Assembly: GCA_021323265.1 (NCBI GenBank)
Contig: JAJTCO010000001.1
Coordinates: 1 to 64,000, forward strand
Reading direction: 5' to 3'
DNA from: Pseudoduganella sp.
Lineage (GTDB): Bacteria; Pseudomonadota; Gammaproteobacteria; Burkholderiales; Burkholderiaceae_D
Length of the DNA stretch: 64,000 nt
Shown: in pieces, positions 1-64,000 of the stretch
Layout of the letters: each line of letters opens with the position of its first letter
Position numbering within the stretch: position 1 is the first letter of the stretch
Made by a program: the position numbers and the translations under genes
Notes under the pieces: generated by a model
Told to the model about the DNA's origin: nothing
Seen by the model: only the letters and a program-made list of their open reading frames with translations
Databases searched by the model: none

Positions 1-370
1 TAAAGAGTTCGTTGGCGCCGGCCAGGGATGGATGCGCCAGCTTTGCCAGTTCCGCGCTCAAGGTACCCACGGGGCATCCGTACAGCGTGATCTTGGCCCG
101 GTTCCTGATCAGTATCTCGATGAAGCAGCCGATGCGCGCCTCCGGCGTTTGCGCCTCGCTTTCCCATTGCTGCAGCATGCCGCGCGTATGCGCCAGGCGC
201 CGTTCGATCACTGCCGTCAGGATGTCGTCCTTGGACTTGAAGTGATGGTAAAAATTACCGCGCGAGATATTGACAGCTGCTGCGACGTCGGAGAAGGACG
301 TGTGTTCGAAACCCTGCCGGTAGAACAGATCGTCTGCCGACTCCACTATGCGGTCGCGTGTTGAGCTCAT
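1..370 (-). CDS. TetR family transcriptional regulator (C-terminus cut by window edge)
   Basis: The minus-strand frame opens with ATG at 370 and runs off the left edge without a stop, so about 123 residues are visible. Residues 1-55 form a TetR N-terminal DNA-binding domain: the helix-turn-helix contains SDVAAAVNISRGNFYHHFKS, the family's usual recognition-helix signature. The rest is the start of the ligand-binding helical domain, with a Cys in LYGCPVGTL, a motif common in the TetR_C_11-like subgroup. A short inverted repeat lies 17-28 bases upstream of the start and is a likely autoregulatory operator. The effector and target genes cannot be told, because the gene downstream of its C-terminus is outside the window. 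Confidence 0.88.
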   Translation of the reverse strand, partial: MSSTRDRIVESADDLFYRQGFEHTSFSDVAAAVNISRGNFYHHFKSKDDILTAVIERRLAHTRGMLQQWESEAQTPEARIGCFIEILIRNRAKITLYGCPVGTLSAELAKLAHPSLAGANELF

Positions 371-386
371 ATGCACTGGGGTGGTG

Positions 387-398
387 GGACAAGTGTCC
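387..398. promoter_or_regulatory. Inverted repeat, likely TetR operator
   Basis: The perfect inverted repeat GGACAAGTGTCC (two 5-base arms, 2-base centre) sits just upstream of the tetR-like start codon at 370. Its position fits an autoregulatory operator. This is inference from position and symmetry only. Confidence 0.4.
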
Positions 399-444
399 TA
401 ATCCTACGAGGGGGGCACGGCGCTGTCAATAGCGGCCTGATCGG

Positions 445-1416
445 CTAATGCAGCGGTAGCGCGAGGCGCGCCTCCAGCCCGCCGCCGGGGCGGTTGGCCA
501 GGACCAGCGTGCCGCCCAGCGTCGCGCACAGTTCGCGGGCGATCGACAGGCCAAGACCGGTGCCGCCGCTGTCGCGGTTGCGTGAGCCTTCCAGGCGGAA
601 GAAGGGTTCGAATACCGCTTCCAGCTGGTCTTCCGGGATGCCGGGGCCGCGATCGCCGACAACGATGCTCAGGCAGGTGGCGTCCGCCGTGGCCGACACG
701 TCCGCCGATCCGGCGTAGTTGAGCGCGTTGTTGATGACATTGCCCAGCAATCGCCGCAGCGCGCGCGGGCGGGTGCTGGCGCGCAGTCCTTCCGGCGCCA
801 TCAGCATCACCTGGTGGCCGGCGTCGGCGTAATCGCAGCTTAGGTTATCGAGCAGGGCGTAGATGTCCACCAGGCAGGCCGTTTCGCTGCTCCTGTCCTT
901 GCTGTGGGCATAGGCCAGGCCTTCGTTGACCAGGCTTTCCATGGCGTCCAGGTCGTCCAGCCATTTGTCGCGCGCGGCGGCGTCGCCGAGCAGTTCGGCG
1001 CGCAGGCGCAGGCGGGTGATCGGGGTTTGCAGGTCATGCGAGATGGCGGCGAGGATGCGAACCCGCTCGCTCAGGTGCTGCTCGATGCGCTTGCCCATGC
1101 GGTTGAAGGCGGCGGCGGCGCGCAGCACTTCGGAGGGGCCGGCTTCGGGAATGGCGGTAAAGGGCTTGTCGCCGCCGAATTCTTCGGACGCGTCGGCCAG
1201 TGCGCGCAGCGGCCGGGTGGCGTGGCGGGCGGCGAGCCAGGTGAGCAACAGGGCGGCGACGAATTGGGCGACGAACACGATCACCGGCCAATGGGAGAAC
1301 TGCCTGTGCCAGCCGCTCAGGAAGAACAGGCCAAGGGCCACCTGGGCGAAGACCGTCAACAGGCACCACAGGACGGTCAGGCGCATGAACAGCGTCTTTG
1401 GCAGGAAACGCTTCAT
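445..1416 (-). CDS. Two-component sensor histidine kinase (EnvZ-like)
   Basis: A 323-residue inner-membrane kinase. Two membrane segments (about residues 12-33 and 43-63) are separated by only about ten residues, so there is almost no periplasmic sensor and the signal is probably sensed in the membrane or by a partner. A HAMP-like linker follows, then the H-box ISHDLQTPITR with the phospho-acceptor His127, an N-box (NVINNALNYAG) and the G boxes DRGPGIP and GTGLGLSIA of the HATPase domain. The gene overlaps the 3' end of the upstream response regulator gene by 4 bases, so the two are translationally coupled. The nearest divergent operon is an ABC exporter, a plausible but unproven target. Confidence 0.92.
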   Translation of the reverse strand: MKRFLPKTLFMRLTVLWCLLTVFAQVALGLFFLSGWHRQFSHWPVIVFVAQFVAALLLTWLAARHATRPLRALADASEEFGGDKPFTAIPEAGPSEVLRAAAAFNRMGKRIEQHLSERVRILAAISHDLQTPITRLRLRAELLGDAAARDKWLDDLDAMESLVNEGLAYAHSKDRSSETACLVDIYALLDNLSCDYADAGHQVMLMAPEGLRASTRPRALRRLLGNVINNALNYAGSADVSATADATCLSIVVGDRGPGIPEDQLEAVFEPFFRLEGSRNRDSGGTGLGLSIARELCATLGGTLVLANRPGGGLEARLALPLH

Positions 1417-2138
1417 GTCTGGCCCTGCGGGGAAAACATGTAGCCTTCGCTGCGCACCGTGCGGATATAGGCGGCGTCGCGCGAGCCGTCGCGCAGGCGT
1501 TTGCGCAGGCGGCTCACCAGGATGTCGATCGAGCGGTCGAAGCTGTCCGAATCGTGGCCCTGGGTCAGGCCGAGCAACTGGTCTCGGCTCAGCACGCGCA
1601 TGGGGTGCTCGAGGAAAACGCGCAGCAGGCGGTATTCGGCGCCGCTCAGCGCGACCATGGCGCCGTCGCTATCGAGCAAGTGCCGTGCGCAGTTGTCCAG
1701 GCGCCAGGTGCCGAATTGCTGCAGGGGGGCAGGCAGTCCCTGTGCAGGCGCCGCCTGTGCCATGCGGCTGCGTCGCAGGATGGCGCGCACGCGTGCCACC
1801 AGTTCGCGCGTGGAGAACGGTTTGGCCAGGTAGTCGTCGGCGCCCAGTTCCAGCCCCAGGATGCGGTCGGCCTCTTCGCGCAGCGCGGTGAGCATGAGGA
1901 TGGGCGGCGGGCAGGCGCCGGCTGCGTGCAGTTCGCGGCACAGGCTCAATCCGTCCTCGCCGGGCAGCATCAGGTCCAGCACGATCAGGTCCACGGCGCC
2001 GCCGGCCAGTACGCTGCGCATCTGGCGGCCCCCGTTGGCGATGCTGACGGCAAAGCCGTAGCGTTCGAGGTTTTCGCGTAATAGTTCGCGGATGCCTTGG
2101 TCGTCATCCACGACCAGAATATGGTCCTTGGCTTTCAT
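1413..2138 (-). CDS. OmpR family response regulator
   Basis: A 241-residue regulator. The receiver domain (residues 6-118) has acidic residues D11/D12, the phospho-acceptor Asp55 in VLDLMLPGEDG and the conserved Lys in LAKPF. A winged-helix output domain (about 145-240) carries DSFDRSIDILVSRLRKRL, the OmpR/PhoB recognition region. The ATG at 2138 (MKAKDHILVVDDD) is chosen because it places the receiver at the usual distance. An in-frame upstream start at 2210 would add 24 residues of unrelated sequence and is less likely. It forms an operon with the histidine kinase (4-base overlap) and is divergent from the ABC transporter at 2261. Confidence 0.93.
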   Translation of the reverse strand: MKAKDHILVVDDDQGIRELLRENLERYGFAVSIANGGRQMRSVLAGGAVDLIVLDLMLPGEDGLSLCRELHAAGACPPPILMLTALREEADRILGLELGADDYLAKPFSTRELVARVRAILRRSRMAQAAPAQGLPAPLQQFGTWRLDNCARHLLDSDGAMVALSGAEYRLLRVFLEHPMRVLSRDQLLGLTQGHDSDSFDRSIDILVSRLRKRLRDGSRDAAYIRTVRSEGYMFSPQGQT

Positions 2139-2260
2139 GTGCGCTTTTATAGCCGGGAATTGTGTCTCGATTGTTTCCGGCGTCGATAAAACCGCCATCA
2201 TAAGACACAAGCCAGCAATGCTGCCTGGGTTAAATGCAGGCTTTCCATAAGGAGACCCGT

Positions 2261-2983
2261 ATGCATCACGCCATACCCATTCGTCCCGCCATCATCCTGA
2301 AAGGCGTGGACAAGTATTACAACACACCCGGCGGCCGCTTTGCCGCCTTGCGCGATATCCACCTGGATATCCAGCAGGGCGAGTTCATCGCCGTGGTGGG
2401 CCGCTCCGGCAGCGGCAAGTCCACCCTGATCAACCTGATGGCGGCGCTCGATACGGTCAGCGCGGGGGAACTGTGGCTGGCGGGACAGCCCGTGCACGAG
2501 ATCAGGCACAGCGCCCTGGCCCGGTGGCGCGGGCGGCATATCGGCATCGTGTTCCAGTTCTTCCAGCTGCTGCCGACGCTGACCATCGCGGAGAACGTGA
2601 TGCTGCCGATGGATTTTTGCCACCTCTGGACGCGCCGCGAGCGCCGTGCGCGCGCCATGATGCTGCTGGAACGGCTGGGCATCGCCGGCCACGCGGACAA
2701 ACTGCCGGCCGCCCTGTCCGGCGGGCAGCAGCAGCGCGCGGCGATTGCGCGGGCGCTGGCCAACGATCCGCCGGTGCTGCTGGCCGATGAGCCGACCGGC
2801 AACCTCGATACCGAGACCGCCAGCGCCATCATGGGCCTGTTTGAAGAGCAGGCCGCGCAGGGCCGCACCATACTGATGGCAACGCACGAGCGCGACTTCG
2901 ACCGCATGTTCAATCGTGTCGTCACCCTGGCCGACGGCGCCGTTGCCGGCACAAGCCATGCGCCGCAGGTGCAGCATGCTTAG
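2261..2983 (+). CDS. ABC transporter ATP-binding protein (MacB/LolD type)
   Basis: A 240-residue ATPase with Walker A GRSGSGKST (residues 47-55), signature LSGGQQQR (152 on), Walker B VLLADE (172-177) and the family phrase DEPTGNLD. This places it in the MacB/LolD/FtsE branch, which powers mechanotransmission-type exporters rather than importers. The start at 2261 is preceded by AAGGAG at 2249-2254; the upstream in-frame ATG at 2234 lacks such a site. It overlaps the permease gene by 8 bases. It is divergent from the two-component pair, which may regulate it. The substrate is unknown; lipoprotein, peptide or drug export are all possible. Confidence 0.92.
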   Translation: MHHAIPIRPAIILKGVDKYYNTPGGRFAALRDIHLDIQQGEFIAVVGRSGSGKSTLINLMAALDTVSAGELWLAGQPVHEIRHSALARWRGRHIGIVFQFFQLLPTLTIAENVMLPMDFCHLWTRRERRARAMMLLERLGIAGHADKLPAALSGGQQQRAAIARALANDPPVLLADEPTGNLDTETASAIMGLFEEQAAQGRTILMATHERDFDRMFNRVVTLADGAVAGTSHAPQVQHA

Positions 2984-5354
2984 CCCGCGCTGGCGCAAGC
3001 TGCTGGGTGACGTACGCATGGCTCCCGGCAAGACGGTGCTGATGCTGCTGGCCATCGGCCTGGGCGTGTTCGCCATGATGACGACATTGGGCTCCTACAC
3101 CATCCTGAAGCGCGAGATTGGGCGCAGCTACCAGGTGACCAATCCGCCGTCCGCTACCTTGACCGTCGACACCATCGATGCCGGCTTGCTGGCGGAGGTG
3201 CGCCGGCTGCCCGGCATCGCGCACGCCGAGGCCGCGGGCAAGGCGCGCGCCACCGTGCGCGGCGCCGACGGGAAATGGCTGCCGCTGACCATTTTCATCT
3301 CGCCCGACCTTGGCCGGGCCGGCATCGGCGCCGTGCAGGCGGAGCGGGGCGCCTGGCCGGCACCGGAAGGCGCCATGTTGCTCGAACGCGATGCCCTAGG
3401 CCTTGCCGGGGTGCGCCAGGGCCAGTCCCTCACCATTCGCACCCGCGATGGCAGCGAGCACCAGTTGCCGCTGGCCGGTACGGTGCACGATGCCAGCCTG
3501 CCGCCGGCCAGCCAGGGCACGACTGTGTATGCGTATGCAACGCCGGCTACCGTGGCTTCGCTGGGGCTGGACGCTAAACTGCGCCTGTTGCAGGTGACGG
3601 TGCGGGAGGGCCGCGATGACATGGCCGCCATCGACCGCGAGGCGGCGCGGCTGGCAGCCTGGCTGCGCAGCCGTGGGCACACGGTGGAGCGCATGCAGGT
3701 GCCGCCGCCTGGACGCCATCCGCACGCCGATATTTCCGATGCGGTGCTCGATGTGCAGTTGGCGCTGTCCATCCTCACGCTGTTGCTGGGGGCCGTCATC
3801 AGTGCCAGCGTGGTACACGGCATGGTGGCGCGCCAGGCGCAGCAGATCGGCGTGATGAAGGCGCTGGGTGCAACGACGGGGCAGGTGGCCAGCCTGTATC
3901 TACTGCTGGTGGGCGTGCTGGCTGCCGTCGCCACCGCGGCCGGCATGACCGGCGGTGTGCTGGCTGCACGCGCGATTGCCGACCAGCTGCTGTCGCGGGC
4001 CCTGAATTTCAGCATGTACAGCGCCGCCATTCCGGCCACGGTGTACGGGGCCACGTTCGCCGCCGGCATCGTCCTGCCGCTGCTGTCGGCTGCGCTGCCT
4101 GTCCTGCAGCACTGCCTGCCGCCGCCGCTGCGTTCCATTTCGGCCAACGGCTGCGCCAGTAACTGGTACGCGCCGAGCTCGCGCTGGCTGCCGCCCGCGT
4201 TGCGCAACGCACTGCGGCGGCGCGGCCAACTGGCGCTGAGCCTCCTGCTCCTCGGCTGCGCCGGCGCCTTCTACCTGGCCAGCGTCAACCTGCGCCTGGC
4301 CGCCGACCGGCACCTGCTGCAGGCCGCAGCGGAGCGCCTGCACGACATCGAGTTCCACCTGGATGCACCGGCGCCGGCGGTAACGGTGCTGGAGCGACTG
4401 GCTGGCGTGCCGGGCGTGGTGCGGGCGGAACCGATGTCGCAAGCGCTGGCCGCGCCGGTCGGCGAGCGAGGTGAAGCCATCGAACGGGTGTATCCCGATG
4501 GCGACCACGGCGCGCTGCTGCTGGCCAACATCGCGCAGGACACCCAGCTGCTCAAGCTGGAGATGCTGTCGGGCCGCTGGCTGCAGCCGGGCGACACCGG
4601 CGCCGCGGTCCTGAACAGCCGCGCGCTGGACCTGCTGCCTGCTGCGAAAGTGGGCGATACGCTGCGCCTCTCAAGCCGCGGCAAGCCCGTGAATCTGCTG
4701 GTCGTCGGCATTGCCCGCCAGTTCATGTCGCCCGCCACGGTCTTCGTTACGCCGCCTACCTTCGCGCCGCTGATGATTCGGCCGGCCCATGCGACGGCGT
4801 ATCGCGTGCGCCTGGACCGGCACGACGACGCGTCCATCGAGGCGGCTGCCGGCAGGATCGAAGCCATGCTGCTGGCGCACGGCATGCGCTCGCGCATGAC
4901 GATCACGGAGCCCATGGTGCGCAAGGACGTCGACGGCCATTTCGACCTGCTGCTGCTGATGCTGAAAGGCTTTGCCGTGCTGGCCGCCGCGGTGGGCATG
5001 CTGGGCTTGGCCATGTCGATGGCGGTCGCCGTGGCACAGCGGCGCCGCGAGTTCGCCATCATGCACTGCCTCGGCGCGGGACTGCTGGCCGTGCAAGGCA
5101 CGGTGCTGGGCGAGGCGCTCTGGATCGCCACGGCCAGCATCCCGTTCGCCGTGGCGGCGGCCTTGCCCTTGTCGGCGGGGCTGGGCGCATGGCTTGGCAA
5201 TCTCCTGTTCGGCCTGCCGTTTCCGTTGGCCGTGTCCTGGCCCGACGTCGCCGTGTGGTCGGCGTGCGCCCTGGCCAGCAGCGTGTTGGCCAGCGCCTGG
5301 CCGGCGTGGCGCGCCGCGGTGCCTGCGATCAGGGAGTCGCTGGCGTTCGGCTAA
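2976..5354 (+). CDS. FtsX-like ABC permease, double-domain
   Basis: A 792-residue inner-membrane protein with one N-terminal membrane helix (about 19-40), a periplasmic MacB-type domain, a three-helix FtsX block around residues 265-400 (containing QQIGVMKALGATTGQVASLYL), a second periplasmic domain, and a second FtsX block at the C-terminus (containing REFAIMHCLGAGLLAVQG). This duplicated arrangement is typical of one-subunit permeases of the LolCE/YbbP family. The ATG at 2976 (MLSPRWRKLLGD) overlaps the ATPase gene and starts directly before the first helix. Its stop codon overlaps the stop of the convergent AraC gene. No membrane-fusion partner is encoded alongside, unlike MacAB. Confidence 0.88.
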   Translation: MLSPRWRKLLGDVRMAPGKTVLMLLAIGLGVFAMMTTLGSYTILKREIGRSYQVTNPPSATLTVDTIDAGLLAEVRRLPGIAHAEAAGKARATVRGADGKWLPLTIFISPDLGRAGIGAVQAERGAWPAPEGAMLLERDALGLAGVRQGQSLTIRTRDGSEHQLPLAGTVHDASLPPASQGTTVYAYATPATVASLGLDAKLRLLQVTVREGRDDMAAIDREAARLAAWLRSRGHTVERMQVPPPGRHPHADISDAVLDVQLALSILTLLLGAVISASVVHGMVARQAQQIGVMKALGATTGQVASLYLLLVGVLAAVATAAGMTGGVLAARAIADQLLSRALNFSMYSAAIPATVYGATFAAGIVLPLLSAALPVLQHCLPPPLRSISANGCASNWYAPSSRWLPPALRNALRRRGQLALSLLLLGCAGAFYLASVNLRLAADRHLLQAAAERLHDIEFHLDAPAPAVTVLERLAGVPGVVRAEPMSQALAAPVGERGEAIERVYPDGDHGALLLANIAQDTQLLKLEMLSGRWLQPGDTGAAVLNSRALDLLPAAKVGDTLRLSSRGKPVNLLVVGIARQFMSPATVFVTPPTFAPLMIRPAHATAYRVRLDRHDDASIEAAAGRIEAMLLAHGMRSRMTITEPMVRKDVDGHFDLLLLMLKGFAVLAAAVGMLGLAMSMAVAVAQRRREFAIMHCLGAGLLAVQGTVLGEALWIATASIPFAVAAALPLSAGLGAWLGNLLFGLPFPLAVSWPDVAVWSACALASSVLASAWPAWRAAVPAIRESLAFG

Positions 5355-6376
5355 TCGCGCGTGCCCTGCGCCGCCCGCGCACGCATCTGGCGCGGCGTGG
5401 CGCCGAACCAGCGCTTGCAGCTGCGGGTGAGCACGGACACTTCCGCGTAACCCAGGATGTGGGCGATCTGCGTCATGCCCGGCCCCATGTGCAGGCCGAC
5501 CAGTTCGAGGAACTGCTCCTTGCGCACATCGTCAACCAGTTGCTCGAAGGTGCTGCCTTCGGCCGCCAGGCGCCGCTGCAGGGTGCGCGGGTGGACCGAC
5601 AGGGCGCGCGCCACGTCGGCATGGTGGGCGTGGCCGGCGCTGAGGAAGTTGCGCACCAGCCGGCGCACGCGGTCCGTCAGCAGGGCCTGCGGCTTGCCGC
5701 CCAGCTGCTCCAGGTAGACAAGGGCCAGTTCCTTCATCTGCGGGTCGTTTTCCGACACCGCCACCAGCAGGTCGCTCACGCGCAGGCGCACGGTGGCGCA
5801 CGGCGCCAGGAAGCTGACCGGGCAGCCGTAAGCCTGCCGGTATGCCTCGACCGGCGCCACGGGACCATGCGGCAGCGTCACTTGCTGCGGCCGGATGCGC
5901 GCACCGGTCAGGACCTTCAGTCCCTGGCACACGATCCCCAGCGCCAGGCTGACCACCTGCGGCCGCGCCGTGAGCCTGGCGTGGTTGATATCGAACACCA
6001 CGTCGACCAGTTCCGGGTGGCCGGGCACGGGCTGCGATTCCAGTTTCAGTGCCGGGCTGTGGACGAAGATGTAGCGCGAGGCCAGGGCCAGCGCGTCGCC
6101 CACGGTGGCGGCGTGGCGCAGCAGGACGGCGATCGGGCCCAGCATGCTGATGCCGCGCGCCTGCGCCAGTTGCAGGCCCAGGTCGGGGCAGTCCCCCAGC
6201 GCGGCGGAGTATTCCAGCAGGTTGATGAATCCCTGGTAGGGGATCAGCAGGTCCGGGTCGTGCAGCGCCTGCGGCGGAATGCCGAACCTTTCCAGCAGCC
6301 GGGCCACATTCAGCCCGAGTCCCTTGGCCAGGATGTCGAAGGTCGAGAGGGTGGCGGAGCGTACCAGGACAGTCAT
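5351..6376 (-). CDS. AraC family regulator with N-terminal arabinose-binding-like domain
   Basis: A 341-residue protein. The N-terminal ~200 residues match the effector domain of OruR/ArgR-type AraC regulators (segments LLERFGIPPQALHDPDLLIP and LGDCPDLGLQLAQARG). The C-terminal ~100 residues carry two helix-turn-helix motifs, the second in MTQIAHILGYAEVSVLTRSC followed by KRWFGATPRQMR. The start at 6376 (MTVLVRS) is chosen by family fit; the longer frame upstream encodes low-complexity, antisense-like sequence. The gene diverges from the ThDP enzyme/FAD dehydrogenase operon, and a 21-base-spaced direct repeat between them overlaps its own start codon, suggesting it activates that operon and limits itself. 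Confidence 0.9.
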   Translation of the reverse strand: MTVLVRSATLSTFDILAKGLGLNVARLLERFGIPPQALHDPDLLIPYQGFINLLEYSAALGDCPDLGLQLAQARGISMLGPIAVLLRHAATVGDALALASRYIFVHSPALKLESQPVPGHPELVDVVFDINHARLTARPQVVSLALGIVCQGLKVLTGARIRPQQVTLPHGPVAPVEAYRQAYGCPVSFLAPCATVRLRVSDLLVAVSENDPQMKELALVYLEQLGGKPQALLTDRVRRLVRNFLSAGHAHHADVARALSVHPRTLQRRLAAEGSTFEQLVDDVRKEQFLELVGLHMGPGMTQIAHILGYAEVSVLTRSCKRWFGATPRQMRARAAQGTRD

Positions 6377-6409
6377 GTCGCCAAGTGTTAACTTATTGTC
6401 GCCAAGTGT
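6376..6409. promoter_or_regulatory. Direct repeat, likely AraC operator
   Basis: The 13-base sequence TGTCGCCAAGTGT occurs at 6376-6388 and again at 6397-6409, exactly 21 bases apart (two helical turns) in the same orientation. This is the classic geometry for an AraC dimer bound to tandem half-sites. The left copy overlaps the start codon of the araC-type gene and the right copy is 58 bases before the start of the divergent operon. Confidence 0.65.
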
Positions 6410-6467
6410 CAATACAAGTGGGGCCCGGCGCGCGCATGATGGCGTGAAACCAACATAGGAGACCGCC

Positions 6468-8123
6468 ATGGCAAACGGCGCCCAGGCAATGCTGCGCACC
6501 CTGATCAACGCAGGCGTCGACGTCTGCTTCACCAATCCCGGCACCTCGGAAATGCACTTCGTGGCCGCCCTCGACACGGCGCCGGAAATGCGCGCGGTGC
6601 TGACCCTGTTCGAAGGCGTGGCCACCGGCGCGGCCGACGGTTATGCGCGCATGGCGGGCAAGCCGGCGTCCACGCTGCTGCACCTGGGCTGCGGCCTGGG
6701 CAACGGCCTGGCCAACCTGCACAATGCGCGCAAGGGCCGGGTGCCGGTGATAAACATCGTGGGCGACCACGCCACCTACCACACCAAGTACGACGCGCAG
6801 CTGCAGTCGGACATCGAGACGGCGGCGCGCAATGTCTCGCGCTGGGTGCGCACGTCCTCCAGCACGCAGGCGCTGTGCCAGGACGTGGTGGAAGCTGTGA
6901 TGGCTGCCAACGGCCCGCCCGGACAGGTGGCGACGCTGATCCTGCCGGCCGACGTGTCCTGGGGCGAGGGCGCGCAGCCGTTGCCGGCGCCGGCACCGGT
7001 CCGGCCGCCGCTGGCCGACGACGTCGTGATCGAGCGCATTGCCGGCGTGCTCAAGGCGGGCGGCAAGAGCGCCATCCTGCTGGGTGGGCGCGCCTTGCGC
7101 GAGCCGGGTTTGCTGCCGGCGGCGCGCATTGCCGCCAAATCGGGCGCGCGCCTGTACGCGGAGGTGTTCCCGACCCGCTTTGAACGCGGCGCCGGCCTGC
7201 CGCACGCCGAGCGCATCGCCTACCTGGCCGAACTGGCATCGGTGCAGCTGGCCGGGCTGGAGAACCTGGTGCTGGTCGATGCGCGCGCGCCGGTGTCCTT
7301 CTTCGCCTACCCGGGCAAGAAGAGCTACCTGGTGCCGGAGGGCTGCACCGTGCATGACCTGGCCTTGCCGGAGCAGGATGCGGTGGGGAGCTTGCAGCGC
7401 CTGTGCCAGGCCATGGGCGCGGCGCAAGCCACGCCGGCGCTGCAGGCCGCGCAGCGTCCCGGGCGGCCGCGCGGCAAGCTGACGGCGGAGAAGGTGTGCA
7501 AGGCGGTCGGCCACCTGCTGCCGGAGAACGCCATCATCGTCGACGAGGCGCAGACTTCCGGCACCATGCTGCCCATGTTTACCGCCGGTGCGCCGCGCCA
7601 CGACGTGCTGGCCCTGACCGGCGGCGCCATCGGCCAGGGCTTGCCGGCTGCCGTCGGTGCGGCGGTGGCCTGTCCCGAGCGCCCGGTGCTGGCGCTGGTG
7701 GGCGACGGCTCCTCGATGTACACCATCCAGGCCCTGTGGACCATGGCGCGCGAGAAGCTGAACGTGGTCTCGGTCATCTTCAACAACCATTCCTACGGCA
7801 TCCTGAACATCGAGCTGGAGCGGGTGGGGGCGGAAAAGGCGGGCCCCAAGGCCAGGTCCCAGCTCGACCTGAACGGCCCGGGCCTGGATTTCGTGCAGCT
7901 GGCGCAAGGCATGGGCGTGCCGGCCACGCGCGCCACCACGGCCGAGGAATTCACGGCGGCGCTGGAGCGTGCCCTGGCCACGCCCGGCCCGCACCTGATT
8001 GAGGCGGTGGTGCCGAGCGTGTTCTCGGGCCTCAAGCTGCGCGTGTTGCCCTACCTTCTGCGTTCGCTGGAGAACCTGCCGCCGGCGGTGGCGCGCGCCC
8101 TCAAGCGCAAGGTGGCGCCGTGA
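6468..8123 (+). CDS. Thiamine-diphosphate enzyme, acetolactate synthase large-subunit-like
   Basis: A 551-residue protein with the three-domain acetohydroxyacid synthase/benzoylformate decarboxylase fold: N-terminal pyrimidine-binding domain with catalytic Glu49 in TLFEGVATGAADGYARM, a central domain, and a C-terminal pyrophosphate-binding domain with GDG at 412-414 and the matching Asn about 27 residues later (VIFNNHSYGI). AGGAGA precedes the ATG. No small regulatory subunit or other ilv gene is adjacent, so this is probably not the housekeeping IlvB. It overlaps the FAD dehydrogenase gene by 4 bases and is likely controlled by the divergent AraC protein. A role in degrading a small keto acid, aldehyde or acyloin is possible; the substrate is unknown. 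Confidence 0.82.
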   Translation: MANGAQAMLRTLINAGVDVCFTNPGTSEMHFVAALDTAPEMRAVLTLFEGVATGAADGYARMAGKPASTLLHLGCGLGNGLANLHNARKGRVPVINIVGDHATYHTKYDAQLQSDIETAARNVSRWVRTSSSTQALCQDVVEAVMAANGPPGQVATLILPADVSWGEGAQPLPAPAPVRPPLADDVVIERIAGVLKAGGKSAILLGGRALREPGLLPAARIAAKSGARLYAEVFPTRFERGAGLPHAERIAYLAELASVQLAGLENLVLVDARAPVSFFAYPGKKSYLVPEGCTVHDLALPEQDAVGSLQRLCQAMGAAQATPALQAAQRPGRPRGKLTAEKVCKAVGHLLPENAIIVDEAQTSGTMLPMFTAGAPRHDVLALTGGAIGQGLPAAVGAAVACPERPVLALVGDGSSMYTIQALWTMAREKLNVVSVIFNNHSYGILNIELERVGAEKAGPKARSQLDLNGPGLDFVQLAQGMGVPATRATTAEEFTAALERALATPGPHLIEAVVPSVFSGLKLRVLPYLLRSLENLPPAVARALKRKVAP

Positions 8124-9730
8124 GCCAGCCGCTGCATTCGGACGTGCTGGTGGTGGGCGGTGGACTGGCCGGCATCGTCACCGCGCTCGAATGCCTGCAG
8201 GCGGGCAAGCTGGTCACCCTGGTCGATCGCGACAGCCGCGAGCGACTCGGCGGCCTGGCGCGCTGGGCCTTCGGCGGCATGGCGCTGGTGGGCACGCCGC
8301 TGCAGGCGCGCATGAAGATTCCGGACTCGCCGGAACGTGCACTGGCCGACTGGGTGCGCTTTGGCGAACTGGGTGCGACAGACACCTTGCCGCTGGCCTG
8401 GGCCCGCTATTACGTGGAGCATTCGCGCGCCGAAGTGTACGACTGGCTGTGCGCGCGCGGGCTCAAGTTCCTGCCGGCGGTAAACTGGGTCGAACGCGGC
8501 CTGCATGGCGAGGGCAACTCCCTGCCGCGCTACCATGTCCTGTGGGGCACGTCGCGCCTGCTGGCGTTGACCATGATCGCGGCCCTGGAGCGGGCTGGCG
8601 CGAACGGCCGCCTTACGCTGCTGAGCCGGACCCGCATCACTGGCCTCGATCACGCTGCCGGCGCCATCGTGGGCGCGGCCGGCGTGAACGAGGAAACCGG
8701 CCAGGAGCTGCGCTTTGCCGCGCCGGTCGCGGTGCTGGCGATGGGCGGCATCAACGGCGGGCACGAGGAGGTGCGCGCCAACTGGCCGGCGGGCACGCCG
8801 CTGCCGGCCAGCATGCTGAACGGCGCCCACCCGTACTCGGACGGCAAGTTGCACCGCCTGGTGCAAGGCCTTGGTGGCCGCATCGCCGCTGCCGGCGCAA
8901 TGTGGAACTATGCCGCCGGCTTCCCGCATCCACAGCCGCATTTCGAGGGCCACGGCCTGTCCTCGATTCCCTGCAAGTCGGCGCTCTGGCTCGATCACCG
9001 CGGGCGGCGCATCGGTCCCGAGCCGCTGGTGACCGGCTTTGACACGCACCACCTGTGCCAGCGCGTGGCGGGCCTGGAGCGGCCCTGGACCTGGCACCTG
9101 CTCAACTGGCGCATCGCGGCGCGCGAGCTGGCCATCTCCGGCGCCGAACACAATCAGCGCATTCGCGACCGCCAGCTGCTGCACTTCCTGCGCGAGACCA
9201 TGCTGGGCAACCACCGCCTGGTGCGCCAGCTGGCGCAGGAGAGTCCGCATTTCCTGGTGGACGACACACTGGCCGGGCTGGCTGCGAAAATGAACGCGCT
9301 GGCCGGCGGCGGCCATGTCAAGCCCGAAGTGCTGCAGGCGACGGCGGACGCGTTCGATGCCAACTTCGCCAATGGCGACAAGCTGCACAACGACGACCAG
9401 ATCCGCCGCATCGTGCACGCCCGCCAGTGGGGCCCCGACCGGCTGCGCACCTGCAAGCCTGCGCCGCTGCAGATGCGCGGCGCAGGTCCCTTCATCGCCA
9501 TCCAGATGCAGCTGGTCACGCGCAAGAGCCTGGGCGGCCTGGTGACGGACATGCAAAGCAGGGTGCTCGGCGCGCAAGGGCAAGCGCTGCCCGGCCTGTA
9601 CTCGGTGGGCGAGGCGGCCGGCTTCGGCGGCGGCGGCGCCTGCGGCAAGCGCTCACTGGAAGGCACCTTCCTGCCCGGCTGCATCCTGACGGCCAGGGCC
9701 GCCGCGCGTCACATCAGCAGCGGCCGTTAA
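8120..9730 (+). CDS. FAD-binding dehydrogenase (fumarate reductase/KstD-like flavoprotein)
   Basis: A 536-residue flavoprotein starting with GTG inside the GTGA overlap with the upstream gene. The N-terminal dinucleotide motif DVLVVGGGLAGIVTAL has GGGLAG at residues 13-18, followed by an acidic VDRD ending strand two. The C-terminus has YSVGEAAGFGGGGACGKRSL and a GTFLPGCILTARAAARH tail, the FAD_binding_2 arrangement seen in predicted FAD-binding dehydrogenases related to 3-ketosteroid dehydrogenase and flavocytochrome c. Operon context with the ThDP enzyme suggests sequential oxidation steps on one substrate. The 3' end overlaps the convergent response regulator-GGDEF gene by 17 bases. Confidence 0.85.
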   Translation: MSQPLHSDVLVVGGGLAGIVTALECLQAGKLVTLVDRDSRERLGGLARWAFGGMALVGTPLQARMKIPDSPERALADWVRFGELGATDTLPLAWARYYVEHSRAEVYDWLCARGLKFLPAVNWVERGLHGEGNSLPRYHVLWGTSRLLALTMIAALERAGANGRLTLLSRTRITGLDHAAGAIVGAAGVNEETGQELRFAAPVAVLAMGGINGGHEEVRANWPAGTPLPASMLNGAHPYSDGKLHRLVQGLGGRIAAAGAMWNYAAGFPHPQPHFEGHGLSSIPCKSALWLDHRGRRIGPEPLVTGFDTHHLCQRVAGLERPWTWHLLNWRIAARELAISGAEHNQRIRDRQLLHFLRETMLGNHRLVRQLAQESPHFLVDDTLAGLAAKMNALAGGGHVKPEVLQATADAFDANFANGDKLHNDDQIRRIVHARQWGPDRLRTCKPAPLQMRGAGPFIAIQMQLVTRKSLGGLVTDMQSRVLGAQGQALPGLYSVGEAAGFGGGGACGKRSLEGTFLPGCILTARAAARHISSGR

Positions 9731-10709
9731 GGGGCGGCAGGGTGCTTGCCTCCGCCCCCGGTTCGAGCAGGCCGAAACTGCCGCATACGCGGTTGCGGCC
9801 AAATCCCTTGGAACGATACATCTGGTGGTCGGCCGCGCCCAGCAGGCCGGCCGGGTCCTGCCCGGGCAAGGGATAGCAGGTCGCCACGCCGAAACTGGCG
9901 GTGACGGTATGGTCCAGGTTGACGCCATGCTTGTGCGGGATCGCCAGCGCCGCGATGCCGTTGCGCAGGCCCATGGCCACGTTCAGCGCGCCCTCGAAGC
10001 CGGTGCGCGGCAGGATGCAGGCAAACTCCTCGCCGCCATAGCGTGCGGCGCAGTCGCCCGGGCGCTGCAGGCTGTGGCCGATCTGCGTGGCCACCTGGCG
10101 CAGGCAGCGGTCGCCTTCGAGGTGGCCGTAGGTGTCGTTGTAGCGCTTGAACAGGTCGATGTCGGCCATGATGATCGACAATGGCTGGCCGTTGCGCGCG
10201 CACTCCTTCCATTCGCGCTGCAGCACCAGGTCGAACTGGCGCCGGTTTTGCAAGCCCGTCAAGCCATCGACATGGGCCATCTGTTCCAGCAGTTCGGTTT
10301 GCAGCCGCAGGCCAAGGTGCGTGAACACGCGCGATTCGGCAATGTAGGGCGAGATCGGCTTTCGGAGGAAATCCACGGCGCCCAGTTCGAAGGCGTGGAT
10401 CTCGTCCTCCTCCGACTGGCTGGCGGTGATGAAGATGACCGGGACGTATGCGAACTGTTCGAGCTGCTTGATCTCGCGGCACAGGTCGAAGCCATTGTCC
10501 TGGCCCAGGTTGATGTCCAGCAGGATCAGGTCCGGGTGCAGGCTCTGGCATTTTTCCAGGGCCTGGGCCTGGCTGGCGGCCGATTCGATCTCGATCCCGG
10601 CGCTGAACAGGGCCTTGATCAGGCTCACCGTGCCCGGATCGTCGTCGACCACGAGCATCTTCGGCCGGCGGCCGGTCATTTCCACAATTTGGCTTAACAG
10701 TCTTCGCAT
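9714..10709 (-). CDS. Response regulator with GGDEF output (diguanylate cyclase)
   Basis: A 331-residue cytosolic protein. The receiver domain (about 17-135) has DDD at 22-24 and phospho-acceptor Asp65 in LILLDINLGQ. The GGDEF domain (about 170-310) has RYGGEEF with GGEEF at 225-229, so cyclase activity is expected. RPGD lies five residues upstream, a complete RxxD inhibitory I-site for product feedback. The ATG at 10709 is preceded closely by GAGGTGA; a GTG two codons earlier is the alternative. No partner kinase is adjacent. Upstream lie a well-spaced promoter with a palindrome over the -35 box and the first copy of a DnaA-box-bearing repeat. Confidence 0.92.
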   Translation of the reverse strand: MRRLLSQIVEMTGRRPKMLVVDDDPGTVSLIKALFSAGIEIESAASQAQALEKCQSLHPDLILLDINLGQDNGFDLCREIKQLEQFAYVPVIFITASQSEEDEIHAFELGAVDFLRKPISPYIAESRVFTHLGLRLQTELLEQMAHVDGLTGLQNRRQFDLVLQREWKECARNGQPLSIIMADIDLFKRYNDTYGHLEGDRCLRQVATQIGHSLQRPGDCAARYGGEEFACILPRTGFEGALNVAMGLRNGIAALAIPHKHGVNLDHTVTASFGVATCYPLPGQDPAGLLGAADHQMYRSKGFGRNRVCGSFGLLEPGAEASTLPPLNGRC

Positions 10710-10780
10710 ATTCACCTCGACAGCACCATTCTAGGGCTGTCGGTTTCATATAAGTAGTTAGTGAAAGCTTTCCACCGTGC

Positions 10781-10809
10781 ATATATTGCAAAGGATTGAC
10801 CTAGGTCAA
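10781..10809 (-). promoter_or_regulatory. Promoter with palindrome over the -35 box, upstream of the diguanylate cyclase
   Basis: On the minus strand TTGACC (10809-10804), a 17-base spacer and ATATAT (10786-10781) form a sigma70-like promoter about 70 bases from the start codon. The -35 box lies inside the perfect 14-base palindrome TTGACCTAGGTCAA (10796-10809). That palindrome resembles a CRP/FNR-family site (TTGAC-N4-GTCAA), so a dimeric regulator would overlap RNA polymerase here. Confidence 0.5.
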
Positions 10810-10819
10810 CTCCGGCCCA

Positions 10820-10928
10820 GTTGTTAACTGTTTCTGTGGAAAAGTCTGTTAACAAGGAACATCCTTGCTGACTAAGCGCATGATTTGCATGGGAAAAATT
10901 CGCTTGCGCAAAAATGTGGCAATTGAGC
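10820..10928 (-). repeat. Dispersed ~105-base element, copy 1, with DnaA box
   Basis: This intergenic stretch is a close relative of 33013-33118. The best-conserved 37 bases (10821-10857) match the other copy at 36 positions. They consist of TTGTTAAC (10821-10828), the box TGTGGAAAA (10835-10843; complement TTTTCCACA, an exact fit to the DnaA consensus TTWTNCACA) and GTTAACAA (10848-10855). Weaker identity continues to about 10928, including an A-rich and a CAAATCA-like segment. Both copies lie upstream of a minus-strand gene in the same orientation. Confidence 0.7.
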
Positions 10929-10959
10929 ACTATTGCCATAAACCTAAGGGGAGCGGGAA

Positions 10960-11772
10960 CTAGCGCAGCGGGGCGATGGCCTGGCGGTATTCGCGCGAAT
11001 TCCTGATCTCGCCGATGGCGCGCCAATAGGCTGCCGCCACTGCCGGCTGGTCGCGGAAATAGCTCTGCGAGAAAGCCAGGAAGAACTCCTGGGCCGTGAA
11101 CGCGATGGGCAGGGCTTCGATCTTCGCCGCCCACTTCGGCTCGCGCAGCAGCGCCAGGCCGTCGTTCTCGGGCACGACCACCAGGTCGGCGCGGCTGCCC
11201 AGCAGCTTCATGAAGTTCTGCTCGGCGTCGCGGGCGCCCTCGTCAAAGGGAACCTTGAGTTGCTCCAGGCGGTGCGTGATGAATGCGTTCCCGGTCGGCA
11301 CCAGGACTGGCCCGGCCAGCCCGCTGAACTGGCTGCCGTCCCACGACGCCTTGCTGCCCTTGCGCCGGAAAACCCTGGCCTGCACCACGGCCACCGCCTT
11401 GTCCGCATCGGCCCGTCCCTGGCGCATGGGATAGGCGAAGTCGCTGGCATTGGCCTGGATGGGGGCGGCGACGATGGCGGCGTCCACCGCCCGGCGCTGG
11501 AATTCGGCCTTGCAGCGCCGCACCGGCATCGGCATGAAGGCGACCGGTACCCCGACCTGGGCCGACGCCATCCTGACCAGGACCTGGATGGTGCCGTCGC
11601 GGTCAGGATAGAGAAACGGCGGATGGGAAGCGTCGTCGGTGCAGATGCGCAGGACGTCGCCCCCGTGGGCGGCCGGGGCCGCGGCAAGGAGGCCGCAGGC
11701 CAAAGCCGGGCCGGCCCGGAGCAGGGCAGCGGACAAGACATTGGGTAGCCAGGCGAAGGACATGTCACGCAT
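10960..11772 (-). CDS. Periplasmic amino-acid-binding-like protein (SBP family 3)
   Basis: About 270 residues. A signal peptide ends near PAAHGGD. The mature part begins VLRICTDDASHPPFLYPDRD, the usual first strand of family-3 solute-binding proteins, and retains AIVAAPIQ and NFMKLLGSRADLVVV motifs of the hinge and second lobe. The ATG at 11772 is preferred because AGGTAGA lies directly upstream; 11763 is an alternative. No ABC permease or ATPase genes are adjacent, so it is an orphan binding protein. Such orphans in this bacterial group may act as sensors or as remnants of transport systems. It diverges from the copper efflux operon. Confidence 0.8.
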   Translation of the reverse strand: MRDMSFAWLPNVLSAALLRAGPALACGLLAAAPAAHGGDVLRICTDDASHPPFLYPDRDGTIQVLVRMASAQVGVPVAFMPMPVRRCKAEFQRRAVDAAIVAAPIQANASDFAYPMRQGRADADKAVAVVQARVFRRKGSKASWDGSQFSGLAGPVLVPTGNAFITHRLEQLKVPFDEGARDAEQNFMKLLGSRADLVVVPENDGLALLREPKWAAKIEALPIAFTAQEFFLAFSQSYFRDQPAVAAAYWRAIGEIRNSREYRQAIAPLR

Positions 11773-11871
11773 TCTACCTGCGGGACCCGTGCACTCCCGA
11801 GAATTCCAATATAAGCAAATCTTAAGTGCGCCAGTCTTGTGGCGGCGCCGGTTCGCGGCTATGATCGCGCC

Positions 11872-12246
11872 ATGAAACTTCGCCGTTCGTCCAGGATCGT
11901 TGCCGCCGTGGTGGCGCTGTTCAGCATGCTGTTCATGCAGCTTGCTGTGGCGTCCTATAGCTGTCCTGGCGGCCTCGCACCCGTGGCGGCCGACGCCCAG
12001 TGTGCCGGCATGGACCCCGCCCAGCCCAACCTGTGCAAGGCCAAGGCCATCAACCTGGCGGCCAAGCAGTCGCTCGACAAGGCGGACGTGCCGACCGTAT
12101 TGCCCTTCATTCCCCTGGAACTGGCCGGCCTGGTGCTTGCCGCCGACTGGTCGGCGCTGCCGCCCGATGCGACGGCTTCGCCGCCCTCGCTGGCGCGCAG
12201 TATCGCGCCGCCCATAGCCGTAGAACACTGCTGTTTCCGCAATTAA
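11872..12246 (+). CDS. Small secreted Cys-containing protein at the head of the copper efflux operon
   Basis: 124 residues, with an N-terminal signal segment (RIVAAVVALFSMLFMQLAVA) followed by a mature part holding five cysteines spread through SYSCPG, AQCAGM, NLCKAK and a terminal HCCFRN. The ATG at 11872 starts directly before the basic/hydrophobic signal; an in-frame start 33 bases earlier is less likely. I do not recognise a named family. Position directly before cusC and the Cys content suggest a periplasmic metal-binding or sensing role, comparable to CzcI-type proteins that head Czc operons (see 21710). It lacks the His-rich motifs usual for zinc. Confidence 0.7.
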   Translation: MKLRRSSRIVAAVVALFSMLFMQLAVASYSCPGGLAPVAADAQCAGMDPAQPNLCKAKAINLAAKQSLDKADVPTVLPFIPLELAGLVLAADWSALPPDATASPPSLARSIAPPIAVEHCCFRN

Positions 12247-12324
12247 TCCTTCGCTTTGCCTGATGCCGCAACGTGCCCGCCTGTATGGCGTGCGCGCTGT
12301 TTCCCATTGCAATCCGGAGGTTCC

Positions 12325-13587
12325 ATGTTTTCCCCCACACTCCTGGCCTGCGCGCTGGCGCTGGCTGCCGGCGCGGCCATCGCCGCGCCACCGCCGCTGA
12401 CGCTGGCAGAGGCTGTCCAGCGCGCCGTCGAGCATTCGCGCCAACTGGCCGCGCAAGGCCATTTCACCGCCGCTGCCAGCGCGATGGCGCAGGCGGCCGC
12501 CCAGCTGCCCGACCCGGTGCTGAAGGCCGGCGTCGACAACCTTCCCGTCAGCGGCGCCGACCGCTACCGCATCGGGGCGGACTCCATGACCATGCGCCGC
12601 ATCGGCGTGATGCAGGAACTGACCAGCAGCGACAAGCGGCGCTGGCGGGCCGCCCGCTTCGAACGCGAGGCCGACCGCAGCCGCGCCGTTGCCGCCGCGC
12701 TGACCGCCGACATCCAGCGCGACGCCGCGAGCGCCTGGCTGGAGCGCTACTACCTGGAACGCATGAGCGCCGAGCTGGCCGCGCAGCTGGCCCTGGCGCG
12801 CGACGAGATCGCCGCCCTGCAGGCGGCCTATCGCGGCGGGCGCGCCAGCCAGCAAGCCTTGCTCGATGCGCAGGCCGCCTTGCTGGCGCTGCAGGACCGC
12901 GCCACGGAGCTGGCGCTGCAAAGCCGCAATGCCGGCATTGCCCTGCAACGCTGGACCGGCGTAGCGCCCGATGCGCCGCTGGCCGGCGCACCGCAGACGA
13001 ACACCCTGGGCATCGACCCAGCCTCGCTGGACGCGCTGCTGGAACACCACCCGCAGGTGGCGGTGCTCACGCGCCAGGCGGAACTGGCGCAAGCCGAGGC
13101 GGGCCTGGCGCGCGCCAGCCGCAGCAACGATTGGAGCGTCGAAGTGGCCCTGCAGCAGCGCGGACCGGGCTACCCGAGCATGGTGTCCTTCGGCGTTTCG
13201 GTGCCGCTGCAATGGGACCGGACACGCAGGCAGGACCGCGAGCTGGCCGCGCGCCTGGCCATGGCCGACCAGGCCCAGGCCGAACGCGACGAGGGGCTGC
13301 GCGCCCATGCTGCTGACGTGCGCAGCCAAGTGGCGCAGTGGCAGGCAGGACGCGAGCGCGTCACCCGCTACGAACAGGAAACGCTGCCACTGGCGGCCGC
13401 CCGCACCGCCGCGGTGCTGGCCGCCTATCGGGGCGGCAAGGCGAGCCTGGCCGACGTGCTGGCGGCGCGCCGGACGGAAGGCGAGCAGCGGCTGCAGGCC
13501 CTGCAGCTCGAACGCGACAACGCCCGCACCTGGGCGCAACTGACCTATCTCCAGCCGGCCCATGCCGGTGGCAAGGAAGCACCATGA
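12325..13587 (+). CDS. cusC: Outer-membrane efflux channel of the copper/silver RND system
   Basis: A 420-residue TolC-family protein. A signal peptide ends at AAIAAPP. Two repeats of the outer-membrane efflux fold follow, with LTLAEAVQRAVEHSRQL at the start and long Ala/Arg/Gln-rich coiled-coil helices. CGGAGG precedes the ATG at 12325, which decides it over an upstream in-frame TTG. The gene overlaps cusB by 4 bases (ATGA). There is no obvious lipobox, unlike E. coli CusC. It forms the exit duct of a tripartite pump with the CusB and CusA homologues downstream. Confidence 0.88.
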   Translation: MFSPTLLACALALAAGAAIAAPPPLTLAEAVQRAVEHSRQLAAQGHFTAAASAMAQAAAQLPDPVLKAGVDNLPVSGADRYRIGADSMTMRRIGVMQELTSSDKRRWRAARFEREADRSRAVAAALTADIQRDAASAWLERYYLERMSAELAAQLALARDEIAALQAAYRGGRASQQALLDAQAALLALQDRATELALQSRNAGIALQRWTGVAPDAPLAGAPQTNTLGIDPASLDALLEHHPQVAVLTRQAELAQAEAGLARASRSNDWSVEVALQQRGPGYPSMVSFGVSVPLQWDRTRRQDRELAARLAMADQAQAERDEGLRAHAADVRSQVAQWQAGRERVTRYEQETLPLAAARTAAVLAAYRGGKASLADVLAARRTEGEQRLQALQLERDNARTWAQLTYLQPAHAGGKEAP

Positions 13588-15053
13588 AGAAGAATGCAGT
13601 AATGGCGCTGGCGCTGGCCGGCGTGGCGGCGGCCGGCATGTTCGGCGCCTATGAATACGGCAAGCGCAGCGCGGTGGTCGTGGGCGAGGCCGCGCCGGGC
13701 GCCGCGGCGCGCAAGCCCTTGTACTGGCATGACCCGATGGTGCCGGGCCAGCGTTTCGACAAGCCCGGCAAGTCGCCGTTCATGGACATGCAATTGGTTC
13801 CGGTGTACGCCGACGGTGGCGCCGCCGACGGCGCAGTGAACATCAGCCCGCGCGTGCAGCAGAACCTGGGCGTGCGCACGGCCGTGGCGGCGATGGCGCC
13901 ACTGCCCCTGTCGGTTGCGGCCGTGGGCAACGTGGCCTTCGACGAACGCGAAACGGCGGTGGTGCAGGCGCGATCCGGCGGCTTCGTCGAGCGTGTTCTG
14001 GTGCGCACGCCGCTGGCGCACGTGCGGCGCGGCCAGCCGCTGGCGGAAGTCACCATGCCGGACTGGGTGGCGGCGCAGGAGGAGTTCCTCGCCGTGCGGC
14101 GCATGCAGGGCGGCGCGTCCGCCGGGCTGCTGGACGCGGCGCGCCAGCGCATGCTGCTGGCGGGCATGAGCGAGCAGCAGGTGCGCCAGCTCGAAAGCGG
14201 CGGCCGCGTGAATGCGCGCCAGGTGCTGCTGGCGCCGATGTCCGGCGTGATCACGGAACTGGCGGCGCGCGACGGCATGGCCGTGGCCATGGGCGCGCCG
14301 CTGTTCCGCATCAATGGCCTGGACAGAATCTGGATCAACGCCGAACTGCCGGAGAACCAGGCGGCCCAGGTGGTGCCCGGCAGCGCGGTGGTGGCGCGCG
14401 CGGCGGCGCTGCCGGAACTGGAACTGCGCGGCAAGGTGGCGGCGATCCTGCCCGACGTTGACCCGTCCACGCGCACCGTACGCGCGCGCGTGGAGCTGCC
14501 CAATCCCGGCCGACGCCTGGCGCCGGGCATGTTCGTCAACCTCACGTTTGCGCCGGCGCAGCGTGCGCCGGCCTTGCTGCTGCCCGCGGAAGCGGTAATA
14601 CGCACCGGGACGCGCAGCGTGGTGATGCTGGAGCAGGCGCCCGGCCAGTTCGTGCCGGTGACGGTGCAGACCGGCGGCGAGGCGGGCGGGCAGGTCGAGA
14701 TCCGCTCCGGCCTGCGGGCCGGGCAGAAGGTGGCCGTGTCGGGCCAGTTCCTGGTCGATTCGGAAGCGAGCCTGAAGGCCAGCGGCCAGCGCATGGAAGG
14801 CGCGGCAGCGCCGGTGCACCGCGGCGACGGCACGGTGGAAGCCATCGACAAGGACGAGATCACGCTGTCCCACGGACCGATCGCCAGCATCAAGTGGCCG
14901 GCCATGACCATGGCATTCAAGCTGCCGCCCGGCGGCCTGCCTGCAGGCGTGGCGGTAGGCATGAAGGTGACGTTCGAATTCGTGCAGCAGGGCGACGGCG
15001 AGTTCCGCGTGACGGCCATTGCACCGCAGGGCCAGCACGGGGGCCATCAATGA
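13584..15053 (+). CDS. cusB: CusB-type membrane fusion protein fused to a C-terminal CusF domain
   Basis: 489 residues. One membrane anchor (about 5-25) is followed by a heavy-metal-binding motif (about 45-75) with the YWHDPMVPG and [13 protein letters not shown] elements that hold Cu(I) in CusB. Barrel-sandwich and beta-barrel adaptor domains follow. The last ~75 residues are a CusF-like OB fold with His430, Trp438, Met441 and Met443 ([17 protein letters not shown]), the full Cu(I) site including the cation-pi tryptophan. Fusion of chaperone to adaptor brings the periplasmic Cu carrier to the pump. It overlaps cusC and cusA by 4 bases each. Confidence 0.93.
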
Positions 15054-18000
15054 TCGCGCAACTGATTCTCTGGTCGATCCGTAACCGCTTCCTGGTGCTG
15101 CTGGCGTCCGTGCTGCTGGCCTGCTGGGGCGCCTGGGCGCTGCTGCGCACGCCGCTCGATGCGATCCCCGACCTGTCGGACGTGCAGGTGATCATCCGCA
15201 CCAGCTATCCGGGCCAGGCGCCGCAAATCGTGGAGAACCAGGTCACCTATCCCTTGACCACCATGATGTTGTCGGTGCCGGGCGCACGCACCGTGCGCGG
15301 CTATTCCTTCTTCGGCGACTCCTTCGTCTATGTCCTGTTCGAGGATGGCACCGACCCGTACTGGGCCCGTTCGCGCGTGCTGGAATACCTGAACCAGGTG
15401 CAATCGCGCCTGCCGGCCCAGGCGCGCGCGGCGCTGGGCCCGGACGCCACGGGCGTGGGCTGGGTGTTCGAGTACGCGCTGGTGGATCGCAGCGGCAAGC
15501 ACGACCTGGCGCAGCTGCGCGCCCTGCAGGACTGGTTCCTCAAATATGAACTGAAGGCGGTGCCCAACGTGGCCGAGGTGGCCAGCCTGGGCGGCATGGT
15601 CAAGCAGTATCAGGTGGTGCTCGATCCCGCACGCCTGCGCGCCTACAACATCACGCATGGCAAGGTGATCGACGCCCTCCGGCGCGCCAACCAGGAAGCC
15701 GGCGGCTCCGTGCTGGAACTGGCGGAGGCCGAGTACATGGTGCGCGCCTCGGGCTACCTGCGCACGCTGGAGGACTTCCGCCAGATTCCCCTGACCGCCA
15801 GCGCTGCCGGCGTCGCCGTGAAGCTGGGCGACGTGGCTACCATCCAGCTTGGTCCGGAAATGCGGCGCGGCATCGCCGATCTGAACGGCGAGGGCGAAGT
15901 GGCGGGTGGCGTGATCGTGATGCGTTCGGGGAAGAACGCGCTGCAGACCATCGACGCGGTGAAGGCGCGCCTGGCGACGCTCAAGGCCAGCCTGCCGCGC
16001 GGGGTGGAAATCGTGCCGGTCTACGACCGCTCCAACCTGATCCGGCGCGCCGTGCGCCACCTGGAGACCAAGCTGGTGGAAGAGTTCATCGTGGTGGCGC
16101 TGGTGTGCGCCGTGTTCCTGGCCCACGTGCGCTCAGCCCTGGTGGCGATCGTATCGCTGCCGATGGGAATACTGGCGGCCTACCTGGTGATGCACTACCA
16201 GGGCGTGAATGCCAACATCATGTCGCTGGGCGGCATCGCCATTGCCATCGGCGCCATGGTCGATGCCGCGGTGGTGATGATCGAGAACGCGCACAAGCAC
16301 ATCGAAGCGTGGCGCCACGCCCATCCAGGCCGCGCGCTGGAAGGCGAGGAGCATTGGCAGGTGGTGGGCGCGGCGGCAGCGGAAGTGGGACCGGCACTGT
16401 TCTTCTCCCTGCTGATCATCGTGCTCTCCTTCATCCCAGTATTCACGCTGGAGGCGCAGGAAGGGCGCCTGTTCGCGCCCCTGGCCTACACCAAGACCTA
16501 CGCCATGGCGGCGGCAGCGGCGCTGGCGGTGACGCTGGTGCCGGTCCTGATGGGCTACCTGATACGCGGCCGCATTCCTGACGAGGGCGCCAACCCGCTC
16601 AACCGCTGGCTGATTGCGGCTTACCGCCCCTTGCTGGAACGGGTGCTGCGCTGGCCGCGCGCCACGCTGCTGCTGGCCGCGGCCGTGGCGCTGCTCTCGC
16701 TTTGGCCGTTGACGCGCCTGGGCGGGGAATTCATGCCGCCGCTGGACGAGGGCGACCTGCTGTACATGCCGTCGGCCTTGCCGGGCCTCGGTGCGGGCAA
16801 GGTGCAGCAGCTGCTGCAGCAGACCGACCGCATGATCAAGACCGTACCGGAGGTGCACAGCGTGTTCGGCAAGGCGGGCCGGGCGGAGACGGCGACCGAC
16901 CCGGCGCCGCTGGAAATGTTCGAGACCACCATCCAGTTCAAGCCGCGCGACCAGTGGCGCCCGGGCATGACGCCGGACAAGCTGGTGGCGGAGCTGGACC
17001 GGGTGGTGAAGGTGCCGGGACTGGCCAACATCTGGGTGCCGCCGATCCGCAACCGCATCGACATGCTGGCCACGGGGATCAAGAGCCCGGTCGGCATCAA
17101 GGTGTCGGGCGCCAGCCTGCAGGAAATCGACCGCATCGCCGGCGAGATCGAGCGCACGGTGCGTTCGCTGCCCGGGGTATCGTCGGCGCTGGCGGAGCGC
17201 CTGAACGGCGGGCGCTACATCGACGTCGAGGTCGACCGCACCAGCGCCGGCCGCTACGGCCTGAATATCGACGAGGTGCAAAGCCTGGTGGCCAGCGCCG
17301 TGGGCGGCGACAACGTGGGGGAGACCGTGGAGGGCCTGCAGCGCTTCCCCATCAACGTGCGCTACCCGCGCGAGCTGCGCGACTCGCTGGAAGGCTTGCG
17401 CGCGCTGCCGCTATTGACCGAGCGCGGCGCCCAATTGCGCCTGGGCGACGTGGCCACGGTGCGCATCAGCGACGGGCCGACCATGCTGCGCAGCGAAAAC
17501 GCGCGCCTGTCCGGCTGGGTCTACGTGGACATCCACGGCCGCGACCTGCGCTCGGCAGTGCGCCAGATGCAGCAGGCGGTGGCCGCCAAGGTCAAGCTGC
17601 CGGCCGGCTATGCGGTCTCGTGGTCCGGCCAGTTCGAGTACCTGGAGCGCGCTACGGCGCGCCTGCAAGTGGTGGTGCCTGCTACGCTGCTGATCATCTT
17701 CGTGCTGCTGTACCTGACGTTCCGCCGGGCCGACGAGGCGGCGCTGATCATGGCCACCTTGCCTTTTGCGCTGGCCGGCGGGGTATGGCTGCTGTGGGCG
17801 CTGGAGCACAACCTGTCGGTGGCCACCGGGGTGGGCTTCATCGCCCTGGCCGGGGTGGCGGCCGAGTTCGGGGTCATCATGCTGCTGTACCTGAAGCATG
17901 CCTGGGACGCGCGGCTGGCGGCAGGGCAGGGCGGCGAGGCGGTCCTGCTGGACGCGATCCGCGAAGGGGCCGTGCTGCGCGTGCGGCCCAAGGCCATGAC

Positions 18001-18184
18001 CGTCACCGTGATCGTGGCCGGCCTGGTGCCGATTATGTGGGGTTCGGGCACCGGCTCTGAGATAATGCAGCGCATTGCTGCGCCGATGGTGGGGGGAATG
18101 CTGTCGGCACCCCTGCTGTCGCTGTTTGTCGTGCCGGCGGCGTACCTGCTGTTACGCAGGCGTGAAATCTTGAAGAAGGAATGA
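15050..18184 (+). CDS. cusA: Copper/silver-exporting RND pump (heavy-metal efflux type)
   Basis: A 1044-residue inner-membrane proton antiporter with 12 membrane helices and two large periplasmic loops. The Cu(I)/Ag(I) methionine triad is present at exactly the E. coli CusA positions: Met573 (LLYMPSAL), Met623 (LEMFETT) and Met672 (RIDMLATG). The helix-four segment [15 protein letters not shown] carries the acidic relay residues of the monovalent-metal class, in contrast to the DFG...DG motif of CzcA at 24508. The ATG at 15050 overlaps the cusB stop. These matches make monovalent Cu/Ag specificity a strong prediction from family knowledge. Confidence 0.95.
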
Positions 18185-18185
18185 A

Positions 18186-18509
18186 ATGAAAACTTTGCAT
18201 ACGATCCTGATCGCGGCGGCTTGCCTGGCCGGCGCGCCAGCCATGGCGCAGCACGCGGACCATGGCCATGGAGAGAAGGCAGCCAGCGCAGCGTCCGACA
18301 CCGCCGATGGCGAAATCAGGAAAGTCGACAAGGCCTCCGGCAAGCTGACCATCAAACATGGCGAGCTGAAGAACCTGGGCATGGGTGCCATGACCATGGT
18401 CTTCCGCGTGAAGGAGCCGGCCATGCTGGAAAAGGTGAAGGCGGGCGACAAGGTGCGCTTCACCGTGGACAGCACGATGACCGTCACCGCCATCGAAGCG
18501 GCCAAGTAA
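18186..18509 (+). CDS. CusF-like periplasmic copper chaperone lacking the site tryptophan
   Basis: 107 residues: signal peptide to AMAQ, a His-rich stretch (HADHGHGEK), then a CusF OB fold. Aligned to CusF, the copper ligands are His58, Met69 and Met71 (GAMTMVF), but the position of the cation-pi Trp (eight residues after the His) is Met66. The gene starts two bases after the cusA stop and is the last gene of the operon. It probably carries Cu(I) or Ag(I) to the pump alongside the CusF domain fused to CusB. The Trp-to-Met change may raise affinity or alter oxidation protection; this is inference. Confidence 0.88.
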   Translation: MKTLHTILIAAACLAGAPAMAQHADHGHGEKAASAASDTADGEIRKVDKASGKLTIKHGELKNLGMGAMTMVFRVKEPAMLEKVKAGDKVRFTVDSTMTVTAIEAAK

Positions 18510-18514
18510 CGCGT

Positions 18515-19033
18515 TCAGGCAGTGCGGGCGAACTCGATGCGCTGCTTGCGCGGGTTCGGCCGCACGATATGCTCAAGCGGCAGCACGGTCGACTGCTTGA
18601 TCTTCTTGAGCGCAATGTTCGACTTCACGTTGACCACCCCGGGCAGCAGCAGGATTTCCTTCATCATCAGGTCGGCGAAGGAGGCCAGGTCGTGCGACAC
18701 CACGCGCGCCACGTAGTCGGCTTCGCCCGTCACCGAAAAGCATTCCATCACTTCCGGCACGTCGCGTATCGCCTGCTCGAAGGCGTCGCCGCGCTTCTCC
18801 CCATGCCGGTCCAGCGTGATGTGGACGAAGGCCATCACGTCCAGTCCCACGGTTCCCGGTTCCAGCACCGCCGCATAGTGATCGATGATGCCTGCCTCGC
18901 GCAGGCGCTGCACGCGCCGGCCCACCTGCGACACCGACAGGTGCAGCATCTCCGCCAGCGCGGCATTCGTGGCTTCTCCGTTGCGCTGCAGCTCGTTTAG
19001 CAGCGACAGGTCGTGGCGGTCGACGGTAATCAT
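18515..19033 (-). CDS. Lrp/AsnC family transcriptional regulator
   Basis: 172 residues. An N-terminal helix-turn-helix ([20 protein letters not shown] then [15 protein letters not shown]) and a C-terminal RAM ligand-binding domain ([20 protein letters not shown]) give the standard Lrp/AsnC layout. The ATG at 19033 has GAGGA upstream. The gene is divergent from hppD, an arrangement common in betaproteobacteria, so it most likely senses an aromatic amino acid and controls tyrosine/phenylalanine breakdown. Two copies of GCGCAAAAT in the shared promoter region are candidate sites. The 3' end lies six bases from the cusF-like stop, convergent with it. Confidence 0.93.
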
Positions 19034-19052
19034 CGTGAAATCCTCTGTTTGT

Positions 19053-19102
19053 GCGCAAAATGCGCGTTCGCGGCCGGTTGTATGCGGCACTTCGCGCAAA
19101 AT
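19053..19102. promoter_or_regulatory. Repeated GCGCAAAAT sites between lrp-like gene and hppD
   Basis: GCGCAAAAT occurs at 19053-19061 and 19094-19102, same orientation, 41 bases apart (about four helical turns). Lrp/AsnC proteins bind phased sites as octamers, so these are good operator candidates. The right copy lies near the -35 region of a putative hppD promoter whose -10 would be TATATC at 19122-19127. Confidence 0.45.
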
Positions 19103-19156
19103 ATTCAGGAACGGTGCGTAGTATATCTGTTATCGATTCATTACCGGAGACAGCAT

Positions 19157-20224
19157 ATGACCGATTCTTTGTGGGACAACCCGATGGGCACCGACGGCTT
19201 CGAATTCATCGAATACGCCGCGCCGGACCCGGTCGCCATGGGCAGGAAGTTTGAAGCGATGGGCTTTACCGCCGTCGCGCGCCACCGCAGCAAGGACGTC
19301 ACCCTGTACCGCCAGGGCGAAATCAACTTCCTGCTCAACGCCGAAAAGGATTCGTTTGCCCAGCGTTTCGCCGAACTGCACGGCCCGTCCGTGTGCGCGA
19401 TTGCCTTCCGCGTCAAGGACGCCGCCTATGCCTACAAGCGCGCGCTGAAGCTGGGCGCCTGGGGTTTCGAGAGCAAGGCCGGCCCGATGGAACTGAACCT
19501 GCCCGCCATCAAAGGCATCGGCGACTCGCTGATCTATTTCGTCGACCGCTGGAGCGGCAATAGCGCCATCAGCATCTACGACGTGGACTTCGAGCCGATC
19601 GCGGGCGTGGACCCGGACCCGAAGGGCCACGGCCTGACCTACATCGACCACCTGACGCACAATGTGCACCGCGGCCGCATGGGCGAGTGGGCCCAGTTCT
19701 ACGAGCGCCTGTTCAACTTCCGCGAAGTACGCTACTTCGACATCGAAGGCCAGGTCACCGGCGTCAAGTCGAAAGCGATGACCAGCCCTTGCGGCAAGCT
19801 GCGCATCCCGATCAACGAAGAGGGAACGGAGCGCGCCGGCCAGATCCAGGAATACCTGGACGCCTACCGCGGCGAAGGCATCCAGCACATCGCCATGGGC
19901 AGCGACGACCTGTATGCCACCGTGGACAGCCTGCGCAGCGCCGGCGTCAAGCTGCTCGACACCATCGACACCTACTATGAACTGGTGGATCGCCGCATTC
20001 CCGGCCACGGCGAGTCGCTGCAGGCGCTGCGCGAGCGCAAGATCCTGGTCGACGGCAAGCCGGGCGACCTGCTGCTGCAGATCTTCTCGGAGAACCAGCT
20101 GGGTCCCGTGTTCTTCGAGTTCATCCAGCGCAAGGGCAACCAGGGCTTTGGCGAAGGCAATTTCAAGGCCTTGTTCGAGTCCATCGAGCTGGATCAGATG
20201 CGGCGCGGCGTGCTCACCGCATAA
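19157..20224 (+). CDS. hppD: 4-hydroxyphenylpyruvate dioxygenase
   Basis: 355 residues. It converts 4-hydroxyphenylpyruvate to homogentisate in tyrosine catabolism. The non-haem iron ligands are visible as His165 (YIDHLTHNV), His244 (IQHIAMG) and Glu321 (FFEFIQRKG), and the C-terminal helix region [18 protein letters not shown] is typical. Length fits bacterial HPPD. The ATG at 19157 is preceded by CCGGAGA. It is transcribed alone, divergent from an Lrp/AsnC regulator; homogentisate dioxygenase and fumarylacetoacetase are not in the window. Confidence 0.97.
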
Positions 20225-20254
20225 GGAAGCGTCAATGTTCGCGGCGCCGCCTGC

Positions 20255-21091
20255 CTAGTGCGCCATCAGCACCGGCAGCGGCGCCGTGGCGAGGATGGTG
20301 CGCGTGGCGCCGCCGAGCATCATCTCGCGGAAGCGGCTATGGCCGTAGGCGCCCATCACCAGCAGGTCCGCTTCCAGCTGGGCTGCCAGGGCGACGATGG
20401 CGGCGCCGGGGTCGGACGCCTCCGGCCGGCGCAGCACTTCCACGGTAACGCCGTGCCGCGCCAGGTACAGTGCGATGTCGGCGCCGGGCTCCTCGCCCAG
20501 CACATCAGCGCTGCCGCCCAGGATGGCCAGCGTCACCCGTTCCGCGCTGCGCAGCAGGGGCAGGGCGGCGGTGACGGCCTTGGCGGCCTCCAGGCTGCCG
20601 TTCCATGCCACCAGCACGCGCTTGCCCACGGTGGGGAAGCGGCCAGCGCGCGGCACCAGCAATACCGGGCGGCCGCAATTCAGCAGCACGTAATCGGGCA
20701 GGTCCGGCAGCAGGTTGCCATCGCCACTGTCGGACGGGGCGACCTGGCCCATTACCACCAGGTCGGCATAGCGCGCCTGCAGGCACAGGCCCGAATACTC
20801 CTCGTCATCGCTGCTGCGCACCTCGCGCGATTCGACGCCGAGTCGCGCCGCGATCTCCTCGAAGCGGCCCAGGTCCTGCGCCACGCGCTGCTGCGCGCGC
20901 TGCAGGTAGTCGGCCATGAACAGGCCGCTGCCCTCATAGGCGCGGCCGGCCAGCATGGTGCGCGGCATGCCGGTCATGGCGGCGCCTACCAGGTGGGCTT
21001 CCTCGCGCACGGCCAGGGCGGCCGCCAGCGCAATGCGCGCTTCGATGTTTGGGGCGCGGTCGACATGGACCACGATAGTCCGGTATGACAT
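20255..21091 (-). CDS. Universal stress protein, tandem UspA domains
   Basis: 278 residues made of two Usp folds. The N-terminal copy begins MSYRTIVVHVDRAPN and looks degenerate for nucleotide binding. The C-terminal copy (from about residue 150, RVLVAWNGSLEAAKAV) carries the ATP motif G-2x-G-9x-G in VMGAYGHSRFREMMLGGA. Tandem Usp proteins in betaproteobacteria are often induced by low oxygen or stress. The region upstream contains a degenerate FNR-like site (21149-21162). The ATG at 21091 is chosen because it precedes the first strand; an in-frame start nine codons earlier is unlikely. Confidence 0.92.
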   Translation of the reverse strand: MSYRTIVVHVDRAPNIEARIALAAALAVREEAHLVGAAMTGMPRTMLAGRAYEGSGLFMADYLQRAQQRVAQDLGRFEEIAARLGVESREVRSSDDEEYSGLCLQARYADLVVMGQVAPSDSGDGNLLPDLPDYVLLNCGRPVLLVPRAGRFPTVGKRVLVAWNGSLEAAKAVTAALPLLRSAERVTLAILGGSADVLGEEPGADIALYLARHGVTVEVLRRPEASDPGAAIVALAAQLEADLLVMGAYGHSRFREMMLGGATRTILATAPLPVLMAH

Positions 21092-21148
21092 GGTTTTCTC
21101 CAGCGTTGACGTTGGCACCAGTCTGCACCGTGTGGCAGGCCGCGATCC

Positions 21149-21175
21149 ATGACCTGGATCAATCTCATTTATAAT
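21149..21175 (+). promoter_or_regulatory. FNR-like site and -10 box between usp and dinB-like genes
   Basis: ATGACCTGGATCAA (21149-21162) matches the FNR consensus TTGAT-N4-ATCAA at 8 of 10 positions; the identical 14-mer recurs at 37210-37223. A perfect -10 box TATAAT follows at 21170-21175, about 30 bases before the DinB start at 21205. No good -35 box is present at the usual spacing, which suggests activator dependence. Confidence 0.4.
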
Positions 21176-21204
21176 CTGGTTCCTTTCGCCGAAAGGATTT
21201 CCCG

Positions 21205-21699
21205 ATGTCGCTCTCCATCCTCAAAAGCCTGTTCGACTACAAGGCATGGGCCAACGTTGAACTGTTCCAGGTGCTCGCGACAGTCCGCGCCGAAAGCGAC
21301 TTGCATGCCGCGATCCGCATCATGAACCATATCTACGTGGTCGACAGGATCTTCCGGGCGCACCTGCTCGGCGAGCCGCACGGTTATGAAGCCACCAATA
21401 CGAAAGCCACGCCTGCGCTGGAAGAACTGCGCAGCGCCGTGGCGCAGACCGACACCTGGTACAAGCAGCATGTGGCAAGCCTGGATGAAGCCTCGCTGGC
21501 GGAAAAGTTGCGCTTTACCTTTACCGACGGCGATTCGGGCCTGATGTCGCGCGAAGAAATGCTGATGCACGTGATCACGCATGGCGGCTACCATCGCGGC
21601 AACGTGGGCCAGCTTTTGAAGAATGTGTCGATCGCGCCGCCGCGCGACCTGCTGACCAAGTTCCTGCACGCCAGCGAACCGCAGCGACGCTTGCTATAA
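21205..21699 (+). CDS. DinB family protein
   Basis: 164 residues forming the four-helix DinB/YfiT bundle. Metal-ligand histidines are seen in IRIMNHIYVVDRIF and in HVITHGGYHRGNVGQLL, the usual HxxxH arrangement near the C-terminus. GAAAGGA lies before the ATG and a perfect TATAAT is upstream. Members act as metal-dependent thiol transferases or hydrolases, or remain uncharacterised; a damage-inducible role is known only for the founding member. The stop lies ten bases before the CzcI-like gene, so it may be co-transcribed with the Czc operon. Confidence 0.87.
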   Translation: MSLSILKSLFDYKAWANVELFQVLATVRAESDLHAAIRIMNHIYVVDRIFRAHLLGEPHGYEATNTKATPALEELRSAVAQTDTWYKQHVASLDEASLAEKLRFTFTDGDSGLMSREEMLMHVITHGGYHRGNVGQLLKNVSIAPPRDLLTKFLHASEPQRRLL

Positions 21700-21709
21700 T
21701 TGCGCCGTC

Positions 21710-22030
21710 ATGATCATCCGGCGCTTCCTTGTCATCCTGCTGCTGTTGCTGCTTCCGGTCCAGCTTACGCTGGCGGCGGCCGACAGCTGCTGCCTGGACG
21801 TCAAGGTGACCCAGTCCGGCGAGCTGGCTTCGGCCGCGCCGGACACGCCGGAGGTGGACAGCTCATGCTGCACCAACTGCGATTTCTGCCATCATTCCCA
21901 TGTCCCGTTCGTGGCGCTCGCCGACGAAAGGCTGCCGCAGACCGACTCGATCGCGCCGGCGCAGCCGGCGGAACCGCCCATTCATTCCTTCATCGCGGAT
22001 TTGCCTCCGCGCCCCAACTGGCTCCTGTGA
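21710..22030 (+). CDS. CzcI-like small periplasmic protein
   Basis: 106 residues. A signal peptide (FLVILLLLLLPVQLTLAAAD) is followed by a Cys-rich core (DSCCLDV and SSCCTNCDFCHHSHVP) and a proline-rich tail. Size, Cys/His clusters and position directly before czcC match CzcI, a modulator of Czc efflux operons in Cupriavidus. The CxxCxxCHHSH pattern is a credible zinc or cobalt site. It resembles the small protein at 11872 in position and Cys content but not in detailed sequence. Function in metal sensing or dosage control is inferred from context. Confidence 0.75.
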   Translation: MIIRRFLVILLLLLLPVQLTLAAADSCCLDVKVTQSGELASAAPDTPEVDSSCCTNCDFCHHSHVPFVALADERLPQTDSIAPAQPAEPPIHSFIADLPPRPNWLL

Positions 22031-22084
22031 TTGATCCGGCTGCCGCGCGCAGCCGTTCCATTTCAATCATCAAGGAGCAATATC

Positions 22085-23302
22085 GTGAAGAGATTTTGCA
22101 TCCCTTTGCTGGCGTCAGCTTGCCTGGCCCCGGCATGGGCGCAACCATCGTTTACCCTGGCCGACGCATTGGAGCGCGCGCGCCGGGATAACCCCGAACT
22201 GAAAGCGCTGGCACTGGAGGCCGGCGCTGTCGATGCGGCGGCAAGCCAGGCGGCGCTGTTGCCCAATCCCGCGCTGGAGTACGTGCGCGAAGGGCGCGCG
22301 AAGGAAGGCGGTTCCGCGACCGTGCAGTTGTCGATTCCGCTGGAACTGGGCGGCAAGCGTGCGGCCCGCATGTCCGTCGCCCGCAGCGGCAGCCGCGCCG
22401 CCGCGCTGGACCTGGCTGCAGGCCGGGCGCGCATCGAAGCCGACGTGGTCGCCGCCTACGAGGCGGCCTACCTGGCGCAGGAACAGGTCGCGCTGGCGGC
22501 GCAGGTCAGCGAGAGCGGCCGCCGTTCCAGCGAGGCCGCGGCGCGCCGCGTGCTGGCGGGGAAGGTCTCGCCCGTTGAAGAGGCGCGGGCGCGCGTGGCC
22601 GAGGCGAACTGGCGCATGGAAGGCGTGAATGCGCACAAGGAGCTGGAGGAGGCGCGCATCCGGCTGGCCAGCCTGCTGGGCGGCGAACCCGGCCCCATCG
22701 GCGCCCTGGCGGCGCCGGGTGCGCCGGAAGCATCGGCCCTGCGCCTGGAGGCGTTGATCGACGCTGCGCCGGCCATCGAACGCGCCGTCGCCGAAGTGGA
22801 CGCGGGGCAGGCTTCGGTACAGCTCGAACGCGCCCAGCGCATGCCCGACGTTGCCCTGATCGTGGGCAGCAAACGCGAAGGGCCGGAGCGCGAGCGTGTG
22901 CGCCAGAACATCGTCGGCCTGTCCGTGCCGCTGCCCCTGTTCAACCGCAACCAGGGGGCGATCCTGGCCGCCGAGCGCCGTGCCGAGAAGGCGCGCGCCG
23001 AGCTGGAAGCGACCCGCCTGCGCGTGCGCGCCGAAGCGCTGCAGGCGCACGCGCGCATGCAGGCCGCGCTGCAGCAGGAGCGCCTGGTGCGCGAAGACGT
23101 GCTGCCCGGCGCCCGCTATGCCGCCACGGCGGCGCTGCAAGGCTTCGAAGCGGGCAAATTCAATTTCCTGGAAGTGCTCGATGCCCAGCGCACCCTGGTG
23201 CAGGCGCAGGCCCAGCACCTGCGCGTGCTGTCGGACTTCTACCGCGCCAAGGCCGACCTATCCCGCCTGGTCGGCAACCCCGTCCCAAAGGAATCACAAT
23301 GA
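22085..23302 (+). CDS. czcC: Outer-membrane channel of the Czc-type metal efflux system
   Basis: A 405-residue TolC-family protein with a signal peptide ending at APAWAQPS and two outer-membrane efflux repeats (FTLADALERARRDNPELKAL; FLEVLDAQRTLVQAQAQHL). The start is GTG at 22085, decided by AAGGAG at 22074-22079; the upstream in-frame ATG at 22031 lies directly at the CzcI-like stop and lacks a ribosome site. It overlaps czcB by 4 bases. It shares only general family similarity with the CusC homologue at 12325, so the two operons are not a recent duplication. Confidence 0.9.
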   Translation: MKRFCIPLLASACLAPAWAQPSFTLADALERARRDNPELKALALEAGAVDAAASQAALLPNPALEYVREGRAKEGGSATVQLSIPLELGGKRAARMSVARSGSRAAALDLAAGRARIEADVVAAYEAAYLAQEQVALAAQVSESGRRSSEAAARRVLAGKVSPVEEARARVAEANWRMEGVNAHKELEEARIRLASLLGGEPGPIGALAAPGAPEASALRLEALIDAAPAIERAVAEVDAGQASVQLERAQRMPDVALIVGSKREGPERERVRQNIVGLSVPLPLFNRNQGAILAAERRAEKARAELEATRLRVRAEALQAHARMQAALQQERLVREDVLPGARYAATAALQGFEAGKFNFLEVLDAQRTLVQAQAQHLRVLSDFYRAKADLSRLVGNPVPKESQ

Positions 23303-24498
23303 ACAAGCGTCAAAAGATCACGATCGCGGCCATGGTGGCTGCTGCCGCCCTGTTTGCGGGCGCCGTCCTGGGCTGGGACCGCATCGGCGGCCAAGCCGGC
23401 CCGGCGCACGGCGACGGGCACGGCGTAGCGCACGCCGATGAACATGGCGCCAGGGAAGCCGCGCACAACGAAACCATACCCTTCACCGATGCGCAGATCG
23501 CCGCCGCCGACATCGCGCTGCGCACGGCCGGCGCAGCGCGCCTGGAGACGTTCGTGCGCCTGCCGGGCGAAGTGAAACTGAACGAAGACCGCACGGCCCA
23601 CGTCACGCCGCGCGTGGACGGCATCGTGCAGGAGGTGCAGGCCAACCTCGGCCAGCAGGTGCGCAAGGGCGATCTGCTGGCCGTGGTGGCCAGCGCCGAC
23701 GTGTCGGAGCAGCGCAGCGCACTGGCCGCCGCCGAAAAGCGCGCCACGCTGGCCCGTTCGCTGTACGAGTCGGAGAAGAAGCTGTGGGAGGACAAGGTCT
23801 CCGCACGGCAGGATTACCTGAAGGCCGAGCAGGAATGGCAGGAAGCGAACATCGCCGTGCAGAACGCGCGCCAGAAGCTGGTGGCGCTGGGTGCGCCAGG
23901 CTCCGGCCGCGGCCCGTTCAACCGCCTGGAGATCCGTGCACCGTTCGATGGCCAGATCGTCGACAAGCACATCGCGGTCGGCGAGGCGGTGGGGGCCGAG
24001 ACCAAGGTCTTCACCGTCTCCGACCTGCGCCAGGTCTGGGCCGAGGTAGTGGTGCCTGCCAAGGACCTGGAGATCGTGCGTGTCGATACCGAAGCCGTGC
24101 TGCACTCGGCCGCCTCCGATGCCGCCGCCAAAGGCAAGGTGAGCTTCGTCAGCGCCCTGATCGGCGAGCAGACCCGCGCCGCGCGGGCGCGCGTGGTACT
24201 GGACAACCCCAAGCTGGCCTGGCGTCCCGGTCTGTTCGTGGACGTCGACGTGGTCACCGGTTCGGCCGAAGTGCCGGTCGCGGTGGAAAAGGAAGCGCTG
24301 CAGGTGCTAAATGGCAGCCAGGTCGTGTTCCAGCGCGTGAAGGAGGGTTTCAAGGCGGTGCCGGTCACGCTGGGCCGCTCCGACGGCAAGCTGGTGGAGA
24401 TCACTTCCGGCCTGCGCAAGGATGCCCAGTATGCCGCCGCCCACAGCTTCACCATCAAGGCGGAGCAGGGCAAGGGCAGCGCCGCCCATGAGGATTAA
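23299..24498 (+). CDS. czcB: Czc-type membrane fusion protein
   Basis: 399 residues. An N-terminal membrane anchor (about 8-26) is followed by a His-rich stretch with eight histidines in about forty residues (HGDGHGVAHADEHGA), suited to Zn(II)/Co(II). Then come the lipoyl-like and coiled-coil domains (ADVSEQRSALAAAEKRA) and a beta-barrel adaptor domain. It lacks both the CusB Met motif and the CusF domain present in the homologue at 13584. The ATG overlaps the czcC stop. It links the RND pump and the outer-membrane channel. Confidence 0.92.
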   Translation: MNKRQKITIAAMVAAAALFAGAVLGWDRIGGQAGPAHGDGHGVAHADEHGAREAAHNETIPFTDAQIAAADIALRTAGAARLETFVRLPGEVKLNEDRTAHVTPRVDGIVQEVQANLGQQVRKGDLLAVVASADVSEQRSALAAAEKRATLARSLYESEKKLWEDKVSARQDYLKAEQEWQEANIAVQNARQKLVALGAPGSGRGPFNRLEIRAPFDGQIVDKHIAVGEAVGAETKVFTVSDLRQVWAEVVVPAKDLEIVRVDTEAVLHSAASDAAAKGKVSFVSALIGEQTRAARARVVLDNPKLAWRPGLFVDVDVVTGSAEVPVAVEKEALQVLNGSQVVFQRVKEGFKAVPVTLGRSDGKLVEITSGLRKDAQYAAAHSFTIKAEQGKGSAAHED

Positions 24499-24507
24499 GG
24501 AGCAGCC

Positions 24508-27500
24508 ATGCTGAGCAGAATCATCCAGGCCTGCATTGGCCACCGCTGGCTCGTCATGTTCGCCGTGGCGGCGATGGCGGTGCTGGGCGCCGTGAACTAC
24601 AAGAAGCTGCCCATCGATGCGGTGCCGGACATCACCAACGTCCAGGTGCAGATCAATACCGCCGCCGCCGGCTACTCGCCGCTGGAAGTGGAGCAGCGCA
24701 TCACCTTCCCGCTCGAATCGCTGATGGCGGGCTTGCCCAGGCTGGAGCAAACGCGTTCCCTGTCGCGTTACGGGCTGTCGCAGATCACGGTGGTGTTCAA
24801 GGACGGCACCGACATCCACTTCGCGCGCCAGCTGGTGAGCCAGCGCATCCAGGACGCGCGCGCGCAGCTGCCCGCCGGCATGACGCCGACCATGAGCCCG
24901 ATCGCCACCGGCCTGTCGGAAATCTACCTGTGGACCGTGGATGCGGCGCCCGGCGCGCGCAAACCGGACGGCACGCCGTACACCCCGACCGACCTGCGCG
25001 AGATCCAGGACTGGATCATCAAGCCGCAGCTGCGCAACGTGCCCGGGGTCACGGAGATCAACTCCATCGGCGGCTACGATAAGGAATACCTGGTGGCGCC
25101 GACGCCGGCCAAGCTGGCGTCCTATGGGTTGAACCTGTCCGACGTGGTCACGGCGCTCGAGCGCAACAACGGCAACGTCGGCGCCGGCTACATCGAGAAG
25201 GAAGGCGAGCAGTACCTGCTGCGCGCGCCGGGCCAGGTGAAGTCGGTGGCCGACATCGGCAACATCGTCGTTTCCACCATCGACGGCGTGGCCGTGCGCA
25301 TCACCGACGTCGCCACGGTGGGCATCGGCGCGGAACTGCGCACCGGCGCCGCCACCCGCAACGGGCGCGAAGTGGTGCTGGGCACCGTCTTCATGCTGAT
25401 CGGGGAAAACAGCCGCGCCGTCGCGCTGGCCGTGGACAACAAGATGGTCGAGATCAACCGCAGCCTGCCTGAAGGGGTCAGCGCCACGCCGGTCTACAAC
25501 CGCACGGTGCTGGTGGAAAAGGCCATCGACACGGTCAAGCGCAACCTGCTGGAAGGCGCCGTGCTGGTGATCGGCGTGCTGTTCCTCTTCCTTGGCAACC
25601 TGCGTGCGGCGCTCATCACGGCCATGGTGATTCCGCTCTCGATGCTGTTCACCTTCACCGGCATGGTGGCCAACAATGTGAGCGCCAACCTGCTCAGCCT
25701 TGGCGCGCTGGACTTCGGCATCATCGTCGATGGCGCGGTGGTGATCGTCGAGAACTGCGTGCGGCGCCTGGCGCACGCGCAGCAGGTGGCGGGGCGCCGG
25801 CTCGCGCGCGAAGAGCGCTTTGCCGAAGTCTTCGCCGCCGCGCACGAAGCGCGCCGGCCGCTCCTGTTCGGGCAATTGATCATCATGATCGTCTACCTGC
25901 CGATCTTCGTGCTGTCCGGCATCGAGGGCAAGATGTTCCATCCGATGGCCTTCACCGTGGTGGCGGCGCTGCTGGGCGCCATGCTGCTGTCGGTCACCTT
26001 TGTCCCGGCCGCCGTGGCCCTGTTCATGAGCAAGCCGGTGCGCGAGGAGGAGGGGCGCATCATGCAGGCGGCCAAGCGCAGGTATGGCCAATGCCTGGAC
26101 TACGTCATGCACAACCGTCCCGTCGTCTTCACGGCCGCCGCCCTGGTGCTGGCGCTCTCCCTGCTGCTTGGCACGCGCCTGGGTACCGAGTTCGTGCCCA
26201 ACCTGGACGAAGGCGACTTCGCCGTGCTGACGGTGCGCATCCCCGGCACCGGCCTGGCGCAATCGGTGCAGATGCAGCAGCAGATCGAGAAGACGCTGCT
26301 GGCCAGGTTCCCCGAGATTGCCACCGTGTTCGCCCGCACCGGCACGGCGGAAATCGCGTCGGACCCGATGCCGCCGAGCATATCGGACGGCTACATCATG
26401 CTCAAGCCGGAATCAGAGTGGCCCAAGCCCAAGCGCAGCCGCGCGCAGCTGCTGGCGGCGATCCGCAGCACGCTGGAACAGCTGCCCGGCAACAGCTATG
26501 AATTCAGCCAGCCGATCCAGCTGCGCGTCAACGAGCTCATTTCCGGCGTGCGCAGCGACGTGGCGGTGAAGGTGTTCGGCGACGACCTCGATGTGCTCAA
26601 CGCCAAGGCCGCGGAGATCGGCGCCATCCTGGAAAAGATTCCCGGCGCCTCCGGCGTCAAGGTCGAGCAGACCACGGGCCTGCCCATGCTGCAGATCCTG
26701 GTGGACCGCGAGCGCGCGGCGCGCCTGGGCCTGAATATCGCCGAAGTGCAGGAACTGATCGCCACCGCCACCGCCGGCCGCGAGGCGGGCGCCATGTTCG
26801 AAGGCGACCGCCGTTTCGACATCGTGGTACGCCTGCCGGAAGCGCTGCGCTCGGACATTGAACTGCTCAAGCGCCTGCCCGTGCCGCTGCCCAAGCGCGA
26901 AGGCGCGCGGCCAAGCTTCGTCACCCTGGCCGAAATCGCCAGCTTCGACACCACGCCGGGGCCGAACCAGTTGAGCCGCGAACAGGGCAAGCGCCGCGTG
27001 GTGGTCACGGTGAACATGCAGGAGCGCGACATCGGCTCCTTCGTGGCACAGGCGCAGCAAGCCATCCTGCAGGGCGTCAAGCTGCCGGCCGGCTACTGGC
27101 TGGCCTGGGGCGGGCAGTTCGAGAACCTGCAGAACGCCGCGCAGCGCCTGAAGGTGGTGGTGCCGGCCTCGCTGGCGCTGGTGTTCGCGTTGCTGTTCCT
27201 GATGTTTAACAATGCCAGGGACGGCATGCTGGTGTTTACCGGCATTCCGTTCGCACTGACGGGCGGCATTTTCGCCCTGTGGATGCGCGGCATACCGATG
27301 TCGATCTCGGCGGCGGTGGGCTTCATTGCGCTGTCGGGCGTGGCCGTGCTGAACGGCCTGGTGATGATCGCCTTCATCCGCAGCCTGCGCGAACAGGGGC
27401 AGCCGCTGGCGGACGCCGTGCGCAATGGTGCGCTGGTGCGCCTGCGGCCGGTGCTCATGACAGCGCTGGTGGCATCGCTCGGTTTCGTGCCGATGGCCAT

Positions 27501-27651
27501 CTCCAGCGGCACGGGCGCCGAAGTCCAGCGTCCGTTGGCGACCGTTGTGATTGGCGGCGTGCTGTCATCCACCGCGCTGACGCTGCTGCTGTTGCCGCTG
27601 CTGTACCAGCTGGCTTACCGCCGTACCGCCAGGGAAGCAATGCCAACTTGA
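24508..27651 (+). CDS. czcA: Divalent-cation RND efflux pump (Zn/Co/Cd type)
   Basis: A 1047-residue heavy-metal RND protein. The proton-relay motif DFGIIVDGAVVIVEN has Asp402, Asp408 and Glu415 at exactly the residue numbers known for Cupriavidus CzcA, and the Cu(I) methionine triad of CusA is absent. Twelve membrane helices and duplicated periplasmic loops are evident. It follows czcB by nine bases and AAGGAG lies before the ATG. With CzcC and CzcB it should expel Zn, Co and/or Cd from the periplasm. No CzcD or CzcRS genes are adjacent, so regulation lies elsewhere. Confidence 0.94.
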   Translation: MLSRIIQACIGHRWLVMFAVAAMAVLGAVNYKKLPIDAVPDITNVQVQINTAAAGYSPLEVEQRITFPLESLMAGLPRLEQTRSLSRYGLSQITVVFKDGTDIHFARQLVSQRIQDARAQLPAGMTPTMSPIATGLSEIYLWTVDAAPGARKPDGTPYTPTDLREIQDWIIKPQLRNVPGVTEINSIGGYDKEYLVAPTPAKLASYGLNLSDVVTALERNNGNVGAGYIEKEGEQYLLRAPGQVKSVADIGNIVVSTIDGVAVRITDVATVGIGAELRTGAATRNGREVVLGTVFMLIGENSRAVALAVDNKMVEINRSLPEGVSATPVYNRTVLVEKAIDTVKRNLLEGAVLVIGVLFLFLGNLRAALITAMVIPLSMLFTFTGMVANNVSANLLSLGALDFGIIVDGAVVIVENCVRRLAHAQQVAGRRLAREERFAEVFAAAHEARRPLLFGQLIIMIVYLPIFVLSGIEGKMFHPMAFTVVAALLGAMLLSVTFVPAAVALFMSKPVREEEGRIMQAAKRRYGQCLDYVMHNRPVVFTAAALVLALSLLLGTRLGTEFVPNLDEGDFAVLTVRIPGTGLAQSVQMQQQIEKTLLARFPEIATVFARTGTAEIASDPMPPSISDGYIMLKPESEWPKPKRSRAQLLAAIRSTLEQLPGNSYEFSQPIQLRVNELISGVRSDVAVKVFGDDLDVLNAKAAEIGAILEKIPGASGVKVEQTTGLPMLQILVDRERAARLGLNIAEVQELIATATAGREAGAMFEGDRRFDIVVRLPEALRSDIELLKRLPVPLPKREGARPSFVTLAEIASFDTTPGPNQLSREQGKRRVVVTVNMQERDIGSFVAQAQQAILQGVKLPAGYWLAWGGQFENLQNAAQRLKVVVPASLALVFALLFLMFNNARDGMLVFTGIPFALTGGIFALWMRGIPMSISAAVGFIALSGVAVLNGLVMIAFIRSLREQGQPLADAVRNGALVRLRPVLMTALVASLGFVPMAISSGTGAEVQRPLATVVIGGVLSSTALTLLLLPLLYQLAYRRTAREAMPT

Positions 27652-27788
27652 TATGTTGAGTGTTTGAATGGCAATTTTGGGCAGGGAACTCGTTACATTC
27701 GCTTACAACGGTCAACGCGCGCACGCTTGAGTTATTGTGTGCACATGCAGCAAACTCTCGGTTGCTTCAAGTTTTTTGAGGGGGCCAC

Positions 27789-28673
27789 ATGCAAATCGAA
27801 CGAGTTCCATCCCTGTTGCAAGACGTGGCCGAAATCCGGAACTGGACCGTACAACACATCCCGCTCTCGGGCTCGATGGTGGGGTACGATCTGTTCCTCA
27901 AGATTGGCAACGATTATTTCCGCGACACCACATTAACGTTGAGCGAGCTGTGCAAGGGTTTGCCGCATGACGAGACCGAAGTCCGGCGTCACGTCGCAGC
28001 CATGGCGCAAGCCGGGCTGCTGGAAGAGATCGCCGATTCGGCAAGCGCCACCGTGCGCATCCTGCCCACGCCGCGCTTTGTGGAGCTGCTCAAGCAGTAC
28101 CACGCCAAGTTCGAAAGCGTGTTCATTCCGCGCAAGGACTTGCGCGAGCGCCAGTTGCTGTCGGACGTGCACGACCAGCGCCTGCACCACCTGGTCGAAA
28201 CCATGTACGACCACTTCCACGACCTGGGCTGGCTGCATCTGCACAATTATGGTGCCGTGTGCTTCCTGATGGCGTCGCTGGTCAAGCGCGTGGCGACGGC
28301 ATACGGCTTCAAGGCGCGCATCGAAATCTGCCACGCGCAAGTCGTCACGCGCGAGTTCGACTTTTTCCTCGGCAGCCCGGGTTACGCGTCGCCGGGCCAG
28401 ATCGAAGGCCACGCCGTCTGCATCGTCGATGATGCCGTCCTGGTGGACTTTGCCCTAAGTTCGGTGCGCCGCACATTGCGGCGCGAATTCTACTGGGGCC
28501 TGGCGGCGGAGTACGCGCCGCGGGACGAGGTCATCGGGCACATCGCCCTGCCTAATGATGGCACCGTCACCTGGAAGACCGACTGGCAAACGCCCGACGG
28601 TCCGGCCGAGATCGCGAAGTACGCTGAGTTGGTGGAGGAACTGTTCCGGCAATTCGTGGCGCGTTTCGGCTAG
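27789..28673 (+). CDS. Winged-helix protein fused to a transglutaminase-like cysteine domain
   Basis: 294 residues, not a named family I recognise. Residues about 30-105 read as a winged helix (LTLSELCKGLPHDETEVRRHVAAM, then a hairpin and helix). Residues about 140-225 resemble a transglutaminase/papain core: Cys158 at the start of a helix (NYGAVCFLMASLV), the strand GFKARIEICHA, His208 in EGHAVCIVDD and Asp220 in VLVDFA, a credible C-H-D triad. GAGGGGG precedes the ATG. No signal peptide is present, so it is cytosolic. A regulator whose activity depends on a thiol hydrolase or a catalytically inactive peptide-binding fold is one possibility. The stop overlaps the convergent YheO-type gene by 4 bases. 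Confidence 0.6.
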   Translation: MQIERVPSLLQDVAEIRNWTVQHIPLSGSMVGYDLFLKIGNDYFRDTTLTLSELCKGLPHDETEVRRHVAAMAQAGLLEEIADSASATVRILPTPRFVELLKQYHAKFESVFIPRKDLRERQLLSDVHDQRLHHLVETMYDHFHDLGWLHLHNYGAVCFLMASLVKRVATAYGFKARIEICHAQVVTREFDFFLGSPGYASPGQIEGHAVCIVDDAVLVDFALSSVRRTLRREFYWGLAAEYAPRDEVIGHIALPNDGTVTWKTDWQTPDGPAEIAKYAELVEELFRQFVARFG

Positions 28674-29383
28674 CGTTCGCGCTGGCGGATCTCTTCCAGG
28701 TAATTGTAGATGGTGTAGCGCGACACCTGCAGCGCCTCCGCTGCGCGCTGCACGCCGCCCTTCACGATGAACAGGCCGCGCCTTTGCATTTCGCGCATGG
28801 CCTGGATCTTCTGCTCCCGCTTCATCGACGCCAGCGGCACGGCGTCGCCGATGATTTCGCGCATCAGCGTGTCGAGCTGCTGCGCGCTGCCGGGAACGCT
28901 GTCGGCGGCTGCGGCCGGCGCCGGGACGGCCGCCGTTGCGCGCAAGGGCGCCAGCACCTGCTCCAGCCACGCGTGCGCGGCCTGGAATGCCGACACGTCC
29001 GCGTTCAGGCAAAGCGTCGCAAAGGGAATGCCTTCGGCGTCGCGGAAAATGGCCGACGCCGACTTGAGCCGGCGTCCGTCGGCCGTCACGGTTTCGTAGC
29101 CGTCGACGATGCTGTGCAGTGCGCCTTCGCGGGAAACCACCCTGGTTGCGGCGGCAAAGCCCTTGTCGTCGCGCGGGCCTTCGAGTACCGAACTGCCGAT
29201 GGTGCGGCCCGAGATATGGCCATTGGCGATGGCGATCACCGAACGTTCCGGGCGGTTCACGTCGTGCAGCACGACTTCCAGGTGCGGGCCCGCCATGGCC
29301 GCGAGCAGGGGCACCACCGGGTGCAGGGCATTGAGCACGGCATTGCGTTCGGCCTCGATGGCGGGCGACAGCTTCAGTTTCAT
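28670..29383 (-). CDS. YheO/DauR-type transcriptional regulator (PAS-like plus HTH)
   Basis: 237 residues. The N-terminal YheO-like PAS domain (about 12-125) includes EVVLHDVNRPERSVIAIANG and SGRTIGSS. A poly-Ala linker leads to a C-terminal HTH_22 domain with GGVQRAAEALQVSRYTIYNYL. DauR, a repressor of D-arginine utilisation, has this layout. The gene diverges from the RidA/M19/amidohydrolase operon, whose products fit nitrogen-compound or peptide breakdown, so it probably senses a related metabolite. The TTGTTGAA-rich intergenic spacer (29395-29445) is a candidate operator region. Confidence 0.88.
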   Translation of the reverse strand: MKLKLSPAIEAERNAVLNALHPVVPLLAAMAGPHLEVVLHDVNRPERSVIAIANGHISGRTIGSSVLEGPRDDKGFAAATRVVSREGALHSIVDGYETVTADGRRLKSASAIFRDAEGIPFATLCLNADVSAFQAAHAWLEQVLAPLRATAAVPAPAAAADSVPGSAQQLDTLMREIIGDAVPLASMKREQKIQAMREMQRRGLFIVKGGVQRAAEALQVSRYTIYNYLEEIRQRER

Positions 29384-29468
29384 CCTTGGCTTTCAACATA
29401 TTGTTGAAGAATTCTAACAGCCAACGCGATTTCAACAAATCGTGTATCGCTGTGCCTATAATCGGCTG

Positions 29469-29915
29469 ATGAAGACCAAACTCCTTTGCGCGCTGGCGCT
29501 CGCCTTACCGGTGGCTGCGGTTGCTGCACCGCAGCTGGATTACTACAACCAGGGCAATCCGGGCAACCGCCCATTCTCGCTGGCGGTGCGGGCCGGGGAT
29601 TACGTGCACCTTGCCGGGCAGATGGGCACCGACGAGAATGGCCTGGTGCCGGGCGGCTTCGAAGCGCAGTCGCGCAAGGCGATGGACAATATCGCAGCCA
29701 TCCTCAAAGGCATGAACCTGTCGATGGACAATCTCGTCAAGTGCACGGTCATGATCGTCGACATGAAGAAGTGGGGCGATTTCAACAAGGTCTATACCGG
29801 CTACTTCAAGCCCGGCCGCCTGCCGGCGCGCAGCGCCTTCGGCGTCAATGCGCTGGCCCTGGGCGGCGAGATCGAGGTCGAATGCCTGGCATACGCGCCG
29901 GCGCTCAAGCAATGA
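29469..29915 (+). CDS. Periplasmic RidA-family protein
   Basis: 148 residues. Unlike cytosolic RidA, it carries a signal peptide (ALALALPVAAVAAP). The Rid core follows, with DYVHLAGQMGTDENG, the substrate-carboxylate Arg in LPARSAFGV and the Glu in IEVECLAYAP. These residues support imine/enamine deaminase activity or ligand binding. It is the first gene of an operon, overlapping the M19 gene by 4 bases, which suggests it deals with a reactive product of the periplasmic hydrolases downstream. The start is the ATG at 29469; an in-frame ATG nine codons earlier has no signal-peptide logic. Confidence 0.88.
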   Translation: MKTKLLCALALALPVAAVAAPQLDYYNQGNPGNRPFSLAVRAGDYVHLAGQMGTDENGLVPGGFEAQSRKAMDNIAAILKGMNLSMDNLVKCTVMIVDMKKWGDFNKVYTGYFKPGRLPARSAFGVNALALGGEIEVECLAYAPALKQ

Positions 29916-31051
29916 CGCAGCGGCGGCGGTTCCTGCAGGGCGCGGCCGCGCTGGGGCTGGGCGCGGCCTGCCTGTCGCCGCAGGCGCTGGCGGAAGGCGC
30001 GGCGCGCACGCGCCGGCCCCTGATCATCGATGCGCTGGCCGGCATCGCCAATCCGAACCGTCCGCAGGCGGAGCTCGATGACCGGGAAAAGAGCGGCGTC
30101 GATGCGCGCTCATTAGCCGATGCCAGGCAGGCCGGTCTGGCCGCCTTCAACATGACCATCGGCTATGTATTCGGCAAGGACGAGCCGTACGAGCGCAGCG
30201 TGCGCGACGTCGCGGCCTGGCATGAACTCCTTCGCGTCCATGGCGACGCGCTGCTGCTGGTACGGCAGGCCAACGATATCCGCCGCGCTCATGCGGAGCG
30301 CCGCACGGGCGTGATCCTCGGCTTCCAGAACGCCGCGATGATGGGCAGCGACGTCCGGCGCGTGGAGACGTTCGCCAACCTTGGCGTGCGGGTGGTGCAG
30401 CTTACCTACAATGGCTCCAACCAGCTGGGCGACGGCGCCATGGCGGCATCCAACCGCGGCCTGACGCCGTTCGGGCGGGAAGTGGTGCAGGCGTTGAACC
30501 GGCAGCGCGTGCTGGTGGACCTGAGCCACAGCGGCGAGCAGATCTGCCTCGATGCGGCGGCCGCGTCGAGCCAGCCCATCGCCATCACGCACACGGGCTG
30601 CCGCGCGCTGGCCGACCTGCCGCGCAACAAGAGCGACCGCGAACTGCGCATGGTGGCGGAGAAGGGCGGTTTCGTCGGGATCTACTTCATGCCCTTTCTC
30701 GCGATCGGCCGGCAGCCCACGGCAACGGACCTGGTGGCGCATATCGAGCATGCGCTCAAGGTGTGCGGCGAGGACCATGTGGGTATCGGCAGCGACGGCA
30801 ACGTGAGCGCCATCGACGACATGCCGGCCTATATGCGTACCCTGGAACTTGAAATCCGCAAGCGCCGCGCGGCGGGCATTTCCGCGCCCGGCGAGCGGCC
30901 CGACATCGTGCCGTTCCTGCCTGATCTGCAAGGACCGGACAAGTACCTGCGGCTGGCCGATATGCTGGCGAAACGGGGCCACCCGGCCAGCCGCATCGAG
31001 AAGGTTCTTGGGCTTAACTTCCTGCGCCTTGCAGGCCATATCTGGGGTTGA
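29912..31051 (+). CDS. Tat-exported M19 dipeptidase-like protein with altered metal site
   Basis: 379 residues. A twin-arginine signal (TQRRRFLQGAAALGLGAACL) is followed by the M19 membrane-dipeptidase TIM barrel, recognised from LVDLSHSGEQ, IAITHTGCRAL, RNKSDRELR and GIGSDGN. In classical enzymes the first metal is held by HxD and a bridging Glu. Here the first strand reads LIIDALAG, so the His and Asp are replaced by Leu42 and Gly44, and the Glu position is Gln139 (ILGFQNA). His205 and His227 remain. Activity may need one metal only, be changed, or be absent. It overlaps ridA-like by 4 bases and lies 3 bases before the amidohydrolase. Confidence 0.82.
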   Translation: MTQRRRFLQGAAALGLGAACLSPQALAEGAARTRRPLIIDALAGIANPNRPQAELDDREKSGVDARSLADARQAGLAAFNMTIGYVFGKDEPYERSVRDVAAWHELLRVHGDALLLVRQANDIRRAHAERRTGVILGFQNAAMMGSDVRRVETFANLGVRVVQLTYNGSNQLGDGAMAASNRGLTPFGREVVQALNRQRVLVDLSHSGEQICLDAAAASSQPIAITHTGCRALADLPRNKSDRELRMVAEKGGFVGIYFMPFLAIGRQPTATDLVAHIEHALKVCGEDHVGIGSDGNVSAIDDMPAYMRTLELEIRKRRAAGISAPGERPDIVPFLPDLQGPDKYLRLADMLAKRGHPASRIEKVLGLNFLRLAGHIWG

Positions 31052-31054
31052 TGC

Positions 31055-32377
31055 ATGCAATGTGAATTCCGTTGGGCGGCCGGCCTTGCCTGCGCCGCCT
31101 TGGCCGCCACCACTGCCTTCGCTGCGCCGCCTCCAGCCACGCAAGTAGTCTATCGCGGCGTGACGCTGATCGACGGCACGGGCGCCGCCGCACGCCCTGG
31201 CATGGCCATCGTGGTGGAAGGCGAACGCATCAAGGCCGTCCTGCCGGCGGCACAACTGGCGGCGGTGCCCGCCGGCGGCAGCGTCCAGGTCCACGACATG
31301 CAAGGCATGTACGCGCTGCCCGGCCTGATCGACTCGCACGTGCACTACGCCACCAATCCCGACCGCCGATATGCCGAGGCGGAGCTGCAGCGCAACGTGT
31401 ATGGCGGCGTGACCGGGGTACGCGACATGGCGGGCGATGCGCGCGAACTGGCGTCGCTCTCCCGCGCCGCGCTGCTGAACGAGATTCCGGCGCCGGACAT
31501 TTACTATTCTGCCCTGGTGGCGGGGCCCAGCTTCTTCAAGGACCCGCGCACGGTGGCGGCGGCTCGCGGCATGCAGCCGGGCCAGGTGCCGTGGCTGTAT
31601 GCGCTGGATGAGCAGACCGACCTGGCACTGGCCGTTGCCCAGGCGCGCGGCACCGGCGCCAGCGGCATGAAGATCTACGCCAACCTGCCAGGTCCGCTGG
31701 TCGTGAAGCTGATCGCCGAAGCGCGGCGCCAGCACTTCCCGATCTGGACCCACCAGCAGGTGTATCCGGCGTCGCCCTACGATTCGCTTGGCGCCACCGC
31801 CATCTCGCATGCGTGCATGATCGCGCGCTACGTGCGCGAAGCGGGCAAGAGCGCCTACGGTCACGGCGGCGAGCCTTCCTATGCCGGCTTGACGGCATCC
31901 GATCCAGGCATCGTGCGCTACATCGACGCCCTGGCGAAGTCGGGCTCGCTGCTGGACGCGACGCTGAGCGTCTACGCGCCCAAGGGCACGCCGCGTTGCC
32001 AGATCGAACTGGCCGGCGACATCACCCGCGCCGCGCACAAGGCGGGGGTGAGGATCGTCGCCGGTACGGACACCGACGGGCAGGGCGAAGATCCTTATCC
32101 CGTCCTCGGCCGCGAACTGGAACGGCTGGTGCAGTACGCCGGATTGACGCCGAACGAAGCGATAACGGCCGCCACCGCCAACGCGGCGGCGGCGCTGGGC
32201 AGGCAGGCGGAACTGGGGACGGTTGAGGCGGGCAAGTTCGCCAACCTGGTGTTTCTGAAGAAGGACCCGCTGCAGGACATCGGCAACCTGCGCACGGTGG
32301 CGCTGACCGTCAAGCGCGGCCGCCACTATGCGCGTGAAGACTACAGGTTTACGCCGATTCCTGCCCAGAAGAACTGA
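31055..32377 (+). CDS. Secreted amidohydrolase (imidazolonepropionase-like)
   Basis: 440 residues with an N-terminal export signal (GLACAALAATTAFAAP; the internal Cys could be a lipid anchor). The amidohydrolase core has the metal motif H95-V-H97 in IDSHVHYAT, a bridging Lys in SGMKIYANLPG, later His residues in IWTHQQV and AISHACM, and the catalytic Asp in VAGTDTDG. The C-terminal composite beta domain (AELGTVEAGKFANLVFL) is standard. Relatives hydrolyse peptides such as X-Pro dipeptides or cyclic amides. With RidA and the M19 protein it forms a periplasmic hydrolase operon under the YheO-type regulator. The 3' end overlaps the convergent CAT-like gene by 29 bases. Confidence 0.88.
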   Translation: MQCEFRWAAGLACAALAATTAFAAPPPATQVVYRGVTLIDGTGAAARPGMAIVVEGERIKAVLPAAQLAAVPAGGSVQVHDMQGMYALPGLIDSHVHYATNPDRRYAEAELQRNVYGGVTGVRDMAGDARELASLSRAALLNEIPAPDIYYSALVAGPSFFKDPRTVAAARGMQPGQVPWLYALDEQTDLALAVAQARGTGASGMKIYANLPGPLVVKLIAEARRQHFPIWTHQQVYPASPYDSLGATAISHACMIARYVREAGKSAYGHGGEPSYAGLTASDPGIVRYIDALAKSGSLLDATLSVYAPKGTPRCQIELAGDITRAAHKAGVRIVAGTDTDGQGEDPYPVLGRELERLVQYAGLTPNEAITAATANAAAALGRQAELGTVEAGKFANLVFLKKDPLQDIGNLRTVALTVKRGRHYAREDYRFTPIPAQKN

Positions 32378-33008
32378 TCAGCGCAGCCAGTTCGGCCGCC
32401 ACCTGTTCGGCCAGCAGGTGAATGTGATAGCCGTCGATGAAGCCGTGGTGCACCTGCACCGAGAATGGCAGCTCCAGGCGGCCGGCGCCCGCGTCCCTGA
32501 ACTTGCCCCAGGCGAAGGAAGGAATGTCCGGCTGCGCCAGCACCGCGGTCGGATGCTGGATCGAGGTGAAGTTCAACCACGGGATGCAGGTGACAAAGAC
32601 CTGCTCCTTCGCCTCGCGCGGCGTCATGCTGCGGTATTCCTGGTTCAGCGCCTCCATGCTGGACGCCGCTTCGCGCGCCGCCAGCCCGCGTGCGCAGAAC
32701 TCGCGGATCTCGTCGCACCAGTGGAACTGGGCGAAATTCAGGTCGTCATGCTGGTTCTTCACCGTGAACGACGGCGTCAGGCGCTCAATGCGGATCACCT
32801 CTCCATCGAGCACGCGGTAGCGGAAATTCTCCACCGCCATGGCCGAACGCAGCACCGCGTACAGCATCACGTGGAAGGGCGGCAGCCCCTGTTGCTTGCA
32901 CCAGGGCCGGAAATCCGGCAACTCCAGCACAAAGGTCAGGTTGAGGGCAGGGCTGTCCATCTGGTCGAACAGCTCGAAGCGGTCGAGGCGGCGGTTGAAC
33001 TGGTGCAT
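32349..33008 (-). CDS. Chloramphenicol acetyltransferase-like acyltransferase
   Basis: 219 residues, the standard CAT length. The catalytic motif HHGFIDGYH (His187-His188; consensus HHAVCDGFH) is complete, as are FHVMLYAVLRSAM and CIPWLNFTSI elements of the trimer fold. The first residues, FNRRLDRFELF, are also typical. Chromosomal CAT homologues often have other acyl acceptors, so resistance should not be assumed. The start codon lies five bases from the second copy of the DnaA-box element, which therefore forms its upstream region. Confidence 0.88.
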   Translation of the reverse strand: MHQFNRRLDRFELFDQMDSPALNLTFVLELPDFRPWCKQQGLPPFHVMLYAVLRSAMAVENFRYRVLDGEVIRIERLTPSFTVKNQHDDLNFAQFHWCDEIREFCARGLAAREAASSMEALNQEYRSMTPREAKEQVFVTCIPWLNFTSIQHPTAVLAQPDIPSFAWGKFRDAGAGRLELPFSVQVHHGFIDGYHIHLLAEQVAAELAALISSSGQESA

Positions 33009-33012
33009 TGAA

Positions 33013-33118
33013 GTTGTTAACGGTTTCTGTGGAAAAGTCTGTTAACAAGGGATTCTACTGCACCCTAAGCCGCTGATTTGAAGGGAAATAATCGCGCTGC
33101 ACAAATTTAGGTCAACTG
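33013..33118 (-). repeat. Dispersed ~105-base element, copy 2, with DnaA box
   Basis: This is the partner of 10820-10928. The core 33014-33050 contains TTGTTAAC (33014-33021), TGTGGAAAA (33028-33036; complement TTTTCCACA fits the DnaA consensus) and GTTAACAA (33041-33048). Weaker matches continue rightwards (CTAAGC, TGATTTG, GGGAAA) to the stop of the gene ending at 33112. On the minus strand it runs into the CAT-like start codon with five bases to spare. Confidence 0.7.
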
Positions 33119-33441
33119 AGCCTGCCGAAGGTCAGGAAGACCCAGGCCGCCGCGATCACCACCATGCCGGCCATCGTCACGCACGACCAGGTAAAAAAAT
33201 AGGCCGACACCATGGTGGCCTGCAGTGCGCGTTCGAAGACGAAGCCCAGGCCAAAGTCGAAAGTCGCCATTACCGTCCAGCGGCGAAAGTAGATCGGGAG
33301 GTAGCGGCTCATGTGCTTGTTGTGCTGCAGCGCCGCGTGGCGTTCGATCACGTTGCGCGCCGCGCTGACATCCTTGAACAGCCAGTCGAAGAAGATGAAA
33401 CGGTAAAGCAGGGTGCGGAAAGGCATCGCTTCGGTCGTCAT
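33112..33441 (-). CDS. Small two-helix membrane protein of unknown function
   Basis: 109 residues. An aromatic amphipathic N-terminus (TLLYRFIFFDWLFKDVSAA) precedes a basic middle (HNKHMSRYLPIYFRRW) and two hydrophobic segments (about 60-80 and 85-107). GGGAGA lies before the ATG at 33441. I do not recognise a family. The neighbours, a CAT-like enzyme and a GFA protein, give no clear clue. Its 3' end touches the repeated DnaA-box element. Confidence 0.72.
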   Translation of the reverse strand: MTTEAMPFRTLLYRFIFFDWLFKDVSAARNVIERHAALQHNKHMSRYLPIYFRRWTVMATFDFGLGFVFERALQATMVSAYFFTWSCVTMAGMVVIAAAWVFLTFGRLS

Positions 33442-33575
33442 GTGCGTCTCCCGGTGGTGGCTGAATACATGATATATAATTTCCGCCGCCCATGACATCG
33501 CCTTGCATGCCGCTGGATTTGCGTAATGCAATTTTTGCGACGGCGCGCGGCGACACCAATTCGAAGGAGTGCGTC

Positions 33576-33953
33576 ATGACGGAATTTTTGCGCGGCAGCT
33601 GCCTGTGCGGCGGCGTGGCCTACAAGGCGGACAAGGCAACGCTGAGCGGCGCGAGCCATTGTTACTGCCACATGTGCCAGAAGCAGCATGGCGCGGCGTC
33701 CGGCACCTACGCCAATGTCGCCAGCGCGGGCTTCAGCTACGAACGAGGCGCCGAACTGGTGCACGAATACCATTCGTCCGGACACGGACGGCGCGGCTTC
33801 TGCAAGGTATGCGGCTCCACGCTCACCTGGCGCAGCACGCAGGCGCCGGATCGCATTGCCATCACCCTCGGCACCATGGAGCCCGAATATGTCGGACCGG
33901 TGCAGCATGAGCTGCACACGGAATCCAAGCCGCGCTGGTTGCCGAAGGCTTGA
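33576..33953 (+). CDS. GFA/CENP-V family zinc protein
   Basis: 125 residues with the GFA zinc-binding pattern: GSCLCGGVAY (Cys9, Cys11), HCYCHMCQKQHG and RGFCKVCGSTLTW. These eight or so cysteines hold structural and catalytic zinc in the glutathione-dependent formaldehyde-activating family and its relatives. Most members have unknown substrates; reaction with a glutathione adduct is a family-based guess. GAAGGAG precedes the ATG at 33576. It is divergent from the small membrane protein. Confidence 0.9.
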   Translation: MTEFLRGSCLCGGVAYKADKATLSGASHCYCHMCQKQHGAASGTYANVASAGFSYERGAELVHEYHSSGHGRRGFCKVCGSTLTWRSTQAPDRIAITLGTMEPEYVGPVQHELHTESKPRWLPKA

Positions 33954-33959
33954 CGCGTC

Positions 33960-35414
33960 TTAGCGGCGGCGCAGCGTGGCCACGGCCAGCGTGCCGTCGG
34001 CGGCGCGCTCCGTGATGGCCCACTTCAAGGGCGCGCGCGGCGCGGCGCTGGTGTCGCGCGCCACCAGGCGCAGCGAGTAGTCGCCAGCGGGCAAAGCGGG
34101 CAGCGCCCAGCTGTTCTGCCAGGCTGCGCTGGTGCCGCCGCCGGGCAGCGATTTCAGGTTGACCGAGGTCGGCCCGCTCCACACCACGGCGCCCGCGCCA
34201 TTCACCAGTTCCGCGTTGACTTTCCACGCCTCGTAGGCAGGCGCGTTGCCATCGTTGCGCAACATGGCCGTCAGCGTCAGCTGGCCGGCCGCCGTCAGGC
34301 TCACCGTGCTGCTGCTCACGGCGTAGCGGTAGCCCGTCTCGCGCCCCAGCATCAGCAAGTCATTCTGCTCGGCGGCCGTCAGCGACGGCCAGCGCTGCGC
34401 ATCGGGCAGGCTGGTCTGGAAGTTGCCGTTGCCGATCAGCGAAACATGGAAGGCGGCCGCCTGCTGGCGCGCCGTGGCCGGATTGTTCAGCGGATCGCCG
34501 CTGGCGAACGGGCAGAATTCGCCAACCACGGGCGCCTTCTGCCATTGGTTGGCGTAGGCCGCCCATTCCGCAGGGCGGTTGGTCCACTGGTCGAAGTAGC
34601 CATGGCGGCTCAGGCAATCGGCGCGCAGTCCGACCGGCTTGCTGGTGATGGTTTGCTCGAGCAGGCCGTAGGTCAGCGCATCCTTGTTGGAGTAGGGGAT
34701 GAACATCACGTGCTGCTGGTTGGGGAAAGCGTCGAAATGCAGTTTCGCGAATTCGCGCTTGCTGGCATTGGTGGCCGGGGTGATCGCGGCCGGTGCGTTG
34801 CCATAGGCGCTGGAGCGCAGCGCCCATTCGCCGTACTGCCCATACATGCCCACGTCGATCCAGGCGATATCCGGATTCTCCGGGCCCAGCGCCGACGCCA
34901 GCGCCGACAGCAGGGCGCGGGAGCGCTGCTGCAGCCACGGGTCGTTCCAGTCGGGGATAAAGGTCAGGCCCGGCACGGCGGCATCGGTGTCGCTCCAGAA
35001 GCCGCAGCCTGCCGTACAACTGGCGTGGTTGACGATGTAGGCGGGCGCATAGAGCTGGTTGTCGTCGTAGCCCGCCATCATGCGCAGGCGGAAGGCAAAC
35101 TTGCGGCCCTGGCTCTTCGCTGCCGCCAGGTCGCTCAGGACGGCGCTGAAGTTGTACTGGCCTTCGGCCGTTTCCAGGTCCTTCCAGTAGTAGCGCCGAT
35201 AGGCGTCTTTCGCCGGCGCCGATTGCGGCACCAGCTCCTGGTTCTGCCAGCGGTAGTAGCCGCGCAGCGGATTGATGGTGTTGTCGCTGGCGACAGGCAG
35301 CGCGCTGTAGCTGCGGCTCTGGCTGAGGGCAGCCCAGCCGGACTTGGGACCGGCCAGGGCCGGCGTGGCGGCAGCCAGCAGGGCCGACGCAATCAGGAAG
35401 TTCAGGCGCGACAT
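33960..35414 (-). CDS. Secreted DUF4832-type glycoside-hydrolase-like protein
   Basis: 484 residues with a signal peptide ending at ATPALAGP. The body reads as a TIM-barrel-like enzyme: NPLRGYYRWQNQEL, FAFRLRMMAGYDD, PDIAWIDVGMYGQYGEW. A C-terminal immunoglobulin-like beta domain follows (LTLTAMLRNDGNAPAYEAWK). This combination is the DUF4832/DUF4874 layout, suspected to be a carbohydrate-active enzyme because of the barrel and acidic residues, but without a known substrate. GGGAGC precedes the ATG at 35414. Confidence 0.78.
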   Translation of the reverse strand: MSRLNFLIASALLAAATPALAGPKSGWAALSQSRSYSALPVASDNTINPLRGYYRWQNQELVPQSAPAKDAYRRYYWKDLETAEGQYNFSAVLSDLAAAKSQGRKFAFRLRMMAGYDDNQLYAPAYIVNHASCTAGCGFWSDTDAAVPGLTFIPDWNDPWLQQRSRALLSALASALGPENPDIAWIDVGMYGQYGEWALRSSAYGNAPAAITPATNASKREFAKLHFDAFPNQQHVMFIPYSNKDALTYGLLEQTITSKPVGLRADCLSRHGYFDQWTNRPAEWAAYANQWQKAPVVGEFCPFASGDPLNNPATARQQAAAFHVSLIGNGNFQTSLPDAQRWPSLTAAEQNDLLMLGRETGYRYAVSSSTVSLTAAGQLTLTAMLRNDGNAPAYEAWKVNAELVNGAGAVVWSGPTSVNLKSLPGGGTSAAWQNSWALPALPAGDYSLRLVARDTSAAPRAPLKWAITERAADGTLAVATLRRR

Positions 35415-35476
35415 GCGATGCTCCCAGGGTGTTGACGTCGGGAAACTATAGTGCCCGCGCCGGGCGCTGGCAATAC

Positions 35477-36280
35477 TTACTTTATGTAGTAAAACAGCGC
35501 CTGGATTTCTTCCTCGCTGAAGCCGGCCTGGCGCCGCGCCTCGATGTTGAACGGCCCGCGCACCGTGGCCTTGTACTGCAGCACCAGGGCGTCGTAGGTG
35601 GCGATCGGGTCCAGCCCGCGCTGGCCGCACAGGTAGCCATACCAGCGGTTGCCGATCTCCACATGGCCGATCTCGTCGCGCAGGACGATGTCCAGGATGG
35701 CCGCCGCCGCCGCGTCGCCGGCCTGCGCCAGTTTGGCGCGCAGGGCCGGAATCGCATCGAGCCCGCGCGCTTCCAGCGTGCGCGGCACCAGGGCCATGCG
35801 CGCCATCGCATCGCCCGTGGTTTTCGCCACCATCTCCCACAGGCTGCCGTGCGCGCTGTAGTCGCCATAGGCGCAGCCCAGCGTGGACAAATGCTGCGCC
35901 AGCAGGGAGAAGTGGTAAGCCTCTTCCTTGGCCACGCGCAGCCAGTCGGCGTAATACTGCTCGGGCAGGCCGGGGAAGCGCCACATGGCGTCGAGCGCCA
36001 GGTTGACGGCGTTAAATTCGATATGGGCCAGCGCATGCACCAGCATGGCGCGGCCTTCCAGCGTCGCCATCGAGCGGCGGCCGACCAGGCGTGGCGCGAC
36101 CAGTTCGGGACGCGCCGGGCGGCCCGGGATGGCCGCCTCGGACGCCTGCAGCGTGGCCGACGGGTCCAGCGCCACGGCGCCATCCGCCCAGGCGGCGGCC
36201 ATGGCGGCGACGGCTGCGGTTTTGGCGGCGGGATCGGCTTCGAGCAGACATTGCAGAGCCAGGCTGCGGAGTTCAGGCAT
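35477..36280 (-). CDS. DUF455 ferritin-like di-iron protein
   Basis: 267 residues, mostly helical. Two carboxylate/His clusters expected of a ferritin-like di-metal site are visible: ALAHIEFNAVNLALDA with KEEAYHFSLL, and RDEIGHVEIGNRWY. This is the DUF455 family, distantly related to MiaE and other ferritin-like oxygenases. Its reaction is unknown. The start at 36280 (MPELRSL) is not clearly better than 36289 (MRTMPEL); neither has a strong ribosome site. Its C-terminal motif EEEIQALFYY is well preserved in the family. Confidence 0.85.
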   Translation of the reverse strand: MPELRSLALQCLLEADPAAKTAAVAAMAAAWADGAVALDPSATLQASEAAIPGRPARPELVAPRLVGRRSMATLEGRAMLVHALAHIEFNAVNLALDAMWRFPGLPEQYYADWLRVAKEEAYHFSLLAQHLSTLGCAYGDYSAHGSLWEMVAKTTGDAMARMALVPRTLEARGLDAIPALRAKLAQAGDAAAAAILDIVLRDEIGHVEIGNRWYGYLCGQRGLDPIATYDALVLQYKATVRGPFNIEARRQAGFSEEEIQALFYYIK

Positions 36281-36375
36281 TGTTCGCATTCTTTGTTTCG
36301 GGGCAGGGGCCGACAGTATACCGAGGGTGTGGCAGCGCACCGAGATTGCGCCCGCGCGCGGCGCAGAATGGCCGC

Positions 36376-36732
36376 ATGGATACCCAAACAATGCTGTTTG
36401 TCGCCTGTGTGCTGTTCGGCCTTTCCGCTGCGGGAGGCATTGTCATGGCGCTCATACGGCTGGGCAAGCACAGCAATCCGCCGCACTGGATCGCCATGCT
36501 GCATGGCTTCATCGCCGCGGCCGGGGTGAGCCTGCTGGCCTATGTCACCATCTTCGCGAAAGTGCCGGAGCTGGCCCAGATCGCGCTCTTGGCCTTCCTG
36601 CTTGCCGCCGCCGGCGGCGTGTGGATGAACCTGGGCCGCCACCAGAACAACCTGCTGATCCCGAGCACGATCATGATCGGCCACGCACTGGTGGCCGTCG
36701 CCGGGCTGGTGTTGCTGCTGCTGGTGCTGTGA
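36376..36732 (+). CDS. Small four-helix membrane protein
   Basis: 118 residues nearly all in four membrane helices (about 5-27, 41-60, 65-85, 95-117), with a short basic loop KHSNPPHW and a GRHQNN loop. No catalytic motif is seen. Its stop codon lies only seven bases from the convergent DUF411 stop. I do not recognise the family; it may be a small integral protein of the DUF2306/DUF4149 kind, but the match is weak. Confidence 0.72.
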   Translation: MDTQTMLFVACVLFGLSAAGGIVMALIRLGKHSNPPHWIAMLHGFIAAAGVSLLAYVTIFAKVPELAQIALLAFLLAAAGGVWMNLGRHQNNLLIPSTIMIGHALVAVAGLVLLLLVL

Positions 36733-36738
36733 CGCGCG

Positions 36739-37173
36739 TCAGTTGTAGCGCTGATAGACCTTGGTCGACCCGTCGGGCATCACGAGCAGGACTTCATACG
36801 GGTCCTTGCGCGGACCTTCCATGCCTGGCGAACCGAGCGGCATGGCCGGCACGGCCAGGCCTTTCGCCTTCGGCTTGGCGGCCAGCAGGCGCTTGATCTC
36901 GGCCGCCGGCACGTGGCCTTCGATCGCGTAGCCGTTCACCACCGCCGTGTGGCAGGAACCCAGGCGCTCCGGAATGCCCATCTTTTCGCGCATGTCGGAA
37001 GGGTTGGCCACATTGTGCGCTTCCACCGTGAAGCCGGCCGCGCGCAAATGCTTGACCCATTCCTCGCAGCAGCCGCAAGTGGCGCTCTTGTAGACGTTAA
37101 TGAGCGGTGTGGCAGCCATCGCCAGCACCGGCATGGCCAGCATCGCGGCCAGGAGAGTTTTACGGATTTTCAT
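36739..37173 (-). CDS. DUF411 periplasmic copper-binding protein
   Basis: 144 residues with a signal peptide ending at MAATPL. The DUF411 fold shows the metal motif VYKSATCGCCEEWVKHL near the mature N-terminus and a second Cys/His site in RLGSCHTAVVNGYAIEGHVP. DUF411 proteins accompany copper-resistance systems and bind copper with these Cys and Met residues. An ATG three codons earlier (37182) is an alternative start; neither has a clear ribosome site. It is about 19 kb from the Cus operon but probably belongs to the same metal response. Confidence 0.88.
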   Translation of the reverse strand: MKIRKTLLAAMLAMPVLAMAATPLINVYKSATCGCCEEWVKHLRAAGFTVEAHNVANPSDMREKMGIPERLGSCHTAVVNGYAIEGHVPAAEIKRLLAAKPKAKGLAVPAMPLGSPGMEGPRKDPYEVLLVMPDGSTKVYQRYN

Positions 37174-37231
37174 GTCCAGCATGGTGCCACAGGCCGCGCC
37201 GGGAGGGAAATGACCTGGATCAAAATATCTC

Positions 37232-37246
37232 TAGACGACCGGTCTA
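37232..37246. promoter_or_regulatory. NemR-type operator, upstream of the repressor gene
   Basis: TAGACGACCGGTCTA has 5-base inverted arms TAGAC/GTCTA. It lies 21 bases before the TetR-family start codon and just ahead of a possible -10 (TAATTT, 37245-37250). A near-identical site is at 37901-37915. An FNR-like 14-mer (37210-37223) lies immediately upstream. Confidence 0.7.
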
Positions 37247-37266
37247 ATTTATCTTAGACTGGCTGC

Positions 37267-37854
37267 ATGACTTCATCCAACTATGCAGATGTGCGCCAGG
37301 GCATCATCGACGTGGCGCTGCCGCTCTTCCGGGACAAGGGCTTTACCGGTGTCGGGCTGACGGAAATCCTGGCTGCCGCCGGGGTGCCGAAAGGCTCCTT
37401 TTACCACTACTTCGGCTCCAAGGAAGTATTCGGCGCCGCGGTCATCGACAGCTATTTCGAGCGCACGCTGGCGCGCATCGACCAGCTGATGGCGCAGGGC
37501 GCGACCGGGCGCGACGGCTTGCTGGCGTATTTCGCGGACTGGCTGGAATGCCAGCTGAGCGATGCGGGCCAGTGCCTGGCGGTCAAGCTGGGCGCGGAAG
37601 TGTCCAGCCTGTCCGAAGCGATGCGTGCCGCGCTGCAGCGGGGCACCAGCGGCATCATGGCGCGCCTGGAGCGCTGCATCGAGCGCGGCGTGGCGGACGG
37701 CTCGCTGCCTGCGGGCCTGGACGCGCCCGTGCTGGCCGTGGCGCTGTACCAGAGCTGGGTCGGCGCCAGCCTGCTGGCCAAGATCAGCCATGACCGCGCG
37801 CCGCTCGACACGGCGATGGCTGGCACGAAGCAAGTCCTGAACCTGCCGCACTGA
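37267..37854 (+). CDS. nemR: NemR-like TetR family redox-sensing repressor
   Basis: 195 residues, aligning along its length with E. coli NemR: GLTEILAAAGVPKGSFYHYF in the HTH, GQCLAVKLGAEVSSLSE in the sensor core. The reactive Cys106 of NemR corresponds to Cys103 here and its partner Lys175 to Lys172 (LLAKISHDRAP), so sensing of electrophiles, quinones or reactive chlorine through the Cys-Lys switch is expected. Cys95 matches NemR Cys98. Matching operators lie before this gene and before the downstream reductase, indicating autoregulation and control of that gene. Confidence 0.88.
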   Translation: MTSSNYADVRQGIIDVALPLFRDKGFTGVGLTEILAAAGVPKGSFYHYFGSKEVFGAAVIDSYFERTLARIDQLMAQGATGRDGLLAYFADWLECQLSDAGQCLAVKLGAEVSSLSEAMRAALQRGTSGIMARLERCIERGVADGSLPAGLDAPVLAVALYQSWVGASLLAKISHDRAPLDTAMAGTKQVLNLPH

Positions 37855-37900
37855 ATTCGAACCGGACGGGAGCCGATACGGCTGTCGTCTGCCCTGCAAC

Positions 37901-37915
37901 TAGACGACTGGTCTA
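37901..37915. promoter_or_regulatory. NemR-type operator, upstream of the reductase gene
   Basis: TAGACGACTGGTCTA matches the site at 37232-37246 in 14 of 15 positions and lies 20 bases before the curA-like start codon. The two sites bracket the repressor gene, so the reductase has its own repressor-controlled promoter. Confidence 0.72.
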
Positions 37916-37935
37916 CTAAACAGAAGGAGCTACCC

Positions 37936-38955
37936 ATGCTGAACCGCCGCATCGTCCTCGCCTCCCGCCCGCAAGGCGCACCCCGCCCCGCCGACTTTCG
38001 CCTCGAAGAAGTGCCGCTGCCGACGCCGGGGGAGGGGCAAGTCCTGCTGCGCACGCTCTACCTTTCCCTCGACCCCTATATGCGCGAGCTCATGAACGAA
38101 GTCGGCCCCGCCTATGCACCGCGCGTGGAGCTGGGTGCCGTCATGCCCGGCGGCACCGTCAATCGCGTGCAAGCCTCGCGCCACCCCGGCTTCAAGGAAG
38201 GCGACCTGGTGCTGGGCAACGCGGGCTGGCAGGACTTTGCGCTGTCCGACGGCAGCGACCTGCGCGCCCTGGGCGACATGGCCAAGCCTTCGCTGGCGCT
38301 GGGGGGGCTGGGCATGCCGTCCTTTACCGCCTATGTCGGTCTGCTCGACATCGGCCAGCCCAAACCGGGCGAGACCGTGGTGGTGGCCGCCGCCACCGGG
38401 GCGGTCGGCGCCATCGTCAGTCAGCTCGCCAGGTTGAAAGGCGCGCGCGTCATCGCCATTGCCGGCGGCGCGGACAAGGTGCACTTTGCGCGCGAGGAGC
38501 TGGGCGTCGATGTCGCGCTGGATCGCCACGACCCGCAATTTGCGCAGCAGCTGGCGCAGGCCGCACCGCACGGCATCGACGTCTATTTCGAGAACGTGGG
38601 CGGCGCCGTGTTCGATGCCGTGCTGCCGCTGCTGAACGTCGGCGCGCGCGTGCCCGTGATCGGCGTCATCGCCCAGTACAACCAGCAGGGCGCCGCGCAG
38701 GGCCATGACCGCCTGCCCAAGGTGCTGTCGACCATCCTGCAAAAGCGCATCCGCATGCAGGGCGTGGTCATCCTCGACCATTACGAAACCCGCTACGCGG
38801 ACTTCCAGCGCGAGATGGGGGCCTGGGTTGCGGCAGGGCAGGTCAAGCTGTTCGAAGACGTGCTGGAGGGTTTGCCGCAAGCGCCCCAAGGCTTGATCGG
38901 TTTGCTCCAGGGCAGCAATTTCGGCAAGCTGGTGGTGCGCGTCGCACCCGACTAA
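37936..38955 (+). CDS. NADPH-dependent CurA-type alkenal/curcumin reductase
   Basis: 339-residue zinc-free medium-chain reductase. The N-terminal GroES-like domain contains RTLYLSLDPYMRELM. The Rossmann domain has the nucleotide motif VVAAATGAVGAIVSQLA and FENVGG; IGVIAQYN is typical of the leukotriene B4 dehydrogenase/CurA/YncB group, which reduce activated C=C bonds. GAAGGAG lies before the ATG. Control by a NemR-like repressor fits detoxification of electrophilic enals or enones, filling the role of NemA and GloA in E. coli. Confidence 0.9.
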   Translation: MLNRRIVLASRPQGAPRPADFRLEEVPLPTPGEGQVLLRTLYLSLDPYMRELMNEVGPAYAPRVELGAVMPGGTVNRVQASRHPGFKEGDLVLGNAGWQDFALSDGSDLRALGDMAKPSLALGGLGMPSFTAYVGLLDIGQPKPGETVVVAAATGAVGAIVSQLARLKGARVIAIAGGADKVHFAREELGVDVALDRHDPQFAQQLAQAAPHGIDVYFENVGGAVFDAVLPLLNVGARVPVIGVIAQYNQQGAAQGHDRLPKVLSTILQKRIRMQGVVILDHYETRYADFQREMGAWVAAGQVKLFEDVLEGLPQAPQGLIGLLQGSNFGKLVVRVAPD

Positions 38956-39003
38956 GTTCGTTGCAAGAATAACGCTATCCGCGCGTGTTGCCACATGGCA
39001 TAA

Positions 39004-39039
39004 TTGATTTAGTTCTTAATAATATATATAAATTATTCA
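39004..39039 (+). promoter_or_regulatory. Strong AT-rich promoter, probably leaderless
   Basis: TTGATT (39004-39009), a 17-base spacer and TATAAA (39027-39032) form a good sigma70 promoter in a markedly AT-rich patch. The expected transcription start, about seven bases after the -10, coincides with the A of the ATG at 39039. No ribosome-binding site is present, so a leaderless transcript is predicted. Confidence 0.6.
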
Positions 39040-39395
39040 TGAATGCAAAGAGTCTGATTGTGGCAAGCGCGCTGGCCCTGGCCGCCGCTGTGGTAACGGC
39101 GGCGCCGCAGCCTGCCGGGATGTGGGATACCCTGGTCGGCGTGAAATACGCCAAGGCCCGCAAGGAGGTGATCGATGCCGGCTGGCGGCCCGACCATCGC
39201 AAATCGGGCACGGAATGGGAGCGCCAGTTGCAAGGCCAGTTTCCTGAACTGCGCTCGTGCGAGGCGGTCAGCGGGCATTGCACCCACTACTTCGTTTCCT
39301 ACGACGGCACCTGCCTGAAGGTGATCACCGAAGGCGAGACCGTTGCCGCCTTCAAGGTGCGCAGCGTGCAGCAGGCCTGCGCCAAGCAGCAATAA
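39039..39395 (+). CDS. Small secreted protein of unknown function
   Basis: 118 residues with a signal peptide (SLIVASALALAAAVVTAAP). The mature ~95-residue domain has the pattern MWDTLVGVKYAKARKEVIDAGWRP and four Cys (RSCEAVSGHC, GTCLKV, QQACAK), likely two disulfides. Phrases of the type YAKARKEVIDAGW recall PASTA-like or secreted hypothetical proteins of Burkholderiales, but no function can be assigned. It is expressed from its own promoter with a probable leaderless start. Confidence 0.75.
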   Translation: MNAKSLIVASALALAAAVVTAAPQPAGMWDTLVGVKYAKARKEVIDAGWRPDHRKSGTEWERQLQGQFPELRSCEAVSGHCTHYFVSYDGTCLKVITEGETVAAFKVRSVQQACAKQQ

Positions 39396-39405
39396 CGCGG
39401 CCGCC

Positions 39406-39945
39406 ATGGAGCTGACCCTGCGCCAGGCGGTGGCCGCCGACGTGGCAGAGATCATGCGCCTGGAACGGGCCGGCTTCGCGCCGGCGATCCAGGAAACCGA
39501 GCAGACCTTCGCCGAACGGCTTGCTGCCGCGCCGGAAGGCTGCTGGGTACTGGCCGGCGAAGCAGGGCGCTTGTTCGGCTACCTGTGTGCCGAGTTCTGG
39601 CCGCAGCAAGCGGGCTTCGACGCCGCGCGCTTCGCGCGCGACCACGGCGCCGCGTCCACGCATCGCGCCGACGGCGAAGAAGTCTACGTGTCCTCCATGG
39701 TGGTCGACCCCGCCACACGCGGCACCGGCTGGGGGCGCCGCCTGTTCCGCGGTGCGCTGGCCGCAATGTTCGCGCGTCATGCACGGCTGCGCAGCACCAT
39801 CCTGATCGTCAACCCCGGCTGGGACGCGGCGCGCCGCATCTACCGCGCCGAAGGCTTTACCGAGATCGGCGAAATCGCCGGCTACTTCGACGCCGGCGCC
39901 GGCGCGAGCCTGCCCGCAATCGTGATGCGCCGCGCGCACACTTGA
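39406..39945 (+). CDS. GNAT family N-acetyltransferase
   Basis: 179 residues. The GNAT acetyl-CoA signature is visible as VSSMVVDPATRGTGWGRRLF (pyrophosphate-binding R-x-x-G-x-G/A) followed by NPGWDAARRIYRAEGFTEIG at motif B. The start at 39406 (MELTLRQAVAADVAEI) matches the usual first strand and lies eleven bases after the preceding stop, so translation may be coupled. The substrate is unknown; RimI-like or small-molecule acetylation are both possible. Confidence 0.87.
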   Translation: MELTLRQAVAADVAEIMRLERAGFAPAIQETEQTFAERLAAAPEGCWVLAGEAGRLFGYLCAEFWPQQAGFDAARFARDHGAASTHRADGEEVYVSSMVVDPATRGTGWGRRLFRGALAAMFARHARLRSTILIVNPGWDAARRIYRAEGFTEIGEIAGYFDAGAGASLPAIVMRRAHT

Positions 39946-39961
39946 GGGCATAATGGTCGCC

Positions 39962-40735
39962 ATGCGAGTTGCGACCTTCAACATCAACGGCATCGGCGCG
40001 CGTCTGCCCGCGTTGCTGCAATGGCTGGATGAAACCCAGCCGGACGTCGTGTGCCTTCAGGAACTGAAGGCGCCGCACGAGAAGTTTCCCGAAGCGGCCA
40101 TCAAGGATGCCGGCTATGGCGCGGTGTGGCATGGGCAGAAGAGCTGGAACGGCGTTGCCATCCTCGCGCGCGGCCAGACCCCCAAGGAGCTGGGGCGCGC
40201 CTTGCCGGGCGATCCGGAAGATGTGCAAAGCCGCTACATCGAAGCGATGGTGGGCGATCTGTTGGTGGCCTGCCTCTACCTCCCCAATGGCAATCCCGCG
40301 CCCGGCCCCAAGTTCGACTACAAGCTCAAATGGTTCGAGCGCCTGATCGAACGCGGCGCGGTGCTGGTGAAATCGAAGAAGCCGGTCATCATGGCCGGCG
40401 ACTATAACGTCATGCCCACCGAGCTTGATGTCTACAAGCCCGAACGCTGGGTGGACGACGCGCTGTTCCGGCCCGAAACGCGCGCCGCCTTCGCAAGGCT
40501 GGTGCAGCAGGGCTGGACCGACGCGCTGCGTACCATGCACCCCGGCGAGAAGATTTACACCTTCTGGGACTACTTCCGCAATGCGTTCGGACGCGATGCC
40601 GGTCTGCGCATCGACCACCTGCTGCTCAATCCCGTGCTGGCGCCCAAACTGCGCAGCGCGGAAGTGGACCGCATGGTACGCGGCCGCGAGAAGCCGAGCG
40701 ACCACGCCCCGACCTGGGTGGAGCTCGACCTGTAG
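39962..40735 (+). CDS. xth: Exodeoxyribonuclease III
   Basis: 257 residues of the endonuclease/exonuclease/phosphatase fold. Active-site elements are present: NINGI, metal-binding Glu34 in CLQELKA, AGDYNVMPTELD and the terminal SDHAPTWVELDL. It repairs abasic sites and degrades 3' ends. The start at 39962 (MRVATFNING) fits the family; an ATG nine bases earlier has a better-spaced GAGGG and may be the true initiation site, adding three residues. Confidence 0.93.
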   Translation: MRVATFNINGIGARLPALLQWLDETQPDVVCLQELKAPHEKFPEAAIKDAGYGAVWHGQKSWNGVAILARGQTPKELGRALPGDPEDVQSRYIEAMVGDLLVACLYLPNGNPAPGPKFDYKLKWFERLIERGAVLVKSKKPVIMAGDYNVMPTELDVYKPERWVDDALFRPETRAAFARLVQQGWTDALRTMHPGEKIYTFWDYFRNAFGRDAGLRIDHLLLNPVLAPKLRSAEVDRMVRGREKPSDHAPTWVELDL

Positions 40736-40750
40736 TGCTATCATCGGCCG

Positions 40751-41479
40751 ATGGAATTGTATGCCTACCCCTTTCTCGCCCTCCTGTTCGTAGCCATCTT
40801 CAGCCGCGAAGTCATCGCCCCCGCATCACGCAACCAGTGCGACAAGCGCTGGCAGATCCTGGCCTTCTCGCTCGCCGCCGCCACGATTGCCGTCACGCTG
40901 GCAGTGGGCTACCTGTTTGCAGCCTCGATCGAACGCTTTGCCTGGCTGCGTGCCGGCGACTATATGCCCGACTGGGCGGTTGGCCTGGCCAGTTTCCTGC
41001 TTACCAGCTTCGTGTTCTACTGGTGGCATCGCGCCACGCACGCATCGGACCTGCTGTGGCGCCTGACGCACCAGCTGCACCACAGTGCCCTGCGCGTCGA
41101 ATCGCTGACCGCGTTCTACGCGCATCCGCTCGATACGGCGGGCGCCGTCATCATCAGCGCCTTCTCCAGCTACCTGGTACTTGGCGCGACCCCGCTGGCG
41201 GCCGGCATTGCGCTGTTGCTGACCGGCGCCTTCGACCTGTTCCTGCACAGCGACTTGCGCACGCCGCGCTGGTTGGGCTACTTCGTACAGCGCCCGGAAA
41301 TGCACACCGTGCACCACGCTTATGAACACCACGCGCAAAACTATGGCCTGCCGCTTTGGGACATGCTGTTCGGCACCTGGGCCAATCCCGCCGAACGGCG
41401 CCTCGAACTGGGCTTTGACGCCGACAAGTCCGCGCGCATCACCGACATGCTGCTCTTTCGCGATGTCCACAAGAATTAG
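40751..41479 (+). CDS. Sterol desaturase/fatty acid hydroxylase family membrane protein
   Basis: 242 residues with about four membrane helices and three His clusters of the di-iron hydroxylase superfamily: HRATH (93-97), HQLHH (107-111) and HTVHHAYEHH near the C-terminus. These bind a non-haem di-iron centre in enzymes such as sterol desaturase, carotenoid hydroxylase and fatty acid hydroxylase. The substrate lipid is unknown. It follows xth by 15 bases and may share its transcript. Confidence 0.9.
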   Translation: MELYAYPFLALLFVAIFSREVIAPASRNQCDKRWQILAFSLAAATIAVTLAVGYLFAASIERFAWLRAGDYMPDWAVGLASFLLTSFVFYWWHRATHASDLLWRLTHQLHHSALRVESLTAFYAHPLDTAGAVIISAFSSYLVLGATPLAAGIALLLTGAFDLFLHSDLRTPRWLGYFVQRPEMHTVHHAYEHHAQNYGLPLWDMLFGTWANPAERRLELGFDADKSARITDMLLFRDVHKN

Positions 41480-41573
41480 GTAGGCGCCTCTAATCTTCGT
41501 TTCAACGCGGCAATTGCGTTGTATATTGGCCTCACTCCGGAGTTCTTTTGCTTGACTAACCCGAGGAGGCATC

Positions 41574-41981
41574 ATGCGCAATGTACGTCCTGCAGTCCCC
41601 GCAGAAGCAGAGCCGCTGAACCAGCTGAACATGACACCGCTGATCGATGTCATGCTGGTCCTGATCATCATGTTGATCGTCACCATCCCCAAAGCAAACC
41701 ACTCGGTCGGCATGGACATGCCCACGCCCGGCGATGCGGCGCGCGCAACGCCGCCGCAAACGCTGGAAGTCGACTTCGACGGCACGCTATGGTGGAACGG
41801 CGCCCAGCTTGCGAGTCGCACGGCCCTCGAAGAAAGGCTGATGGCGCTGAAGGGCCAAGACAGCGTCCACCTGCGCGCCAACGGCCTCGCGCCGTACCAG
41901 GTCGTGGCAGGCGTGCTGTCGTCGGCGCAGCGGCTTGGCGTGCGCAACATCGCGATGGTCGGCAATGAGCGGTTTCAATAA
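41574..41981 (+). CDS. Orphan ExbD/TolR-type protein
   Basis: 135 residues: cytoplasmic N-terminus, one membrane helix bearing the proton-channel Asp25 (MTPLIDVMLVLIIMLIV), and a periplasmic domain of ExbD type ending in VLSSAQRLGVRNIAMVGN. GAGGAGG lies before the ATG and a TATATT -10 candidate is at 41522-41527. ExbD normally works with ExbB and TonB in energy transduction, but no exbB, tolQ or tonB gene is adjacent. It must share a motor encoded elsewhere or act in a modified complex. Confidence 0.9.
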   Translation: MRNVRPAVPAEAEPLNQLNMTPLIDVMLVLIIMLIVTIPKANHSVGMDMPTPGDAARATPPQTLEVDFDGTLWWNGAQLASRTALEERLMALKGQDSVHLRANGLAPYQVVAGVLSSAQRLGVRNIAMVGNERFQ

Positions 41982-41987
41982 ATAAAA

Positions 41988-42009
41988 AAGGGCGCCCTAA
42001 GGCGCCCTT
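41988..42009 (-). terminator. Rho-independent terminator of the subtilase gene
   Basis: Perfect 9-base stem AAGGGCGCC/GGCGCCCTT (41988-41996 and 42001-42009) with loop CTAA. On the minus strand the stem is followed by a run of six T, so it terminates the subtilase transcript; it lies seven bases past the convergent exbD stop and could stop that one too. Confidence 0.85.
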
Positions 42010-42030
42010 GGTGCTTGGAGAAGCAGAAAA

Positions 42031-43596
42031 TCAGTTGCCGCAGCCCAGTGCCTTGATGCGGTCGTAGGCAGCCTTGGCGCGGACCATGCCGTAGCCGGTC
42101 TTGTTATCCTTGCCAGCGGTTTCCAGGTCCAGTGCGGACTTGGTCAGCGAAGCACGGATCTGCGAGCCGGTGCAGGTTGGGAAGTAGGACCATACCAGTG
42201 CCGCGACAGCCGACACGTGCGGGGTTGCCATCGAGGTGCCGTCGTAGAAGGCATAGCTGGTCGCCTTGACTTCAACGGTTGCGGACTGGCCCAGCTGGCC
42301 CTTCATCGCGGCGCCGTCCACGTCGGTGGCGGTCACGGAAGGAATCGAGGTCACGGTGGTGCCCAGGGTGCCGCCGAAGGAGCCTGCAGCGTTGTTGTAC
42401 ACGATCGCGCCCACGCCGCCGGAGGCCTGGCAGTTCGATACCTTGGTGGCGAAGTCCACGGTGCCGCGCTGGATCAGGCAGATCTTGCCCGACACTGCGC
42501 TGTTGACCGAGTCACCCAGCCCGAAGTCGGCCAGGGGAGCGGTGCGCGCCAGCTTTGGCGAGCCACCCATGTCGCCAGGGGTGTACACGGTGGAGCCGAC
42601 GGACAGCTTGGACTCGGAACCGCCGTTGGTGGTCACGGTCGACAGCACAGCCACGCCAGGACCGGAGATTTCGACCTTGGTGTTGTACTGCGAGAAGGTA
42701 GCCCACTTGTTGAATTCGTCAACCGCGGCAACCATCATCACGCTGGCGTAGCCGGCTGGGTAGGACACCACGGTGTTGCCGTCGTTGCCGGCAGCGGCAA
42801 TCGACAGCACGCCCTTCGATTGCAGGTTGTCGAACGCGCGCTTCTCGGTCACGCTGGAACGGCCGCCGCCCAGGGACATCGAGATCACGTTCGCGCCAGC
42901 TGCGCCGCACTTGTTGGCAGCGGTAGCCAGGGTCGAGGAGTAGGCCCAGCCGTCGGCGCCGAACACCTTGACGATGTGCAGCTTCAGGTTCTTGTTCGGG
43001 TTCACGCCCACCACGCCAACGCTGTTGTTGATGCCGGCGATGGTGCCAGCAACGTGGGTGCCATGATGGTTCTCGTCGGTGTACCAGTTGCCGGTGCCCG
43101 AATCGTATTCGCCGGTCACGTTGTTGGCCGACAGGTCTTCGTGCGCGCGGTCGTAGCCGGAGTCGATGATGCAAACCTTGCGGTTGGCGGTATTCGCGTC
43201 GGACAGCAGGTCAGCCTGCACAGCCTTGATGCCCCATGGGACCAGCTGGCCCAGCTGGTAAGGCGTGCCGGTCGAAGGCGAGGTGGTGGCGAACATCTGG
43301 CGCTTGACGTCTTCTTCCACCAGGATCACGTTCGGGTTGTGCTGCAGGCCCTTGATTGCCTGGGTCGGCACTTCGATCGCCATGGCATCCATGCCGAAGA
43401 TTTCGTGCTTGATATTGCCCTTGGCAGCGGCGATTGCCGACTTCACGGCAGAGGCCTTACCTGGCTGGAACTGAACGATGACACGGGTGGTGTCGTTGGC
43501 GGCAAAGGCCTGGCCGGCAGCGCCGACAGCAACGACGGCAGCCAACAGCTTGGCGCCAGCAGCGATCTTGGAAACCTGGAAATGCTTTTGAACCAT
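42031..43596 (-). CDS. Secreted subtilisin-like serine protease (S8) with PA insert
   Basis: 521-residue preproenzyme: signal peptide (to GQAFAAND), I9-type inhibitor propeptide (about 35-100, TRVIVQFQPGKASAV to VILVEEDVKRQ) and S8 catalytic domain with Asp145 (CIIDSGYD), His178 (NHHGTHVAG) and Ser455 (DGTSMATPHV). A protease-associated domain is inserted between His and Ser (ICLIQRGTVDFATKVSNCQ). The C-terminus ends shortly after the catalytic domain, with two Cys pairs likely in disulfides. GGGAGAA lies before the ATG. Secretion probably uses Sec then the type II system. Codon use is less GC3-rich than neighbours, suggesting high expression. Confidence 0.95.
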   Translation of the reverse strand: MVQKHFQVSKIAAGAKLLAAVVAVGAAGQAFAANDTTRVIVQFQPGKASAVKSAIAAAKGNIKHEIFGMDAMAIEVPTQAIKGLQHNPNVILVEEDVKRQMFATTSPSTGTPYQLGQLVPWGIKAVQADLLSDANTANRKVCIIDSGYDRAHEDLSANNVTGEYDSGTGNWYTDENHHGTHVAGTIAGINNSVGVVGVNPNKNLKLHIVKVFGADGWAYSSTLATAANKCGAAGANVISMSLGGGRSSVTEKRAFDNLQSKGVLSIAAAGNDGNTVVSYPAGYASVMMVAAVDEFNKWATFSQYNTKVEISGPGVAVLSTVTTNGGSESKLSVGSTVYTPGDMGGSPKLARTAPLADFGLGDSVNSAVSGKICLIQRGTVDFATKVSNCQASGGVGAIVYNNAAGSFGGTLGTTVTSIPSVTATDVDGAAMKGQLGQSATVEVKATSYAFYDGTSMATPHVSAVAALVWSYFPTCTGSQIRASLTKSALDLETAGKDNKTGYGMVRAKAAYDRIKALGCGN

Positions 43597-43774
43597 TAAA
43601 ATTCTCCCGACTCTCGAATTGAGTGAAATGTCCCCGGCCGTTGACCGGCACTAATTGTTTTTGCCAAGGTGCAAATATTCCGCACTCGACTGGAACTGAG
43701 TGTAGGGAGTGCGCGGCAAGAAATCTATCGAAATGTCTCTATTTGTATGCGGCTGTTGAATTTCGCATACACTT

Positions 43775-43822
43775 TTGTTAAGAATGAGACATTCCGCGGT
43801 GCCCTTGTCCCATTCTTAACAA
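43775..43822. promoter_or_regulatory. Large inverted repeat upstream of the 2OG oxygenase gene
   Basis: Arms 43775-43791 (TTGTTAAGAATGAGACA) and 43806-43822 (TGTCCCATTCTTAACAA) pair over 17 bases with one mismatch around a 14-base loop. No T-run follows, so it is not a standard terminator. It lies 32 bases before the predicted start at 43855 and could be an operator for a dimeric regulator or a 5' RNA hairpin. Confidence 0.6.
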
Positions 43823-43854
43823 CTGGAAGTCCGATTTCCCGTATGCTGCGCGCC

Positions 43855-44550
43855 ATGGACGACTTTATCGAGATCTACGACGGCGCCCTGACGCCCGAAC
43901 AATGCGAGCACATCGTGGCCCGTTTCGATGCCAGCGGCAAAGCCATGCGCGGCAAGACCGGGCAGGGCGTCGACGTGGCCAAGAAGGATAGCTACGACCT
44001 GACCATCAGCCAGCACGCCGAATGGAACGACGTATCGAACCTGATGATGGCCAGCGTGCTGCAGCACCTGACGGCCTATATGGACAAGTACCGCATGCTG
44101 CTGACGGGCGCACTGTCGCCGCGTGTGGTCGACCCCGAGAGCGGAGCGCCGGTCACCCTGAACATCGACAATTTCGACCGTTGCGGCACCCCTTACCTGG
44201 GCGAGTTGATCCAGTCGATGTACCGCGCCGGCCCCATCAACGTTCAGAAATACCTGCAGAACAGTGGCGGCTATCACCACTGGCATTCGGAAATTTACCC
44301 GCAGAACGCCAGTTGCGAGACGCTGCACCGCGCCCTGCTGTTCCAGTTCTACCTGAACGACGTGGCCGAGGGCGGCGAGACCGAGTTCTACTATCAGCAG
44401 CGCAAGGTTGCGGCGCGCCAGGGCCGCCTGATCATCGCCCCCGCCGGCTTCACGCACACGCACAAGGGGAACGTCGCGCGCAGCGGCGACAAGTACGTCG
44501 CCACCTCCTGGATCCTGTTCCAGCGCGCCGAAGCCATGTTCGGCGCTTAA
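43855..44550 (+). CDS. 2-oxoglutarate/Fe(II) oxygenase (prolyl 4-hydroxylase-like)
   Basis: 231 residues. The double-stranded beta-helix core shows the iron-binding His-x-Glu in YHHWHSEIYP and the distal His in FTHTHKGNVARS; a Lys in DKYVATSW stands where 2-oxoglutarate is usually bound. GGYHHWHSE and EGGETEFYY are typical of the P4Hc/2OG-FeII_Oxy_3 family. The substrate may be a protein or peptide. The start could also be the ATG at 43843; no good ribosome site is seen for either. A long inverted repeat lies just upstream and a bidirectional terminator downstream. Confidence 0.87.
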   Translation: MDDFIEIYDGALTPEQCEHIVARFDASGKAMRGKTGQGVDVAKKDSYDLTISQHAEWNDVSNLMMASVLQHLTAYMDKYRMLLTGALSPRVVDPESGAPVTLNIDNFDRCGTPYLGELIQSMYRAGPINVQKYLQNSGGYHHWHSEIYPQNASCETLHRALLFQFYLNDVAEGGETEFYYQQRKVAARQGRLIIAPAGFTHTHKGNVARSGDKYVATSWILFQRAEAMFGA

Positions 44551-44592
44551 ACTCGGCGCCGGGTCCGTCATGCGGACGCCCGGCGCGCACAT

Positions 44593-44606
44593 TTGATTTT
44601 TCTCAA
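44593..44606. promoter_or_regulatory. FNR-like box in convergent intergenic region
   Basis: TTGATTTTTCTCAA matches TTGAT-N4-ATCAA at 9 of 10 defined positions. It lies after the 2OG oxygenase stop, 69 bases (centre to centre) from the perfect box at 44662. No gene start is nearby. Confidence 0.3.
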
Positions 44607-44625
44607 AGCTTGCAGCCAGAAAACG

Positions 44626-44663
44626 AAACACCCGCCATGCGCTTGCGCCGTGGCGGGTGTTTT
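44626..44663. terminator. Bidirectional terminator between convergent genes
   Basis: A 12-base perfect stem AAACACCCGCCA/TGGCGGGTGTTT (44626-44637 and 44651-44662) encloses a 13-base loop and ends in TTTT on the plus strand; on the minus strand it is followed by T-rich sequence. It serves the 2OG oxygenase and the phosphate-binding-like genes. Confidence 0.85.
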
Positions 44664-44675
44664 GATCTGCATCAA
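44662..44675. promoter_or_regulatory. Perfect FNR consensus box without an obvious target
   Basis: TTGATCTGCATCAA is a perfect TTGAT-N4-ATCAA site. It lies between the terminator and the 3' end of the minus-strand gene at 44718, so it precedes no coding start on either strand. It may be fortuitous or drive an unseen RNA. Confidence 0.35.
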
Positions 44676-44717
44676 AGGTGTGGAGTTTCTGTCCGAATGA
44701 CAGAGCTGACCCCGAAT

Positions 44718-45125
44718 TTATTGCACGGTGAGGATTACCTTGACGCTGTCGTCGACGGCGGATTTTTCGATGTAGCCGATGGCTTGCACGTCGGCGGCCA
44801 CGGCTTTCTTCACTTCGGCGCTGGTGGCGTATTCCTTGGGCGCCGTGCCCTTGCCGGTAAACACCAGCTTCGACCATTGCGTCTTGACCTGGGCCGTGTC
44901 CTTGCCCAGCACCTTCTGGCTGAACTCGTTGCGCAGCGGGCCTTCCGTGTGTTCGATCGGGGTGAACAGGCTCGACTTACCCAGGAAGAATTGCGCGGCC
45001 TGTTCGCTGAACATGCGCGTGGCCGGGTTCTTGGGGTTGACGATCACCACAATCTCGGCTGCCAGCGCGGGCAGGGCGGCAGTGCACAGTGCTGCGGCGA
45101 GCAGCAGCTTGATTCGCTTGTTCAT
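44718..45125 (-). CDS. Small periplasmic phosphate-binding-like (PBP) protein
   Basis: 135 residues: signal peptide to PALAAEI, then one lobe-like domain with VVIVNPKNPATRMFSEQAAQFFLG and KTQWSKLVFTGKGTAPKEY. It matches short PstS-like proteins of Proteobacteria, about half the length of true PstS, which keep only part of the binding fold. GAGGCAG lies before the ATG. The gene is ten bases downstream of the porin gene, so the two form an operon; this pairing suggests capture or sensing of an anion that enters through the porin. Confidence 0.82.
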   Translation of the reverse strand: MNKRIKLLLAAALCTAALPALAAEIVVIVNPKNPATRMFSEQAAQFFLGKSSLFTPIEHTEGPLRNEFSQKVLGKDTAQVKTQWSKLVFTGKGTAPKEYATSAEVKKAVAADVQAIGYIEKSAVDDSVKVILTVQ

Positions 45126-45135
45126 GGCTGCCTCC

Positions 45136-46326
45136 TCAGAACACAAAGTCGAGCGCTACGGCATACACGTTGACTGAGCCTTTGAAATTCGGTGTCGGCT
45201 TGATGAAGGCGCCGGCGCCATCCTTGGGCTTGATATGGTCGACCTGCGCTTTCAGTGCCATCGACTTGTAGAAGTCCCAGCGTACGCCAATGGCGTCGGA
45301 TGTCTGCAAGGCGGCTTTGGCTGCGCTGTTGACGCCGGCGCTCAGCGGCGCCAGGGGGCCGGTGCTGGGCAGGCCCGCTACGCTGCGCGGGGATTTCTGC
45401 TTGATGCTGCCGTGGTAGTAGTAGGGCAGGAACTTGCCGATGCGGTAGCCTGCCATCGCGTACCATGAGTTCGTGTCGTGCACGATCAGCGTGTCGGTGC
45501 GGCGCTGGGCGTATTCGGCCTGCAGCACGATGTTTTTCCAGTCCAGCGTGCCGCCGACGGAGGTGAACGTGCCGCGCACGTCGTTCAAGGGAATCATGTT
45601 GGCGACCGACGTCAGGCCGACGTTGCGCAGCGTTGTCACCAGCCCGCTCAGGGTGGGATTGTCGACCACGCTGAAGTCGGCCTGGGCGCGGCCAAAGCGC
45701 AGCGTGAACGGGCCGTTCTCGACGACCGCGTGCAGCAGCAGCATCTTGCGGAATTCAACGGTCTGCGCCGGTTGCTCCGATTCGGCGCGTCCGGTGCCCA
45801 GTTGCACGCTGAGCGTGGTGTCGCCGAAGCTGTGCTGGTACAGCAGGTCGATGCCATCGAAGTTGTCGAGCGAAACCTGGCGGTACACTTCGGCCGGCGG
45901 GCGCAGCATGGTGTTGGCGTAGCCCACGTTGCGGAAGTCGGAAATCATGTAGATCGGCGCGCCCATGCGCCCGACGCGGACACTGAGTTCGTCATTGACC
46001 TTGAACTTGGCGAATGCCCATGCGGCCTGGGCGCGGTAATGGTCGATGCCGTCCTTGCGCACCAACCCCTGCGCGGTCAGCGAAATCATGTCGTTGACCT
46101 TCATCGTTGCTTGCACGCCGAAGTTGGAGTCGACGCCGGTACGCCAGTCTTTCTTCACGCCGGCCGCTTGGTTGGGGCGGATGAACTCGGCGTCGTTGGT
46201 GTCGGTGGAAGTGAGGGCGGCGGTGCCAAAGCCGCTGATGGTGACGGATGGGCCTTCCTGCGCCCCGGCCTGCATTGCCAGGCCTGCTGCTGATAGCGCG
46301 GCAATCGCGCGGCAGATGGATTTCAT
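45136..46326 (-). CDS. Outer-membrane porin-like beta-barrel protein
   Basis: 396 residues with a signal peptide ending at MQAGAQEG. The mature part starts VTISGFGTAALT and continues as alternating beta strands (YRAQAAWAFAKFKVNDELSV, RVGRMGAPIYMIS), ending in the terminal Phe (VYAVALDFVF) used for BAM insertion. It resembles the DcaP/OprP-like and OprO porins in strand layout but lacks their coiled-coil N-terminus. GGGAGAG precedes the ATG at 46326. It is co-transcribed with the small phosphate-binding-like protein. Confidence 0.85.
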   Translation of the reverse strand: MKSICRAIAALSAAGLAMQAGAQEGPSVTISGFGTAALTSTDTNDAEFIRPNQAAGVKKDWRTGVDSNFGVQATMKVNDMISLTAQGLVRKDGIDHYRAQAAWAFAKFKVNDELSVRVGRMGAPIYMISDFRNVGYANTMLRPPAEVYRQVSLDNFDGIDLLYQHSFGDTTLSVQLGTGRAESEQPAQTVEFRKMLLLHAVVENGPFTLRFGRAQADFSVVDNPTLSGLVTTLRNVGLTSVANMIPLNDVRGTFTSVGGTLDWKNIVLQAEYAQRRTDTLIVHDTNSWYAMAGYRIGKFLPYYYHGSIKQKSPRSVAGLPSTGPLAPLSAGVNSAAKAALQTSDAIGVRWDFYKSMALKAQVDHIKPKDGAGAFIKPTPNFKGSVNVYAVALDFVF

Positions 46327-46432
46327 CGACAAGCTCTCCCGTTTGTTATTGGTATGAACAAGTGGCTACGGGGCAAGTGTCACAGATCGGGTGCGTGAGC
46401 GCCAGCATTCGTGGTACGAGCGCAACATAAAA

Positions 46433-46454
46433 AAAGCCCGCAGTAGCGGGCTTT
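46433..46454 (-). terminator. Rho-independent terminator of the amino acid permease gene
   Basis: Perfect 9-base stem AAAGCCCGC/GCGGGCTTT (46433-46441 and 46446-46454) with loop AGTA. On the minus strand it is followed by a run of T, fitting termination of the permease transcript that ends at 46474. Confidence 0.85.
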
Positions 46455-46473
46455 CTTGGTCGCGCGGCGCGAA

Positions 46474-47871
46474 TTATTGAGCTTTGCCCAACTCCGAACG
46501 CTGGCGCGAGTAGGCGAAATACACCACCAGGCCCAGTGCCAGCCAGATGCCGAAGGCGATCCAGGTGGTCAGCGACAGGAAGGCCATCAGCACCAGGCAG
46601 AAGATCACGGCCAGGCCAGGAATGACCGGCACGCCAGGGCAGCGGAAGGCGCGGTGCAGGTCCGGGCGCTTCTTGCGCATGATGACCACGGCGATGGAAA
46701 CCAGGCAGAACGCGGCCAACGTGCCCATGTTCACCAGTTCGGCCAGCACGTTCAGCGGCACCAGCGCTGCGATGAAGCCGAAGATCAGGCCGACCATCCA
46801 GGTTGCGAAGAACGGGGTGTGGTACTTCGGGTGCACTTTCGACAGGCGCTTTGGCAGCAGGCCGTCGCGCGACATGGCGAAGATGATGCGGGTCTGGCCG
46901 TACGCCATCACCAGGATCACGGTGGTCATGCCGAGGATGGCGCCCAGCGAGACCCAGCCGGCGAACCAGTTTTCACCGGCGTATTGCAGCGCCAGCGAGA
47001 CCGGGTGGTCGATGCCCAGGAATTTCTGGTAAGGCACGATGCCGGTCATGATCGCCGCAACGATCACGTACAGCACGGTGCACACTGCCAGCGAGCCGAT
47101 GATGCCGATCGGCAGGTCGCGCTCGGGACGCTTCACTTCTTCGGCGGCGGAGGTCACCGCGTCGAAACCGATGAAGGCGAAGAACACCAGGGCCGCGGCG
47201 CTCATGACGCCGGTGGCGCCGAACGGCATGAACGGCTGCCAGTTGGCCGGCTGCACGTGGCCTGCGCCGACGGCGATGAACAGCAGCACGACGCCGACCT
47301 TGATCACCACCATGATGTTGTTGACGCGCGCCGATTCGCGCACGCCCCAGCCCAGCATCGCGGTCAGGATGATCATGATCATGAACGCGGGCAGGTTGAA
47401 CAGGGTGGCGGTGCCAGGGATCGAGCCCGGCGCGGCGGTCAGTGCGGTCGGCAGGTGCAGGCCGACGCCGGCGATCAGCGATTGGAAATAGCCCGACCAT
47501 GCAACCGACACGGCGGACGTGGCGAGGCCGTACTCAAGCATCAGGTCCCAGCCGATCATCCATGCCACCAGTTCGCCCAGCGTGGCGTAGCTGTAGGTAT
47601 AAATGGAGCCGGCGACCGGAACGGTCGAGGCGAATTCGGCGTAGCACAGGGCGGCGAAACCGCACGCCAGCGCCGCGACCACGAAGGAAATCGTCAAGGC
47701 CGGGCCGGCGGTCAACGCGCCTGTGCCGGTCAAGACGAAGATGCCGGTACCGACGATGGCGCCAATGCCCATCAGCACGAGGTCGACTGGACCCAGTACT
47801 TTCTGCAGCCCGCCGGGTTTGCGGCTGGCTGCGACCATGTCGTCCAGGTTCTTTGTCCTAAAAATGCTCAC
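46474..47871 (-). CDS. APC family amino acid permease (cationic amino acid transporter type)
   Basis: 465 residues with about 12-13 membrane helices. The first helix has the APC substrate motif GIGAIVGTGIFVLTG and helix six has FFAFIGFDAVTSAAEEVKRP, typical of the YfnA/CAT (TC 2.A.3.3) group. It imports an amino acid with protons; specificity cannot be read from sequence. The gene stands alone with its own terminator. A related but different-family permease is at 53608. Confidence 0.92.
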   Translation of the reverse strand: MSIFRTKNLDDMVAASRKPGGLQKVLGPVDLVLMGIGAIVGTGIFVLTGTGALTAGPALTISFVVAALACGFAALCYAEFASTVPVAGSIYTYSYATLGELVAWMIGWDLMLEYGLATSAVSVAWSGYFQSLIAGVGLHLPTALTAAPGSIPGTATLFNLPAFMIMIILTAMLGWGVRESARVNNIMVVIKVGVVLLFIAVGAGHVQPANWQPFMPFGATGVMSAAALVFFAFIGFDAVTSAAEEVKRPERDLPIGIIGSLAVCTVLYVIVAAIMTGIVPYQKFLGIDHPVSLALQYAGENWFAGWVSLGAILGMTTVILVMAYGQTRIIFAMSRDGLLPKRLSKVHPKYHTPFFATWMVGLIFGFIAALVPLNVLAELVNMGTLAAFCLVSIAVVIMRKKRPDLHRAFRCPGVPVIPGLAVIFCLVLMAFLSLTTWIAFGIWLALGLVVYFAYSRQRSELGKAQ

Positions 47872-48000
47872 TTATATCTCCAATCATTTCTCTTTTGGGA
47901 TCGCCAAAAAAAGGCTGCCGCATATTAGCACAAGGGGTAGACTGCGCATGTTGTAGGATTGTAAATTTGAATTGTTGGCCGAAAATAACTTGCACCAGTG

Positions 48001-48420
48001 ATGAAATATATGCTATTCGCCGCGGCCCTGGCTGCCGCGTTCCCTGCCCACGGCCAGCCCATGCCGCCCCAGCCGGACACGCCGGCGTACCAGGCGTGCA
48101 TGGCGGAAGAGGGGGCGCTGCGCCCCCAGCGCCAAGCCCTGGCGCACGGCTTTCGCGAGCATGAAGCGGCGCTGCAGCGCGCCGCCGCCGCCCTGGCCGC
48201 GCATGAGGCGCAGCAGTCGCGCGTCGACCGCGGCGATGCCGCTGCGGTGGCCGCCTTCAACGCGCGGCAGGACGCATTGAATGCCCAGGCCGCCAGCCTG
48301 AATGCGGCCGGCGCCCGCCTGGAACGGGAGCTGGACGCCTTCAATGCCCGGGTGGCGGCGGGCAATGTCCGCTGCGGCAACATCCTCGCGCCGTACAAAC
48401 AGCGCAGGAAGGACAAGTGA
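48001..48420 (+). CDS. Small secreted coiled-coil protein of unknown function
   Basis: 139 residues with a signal peptide (FAAALAAAFPAHGQP). The mature part is mostly one Ala/Arg/Glu-rich helix or coiled coil (EHEAALQRAAAALAAHEAQQ; ALNAQAASLNAAGARLEREL) between two Cys (YQACMAEE and VRCGNIL), probably linked by a disulfide. No family recognised. The stop overlaps the DUF5329 start by one base (TGATG), so the pair is translationally coupled and both products are periplasmic. Confidence 0.75.
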   Translation: MKYMLFAAALAAAFPAHGQPMPPQPDTPAYQACMAEEGALRPQRQALAHGFREHEAALQRAAAALAAHEAQQSRVDRGDAAAVAAFNARQDALNAQAASLNAAGARLERELDAFNARVAAGNVRCGNILAPYKQRRKDK

Positions 48421-48779
48421 TGCGTGCCTGGCCTGCGCTCTGCCTGGCCCTGGCCCTGGCGCCAGCCCACGCTGCGCCTTTGCCGGCGCCGGCCCGCGCC
48501 GAGGTGGCGGCCTTGCTGGACCGGCTGCAAGCGTCCGGCTGCCAGTTCAACCGCAACGGGACCTGGCATAGCGGGGCCGAGGCCAAAGCCCATCTGCAGC
48601 GCAAGCTGGAACACCTGGAAAAGAAGGATCTGGTGCACAATGCGGAACAGTTCATCGAGCTTGGCGCCGCGGCCAGCAGTACCAGCGGCAAGCCATACCT
48701 GGTGCGCTGCGGCGCGGCGGCGGCGCTGGAAAGCAAGGCTTGGCTCGGCGCGGAACTGAAGGCAATACGCGCGCGCTAA
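48420..48779 (+). CDS. DUF5329-like small periplasmic protein
   Basis: 119 residues with a signal peptide to APAHAAPL. The conserved stretch LDRLQASGCQFNRNGTWHSG, then AKAHLQRKLEHLEKK and FIELGAAASSTSGKPYLVRC, matches DUF5329. The two Cys flank the domain and probably form a disulfide. Function is unknown. It is coupled to the coiled-coil protein upstream, which may be its partner. Confidence 0.8.
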   Translation: MRAWPALCLALALAPAHAAPLPAPARAEVAALLDRLQASGCQFNRNGTWHSGAEAKAHLQRKLEHLEKKDLVHNAEQFIELGAAASSTSGKPYLVRCGAAAALESKAWLGAELKAIRAR

Positions 48780-48821
48780 ACGGTGCAGCCGGGGGTATAC
48801 TGCGCATGGGAGGGCAGTACC

Positions 48822-49466
48822 ATGCAGCACGAAACAGTCAGCATTCCCACACCCGGCGGCATGATCGAAGGGACGCTTGACCTGCCCACCGGCGCCAGCG
48901 GCGTCGTGCTGTTCGCGCACGGCAGCGGCAGCAGCCGCTTCAGCCCCCGCAACAACTTCGTGGCCGGCGCCTTGCGCGCGGCCGGCATCGGCACCTTGCT
49001 GATGGACCTGCTGACGCCGGCCGAAGACGCCGTCCAGCGTACGCGCTTCGATATCGGCTTGCTGACCGAGCGTCTCGGCCTGGCCGCCGACTGGCTGGCC
49101 ACGGCGCCCGGCGCCAAGGGGCTGGCGCTGGGCCTGTTTGGCGCCAGCACCGGTGCGGCCGCCGCCTTGCAGCTGGCGGCCGAGCGCAAGAACGGCGTGT
49201 CGGCCGTGGTGTCGCGCGGTGGCCGGCCGGACTTGGCGGGGCAGGTGGCGCTGGCGCGGGTCAAGGCGCCCACGCTGCTGATCGTGGGGGGGCGCGATAG
49301 CGGCGTCATTGAACTCAACGAGTCGGCCTACCTCAACCTGCATTGCATTAAACGCATCGATATCGTGCCTGGCGCCACCCACTTGTTTGAAGAGCCGGGC
49401 ACCCTGGAAGAAGTGGCCCGCCTGGCGCGCGACTGGTTCCGCATGCATCTGGCCGCACCCCGGTGA
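48822..49466 (+). CDS. Dienelactone-hydrolase-like alpha/beta hydrolase
   Basis: 214 residues. The alpha/beta hydrolase core shows LFAHGSGSSRFSPRN (oxyanion loop), the nucleophile elbow LGLFGASTGAAAAL with Ser in GASTG, an acid in VGGRDSGVIELN and the catalytic His in PGATHLFEEPG. Members of this group are often fused to, or adjacent to, phosphoribosyltransferase domains, which is not the case here. The substrate is unknown. The start at 48822 (MQHETVSIPTPGG) fits the family better than the in-frame ATG 39 bases upstream. Confidence 0.88.
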   Translation: MQHETVSIPTPGGMIEGTLDLPTGASGVVLFAHGSGSSRFSPRNNFVAGALRAAGIGTLLMDLLTPAEDAVQRTRFDIGLLTERLGLAADWLATAPGAKGLALGLFGASTGAAAALQLAAERKNGVSAVVSRGGRPDLAGQVALARVKAPTLLIVGGRDSGVIELNESAYLNLHCIKRIDIVPGATHLFEEPGTLEEVARLARDWFRMHLAAPR

Positions 49467-49530
49467 GAATCCGCGTATTTTGACCCCCGCCTGTATCGCT
49501 ATAATTTTCCCCAGTATTTTGGGAGAAAGC

Positions 49531-50445
49531 ATGGCGCTGCAACTGAAGAAATCGATGGTGCGTGATTCGGCAATCAACAGCGCCTTGTGCGTCGTGGCGG
49601 CCGTGGCGATTGCGCAGATGGCCGACTTGCATGAGGAACTGTTCTGGCTGGTCTTGCTGGCGGGCGTCGTGGCGCTGCTGACCTTCCTGCGCTCGGCCCA
49701 CCGCATACGCCAGCGCACATTGGCGCCATTGCTGGAGCCCGCCTCCTATGTCCGCATCGCGCGCGACAGCCCCCTGGTGCGCGACCAGGTGGACTGGAGC
49801 GTGATTGACGATTACACGGCGCAGCTGGCCACGCGCGGCTTTCATCCGGTGGGCGACTATACCGCCTACCCGATGCCGGGCGCCCTGGTCGGGGTGGCCG
49901 CCATGTTCACGAATGCCGAGGCAAGCGTCATGATCGAGATCCAGCAGCTGAAACTGCTGCCCTCGGCCGGTCCCGAGCGCATGCGCGATGGCATCTATTT
50001 CAGCATCACGTCGTTGGTGGGCGGCCAGATCCGCGTCATCACGTGCAGCCACAAACCCCAGGCGGCCACCTATCTGGTGCGCGGCGACCACGATGTCCTC
50101 AATGCCGATCCGCACAAGGGCTTGCTGGCGCTGCTGGCCCAGCATGGCGATCTCCTGCTGCGCCTGCGCCAGCGTATTGGCAAGTCCGCCGTGCCAGGTT
50201 TGACGGTCGAGCGCTACGTGCTCGCGATTCGCGAAGCCCAGGCCCAGGCGCGGCAGCGCCTGTCGGCCATGAGCGGTTATGCGATTGCCGGCGTGGTGGA
50301 CCAGTTCGAGGCCAAGGCCAAGCTGCGCTGGGCGCCGTCCTCGTCGGCATTGAAGTCGGTGCCGTGGCGCGCCCTCGAGGAACTCGACAGCGCTTATGCC
50401 GTGGAAGGACAGCCGCCCGTGTTTCAGGCTTCCTTGAGCTGGTAA
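49531..50445 (+). CDS. Membrane-anchored protein of unknown function
   Basis: 304 residues. Two hydrophobic helices lie near the N-terminus (about 13-31 and 36-53), then a soluble cytoplasmic domain rich in alpha/beta elements (GDYTAYPMPGALVGVAAMF, SVMIEIQQLKLLP) with a helical tail. No catalytic signature is seen. GGGAGAAAG precedes the ATG. The 3' end overlaps the convergent membrane-protein gene by 22 bases. Not recognised as a named family. Confidence 0.75.
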   Translation: MALQLKKSMVRDSAINSALCVVAAVAIAQMADLHEELFWLVLLAGVVALLTFLRSAHRIRQRTLAPLLEPASYVRIARDSPLVRDQVDWSVIDDYTAQLATRGFHPVGDYTAYPMPGALVGVAAMFTNAEASVMIEIQQLKLLPSAGPERMRDGIYFSITSLVGGQIRVITCSHKPQAATYLVRGDHDVLNADPHKGLLALLAQHGDLLLRLRQRIGKSAVPGLTVERYVLAIREAQAQARQRLSAMSGYAIAGVVDQFEAKAKLRWAPSSSALKSVPWRALEELDSAYAVEGQPPVFQASLSW

Positions 50446-50885
50446 CGGGCGCCGGCCAGAAACAGCAGGAACAGCACGCCGCCCACGGCCAGCAGCGCCG
50501 GGGACTCGGGACTGTCGAACAGCGGATTGCCGCGCGGGAGGCGGGTGAAGGTTTCCGTGATGCCCGGAATGAAGTGCAGGAAGAAGGTAAACGAGTAGGC
50601 GACCGTTTCCACCTTGCGGCTGGCCGCGCCGAACCAGGCACGGGCGCCGGCGCCCCAGGCGAGCGCCAGGGTCAGCAGGGTGAGGACGGCCAGCGCATGC
50701 GGCTTGCCGAAGCCGCCATGGGCGAACAGGCCGAAGCCCGTCAGGCTGACCACGGCGGTGGTCACGATATAGAGCAGGCCGGCCTTGCTGCGGGGGCTGA
50801 TGCGGCGGTGCAGCGCGTAGGCGGTGAAACCGGAACCGAGGGCCAGCAGGCCAAGCGCAGTATGGAAGATGCCGAGGGGTGACAT
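50424..50885 (-). CDS. Four-helix membrane protein of unknown function
   Basis: 153 residues with four predicted membrane helices (about 5-24, 36-55, 65-85, 128-147) and the short motif SFTFFLHFIPGITETFTRLP between the last two. AAGGAG precedes the ATG at 50885. The architecture resembles small DUF2306-like proteins, though I cannot confirm the family. Convergent overlap with the upstream plus-strand gene. Confidence 0.72.
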   Translation of the reverse strand: MSPLGIFHTALGLLALGSGFTAYALHRRISPRSKAGLLYIVTTAVVSLTGFGLFAHGGFGKPHALAVLTLLTLALAWGAGARAWFGAASRKVETVAYSFTFFLHFIPGITETFTRLPRGNPLFDSPESPALLAVGGVLFLLFLAGARYQLKEA

Positions 50886-51084
50886 GGTTGCTCCTTGAGT
50901 GAAAGTAAGGTTGGGTTGCGTCGATGAATAGATGTTAGTCGTCATCAATGGGCCGCGCCAATTGCATCTTTCAAAGGCTGTAATAGGGCTTTTTGTTGTG
51001 ATGCATCATTATTTACTTGCAGAAGCGATAGTCATTCGGCAATATTGCTTTACCCCCTACCAACAAAATGGATCGATCCCCATC

Positions 51085-52761
51085 ATGAAAATCAGCAACC
51101 GACTGATCATCACCCTCACCATCGCCCTGATTGGCCTGCTGTTCGTTGGCGCGCAGGGCTGGTGGCAGCTGCGCGCAGCCCAGCAACGCATGGATCTGGT
51201 GCAGACGCGCCTGATCCCGAGCGTTTCCGCCATCAATGCGGCAAAAGGCGCGCTGGGCGACAGCCGCCTGGCCGGCTACCGCCTGTCGGTGTTCTCCAAC
51301 CTGCCCGACAAGACCGCGCTGGACAAGGCGTACAACGACGCCCACGCCAACTTCGACAAGGTGCTGGCCGATTACGCGAAGAACAACATCTTCGACGAGA
51401 CCGACCGCAAGATGCTGGAGCAGGACAAGGCCAATATGGAAGCCTACCGCCAGGCGCTGGTGCCGTTCCTGGCCGCTTCCCACGCGGGCGACATGGATGG
51501 CGTGCGCGCCACCCTGCTGGCCGGCACGCCGCTGGCGCTGACCGCGGCGGCCGTGAAGAAGGGCCTGGACGACCATATCGCGTACAACCAGAAGCTGATC
51601 GAACAGGTCAAGGCCGAGAACGACGCCAACTATTCGCGTGCGGTGACGATCCTGTGGCTGGTCACGCTGGGCGTGCTGCTGGTGGTGGCCGTGCTGGGCT
51701 TCAAGCTGTACCAGGTGATCACCGGCGGCCTGGACCGGATGCAGGGCACGATGGAAGGCGTCAGCTCCACGCTGGACCTGACGCACCAGGTCGAGGTGGA
51801 ACGCATGGATGAAATCGGCCATGCCGGCACCGCCTTCAACAAGCTGCTGGGCGAGATCGGCGGCGTGGTCGGCACCACGCGTTCCGCGGCCGATGCGGTG
51901 AGCACGGCGTCGCGCCAGATCGCCGCCGGCACCAGCGACCTGAACAACCGCACCTCGCAGCAGGCTGCGGCGCTGGAGGAAACCGCGTCGTCCATGGAGG
52001 AACTCACTTCCACCGTCAGCCAGAACTCGGACAATGCACGCCAGGCCAACCAGCTGGCGCAGAACGCGTCCCAGATTGCCGTGCAGGGCGGGGAAGTGGT
52101 GAAGGAAGTGATCGACACCATGGATTCGATCAATGCTTCCTCGCGCAAGATCGTGGACATCATCAGCGTGATCGACGGCATCGCCTTCCAGACCAATATC
52201 CTGGCGCTCAATGCGGCGGTGGAGGCGGCGCGTGCCGGTGAACAGGGCCGCGGTTTTGCCGTGGTGGCCACCGAGGTGCGCAACCTGGCGCAGCGTTCGG
52301 CTGCCGCCGCCAAGGAAATCAAGGTACTGATCGACGATAGCGTGGTGAAGGTCGATTCCGGCACCAAGCTGGTGGTGCGCGCGGGCGATACCATGAGCGA
52401 CGTGGTGGCCAGCGTGAAGCAGGTATCGGACATCGTGGCCGAGATCAGCGCGGCGACCACCGAGCAGAATGCCGGCATCGCCCAAGTGCACCAGTCGATC
52501 ACCGCGATGGACCAGGTGACGCAGCAGAACGCCGCGCTGGTGGAGGAGACGGCGGCGGCGGCGCAGGCCATGCAGGACCAGGCGGAAATCCTGGCCCGCG
52601 CTGTGAGCGCCTTCCGCATCGATGCCAGCCACATGAAAGCGGCCCCCACGCTGCGCAATGCCAGCCGCAGCGCGCCGACGGCTGCCGTCACCGTGCGCCC
52701 GGCCAAGCCGCGCAAAAAAGTGGCCAATGCGCCGCGTGCCGACGAATGGGAGCAGTTCTAA
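51085..52761 (+). CDS. Methyl-accepting chemotaxis protein
   Basis: 558 residues: one membrane helix (about 8-27), a periplasmic four-helix-bundle sensor (about 28-190), a second helix (about 190-210), HAMP, and a cytoplasmic signalling domain with the conserved hairpin tip [26 protein letters not shown](residues around 370-395). Methylation helices contain [14 protein letters not shown]. The C-terminus ends DEWEQF, an xWxxF tether for CheR/CheB, so it is a long-tailed receptor of the Tsr/Tar type. The ligand is unknown. No che genes are adjacent. Confidence 0.95.
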
Positions 52762-53607
52762 TCAGGCAAGCAGGGCGGCCAGCGGCTTGAGCACGTCGTC
52801 GTCGGTCCAGTAGGCGGCGTGCGAGAGCGGATTCCAGCTCTTGGTCATGAAGTCGAGGAAGCTTTGCCCGGCGTTGATGGCGCGGTCTTCGACCAGCGTT
52901 TCGTAGCCGCCTTCGAGCGGCTGCAGTGGCCAGCCCAGCGCATCGTCAGGGTCGTACAGGTTGATCCAGCTGAATGCCGGATTGGGCTTGGTGATGGGTT
53001 TGACGTGCATGCGCTGGTGCGCCGCCACGAAGACGGGAATGTTGCAGCCGGTGGTGACGAAGGCGCGCACCGTCCCGCATTGCAGGAACTTGCGCTGGGC
53101 CGGCGTCAGGCTGTCGCCCATGCGCCCTGGCTTCCAGATGCCGGCCGTGACGGCGCCGCCGCCGGCGCGCTTCTGCGCATCGTAGATGAAGCTGGACATG
53201 ACCTGGCAGCCCAGCGAGTGCGCCAGCAGCACGACCGGCGTGTCGGGCCCGCGGCTGGCATGGATCGCCAGCAGGGCCAGGGCAATCTCCACCTGCGCCT
53301 GTTCATAGACCGAGTCGTCGAATTCCTTGCGGTTTTCCAGGCCGGCCGCGTCGGCAAAGCCGAACAGGATGAACTTGCGCAACTGGTCGTAGCGCACCTT
53401 GGCTTGTTCGTGCACGCGGCGCCACACATCCTGCTCGTTGGGCTTGAGCAGGTGCTGGTAGTACACGCTGTGCACGTCGACGTTCACGTAGGCGGCCCCC
53501 ATGCGGTGCTGCAAGGCGCGCTTCATCTCGTCGGCATAGTCGTGCGGCTGCTCGCCCATGCCGTGGATCGTGAGAAGCGCGACCTTCTGCGCTGGCTGGC
53601 CAGCCAT
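52762..53607 (-). CDS. Alpha/beta hydrolase (lipase-like) downstream of an amino acid permease
   Basis: 281 residues. The first strand and oxyanion region read VALLTIHGMGEQPHDYADEM and the nucleophile elbow is LLAHSLGCQVMSSFI (Ser in HSLGC), as in class 3 lipases and esterases; candidate catalytic Asp and His lie in the C-terminal third (YDPDDALGWP; NPLSHAAYW). The ATG immediately follows the TAA of the permease gene with no gap, so translation is coupled. It has no signal peptide and is cytosolic. The stop abuts the convergent chemoreceptor stop. The substrate is unknown. Confidence 0.82.
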   Translation of the reverse strand: MAGQPAQKVALLTIHGMGEQPHDYADEMKRALQHRMGAAYVNVDVHSVYYQHLLKPNEQDVWRRVHEQAKVRYDQLRKFILFGFADAAGLENRKEFDDSVYEQAQVEIALALLAIHASRGPDTPVVLLAHSLGCQVMSSFIYDAQKRAGGGAVTAGIWKPGRMGDSLTPAQRKFLQCGTVRAFVTTGCNIPVFVAAHQRMHVKPITKPNPAFSWINLYDPDDALGWPLQPLEGGYETLVEDRAINAGQSFLDFMTKSWNPLSHAAYWTDDDVLKPLAALLA

Positions 53608-54954
53608 TTACGCCGCCACCGCCGCCGGTGTGCCGCGGAAGCGGTAGCCGATGAACAGCACCAGCAGCCAGACCGGGATCAGGTAGACCGACAGGCGCAG
53701 GCCGTCGGTCAGGAACATCACCACCAGGATGCCGGCCAGGAAGGCCAGGCACAGGTAGTTGGTCAGCGGGTAGCCCCAGCTCTTGAAGCCGGTCTCCTGG
53801 CCCGCCGCCCGCTTGCTGGCGCGGAAGCGCAGGTGGATCCAGCTGATCATGCCCCAGTTGATCACCAGCGACGAGACCACCAGGCCCATCAGCAGGCCGA
53901 ACACTTCGCCAGGCATGAAATAGTTCAGCAGGACGCAGCTGCCGGTGGCGATGGCGGACACGGCCAGGGCCGCCAGCGGGACGCCGCGTTTGTTGACGGC
54001 CAGCAGCGCTTTCGGCGCGTTGCCTTGCTTGGCCAGGCCGTACAGCATGCGGCTGTTGGAGTAGACGCCGCTGTTATAGACGGACAGCGCCGCCGTCAGC
54101 ACCACCACGTTCAGGGCATTGGCCACGAAGTCGGCGTTCAGCGCATGGAAGATCATGACGAACGGACTGCCGCCATCGGCCACTTTCTGCCACGGGTAGA
54201 GCGAGAGCAGCACGCCCAGCGCGCCGATGTAGAAGATCAGGATGCGGTAGATGGCCTGGTTGGTGGCCTTGGGGATGGTTTCGGAGGGATTGCTCGCCTC
54301 GGCGGCGGTAATGCCGATCAGCTCCAGGCCGCCGTAGGAGAACATGATGACGGCCATCGCCATCACCAGCCCGCTCACGCCTTTCGGGAAGAAGCCGCCG
54401 TGCTGCCACAGGTTGGCAACCGTGGCCTCCGGACCGGCATTGCCGGAGGCGAGCAGGTAGACGCCAAACACGATCATCCCGACCACGGCGACCACCTTGA
54501 TGATGGCAAACCAGAATTCCATCTCGCCGAACGCGCGCACATTGGTCAGGCTGATGGCGTTGATGATCAGGAAGAAGGCCAGGGCGCTCACCCAGTGCGG
54601 CAGCGTCGGCAGCCAGAATTCCATGTAGTGGCTGACGGCCGTCAGTTCGGCCATGCTGACCAGGACGTACAGGACCCAGTAGTTCCAGCCCGACATGAAG
54701 CCGGCCAGGTGGCCGCAGTACTTGTCGGCGAAGTAGCTGAAGGAGCCGGCCACCGGTTCGTCGACCACCATTTCGCCCAGCTGGCGCATGATAAGGAAGG
54801 CAATGAAGCCGGCCACCGCGTAACCGAGCAGCACGGACGGTCCGGCCATCTTGATGGTTTGCGCAATGCCCAGGAATAGGCCCGTGCCGATGGCGCCGCC
54901 CAGCGCAATCAGCTGGATATGGCGGCTTTTCAGGCCCCGTTTCAGTTCTGTCAT
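53608..54954 (-). CDS. Amino acid permease of the AAT family
   Basis: 448 residues with 12 membrane helices. SRHIQLIALGGAIGTGLFLG at the N-terminus, FSYGGLELIGITAAEA in helix six and the GEMVVDEPVAGSFSYFADKY loop are hallmarks of the AroP/PheP/GabP/ProY branch, distinct from the YfnA-type permease at 46474. The start at 54954 (MTELKRGLKSRH) is typical. Proton-coupled uptake of an aromatic or other neutral amino acid is likely. It is co-transcribed with a cytosolic hydrolase. Confidence 0.94.
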   Translation of the reverse strand: MTELKRGLKSRHIQLIALGGAIGTGLFLGIAQTIKMAGPSVLLGYAVAGFIAFLIMRQLGEMVVDEPVAGSFSYFADKYCGHLAGFMSGWNYWVLYVLVSMAELTAVSHYMEFWLPTLPHWVSALAFFLIINAISLTNVRAFGEMEFWFAIIKVVAVVGMIVFGVYLLASGNAGPEATVANLWQHGGFFPKGVSGLVMAMAVIMFSYGGLELIGITAAEASNPSETIPKATNQAIYRILIFYIGALGVLLSLYPWQKVADGGSPFVMIFHALNADFVANALNVVVLTAALSVYNSGVYSNSRMLYGLAKQGNAPKALLAVNKRGVPLAALAVSAIATGSCVLLNYFMPGEVFGLLMGLVVSSLVINWGMISWIHLRFRASKRAAGQETGFKSWGYPLTNYLCLAFLAGILVVMFLTDGLRLSVYLIPVWLLVLFIGYRFRGTPAAVAA

Positions 54955-55054
54955 GTATGGCGTCCTGGTGAGGAAGTAATCGAAGGCTCCGATTCTACAT
55001 CCTTGCAAGGCAACAATGTCATTTCTGCATTGCCGCATTTCGCAGGGCGACTCC

Positions 55055-55096
55055 TTGATCTGGATCAAACATTTTGCGCGCCGGCTTGGATATCCT
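55055..55096 (+). promoter_or_regulatory. FNR-dependent class II promoter, probably leaderless
   Basis: TTGATCTGGATCAA (55055-55068) is a perfect FNR/Anr consensus. Its centre (55061.5) is 32 bases from the centre of the -10 candidate TATCCT (55091-55096), the spacing of a class II (-41.5) site. The predicted start of transcription falls at about 55103, the A of the gene's ATG, and no ribosome site is present. Confidence 0.7.
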
Positions 55097-55102
55097 GCAA
55101 AC

Positions 55103-56467
55103 ATGATTACTTTAAAATTCCTCGGCGCCACCGGCACCGTCACCGGCTCCAAGTACCTGCTGCGCCACGGCGACCAGCAGGTGTTGATCGATTGCGGCCT
55201 GTTCCAGGGCTACAAGCAGCTGCGCCTGCGGAACTGGGATGCCTTTCCGGTGCTGCCGGCGGCCATCCGCAGCGTGGTGCTGACGCACGCGCATCTGGAC
55301 CACAGCGGCTTCCTGCCGGTGCTGGTGAGCGCCGGTTTCCGCGGCAAGGTGTACTGCACCGAAGCGACGCGCGAGCTGTGCCGCATCCTGCTGCCCGACA
55401 GCGGCCGCTTGCTGGAAGAGGAGGCGCTGTACGCGAACCGCCACAACTTCTCCAAGCACAAGCCGGCCCTGCCCCTGTATTCGGAGGCCGATGCGCTGCG
55501 CGCGCTGGAACACCTGGTCAGCGTGCCGGTGGGGCATGAGTTTTCGCCGGCGCCGGGCATGACGGCGCGCATGCAGCTGGCGGGGCACATCCTGGGCGCG
55601 GCGTCGGTGGCCATCCGCTGCGAGGGACGCACCATCATGTTTTCGGGCGACCTGGGGCGGCCGCACGATCCCATCATGCGGCCGCCGACCCCGCTGGGCG
55701 AATGCGACTACCTGGTGGTGGAGTCGACCTACGGCGACCGGACCCATGCCAGCGCCGATCCGCGCGGCATGCTGGCCGACATCATCAGCAAGACCGCGGC
55801 GCGCGGCGGGGTCACCGTGATCCCCTCGTTTGCGGTGGGACGGGCGCAGGAGCTGCTGCACGAGATCGGGCAGCTCAAGCGCGCCGGCGCGATCCCGGCT
55901 GCCTTGCCCGTCTACCTGAACAGCCCGATGGCGGTCGATGCCACGCGGCTGTACGTCAAGCACCACGACCAGCACCGGCTCGACCAGCAGGCTTGCCGGG
56001 AACTGGGGCAGGTGGCGCACATCGTCAACAGCGTGGAGGAATCGATCGCGCTGAACCGGCGCCGCACGCCGATGGTGATCATTGCCGCCAGCGGCATGGC
56101 GACCGGCGGGCGTGTGCTGCACCACCTCAAGGCGTTCGCCGGCGATGCGCGCAATACCATCCTGTTCGCGGGCTTCCAGGCGGCGGGAACGCGCGGCGCC
56201 CGGATGCTGGCTGGCGAGACGTCGGTCAAGATCCATGGCGAGTATTACCCGGTGCGTGCGCGCATCGAGATGATCGCCAACCTGTCGGCGCACGCCGACG
56301 GCGACGAGCTCATCGACTGGCTCGCGCACGCCCCCGCACCGCCACGCCAGTGCTTCGTCACCCACGGCGAACCGGCGGCCGCCGATGCGCTGCGCCTGCG
56401 CATCTCGGAAGAGCTGCATTGGCCGTGCCGGGTACCGGACTATCTCGAAGAGGTTGTGCTGGAGTAG
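55103..56467 (+). CDS. Beta-CASP metallo-beta-lactamase-fold RNase
   Basis: 454 residues. The metallo-beta-lactamase core has H62-x-H64-x-D66-H67 in LTHAHLDHSG, further ligands in GHILGAAS and MFSGDLGRP, and the beta-CASP insertion with VESTYGDRTHA, IPSFAVGRAQELL, IIAASGMATGGRVLHHLK and the C-terminal NLSAHADGDELIDW. This is the CPSF73/YSH1-like RNase group found in many Proteobacteria and often part of anaerobic (Anr/FNR) regulons. A consensus FNR site lies at class II distance. It probably processes RNA under low oxygen. Confidence 0.93.
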   Translation: MITLKFLGATGTVTGSKYLLRHGDQQVLIDCGLFQGYKQLRLRNWDAFPVLPAAIRSVVLTHAHLDHSGFLPVLVSAGFRGKVYCTEATRELCRILLPDSGRLLEEEALYANRHNFSKHKPALPLYSEADALRALEHLVSVPVGHEFSPAPGMTARMQLAGHILGAASVAIRCEGRTIMFSGDLGRPHDPIMRPPTPLGECDYLVVESTYGDRTHASADPRGMLADIISKTAARGGVTVIPSFAVGRAQELLHEIGQLKRAGAIPAALPVYLNSPMAVDATRLYVKHHDQHRLDQQACRELGQVAHIVNSVEESIALNRRRTPMVIIAASGMATGGRVLHHLKAFAGDARNTILFAGFQAAGTRGARMLAGETSVKIHGEYYPVRARIEMIANLSAHADGDELIDWLAHAPAPPRQCFVTHGEPAAADALRLRISEELHWPCRVPDYLEEVVLE

Positions 56468-56476
56468 GGGGATGAG

Positions 56477-57499
56477 GTGGCCTCTGTGCTGGAATACGTG
56501 CTTGCCGCACTGGCCGGCGCCTTGCTGGCCGCTGCACTGACGGCAGCACTGGCTTTCCGCTATATGGCGGAAATTTCCCGCCTGCTGCGGCGGCACACGC
56601 GCAGCGCGGTGGCGCGCGAGCAGTTGGTGGCGAAGGTGTTCGACGCCACGTCCGAAGGCATCCTGGTGGTCGATCGCGACATGCGCATCGTGGAGGCCAA
56701 CCGTGCCTTCGCCGCCATGAGCGGCTATGCGCGCCACGAGCTGCTGGGGCAGCACCCGCGCATCATGCAGTCGGGGAAGCAGGACGCGGAGTTCTACAAG
56801 GCGATGTGGCAGGGTTTGCTAAGTTCCGGCCAGTGGCATGGCAAGGTATGGGACAAGCGCCGCGACGGCACCCTGTTCGCGGCGCACTTGTCGCTGAGCG
56901 CCGTGCGCGACGAGCGGGGCAGGGTGCAGCACTATTTTGGCGTGTTTACCGACATCACCGACGAATGCGTGCGGCAGGAGCACATCGAACAGATGGCGTT
57001 CCTGGACCCGCTCACGCGCCTGCCGAACCGGCGCCTGCTGGAAGACCGGCTGCAGCAGGCGCTCGCCTTCGCGGCGCGCGCGGGCAAGCTGGTGGCGGTC
57101 TGCGTGCTGGACCTGGACGGTTTCAAGTACGTCAACGACACCTTCGGGCACGAAGCGGGCGATGCGGTGCTGATCGAGGTGGCCGGCCGCCTGCAGCAGG
57201 TGGTGCGCACCAACGATACCGTGGCGCGCCTGGGGGGCGACGAATTCGTGCTGCTGCTGGCGGGCCTGAACGGAGTGGGCGAGGCGGAGGAAATCCTGGA
57301 GCGTACCCTGGCGGCGGTCAGGATGCCGGTGCGCCTGGCGGGCGAGGTGCCCGCAGCCGTGTCGGCCAGCATTGGCGTGGCGGTGTTCCCTTTCGACGGG
57401 CAGTTGGCCGACGAGCTCCTGCGCCGCAGCGATGCGGCCATGTACGCGGCCAAGCGCCAGGGACGCGATCGCTGCAAGCGGGCGCCGGAGCGCGTTTGA
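56477..57499 (+). CDS. PAS-GGDEF diguanylate cyclase
   Basis: 340 residues starting with GTG (GGGGA upstream). An N-terminal membrane helix (about 5-28) is followed by a PAS domain (about 48-165: FDATSEGILVVDRDMRIVEA, HYFGVFTDITDE) and a GGDEF domain with LTRLPNRRLLEDRLQQAL and active GGDEF at residues 253-257. RTND five residues upstream is an I-site (RxxD), so product inhibition is expected. It lies nine bases after the RNase gene and may share its anaerobic promoter, linking c-di-GMP to oxygen. Confidence 0.93.
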   Translation: MASVLEYVLAALAGALLAAALTAALAFRYMAEISRLLRRHTRSAVAREQLVAKVFDATSEGILVVDRDMRIVEANRAFAAMSGYARHELLGQHPRIMQSGKQDAEFYKAMWQGLLSSGQWHGKVWDKRRDGTLFAAHLSLSAVRDERGRVQHYFGVFTDITDECVRQEHIEQMAFLDPLTRLPNRRLLEDRLQQALAFAARAGKLVAVCVLDLDGFKYVNDTFGHEAGDAVLIEVAGRLQQVVRTNDTVARLGGDEFVLLLAGLNGVGEAEEILERTLAAVRMPVRLAGEVPAAVSASIGVAVFPFDGQLADELLRRSDAAMYAAKRQGRDRCKRAPERV

Positions 57500-57502
57500 A
57501 TC

Positions 57503-59260
57503 CTATTGCAGGGCCTGCTGCAGGCGCTGCAGGAACTTCTCCGGCGGCTGGTAGCCGATGGTGCGCGCTTGCGCCACTTCCCGGCCGTTGGCATCGAACA
57601 TGACGATGCCGGGCGGGCCGAACAGGTTGAAGCGCTTCATCAGGGCGCGGTCGTCTTCGCTGTTGGCGGTGACGTCGGCCTGCAGCAGCTGCATGCCGCG
57701 CATCGCGGCCTGGACGCGCTCGTCGCTGAAGGTGAGGCGCTCCATCTCCTTGCAGGACACGCACCAGTCGGCGTAGAAGTCGAGCATGACGGGCTTTTGC
57801 GCGCTGGACAAGGCCCGCTCCAGCTCGGCGACGGTGCGCACGCGGGAAAAACGTGTTGCGTCCCCGTTTTCTGCGCTGGCGCTGCCGGCGCGCAGGTGGG
57901 CCAGCGGCTGCAGCACGTCGCGCCCCGAACTGGCGGCGCCGGCCAGTTCGAACAGGCCGCCCAGCAGCATCAGGACGCCGAGCGCTTTGGCGGCGTGGGC
58001 GCCGGCGCCGGCGCCTTGCGGCACCGCTTCGCCGACACGCAGGAAGGCGGCGCACAGGATGCCGAACGCGCCCCACAGCGCCATGCTGGCCGTCACCGGC
58101 AGCACGGGGCCGACCATCCAGATTGCCACGGCAATGAGCAGCAGGCCGAACACCTTCTTCACGTTGTTCATCCAGGCGCCGGCGCGCGGCAGCAGGCTGC
58201 CGGCCGAGAGACCGGTGAGCAGGAGCGGTACGCTCATGCCGCAGGCCATCGCGAACAGCGCGCCGGCGCCGACCAGGGCGTTGCCGCTCTGGCTGATGTA
58301 CAGCAGCGCGCCGGCCAGCGGGCCGGCCACGCAGGGCCCGACGATCATGGCCGATAGCGCGCCCATCGCGAAGACGGCGGCAAGGCGGCCGCCCGAGAGC
58401 CTGCCGCTGGCCGCGCTCAGCCGGGTTTGCAGCGCGCTTGGCAGCTGCAGTTGGTAGACGTCGAACATCGACAGGGCCAGCACGACCAGCAAGGCGCTGA
58501 AGGTAAGCAGGACCCAGGGCTTTTGCAAGGCGCCGGCCAGGCCTTCACCGGCCAGCCCGGCGGCCACGCCCAATGCCGTGTAGACCAGGGCCATGCCCAG
58601 GCTGTAGGCCAGGGCCAGCAGCAGGCCGCGGCGGCGCGTCACGTGCGCTTCGCCGACGATGATGGAGGACAGGATCGGCACCATCGGCAGCACGCAGGGA
58701 GTGAAGGAGAGCAGCAGGCCGAACGCCAGGAAGGCGGCGCCGATGCGCCAGGCGCTGCCGCTTTGCAGCGTGCGCTGGGCCAGCGATGTGTCATCCTCCG
58801 CAGGGGCGGGGACGGCGCTCGCTTCCGGCAGTGCGACCAGCACCCCGGGCCGCGCAGGATCGACCTGGTAGCGGCGTTCGGCCGGCGGGTAGCACAAGCC
58901 GGCGTCCGCGCAGCCCTGGTAGGCCACGCTCAGGGTGGCCGGGCCGCCTTTCCAGGGCAGGCGCAGGGCCAATGCGTCGGCATAGGTTTCCATTTCCTTG
59001 CCGAAGTTCTCGTCGTACTTGCGCGTGCCGGGCGGCAGCGGGAGCGCCAGCGCAACGCCCTCGGCGCGCAGGGTGATGCGCTCGCGGTACAGGTGGTAGC
59101 CCGGCGCGATGCTCCAGCGCACGGCAAGCTGGCCGTCGGCGCCCAGTTCGGCGTGCAGGACAAAGGCCTGCTCCGGGGCCAGGAAATCGTCGGCGCGTGC
59201 GGCGCCGGCCAGCAAGGCGCCCATGAGCGCCGCTGCCAGCCATCGTATCAAGTGCTTCAT
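57503..59260 (-). CDS. dsbD: Thiol:disulfide interchange protein DsbD
   Basis: 585 residues in the three-part DsbD layout: signal peptide and periplasmic alpha domain with Cys pair in YQGCADAGLCYPP; eight-helix membrane domain with the two reactive Cys in SFTPCVLPM and MIVGPCVAGPL; and a thioredoxin-like gamma domain with ADWCVSCKEME. All six redox cysteines are present, so it should carry electrons from cytosolic thioredoxin to the periplasm. The ATG at 59260 has CGGAG at ideal spacing. It starts two bases after the apbE stop, as the last gene of a redox locus, and could reduce the TlpA domain or the CxC lipoprotein encoded upstream. Confidence 0.95.
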   Translation of the reverse strand: MKHLIRWLAAALMGALLAGAARADDFLAPEQAFVLHAELGADGQLAVRWSIAPGYHLYRERITLRAEGVALALPLPPGTRKYDENFGKEMETYADALALRLPWKGGPATLSVAYQGCADAGLCYPPAERRYQVDPARPGVLVALPEASAVPAPAEDDTSLAQRTLQSGSAWRIGAAFLAFGLLLSFTPCVLPMVPILSSIIVGEAHVTRRRGLLLALAYSLGMALVYTALGVAAGLAGEGLAGALQKPWVLLTFSALLVVLALSMFDVYQLQLPSALQTRLSAASGRLSGGRLAAVFAMGALSAMIVGPCVAGPLAGALLYISQSGNALVGAGALFAMACGMSVPLLLTGLSAGSLLPRAGAWMNNVKKVFGLLLIAVAIWMVGPVLPVTASMALWGAFGILCAAFLRVGEAVPQGAGAGAHAAKALGVLMLLGGLFELAGAASSGRDVLQPLAHLRAGSASAENGDATRFSRVRTVAELERALSSAQKPVMLDFYADWCVSCKEMERLTFSDERVQAAMRGMQLLQADVTANSEDDRALMKRFNLFGPPGIVMFDANGREVAQARTIGYQPPEKFLQRLQQALQ

Positions 59261-59262
59261 TG

Positions 59263-60153
59263 TCATCTCCGAAAAATTTCGCCATCCTGGTTGATGGCCA
59301 GGTAGGACAGGCCGGACTGCTCGAGGAAATCCAGCCCTGCTTCCTCCATCAGCATGGCGGTCGTACTGCAACTGCCGGCCGTGATGGCCAGTGGCGCCAC
59401 CACGCTCACCGAGCGCCAGTAGGAAACCGGCATGCCGCTGCGCGCATCGAGGATGTGGCAGTAGCGCCTTCCATCGCGCTCGAAAAAGCGCTCGTAGTCG
59501 CCGCTGGTGGCCAATGCGCCGCGGCTGAATGGCACGCTGGCGGCCGCGGCGTCGGGCTGGCGCGGGTGCTGGATGCCGATGTGCCACGGCGCGCCATCCG
59601 GGCGCGGCCCGAGAAAGCGCATGTCGCCGCCCAGGTTCACGTAGCCATGCCGCACGCCCTGCGCCTCCAGCAGCTGCGCGGCGCGGTCGGCCGCGTACTC
59701 CTTGCCGAAGCCGCCGAAGTCGAGCTCCATGCCCGCGCTGGGCAGCAGCACGCTGCCGGCCTCGCGGCGCACCTGGCGCCAGCCGACCAGCGGCAACAGG
59801 CTGTCGAGCGTCTGCGCCGAAGGCACGGTGCCGAGGCGGAAGTCCCAGGCCCGGCGCAGCACGCCGGACGTGATGTCGAAGCGCCCGCCGCTGCTGCTGA
59901 ACAGGGTGTCGGCATAGTCCAGCAGGGCAGCCGTCTCCTCGTCGCAGGCGACTGCCGCGACCCCGGCGGCGGCGTTGATGCGACTCAGTACCGAGCCGGG
60001 GCGGTAGCGCGAGTATTTCGCTTCGATGCGCCGCACTTCCTGCAGCGCGGGGGCGGCCAGCGTCCGTGCTTGGGCGGCGGTGACGGCGGCCAGCCTGATC
60101 TCGCAGGGGCCGCCCATGGCCTGGAAGCCGATCGTAAACACCGGGCTTACCAC
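59263..60153 (-). CDS. apbE: ApbE-type FAD:protein FMN transferase
   Basis: 296 residues. Family motifs: FQAMGGPCEIRL near the start, YSRYRPGSVLSRIN, GGRFDITSGVLRRAW, DFGGFGKEYAADRAAQLL, YVNLGGDMRFLG and the Mg/FAD-binding HILDARSGMPV, SVVAPLAITAGSCSTTAML. It should attach FMN covalently to Ser/Thr of an extracytoplasmic target. No clear signal peptide is visible. The start is GTG at 60153, overlapping the DUF3570 gene by 7 bases. No standard ApbE target motif (DGxSGAT-like) was found in the neighbouring proteins, so its substrate here is open. Confidence 0.9.
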   Translation of the reverse strand: MVSPVFTIGFQAMGGPCEIRLAAVTAAQARTLAAPALQEVRRIEAKYSRYRPGSVLSRINAAAGVAAVACDEETAALLDYADTLFSSSGGRFDITSGVLRRAWDFRLGTVPSAQTLDSLLPLVGWRQVRREAGSVLLPSAGMELDFGGFGKEYAADRAAQLLEAQGVRHGYVNLGGDMRFLGPRPDGAPWHIGIQHPRQPDAAAASVPFSRGALATSGDYERFFERDGRRYCHILDARSGMPVSYWRSVSVVAPLAITAGSCSTTAMLMEEAGLDFLEQSGLSYLAINQDGEIFRR

Positions 60154-61292
60154 TGGCGCGCCACCCCGACCTGCAGGCTGAGCGCGCGCATCGGCGCCAG
60201 CCCCGGGCTGCCGCTGCCGAACAGGCGCCATGCGCCGCGCTGTTCGTAGCGCTCCAGCTTGACGTCCACGCTCCAGTCGCGGCTGACCTGCCGGGCCAGC
60301 TTGACGCCCAGCGTCACGCCGCCAAAGGCCGACAGGCGCTGGTCGGCGGAACTGTGCTGGCCGCTGCCGAACGCGAAGCCGGGCGGAAACGGCGGGCCCA
60401 GGCGGCTGTCGTACACCGGGTCGAAATAGAAGTGCGCCGCGCGCTGCGTGTAAAGCCGCACGGCGGGCGCCACGCTCCAGCCGTTGGCCAGGCCTTGCAC
60501 CCACTCCGCGCCCAGCGTGTGCGCGCTGACGCCGAAGCTGTCGCGGTAGAATCGGTAGCTGAGGCGGCTGGTCGCGCCCTGCGGCACGAAGCGGTGGTTC
60601 CATTGCAGCAGGGCGGTGCTCTGGCGGCGCGCGTCGGGCCGGTTGTCGGCCAGCTTGTACGGGTCGGAGTAATAGCCGTGCCCGCGGCTGTGCGTCAGCG
60701 TGAACTGCGCCACGTCGAGCGCAGCCAGGACGCGCGTCACGCCGGCCAGCACGCTGACCGTCTGCCGTCCCGCATCCTGGACGGCGCGGTTGACCGGGTC
60801 GATGCTGTCGTCGGCACCGCCCACGCCGACGTTCCACGTCGTGTTCTTGTCCTCGCTGGCCAGCGAAGCCTGCAGCGACAGGGCGCGCGAGACGTAGTCG
60901 TGCTCGGTCGAATAGGCTGCGGCCACGCTGACCGTGCCACGCGGCAGGTAGCGCGTGACGCTCACGTCGCCGGCCTTGCGCAGGTCGGACATGCGCGATG
61001 CGCCGGAAACCGCGCTGTGGTAGCGCGGCGAGGCGCCCGACACGTCGTCCACCGTGGCGCTGGCGGCCAGCGACCATTCGCCGGCAATCGGTGCCAGCAC
61101 CGAAACGGCCGGCGCGTGCACGCGGATGCGGTCCAGGCCCGGCTGGTCCTCCTTGTAATACAGGTACTTGAAGGCGACGCTGCCGCGCTCGGGAGGCGAT
61201 TCGGCATGCACCGTGCCGATCCCCGGCAGCAGCATGGCCGCCGCCAGCAAGGCCTGGCCGAGCGGTGCGCCGTTCTGTTGTTTGTTCTCCAT
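60147..61292 (-). CDS. DUF3570 outer-membrane-like protein
   Basis: 381 residues with a signal peptide to GTVHAESP. The rest is a series of amphipathic beta strands, including VAFKYLYYKEDQPGLDRIRV, the DUF3570 signature VDDVSGASPRYHSAVSGAS then DLRKAGDVSVTRYLP, and a terminal LSLQVGVARQW with an aromatic last residue as in barrels inserted by BAM. Family function is unknown. GAGGAAC lies before the ATG at 61292. It sits between the DUF4266 lipoprotein gene (11-base gap) and apbE (overlap). Confidence 0.85.
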   Translation of the reverse strand: MENKQQNGAPLGQALLAAAMLLPGIGTVHAESPPERGSVAFKYLYYKEDQPGLDRIRVHAPAVSVLAPIAGEWSLAASATVDDVSGASPRYHSAVSGASRMSDLRKAGDVSVTRYLPRGTVSVAAAYSTEHDYVSRALSLQASLASEDKNTTWNVGVGGADDSIDPVNRAVQDAGRQTVSVLAGVTRVLAALDVAQFTLTHSRGHGYYSDPYKLADNRPDARRQSTALLQWNHRFVPQGATSRLSYRFYRDSFGVSAHTLGAEWVQGLANGWSVAPAVRLYTQRAAHFYFDPVYDSRLGPPFPPGFAFGSGQHSSADQRLSAFGGVTLGVKLARQVSRDWSVDVKLERYEQRGAWRLFGSGSPGLAPMRALSLQVGVARQW

Positions 61293-61303
61293 GCTGTTCC
61301 TCG

Positions 61304-61531
61304 TCAATTGCAGCCGCAGCCGCCGCCGCCCACGGCGCTGCCGCCGGATGCCGCTTCCTTGCTGGCGTAGATGTGTTCATTGAAGCGCGTCTCGAGGCCG
61401 TCGCCCTGCAGCAGCATGTCGGCGCGCGCCAGCTCCCCCTTTTCCCACGGCTTGACGGAAGGCAGGGCGCAGCCGGCCAGCGCGGCGGCCAGGACGGTCA
61501 ATGCCGCGGCCCGCAGCAGGCGCGCGCTCAT
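61304..61531 (-). CDS. DUF4266 mini-lipoprotein with C-terminal CxC tail
   Basis: 75 residues. The signal ends in the lipobox LAAALAGC, giving a mature 56-residue lipoprotein. The middle VKPWEKGELARADMLLQGDG and RFNEHIYASKEAASGGS are the DUF4266 signature, and the protein ends GGGGCGCN, a Gly-rich tail with a CxC pair. The ATG overlaps the stop of the TlpA-containing gene by 4 bases. Family function is unknown. Its tail could be a thiol redox partner of DsbD/TlpA, or the SGGS stretch a flavin acceptor for ApbE; both are inferences from neighbours. Confidence 0.85.
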   Translation of the reverse strand: MSARLLRAAALTVLAAALAGCALPSVKPWEKGELARADMLLQGDGLETRFNEHIYASKEAASGGSAVGGGGCGCN

Positions 61532-64000
61532 TGCCGTGCTCCCAGCGCGGACTTGATGCGCGCTTCCAGGAGCGTGCGGTCGGCCGGCCGGAAGCCGCTG
61601 TGCTCATACAGGACCTTGCCGTCCGGGCCAATCAGCACGCTGCTTGGCATGCCCTTGATGCCGTAGTTGCGCGGCGCGGTGCCGCTGGGGTCGAAGGCGA
61701 TCACGAAACTGGCCGGCGTGGCGTTCAGGAAGCTGCGCGCATCGTCGGTCCTGGCATCGACGTTGATGCCGACCACCTGCAAGCCCTGGGCGCCGTAGCG
61801 CGCCTGCATTTCGTTCATCCACGGGAAGGATTGGCGGCAGGGGCCGCACCACGATGCCCAGAAGTCCACGTACACCAGCTTGCCCTGGTAATGCTCCAGC
61901 TTCACGGTGCCGCCCGGACCGGCCAGCGTGAAGGAGGGCGCCGGCTTGCCCGCTTCCAGCGCCATGGCCTGGCCGGCCAGGGCCAGCGCCGCGGCGGCGG
62001 CCAGCAGGCGCGCCTGGCGGCGGCGCCACAGCAGCACGGCGGCCGCCAGCACGGCGAGGACCGCCAGCATGGGGTCGTTGCCGCCGCCGAGCGAGGAGCA
62101 GCCGCCACCGCCGCGGTTCTGCGCGCTGCCGGCCGGGGCGGGCGCGGCCGTTGCCTGGCCGCTCAGCGCGACCTGCCAGCTGGCGCCGGTGGCCTGCAGG
62201 GTTGCCGTGCCGCTGGCGTTGCCCGCTGCGCTCGGCGCAAAGCGCACTGGCAGCTCGCACGCTGCGCCGGCGGGCAGCGTCAGCGGGAAGGCGCCGCAGG
62301 CATTGCTTTCGCCGCTGGCCAGCGCGAACGGACCGCTAAAGGCCACGCTGTTCAGCACCAGCGCGGCGGCGCCGCTATTGGTCAGCGTGAAGCGCTTGAC
62401 GATGCCCGCGCCGCCGGCCGTGGTGCTGCCGTAGTCGAAAGCCTGGGGCGAGACGGCAAGCGCGGGTGCGCTGGACGGCACGGCGCTGGCGTTGCCGCCC
62501 AGGCGCACGGCAAATTGCGCGCCGCCATCGGTCAGCAACACGAGGTCGGCGTTGCGCGCCCCGGCGGCGGTCGGCTTGAAGGCCGCGTCGATGGTGCAGG
62601 CGCCGCCCGGGCTGAGGGTGGTGTTGGCGGCGCAGCTGCCGGCCAGCGTGAAGTCGCCCGGGTGGTTGCCGCCCAGGACCAGCGACGCAATCTTCAGCGC
62701 CGCCGTGCCGCCATTGGACAGCGTGTTGCGGTGCGCGGCCGATTGCTGGCCAACGGCGGTATCGGCAAAGCTCACCGGGCCGTTGTCGCTGAGGACGGGG
62801 CGCGCCACCGCGGCCGCCGTGCCGGAGCCGGTGATGGCAACGGCCAGGTCGGGGGCGTTGGAGCGCACCAGCAGGGTGGCGCTGACGTCGCCCGCCGCCA
62901 GCGGGGCGAACGCGAGCGGCACGCTGCAGCTGGCGCCGACGGCGAGCGTGCTGCCGCAGTTGCCGCCGTTGATGGTGATGGCGCTGGCGCCGCTGACGGC
63001 GATGCTGCTCAAGGCCAGCGCGACGTTGCCCCGGTTGTTCAGCGTGACTTGTTGCGTGACCGGCGCTGCCCCCACGGTCTGGGTGCCGAAGGCGAGCGCG
63101 CTCGGGCTGGCGCCGATGGCCGGCGCCGGGGCGCTGGCGTTGCCCGAGAGTGCGACCGCCACATTGGCGTTGCTGGCGTTCGATGCCAGGTTCAGGCTGG
63201 CCGCGAAGGCGCCCGCCGCGGCGGGCTGCGCCTGCACCAGCACGGTGCAGCTGGCGCCGGGTGCGAGCGGCGCCGCCGGCGCGCAGGTGCCGCCCAGCGT
63301 GAACGTGCCCGCCTGCGCGCCCGACAGGGCGATGGCAGAGAAGGTCAGCGCCGCCTGGCCACTATTGGACACGGTCAGCGTGCGCTGGGTGGGGGCGTTG
63401 GTCAGCACGGCGCCGAAATCGAGCGCGCTGGCCGACAGGGCCAGCGTGGCCTGGGCCACGGCATTGCCGGTGCCCGACAGGGCGACGCTGCTGGCGCCGC
63501 CGGTGGCGTTGTGGCTGACCGACAGCGCGGCGCTGCGCGCGCCGGCGGCCGTGGGCCGGAACACCAGCTGCACGGTGCAGCTGGCGCCCGCCGCCAGGGA
63601 CGTGCCGGCGGCGCAGTTGCCGCCGCTGATGCGGAAGTCGGCGGCGTGGCTGCCGCCCACGGCGATGCTGCCGACATTGAGCGGCGCCGAACCGCTGTTG
63701 GAGAGCGTGGTGGCGAGGGCGGCGCTGTCCTGGCCGACCGTGGCGCCGCCGAACGACAGCGCGGCCGGCGCGACGGCCGCCGCCGGCGCCGCCGTCACAT
63801 TGGGGTTGCCAATGAAGGCTGCCAGGTCCGCAATCTCGGCGCTGGTGAACTTGCCGTTGTAGAGCGTGCCCATGCCGCCGCGGTTGGCGGCGAAGGCGGC
63901 GCTGATCACGGACGGATTGTCGGCGGCGGCCAGGATGCCGTTGACGTTGGTCGCGGGCGAGGGGCCGTGGCAGGCCGCGCAGGCCGTGCCGCCGGCGACC
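61528..64000 (-). CDS. Cytochrome c - choice-of-anchor D repeats - membrane tail - TlpA thioredoxin protein (N-terminus outside window)
   Basis: The frame is open from the right edge to 61528 (823 residues visible). In order: a cytochrome c haem motif CAACH (63967-63981) with GGMGTLYNGKF and IADLAAFIGNP; five repeats of about 105 residues of the choice-of-anchor D/HYDIN type, each with a Cys pair of the form GNC...GASCTV; a Gly-rich tail GGGGCSSLGGGNDP, a hydrophobic helix and WRRRQAR, like a CTERM surface-sorting signal; then at once a second hydrophobic stretch and a TlpA-like thioredoxin domain with WASWCGPC (WCGPC at 61837-61851). The last part could be a separate gene starting near 62070. 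Haem plus thiol chemistry in one surface protein is unusual. Confidence 0.78.
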   Translation of the reverse strand, partial: VAGGTACAACHGPSPATNVNGILAAADNPSVISAAFAANRGGMGTLYNGKFTSAEIADLAAFIGNPNVTAAPAAAVAPAALSFGGATVGQDSAALATTLSNSGSAPLNVGSIAVGGSHAADFRISGGNCAAGTSLAAGASCTVQLVFRPTAAGARSAALSVSHNATGGASSVALSGTGNAVAQATLALSASALDFGAVLTNAPTQRTLTVSNSGQAALTFSAIALSGAQAGTFTLGGTCAPAAPLAPGASCTVLVQAQPAAAGAFAASLNLASNASNANVAVALSGNASAPAPAIGASPSALAFGTQTVGAAPVTQQVTLNNRGNVALALSSIAVSGASAITINGGNCGSTLAVGASCSVPLAFAPLAAGDVSATLLVRSNAPDLAVAITGSGTAAAVARPVLSDNGPVSFADTAVGQQSAAHRNTLSNGGTAALKIASLVLGGNHPGDFTLAGSCAANTTLSPGGACTIDAAFKPTAAGARNADLVLLTDGGAQFAVRLGGNASAVPSSAPALAVSPQAFDYGSTTAGGAGIVKRFTLTNSGAAALVLNSVAFSGPFALASGESNACGAFPLTLPAGAACELPVRFAPSAAGNASGTATLQATGASWQVALSGQATAAPAPAGSAQNRGGGGCSSLGGGNDPMLAVLAVLAAAVLLWRRRQARLLAAAAALALAGQAMALEAGKPAPSFTLAGPGGTVKLEHYQGKLVYVDFWASWCGPCRQSFPWMNEMQARYGAQGLQVVGINVDARTDDARSFLNATPASFVIAFDPSGTAPRNYGIKGMPSSVLIGPDGKVLYEHSGFRPADRTLLEARIKSALGARQ

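Follow-up and report, generated by a model that had tools for sequence, protein, structure and literature searches.

A cytochrome c-TlpA fusion with a JDVT-CTERM sorting tail heads a DsbD-type flavinylation operon in Pseudoduganella sp., a candidate outward electron chain

The stretch of Pseudoduganella sp. DNA analyzed in this work, 64,000 nucleotides long and hereafter called the window, ends with five closely packed minus-strand genes. The first of them continues past the window end on contig C69, where it is preceded by the gene for MrtJ. The features of the locus are listed below.

61528..64000, continuing to contig C69:64110, minus strand: fused gene for cytochrome c, repeats, JDVT-CTERM and TlpA, read as one open frame (860 aa, counted from the ATG)
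63967..63981, minus strand: haem motif CAACH (sequence motif)
62014..62115, minus strand: JDVT-CTERM sorting tail, i.e., GGGGC, a transmembrane stretch and RRR (NF033191, 44.8 and 51.2 bits, cut-off 27)
61528..62010, minus strand: TlpA/ResA-like thioredoxin part, after a second signal-peptide-like hydrophobic stretch (Redoxin PF08534, 87.4 bits)
61837..61851, minus strand: TlpA active site WCGPC (sequence motif)
61304..61531, minus strand: DUF4266 mini-lipoprotein with the lipobox LAGC (PF14086, 75.4 bits)
61310..61318, minus strand: CGC tail of DUF4266, a redox candidate (sequence motif)
60147..61292, minus strand: DUF3570, probably an FMN-carrying beta-barrel of the outer membrane (PF12094, 208.4 bits)
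61029..61040, minus strand: first ApbE target motif SGAS of DUF3570 (sequence motif)
60996..61007, minus strand: second ApbE target motif SGAS of DUF3570 (sequence motif)
59263..60153, minus strand: ApbE flavin transferase, without room for an N-terminal signal peptide (PF02424, 261.5 bits)
57503..59260, minus strand: DsbD, an extra copy in the genome (NF001419, 589 bits; DsbD_TM PF02683, 305 bits)
Contig C69:64133-64573, outside the window: MrtJ, a 146-aa CPBP protein (NCBIfam NF033192, 79.2 bits, cut-off 75)

The TlpA and DUF4266 frames overlap by 4 bases, and an 11-base gap separates DUF4266 from the ATG of DUF3570 at 61292. DUF3570 and ApbE, which starts with GTG at 60153, overlap by 7 bases, and DsbD begins 2 bases after ApbE at the ATG in position 59260, or with a 4-base overlap if the alternative ATG at 59266 is used. 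On re-reading, the coordinates, strand, gaps and overlaps given for this unit in the earlier note all held, and the motifs it had listed, namely CAACH, WCGPC, a CGCN tail directly before the stop codon and the DsbD cysteines, were present. The five-gene set was thus as described but incomplete, since its first gene runs 110 bases beyond the window end and the description included neither the JDVT-CTERM tail, nor MrtJ, nor the fusion of the cytochrome with TlpA.

The product of the first gene starts with a signal peptide (assigned by eye), followed by a cytochrome c domain with the CAACH motif, choice-of-anchor-D repeats (NCBIfam choice_anch_D, 311.7 bits), the JDVT-CTERM tail and, in the same frame, TlpA. 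The cytochrome part contains 13 Cys residues, i.e., the two of the haem motif, five spaced pairs and one in the JDVT tail, and with its single CxxCH it lacks the multihaem feature of MtrCAB-type conduits. The JDVT-CTERM match (51.2 bits, against a cut-off of 27) is the only one in the whole genome, which is 83% complete. MrtJ, the protease with which JDVT-CTERM tails are paired, is encoded 22 nt upstream of the fused gene and is also Rce1-like (55.8 bits). The TlpA part matches PF08534/PF00578 and, more weakly, PF00085, and PF13899 was not among the listed matches of a Pfam search.

Relatives of the locus were found by DUF3570, and the 80 best-scoring of the 306 retrieved, mostly from Burkholderiales and several of them ending at contig ends, are referred to as the named loci. 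HMMs of the locus genes were built first from 9 seed loci and then rebuilt on the 80 loci. Upstream counts refer to the 65 named loci with at least 4.5 kb of upstream sequence and downstream counts to the 71 with 3 kb. In addition, samples of 145 genomes of the family and 398 genomes of the phylum were analyzed; genome samples and named loci overlap, as G040, G072, G089, G104, G111, G120 and G138 coincide with named loci.

The gene order was seen again in dozens of species, beyond chance, and the initial proposal that the genes form one redox operon is supported. TlpA is present in all of the named loci (best 80 of 306) and an intact DUF4266 in 79 of them. Upstream, 56 of 65 loci (of the best 80 of 306) encode a JDVT tail, 54 MrtJ and 54 both, counts that were unchanged at a 20-bit threshold, and a cytochrome c profile match lies within 5 kb ahead of DUF3570 in 58 of these 65 loci. 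Downstream, ApbE is present in 66 of 71 loci (of the best 80 of 306) and DsbD follows DUF3570 in 61. The recurring order is MrtJ, cytochrome c/JDVT, TlpA, DUF4266, DUF3570, in most cases ApbE, and DsbD. In the family sample, 8 of 11 JDVT-CTERM loci, the window included, belong to a complete module, and families of the module and JDVT-CTERM co-occur across genomes (8/11 versus 19/134; Fisher p = 6e-5, relatedness ignored). The other three loci (L023, L028 and L030) have a different JDVT protein and, but for one distant TlpA-like hit in L030, no match to a module gene. That protein is a secreted one with GFADR or GFQDR near its N terminus, and a CPBP-like gene lies alongside, classified as MrtJ by NCBIfam only in L028. 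Outside the family, a locus from another family of the same order, L060, unites the JDVT cytochrome, TlpA, DUF4266, DUF3570 and ApbE, and nearby on the opposite strand there are DsbD and a weak MrtJ-like match.

The JDVT tail and TlpA are in one frame in the window, in L060 and in 16 of the 80 named loci (best 80 of 306). Because of this recurrence we rejected the possibility that the fusion is an assembly or sequencing error. On the best DUF3570 tree the fusion maps to three places, two of them firm and the third probable: the firm ones are a clade of Duganella, Janthinobacterium and Undibacterium and a group of Roseateles and Mitsuaria, and the third is L060, whose long branch arises from a fork without support. 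Between the JDVT helix with its arginines and TlpA, the printed fused rows have a second hydrophobic stretch, which in most of them ends in an A-x-A-like site (by eye) and whose predicted topology fits an internal signal peptide. In the JDVT cytochrome domains of L135, L140, L149 and L152, the CxxCH motif is replaced by longer, haem-like C-x3-CH or C-x4-CH motifs.

In the phylum sample, DUF3570 was found in 29 of 398 genomes and DUF4266, above its cut-off, in the same 29, with one further DUF4266 match below the cut-off; DUF3570 is thus a constant partner of DUF4266, as had been proposed. The linkage of DUF4266 to other genes of the operon was borne out in part. TlpA is a near-constant neighbor (80 of 80 named loci, best 80 of 306, and 28 of 30 wide loci, all 30 of which encode DUF4266), but in the wide loci ApbE lies within 2 kb in only 20 and DsbD is present in 5. 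None of the 30 wide loci has a JDVT cytochrome or tail. Conversely, JDVT-CTERM occurs in 34 of the 398 genomes, and of 20 JDVT regions examined L060 is the sole one with the module; two distant TlpA-like matches were found in L075 and a weak MrtJ-like one in L069. As the wide loci lack JDVT and a single JDVT region of 20 has the module, the core is TlpA-DUF4266-DUF3570, to which Burkholderiales and close relatives have, in the loci seen here, added the JDVT cytochrome. The flavin-thiol core can indeed exist without the JDVT cytochrome, as seen in the wide clusters and in a second, shorter TlpA-DUF4266-DUF3570-ApbE cluster on contig C145 of the same genome (L010), around which no match to the JDVT cytochrome, MrtJ or DsbD was found within 17.5 kb. 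A raw association between JDVT and DsbD (53/55 versus 3/10 of loci among the best 80 of 306; Fisher p = 6e-6) was dropped as functional evidence of a joint gain, as it was not significant on the tree with independent pairs (4 pairs).

Together with ApbE and DsbD, this core is ordinary and was already published in 2021. The available text of Meheust 2021 (PMC8238504) describes "DsbD" flavinylation clusters composed of ApbE, DUF3570, a thioredoxin-like protein, DUF4266 with a CXC tail and DsbD, and reports that DUF3570 of C. luteolum carries FMN covalently attached by ApbE at two [S/T]GA[S/T] sites. These components and motifs are shared by the window. In contrast, the JDVT-CTERM cytochrome, MrtJ, the cytochrome-TlpA fusion and a leaderless ApbE are present only here, as far as the available parts of that paper extend, and the thioredoxin there is of the PF13899 type, whereas that of the window is of the Redoxin/AhpC-TSA type. 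The thioredoxin reductase TrxB found in some named loci is likewise without mention in those parts. In the available text of a later flavinylation paper (PMC12052999), DUF3570 is not mentioned.

The alignment of DUF4266 tails suggested in the earlier note showed that 109 of 110 rows end in CGC and a single further residue, which supports the proposed role of the lipoprotein as a candidate thiol carrier; a similar suggestion is found in Meheust 2021 (PMC8238504, available text). The exception, at L147:9893-11047 of Massilia cavernae, is a decayed locus where all that remains of DUF4266 is an N-terminal scrap, joined to DUF3570 and devoid of the CGC tail. The lipobox pattern matched in 96 of 110 rows; by eye, a well-placed Cys was also seen in several of the rows that it missed. 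The alternative role proposed for DUF4266, flavinylation at SGGS, was rejected on motif conservation and on the published substrate. The canonical [ST]GA[ST] motif is absent from the last 50 aa of all 109 copies, [ST]GG[ST] is present in the tail of 26 of 79 named copies (best 80 of 306 loci) and of none of 30 wide copies, and the ApbE substrate identified in the available text of PMC8238504 is DUF3570.

The DUF3570 protein of the window has two SGAS sites and its gene adjoins that of ApbE. Two SGA[ST] motifs were found in 73 of the 80 named loci (best 80 of 306) and one in the other 7. In the 30 wide loci, SGA[ST] is associated with the proximity of ApbE, being present in 19 of 20 loci with ApbE within 2 kb versus 4 of 10 without (Fisher p = 0.002, relatedness ignored); one of the latter, L204, stops at a contig end, and the one ApbE-linked locus devoid of SGA[ST], L192, has TGSS. 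DUF3570 is probably an outer-membrane beta-barrel. A C-terminal W or F (79 of 80 named loci, best 80 of 306), the absence of Cys (76 of 80) and a modest beta periodicity are consistent with this prediction, short of proof; the z score of the beta moment is 2.7, compared with 2.0 for TlpA, a soluble control, 0.3 for ApbE, -0.7 for DsbD and -1.2 for MrtJ. A sequence search of the PDB up to an E value of 10 returned no solved-structure relative of DUF3570.

In 62 of 74 loci (among the best 80 of 306), no more than 36 nt separate the DUF3570 stop codon from the start of the ApbE domain. In the other 12, where the distance is 44 to 174 nt, the intervening stretch is not strongly hydrophobic. The ApbE next to DUF3570 therefore seems to be leaderless, and because of this DUF3570 may receive its FMN in the cytosol, before export. 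That a leaderless ApbE is a specialty of the module was not established, as translation of the corresponding stretches showed that the two other ApbE proteins of the genome are also devoid of a clear leader.

The DsbD of the operon is not the only one in the genome, with other DsbD_TM matches on contigs C83, C40, C59 and, weaker, C97. In 21 of the 80 named loci (best 80 of 306), TrxB directly follows DsbD, its match starting about 20 to 78 nt past the end of the DsbD match; the operon of the window is without TrxB. That a quarter of the named loci encode TrxB as part of the operon argues for an NADPH-driven, reductive direction of electron flow.

We propose, tentatively and with a little less than even confidence, that the products of the operon move electrons outward, from NADPH in the cytosol to a surface haem protein; this most economical reading is built on gene content, motifs, order, conservation and fusion. 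Electrons would pass from NADPH to TrxB and, possibly by way of thioredoxin, to DsbD, which would carry them over the inner membrane to the thiol pair of TlpA. TlpA would reduce the CGC tail of DUF4266, and this lipoprotein would act as a flexible swinging arm that in turn reduces the two FMNs attached by ApbE to the putative DUF3570 barrel. Chemically, flavins are the natural link between thiols, which react by two electrons, and haem, which takes one. The FMNs of DUF3570 would take up electron pairs from the thiols and pass them on singly to the mono-haem cytochrome c, which would be anchored outside by virtue of the cleavage of its JDVT-CTERM tail by MrtJ. In the window species, the cytochrome and TlpA would be made as one chain and separated by MrtJ and signal peptidase. 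The terminal acceptor would perhaps be ferric iron or another extracellular oxidant. The complete picture, a flavin-based outer-membrane conduit leading from NADPH through thiols, a CGC arm and a two-FMN barrel to a myxosortase-anchored surface haem, with a cytochrome-thioredoxin chain split by two membrane proteases, appears to us possible yet rather unlikely.

Alternatively, DsbD and TlpA might form a local maturation pair that keeps the CxxCH thiols reduced for haem attachment or repairs the five spaced Cys pairs of the repeats, the flavin pathway being separate. We consider this improbable. It would agree with the ResA/DsbE-type assignment of TlpA by NCBIfam, at scores below the cut-offs of those models, with the fusion of TlpA to the cytochrome in the window, L060 and 16 of 80 named loci (best 80 of 306), and with the 13 Cys residues (2 haem, 5 pairs, 1 JDVT) of the cytochrome part. 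However, TlpA stays with DUF4266 and DUF3570 where there is no JDVT cytochrome, both in the C145 copy and in 28 of 30 wide loci.

An equally low probability is assigned to a chain ending at DUF3570, which would reduce a metal or another oxidant for assimilation, with the JDVT cytochrome as a Burkholderiales accessory, e.g., a haem sensor-containing protein for binding or adhesion. In line with such an endpoint, no CxxCH ORF lies on the same strand within about 7 kb in 19 of the 20 wide loci that have ApbE at up to 2 kb, and the remaining one, L211, has a CxxCH ORF of 190 aa. A cupredoxin is encoded near one of these loci (L188), and 25 clusters with a VIT1 iron transporter are reported in the available text of Meheust 2021 (PMC8238504). 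The named loci argue otherwise, given the cytochrome c match ahead of DUF3570 in 58 of 65 (of the best 80 of 306). Moreover, among the 9 of those 65 that lack JDVT, a CxxCH protein is still encoded ahead of TlpA in L115, L133 and L158, and in L127 one is found on the opposite strand. A reverse, oxidative use of the chain, with electrons of a surface substrate flowing inward to the thiols, is very improbable: flavin-thiol-haem chains are reversible in principle, but the TrxB gene directly after DsbD in 21 of 80 loci (best 80 of 306) suggests an NADPH-driven reductive source.

The proposed outward chain would share with MtrCAB-type systems the logic of moving electrons over the outer membrane to a surface cytochrome. 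MtrCAB is a porin-cytochrome conduit with multihaem chains, whereas a single haem, FMN and thiols are proposed here. If true, electrons would move through the outer membrane by way of flavin and thiols, with no need for multihaem chains. The DUF4266 tail recalls that of Erv2, a flexible CGC shuttle between a thiol protein and a flavin. The two are compared by function, not homology, and unlike the Erv2 tail DUF4266 is a separate lipoprotein and would work in the opposite direction.

As regards the surface tag, earlier work cited in the available text of PMC11980579 described a conserved neighborhood that consists of just two genes, those for MrtJ and for a JDVT-CTERM protein; the same source shows cleavage of MYXO-CTERM by the related MrtX. 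The present locus shares this adjacency, but here the pair stands at the head of a flavin-thiol operon, its JDVT member being a cytochrome c-TlpA fusion. We found no report joining DsbD-type flavinylation with JDVT/MrtJ in the available texts, those of PMC8238504, PMC11980579, PMC12052999 and PMC11334425 included. The operon head, the fusion, the surface tag and the linkage of the two gene sets are not described in the literature that was searchable. An orphan surface-sorting pair thereby becomes tied to a process, and for the flavin/DUF3570 system both a haem partner at the end of the chain and a source of electrons in the cytosol become plausible. The system is carried by named strains of Duganella, Massilia and Janthinobacterium.

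Additional genes were observed around the operon and its relatives. Homologs of an ECF sigma factor, a zinc-finger anti-sigma factor and a subtilase, identified by Pfam on L021 and L009, are present in 28, 27 and 27 of the 80 named loci (best 80 of 306), respectively. The sigma factor match is on the opposite strand in 26 of 28 cases, and 24 of those loci have MrtJ. Located beside MrtJ, e.g., in L080-L096, these proteins are possible regulators. Lastly, a second class of TlpA-DUF4266-DUF3570 clusters (L205, L206, L210 and L212-L217) has no ApbE within 2 kb, and SGA[ST] is missing from DUF3570 in 6 of the 9. All nine encode a protein of about 900 to 1000 aa with at least two CxxCH motifs, similar to that of L205, which matches HZS_alpha in a Pfam run on L205 only. 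SH3 and outer-membrane-type proteins are also encoded in these clusters and, in 8 of 9, a 168-aa protein and a TPR protein.
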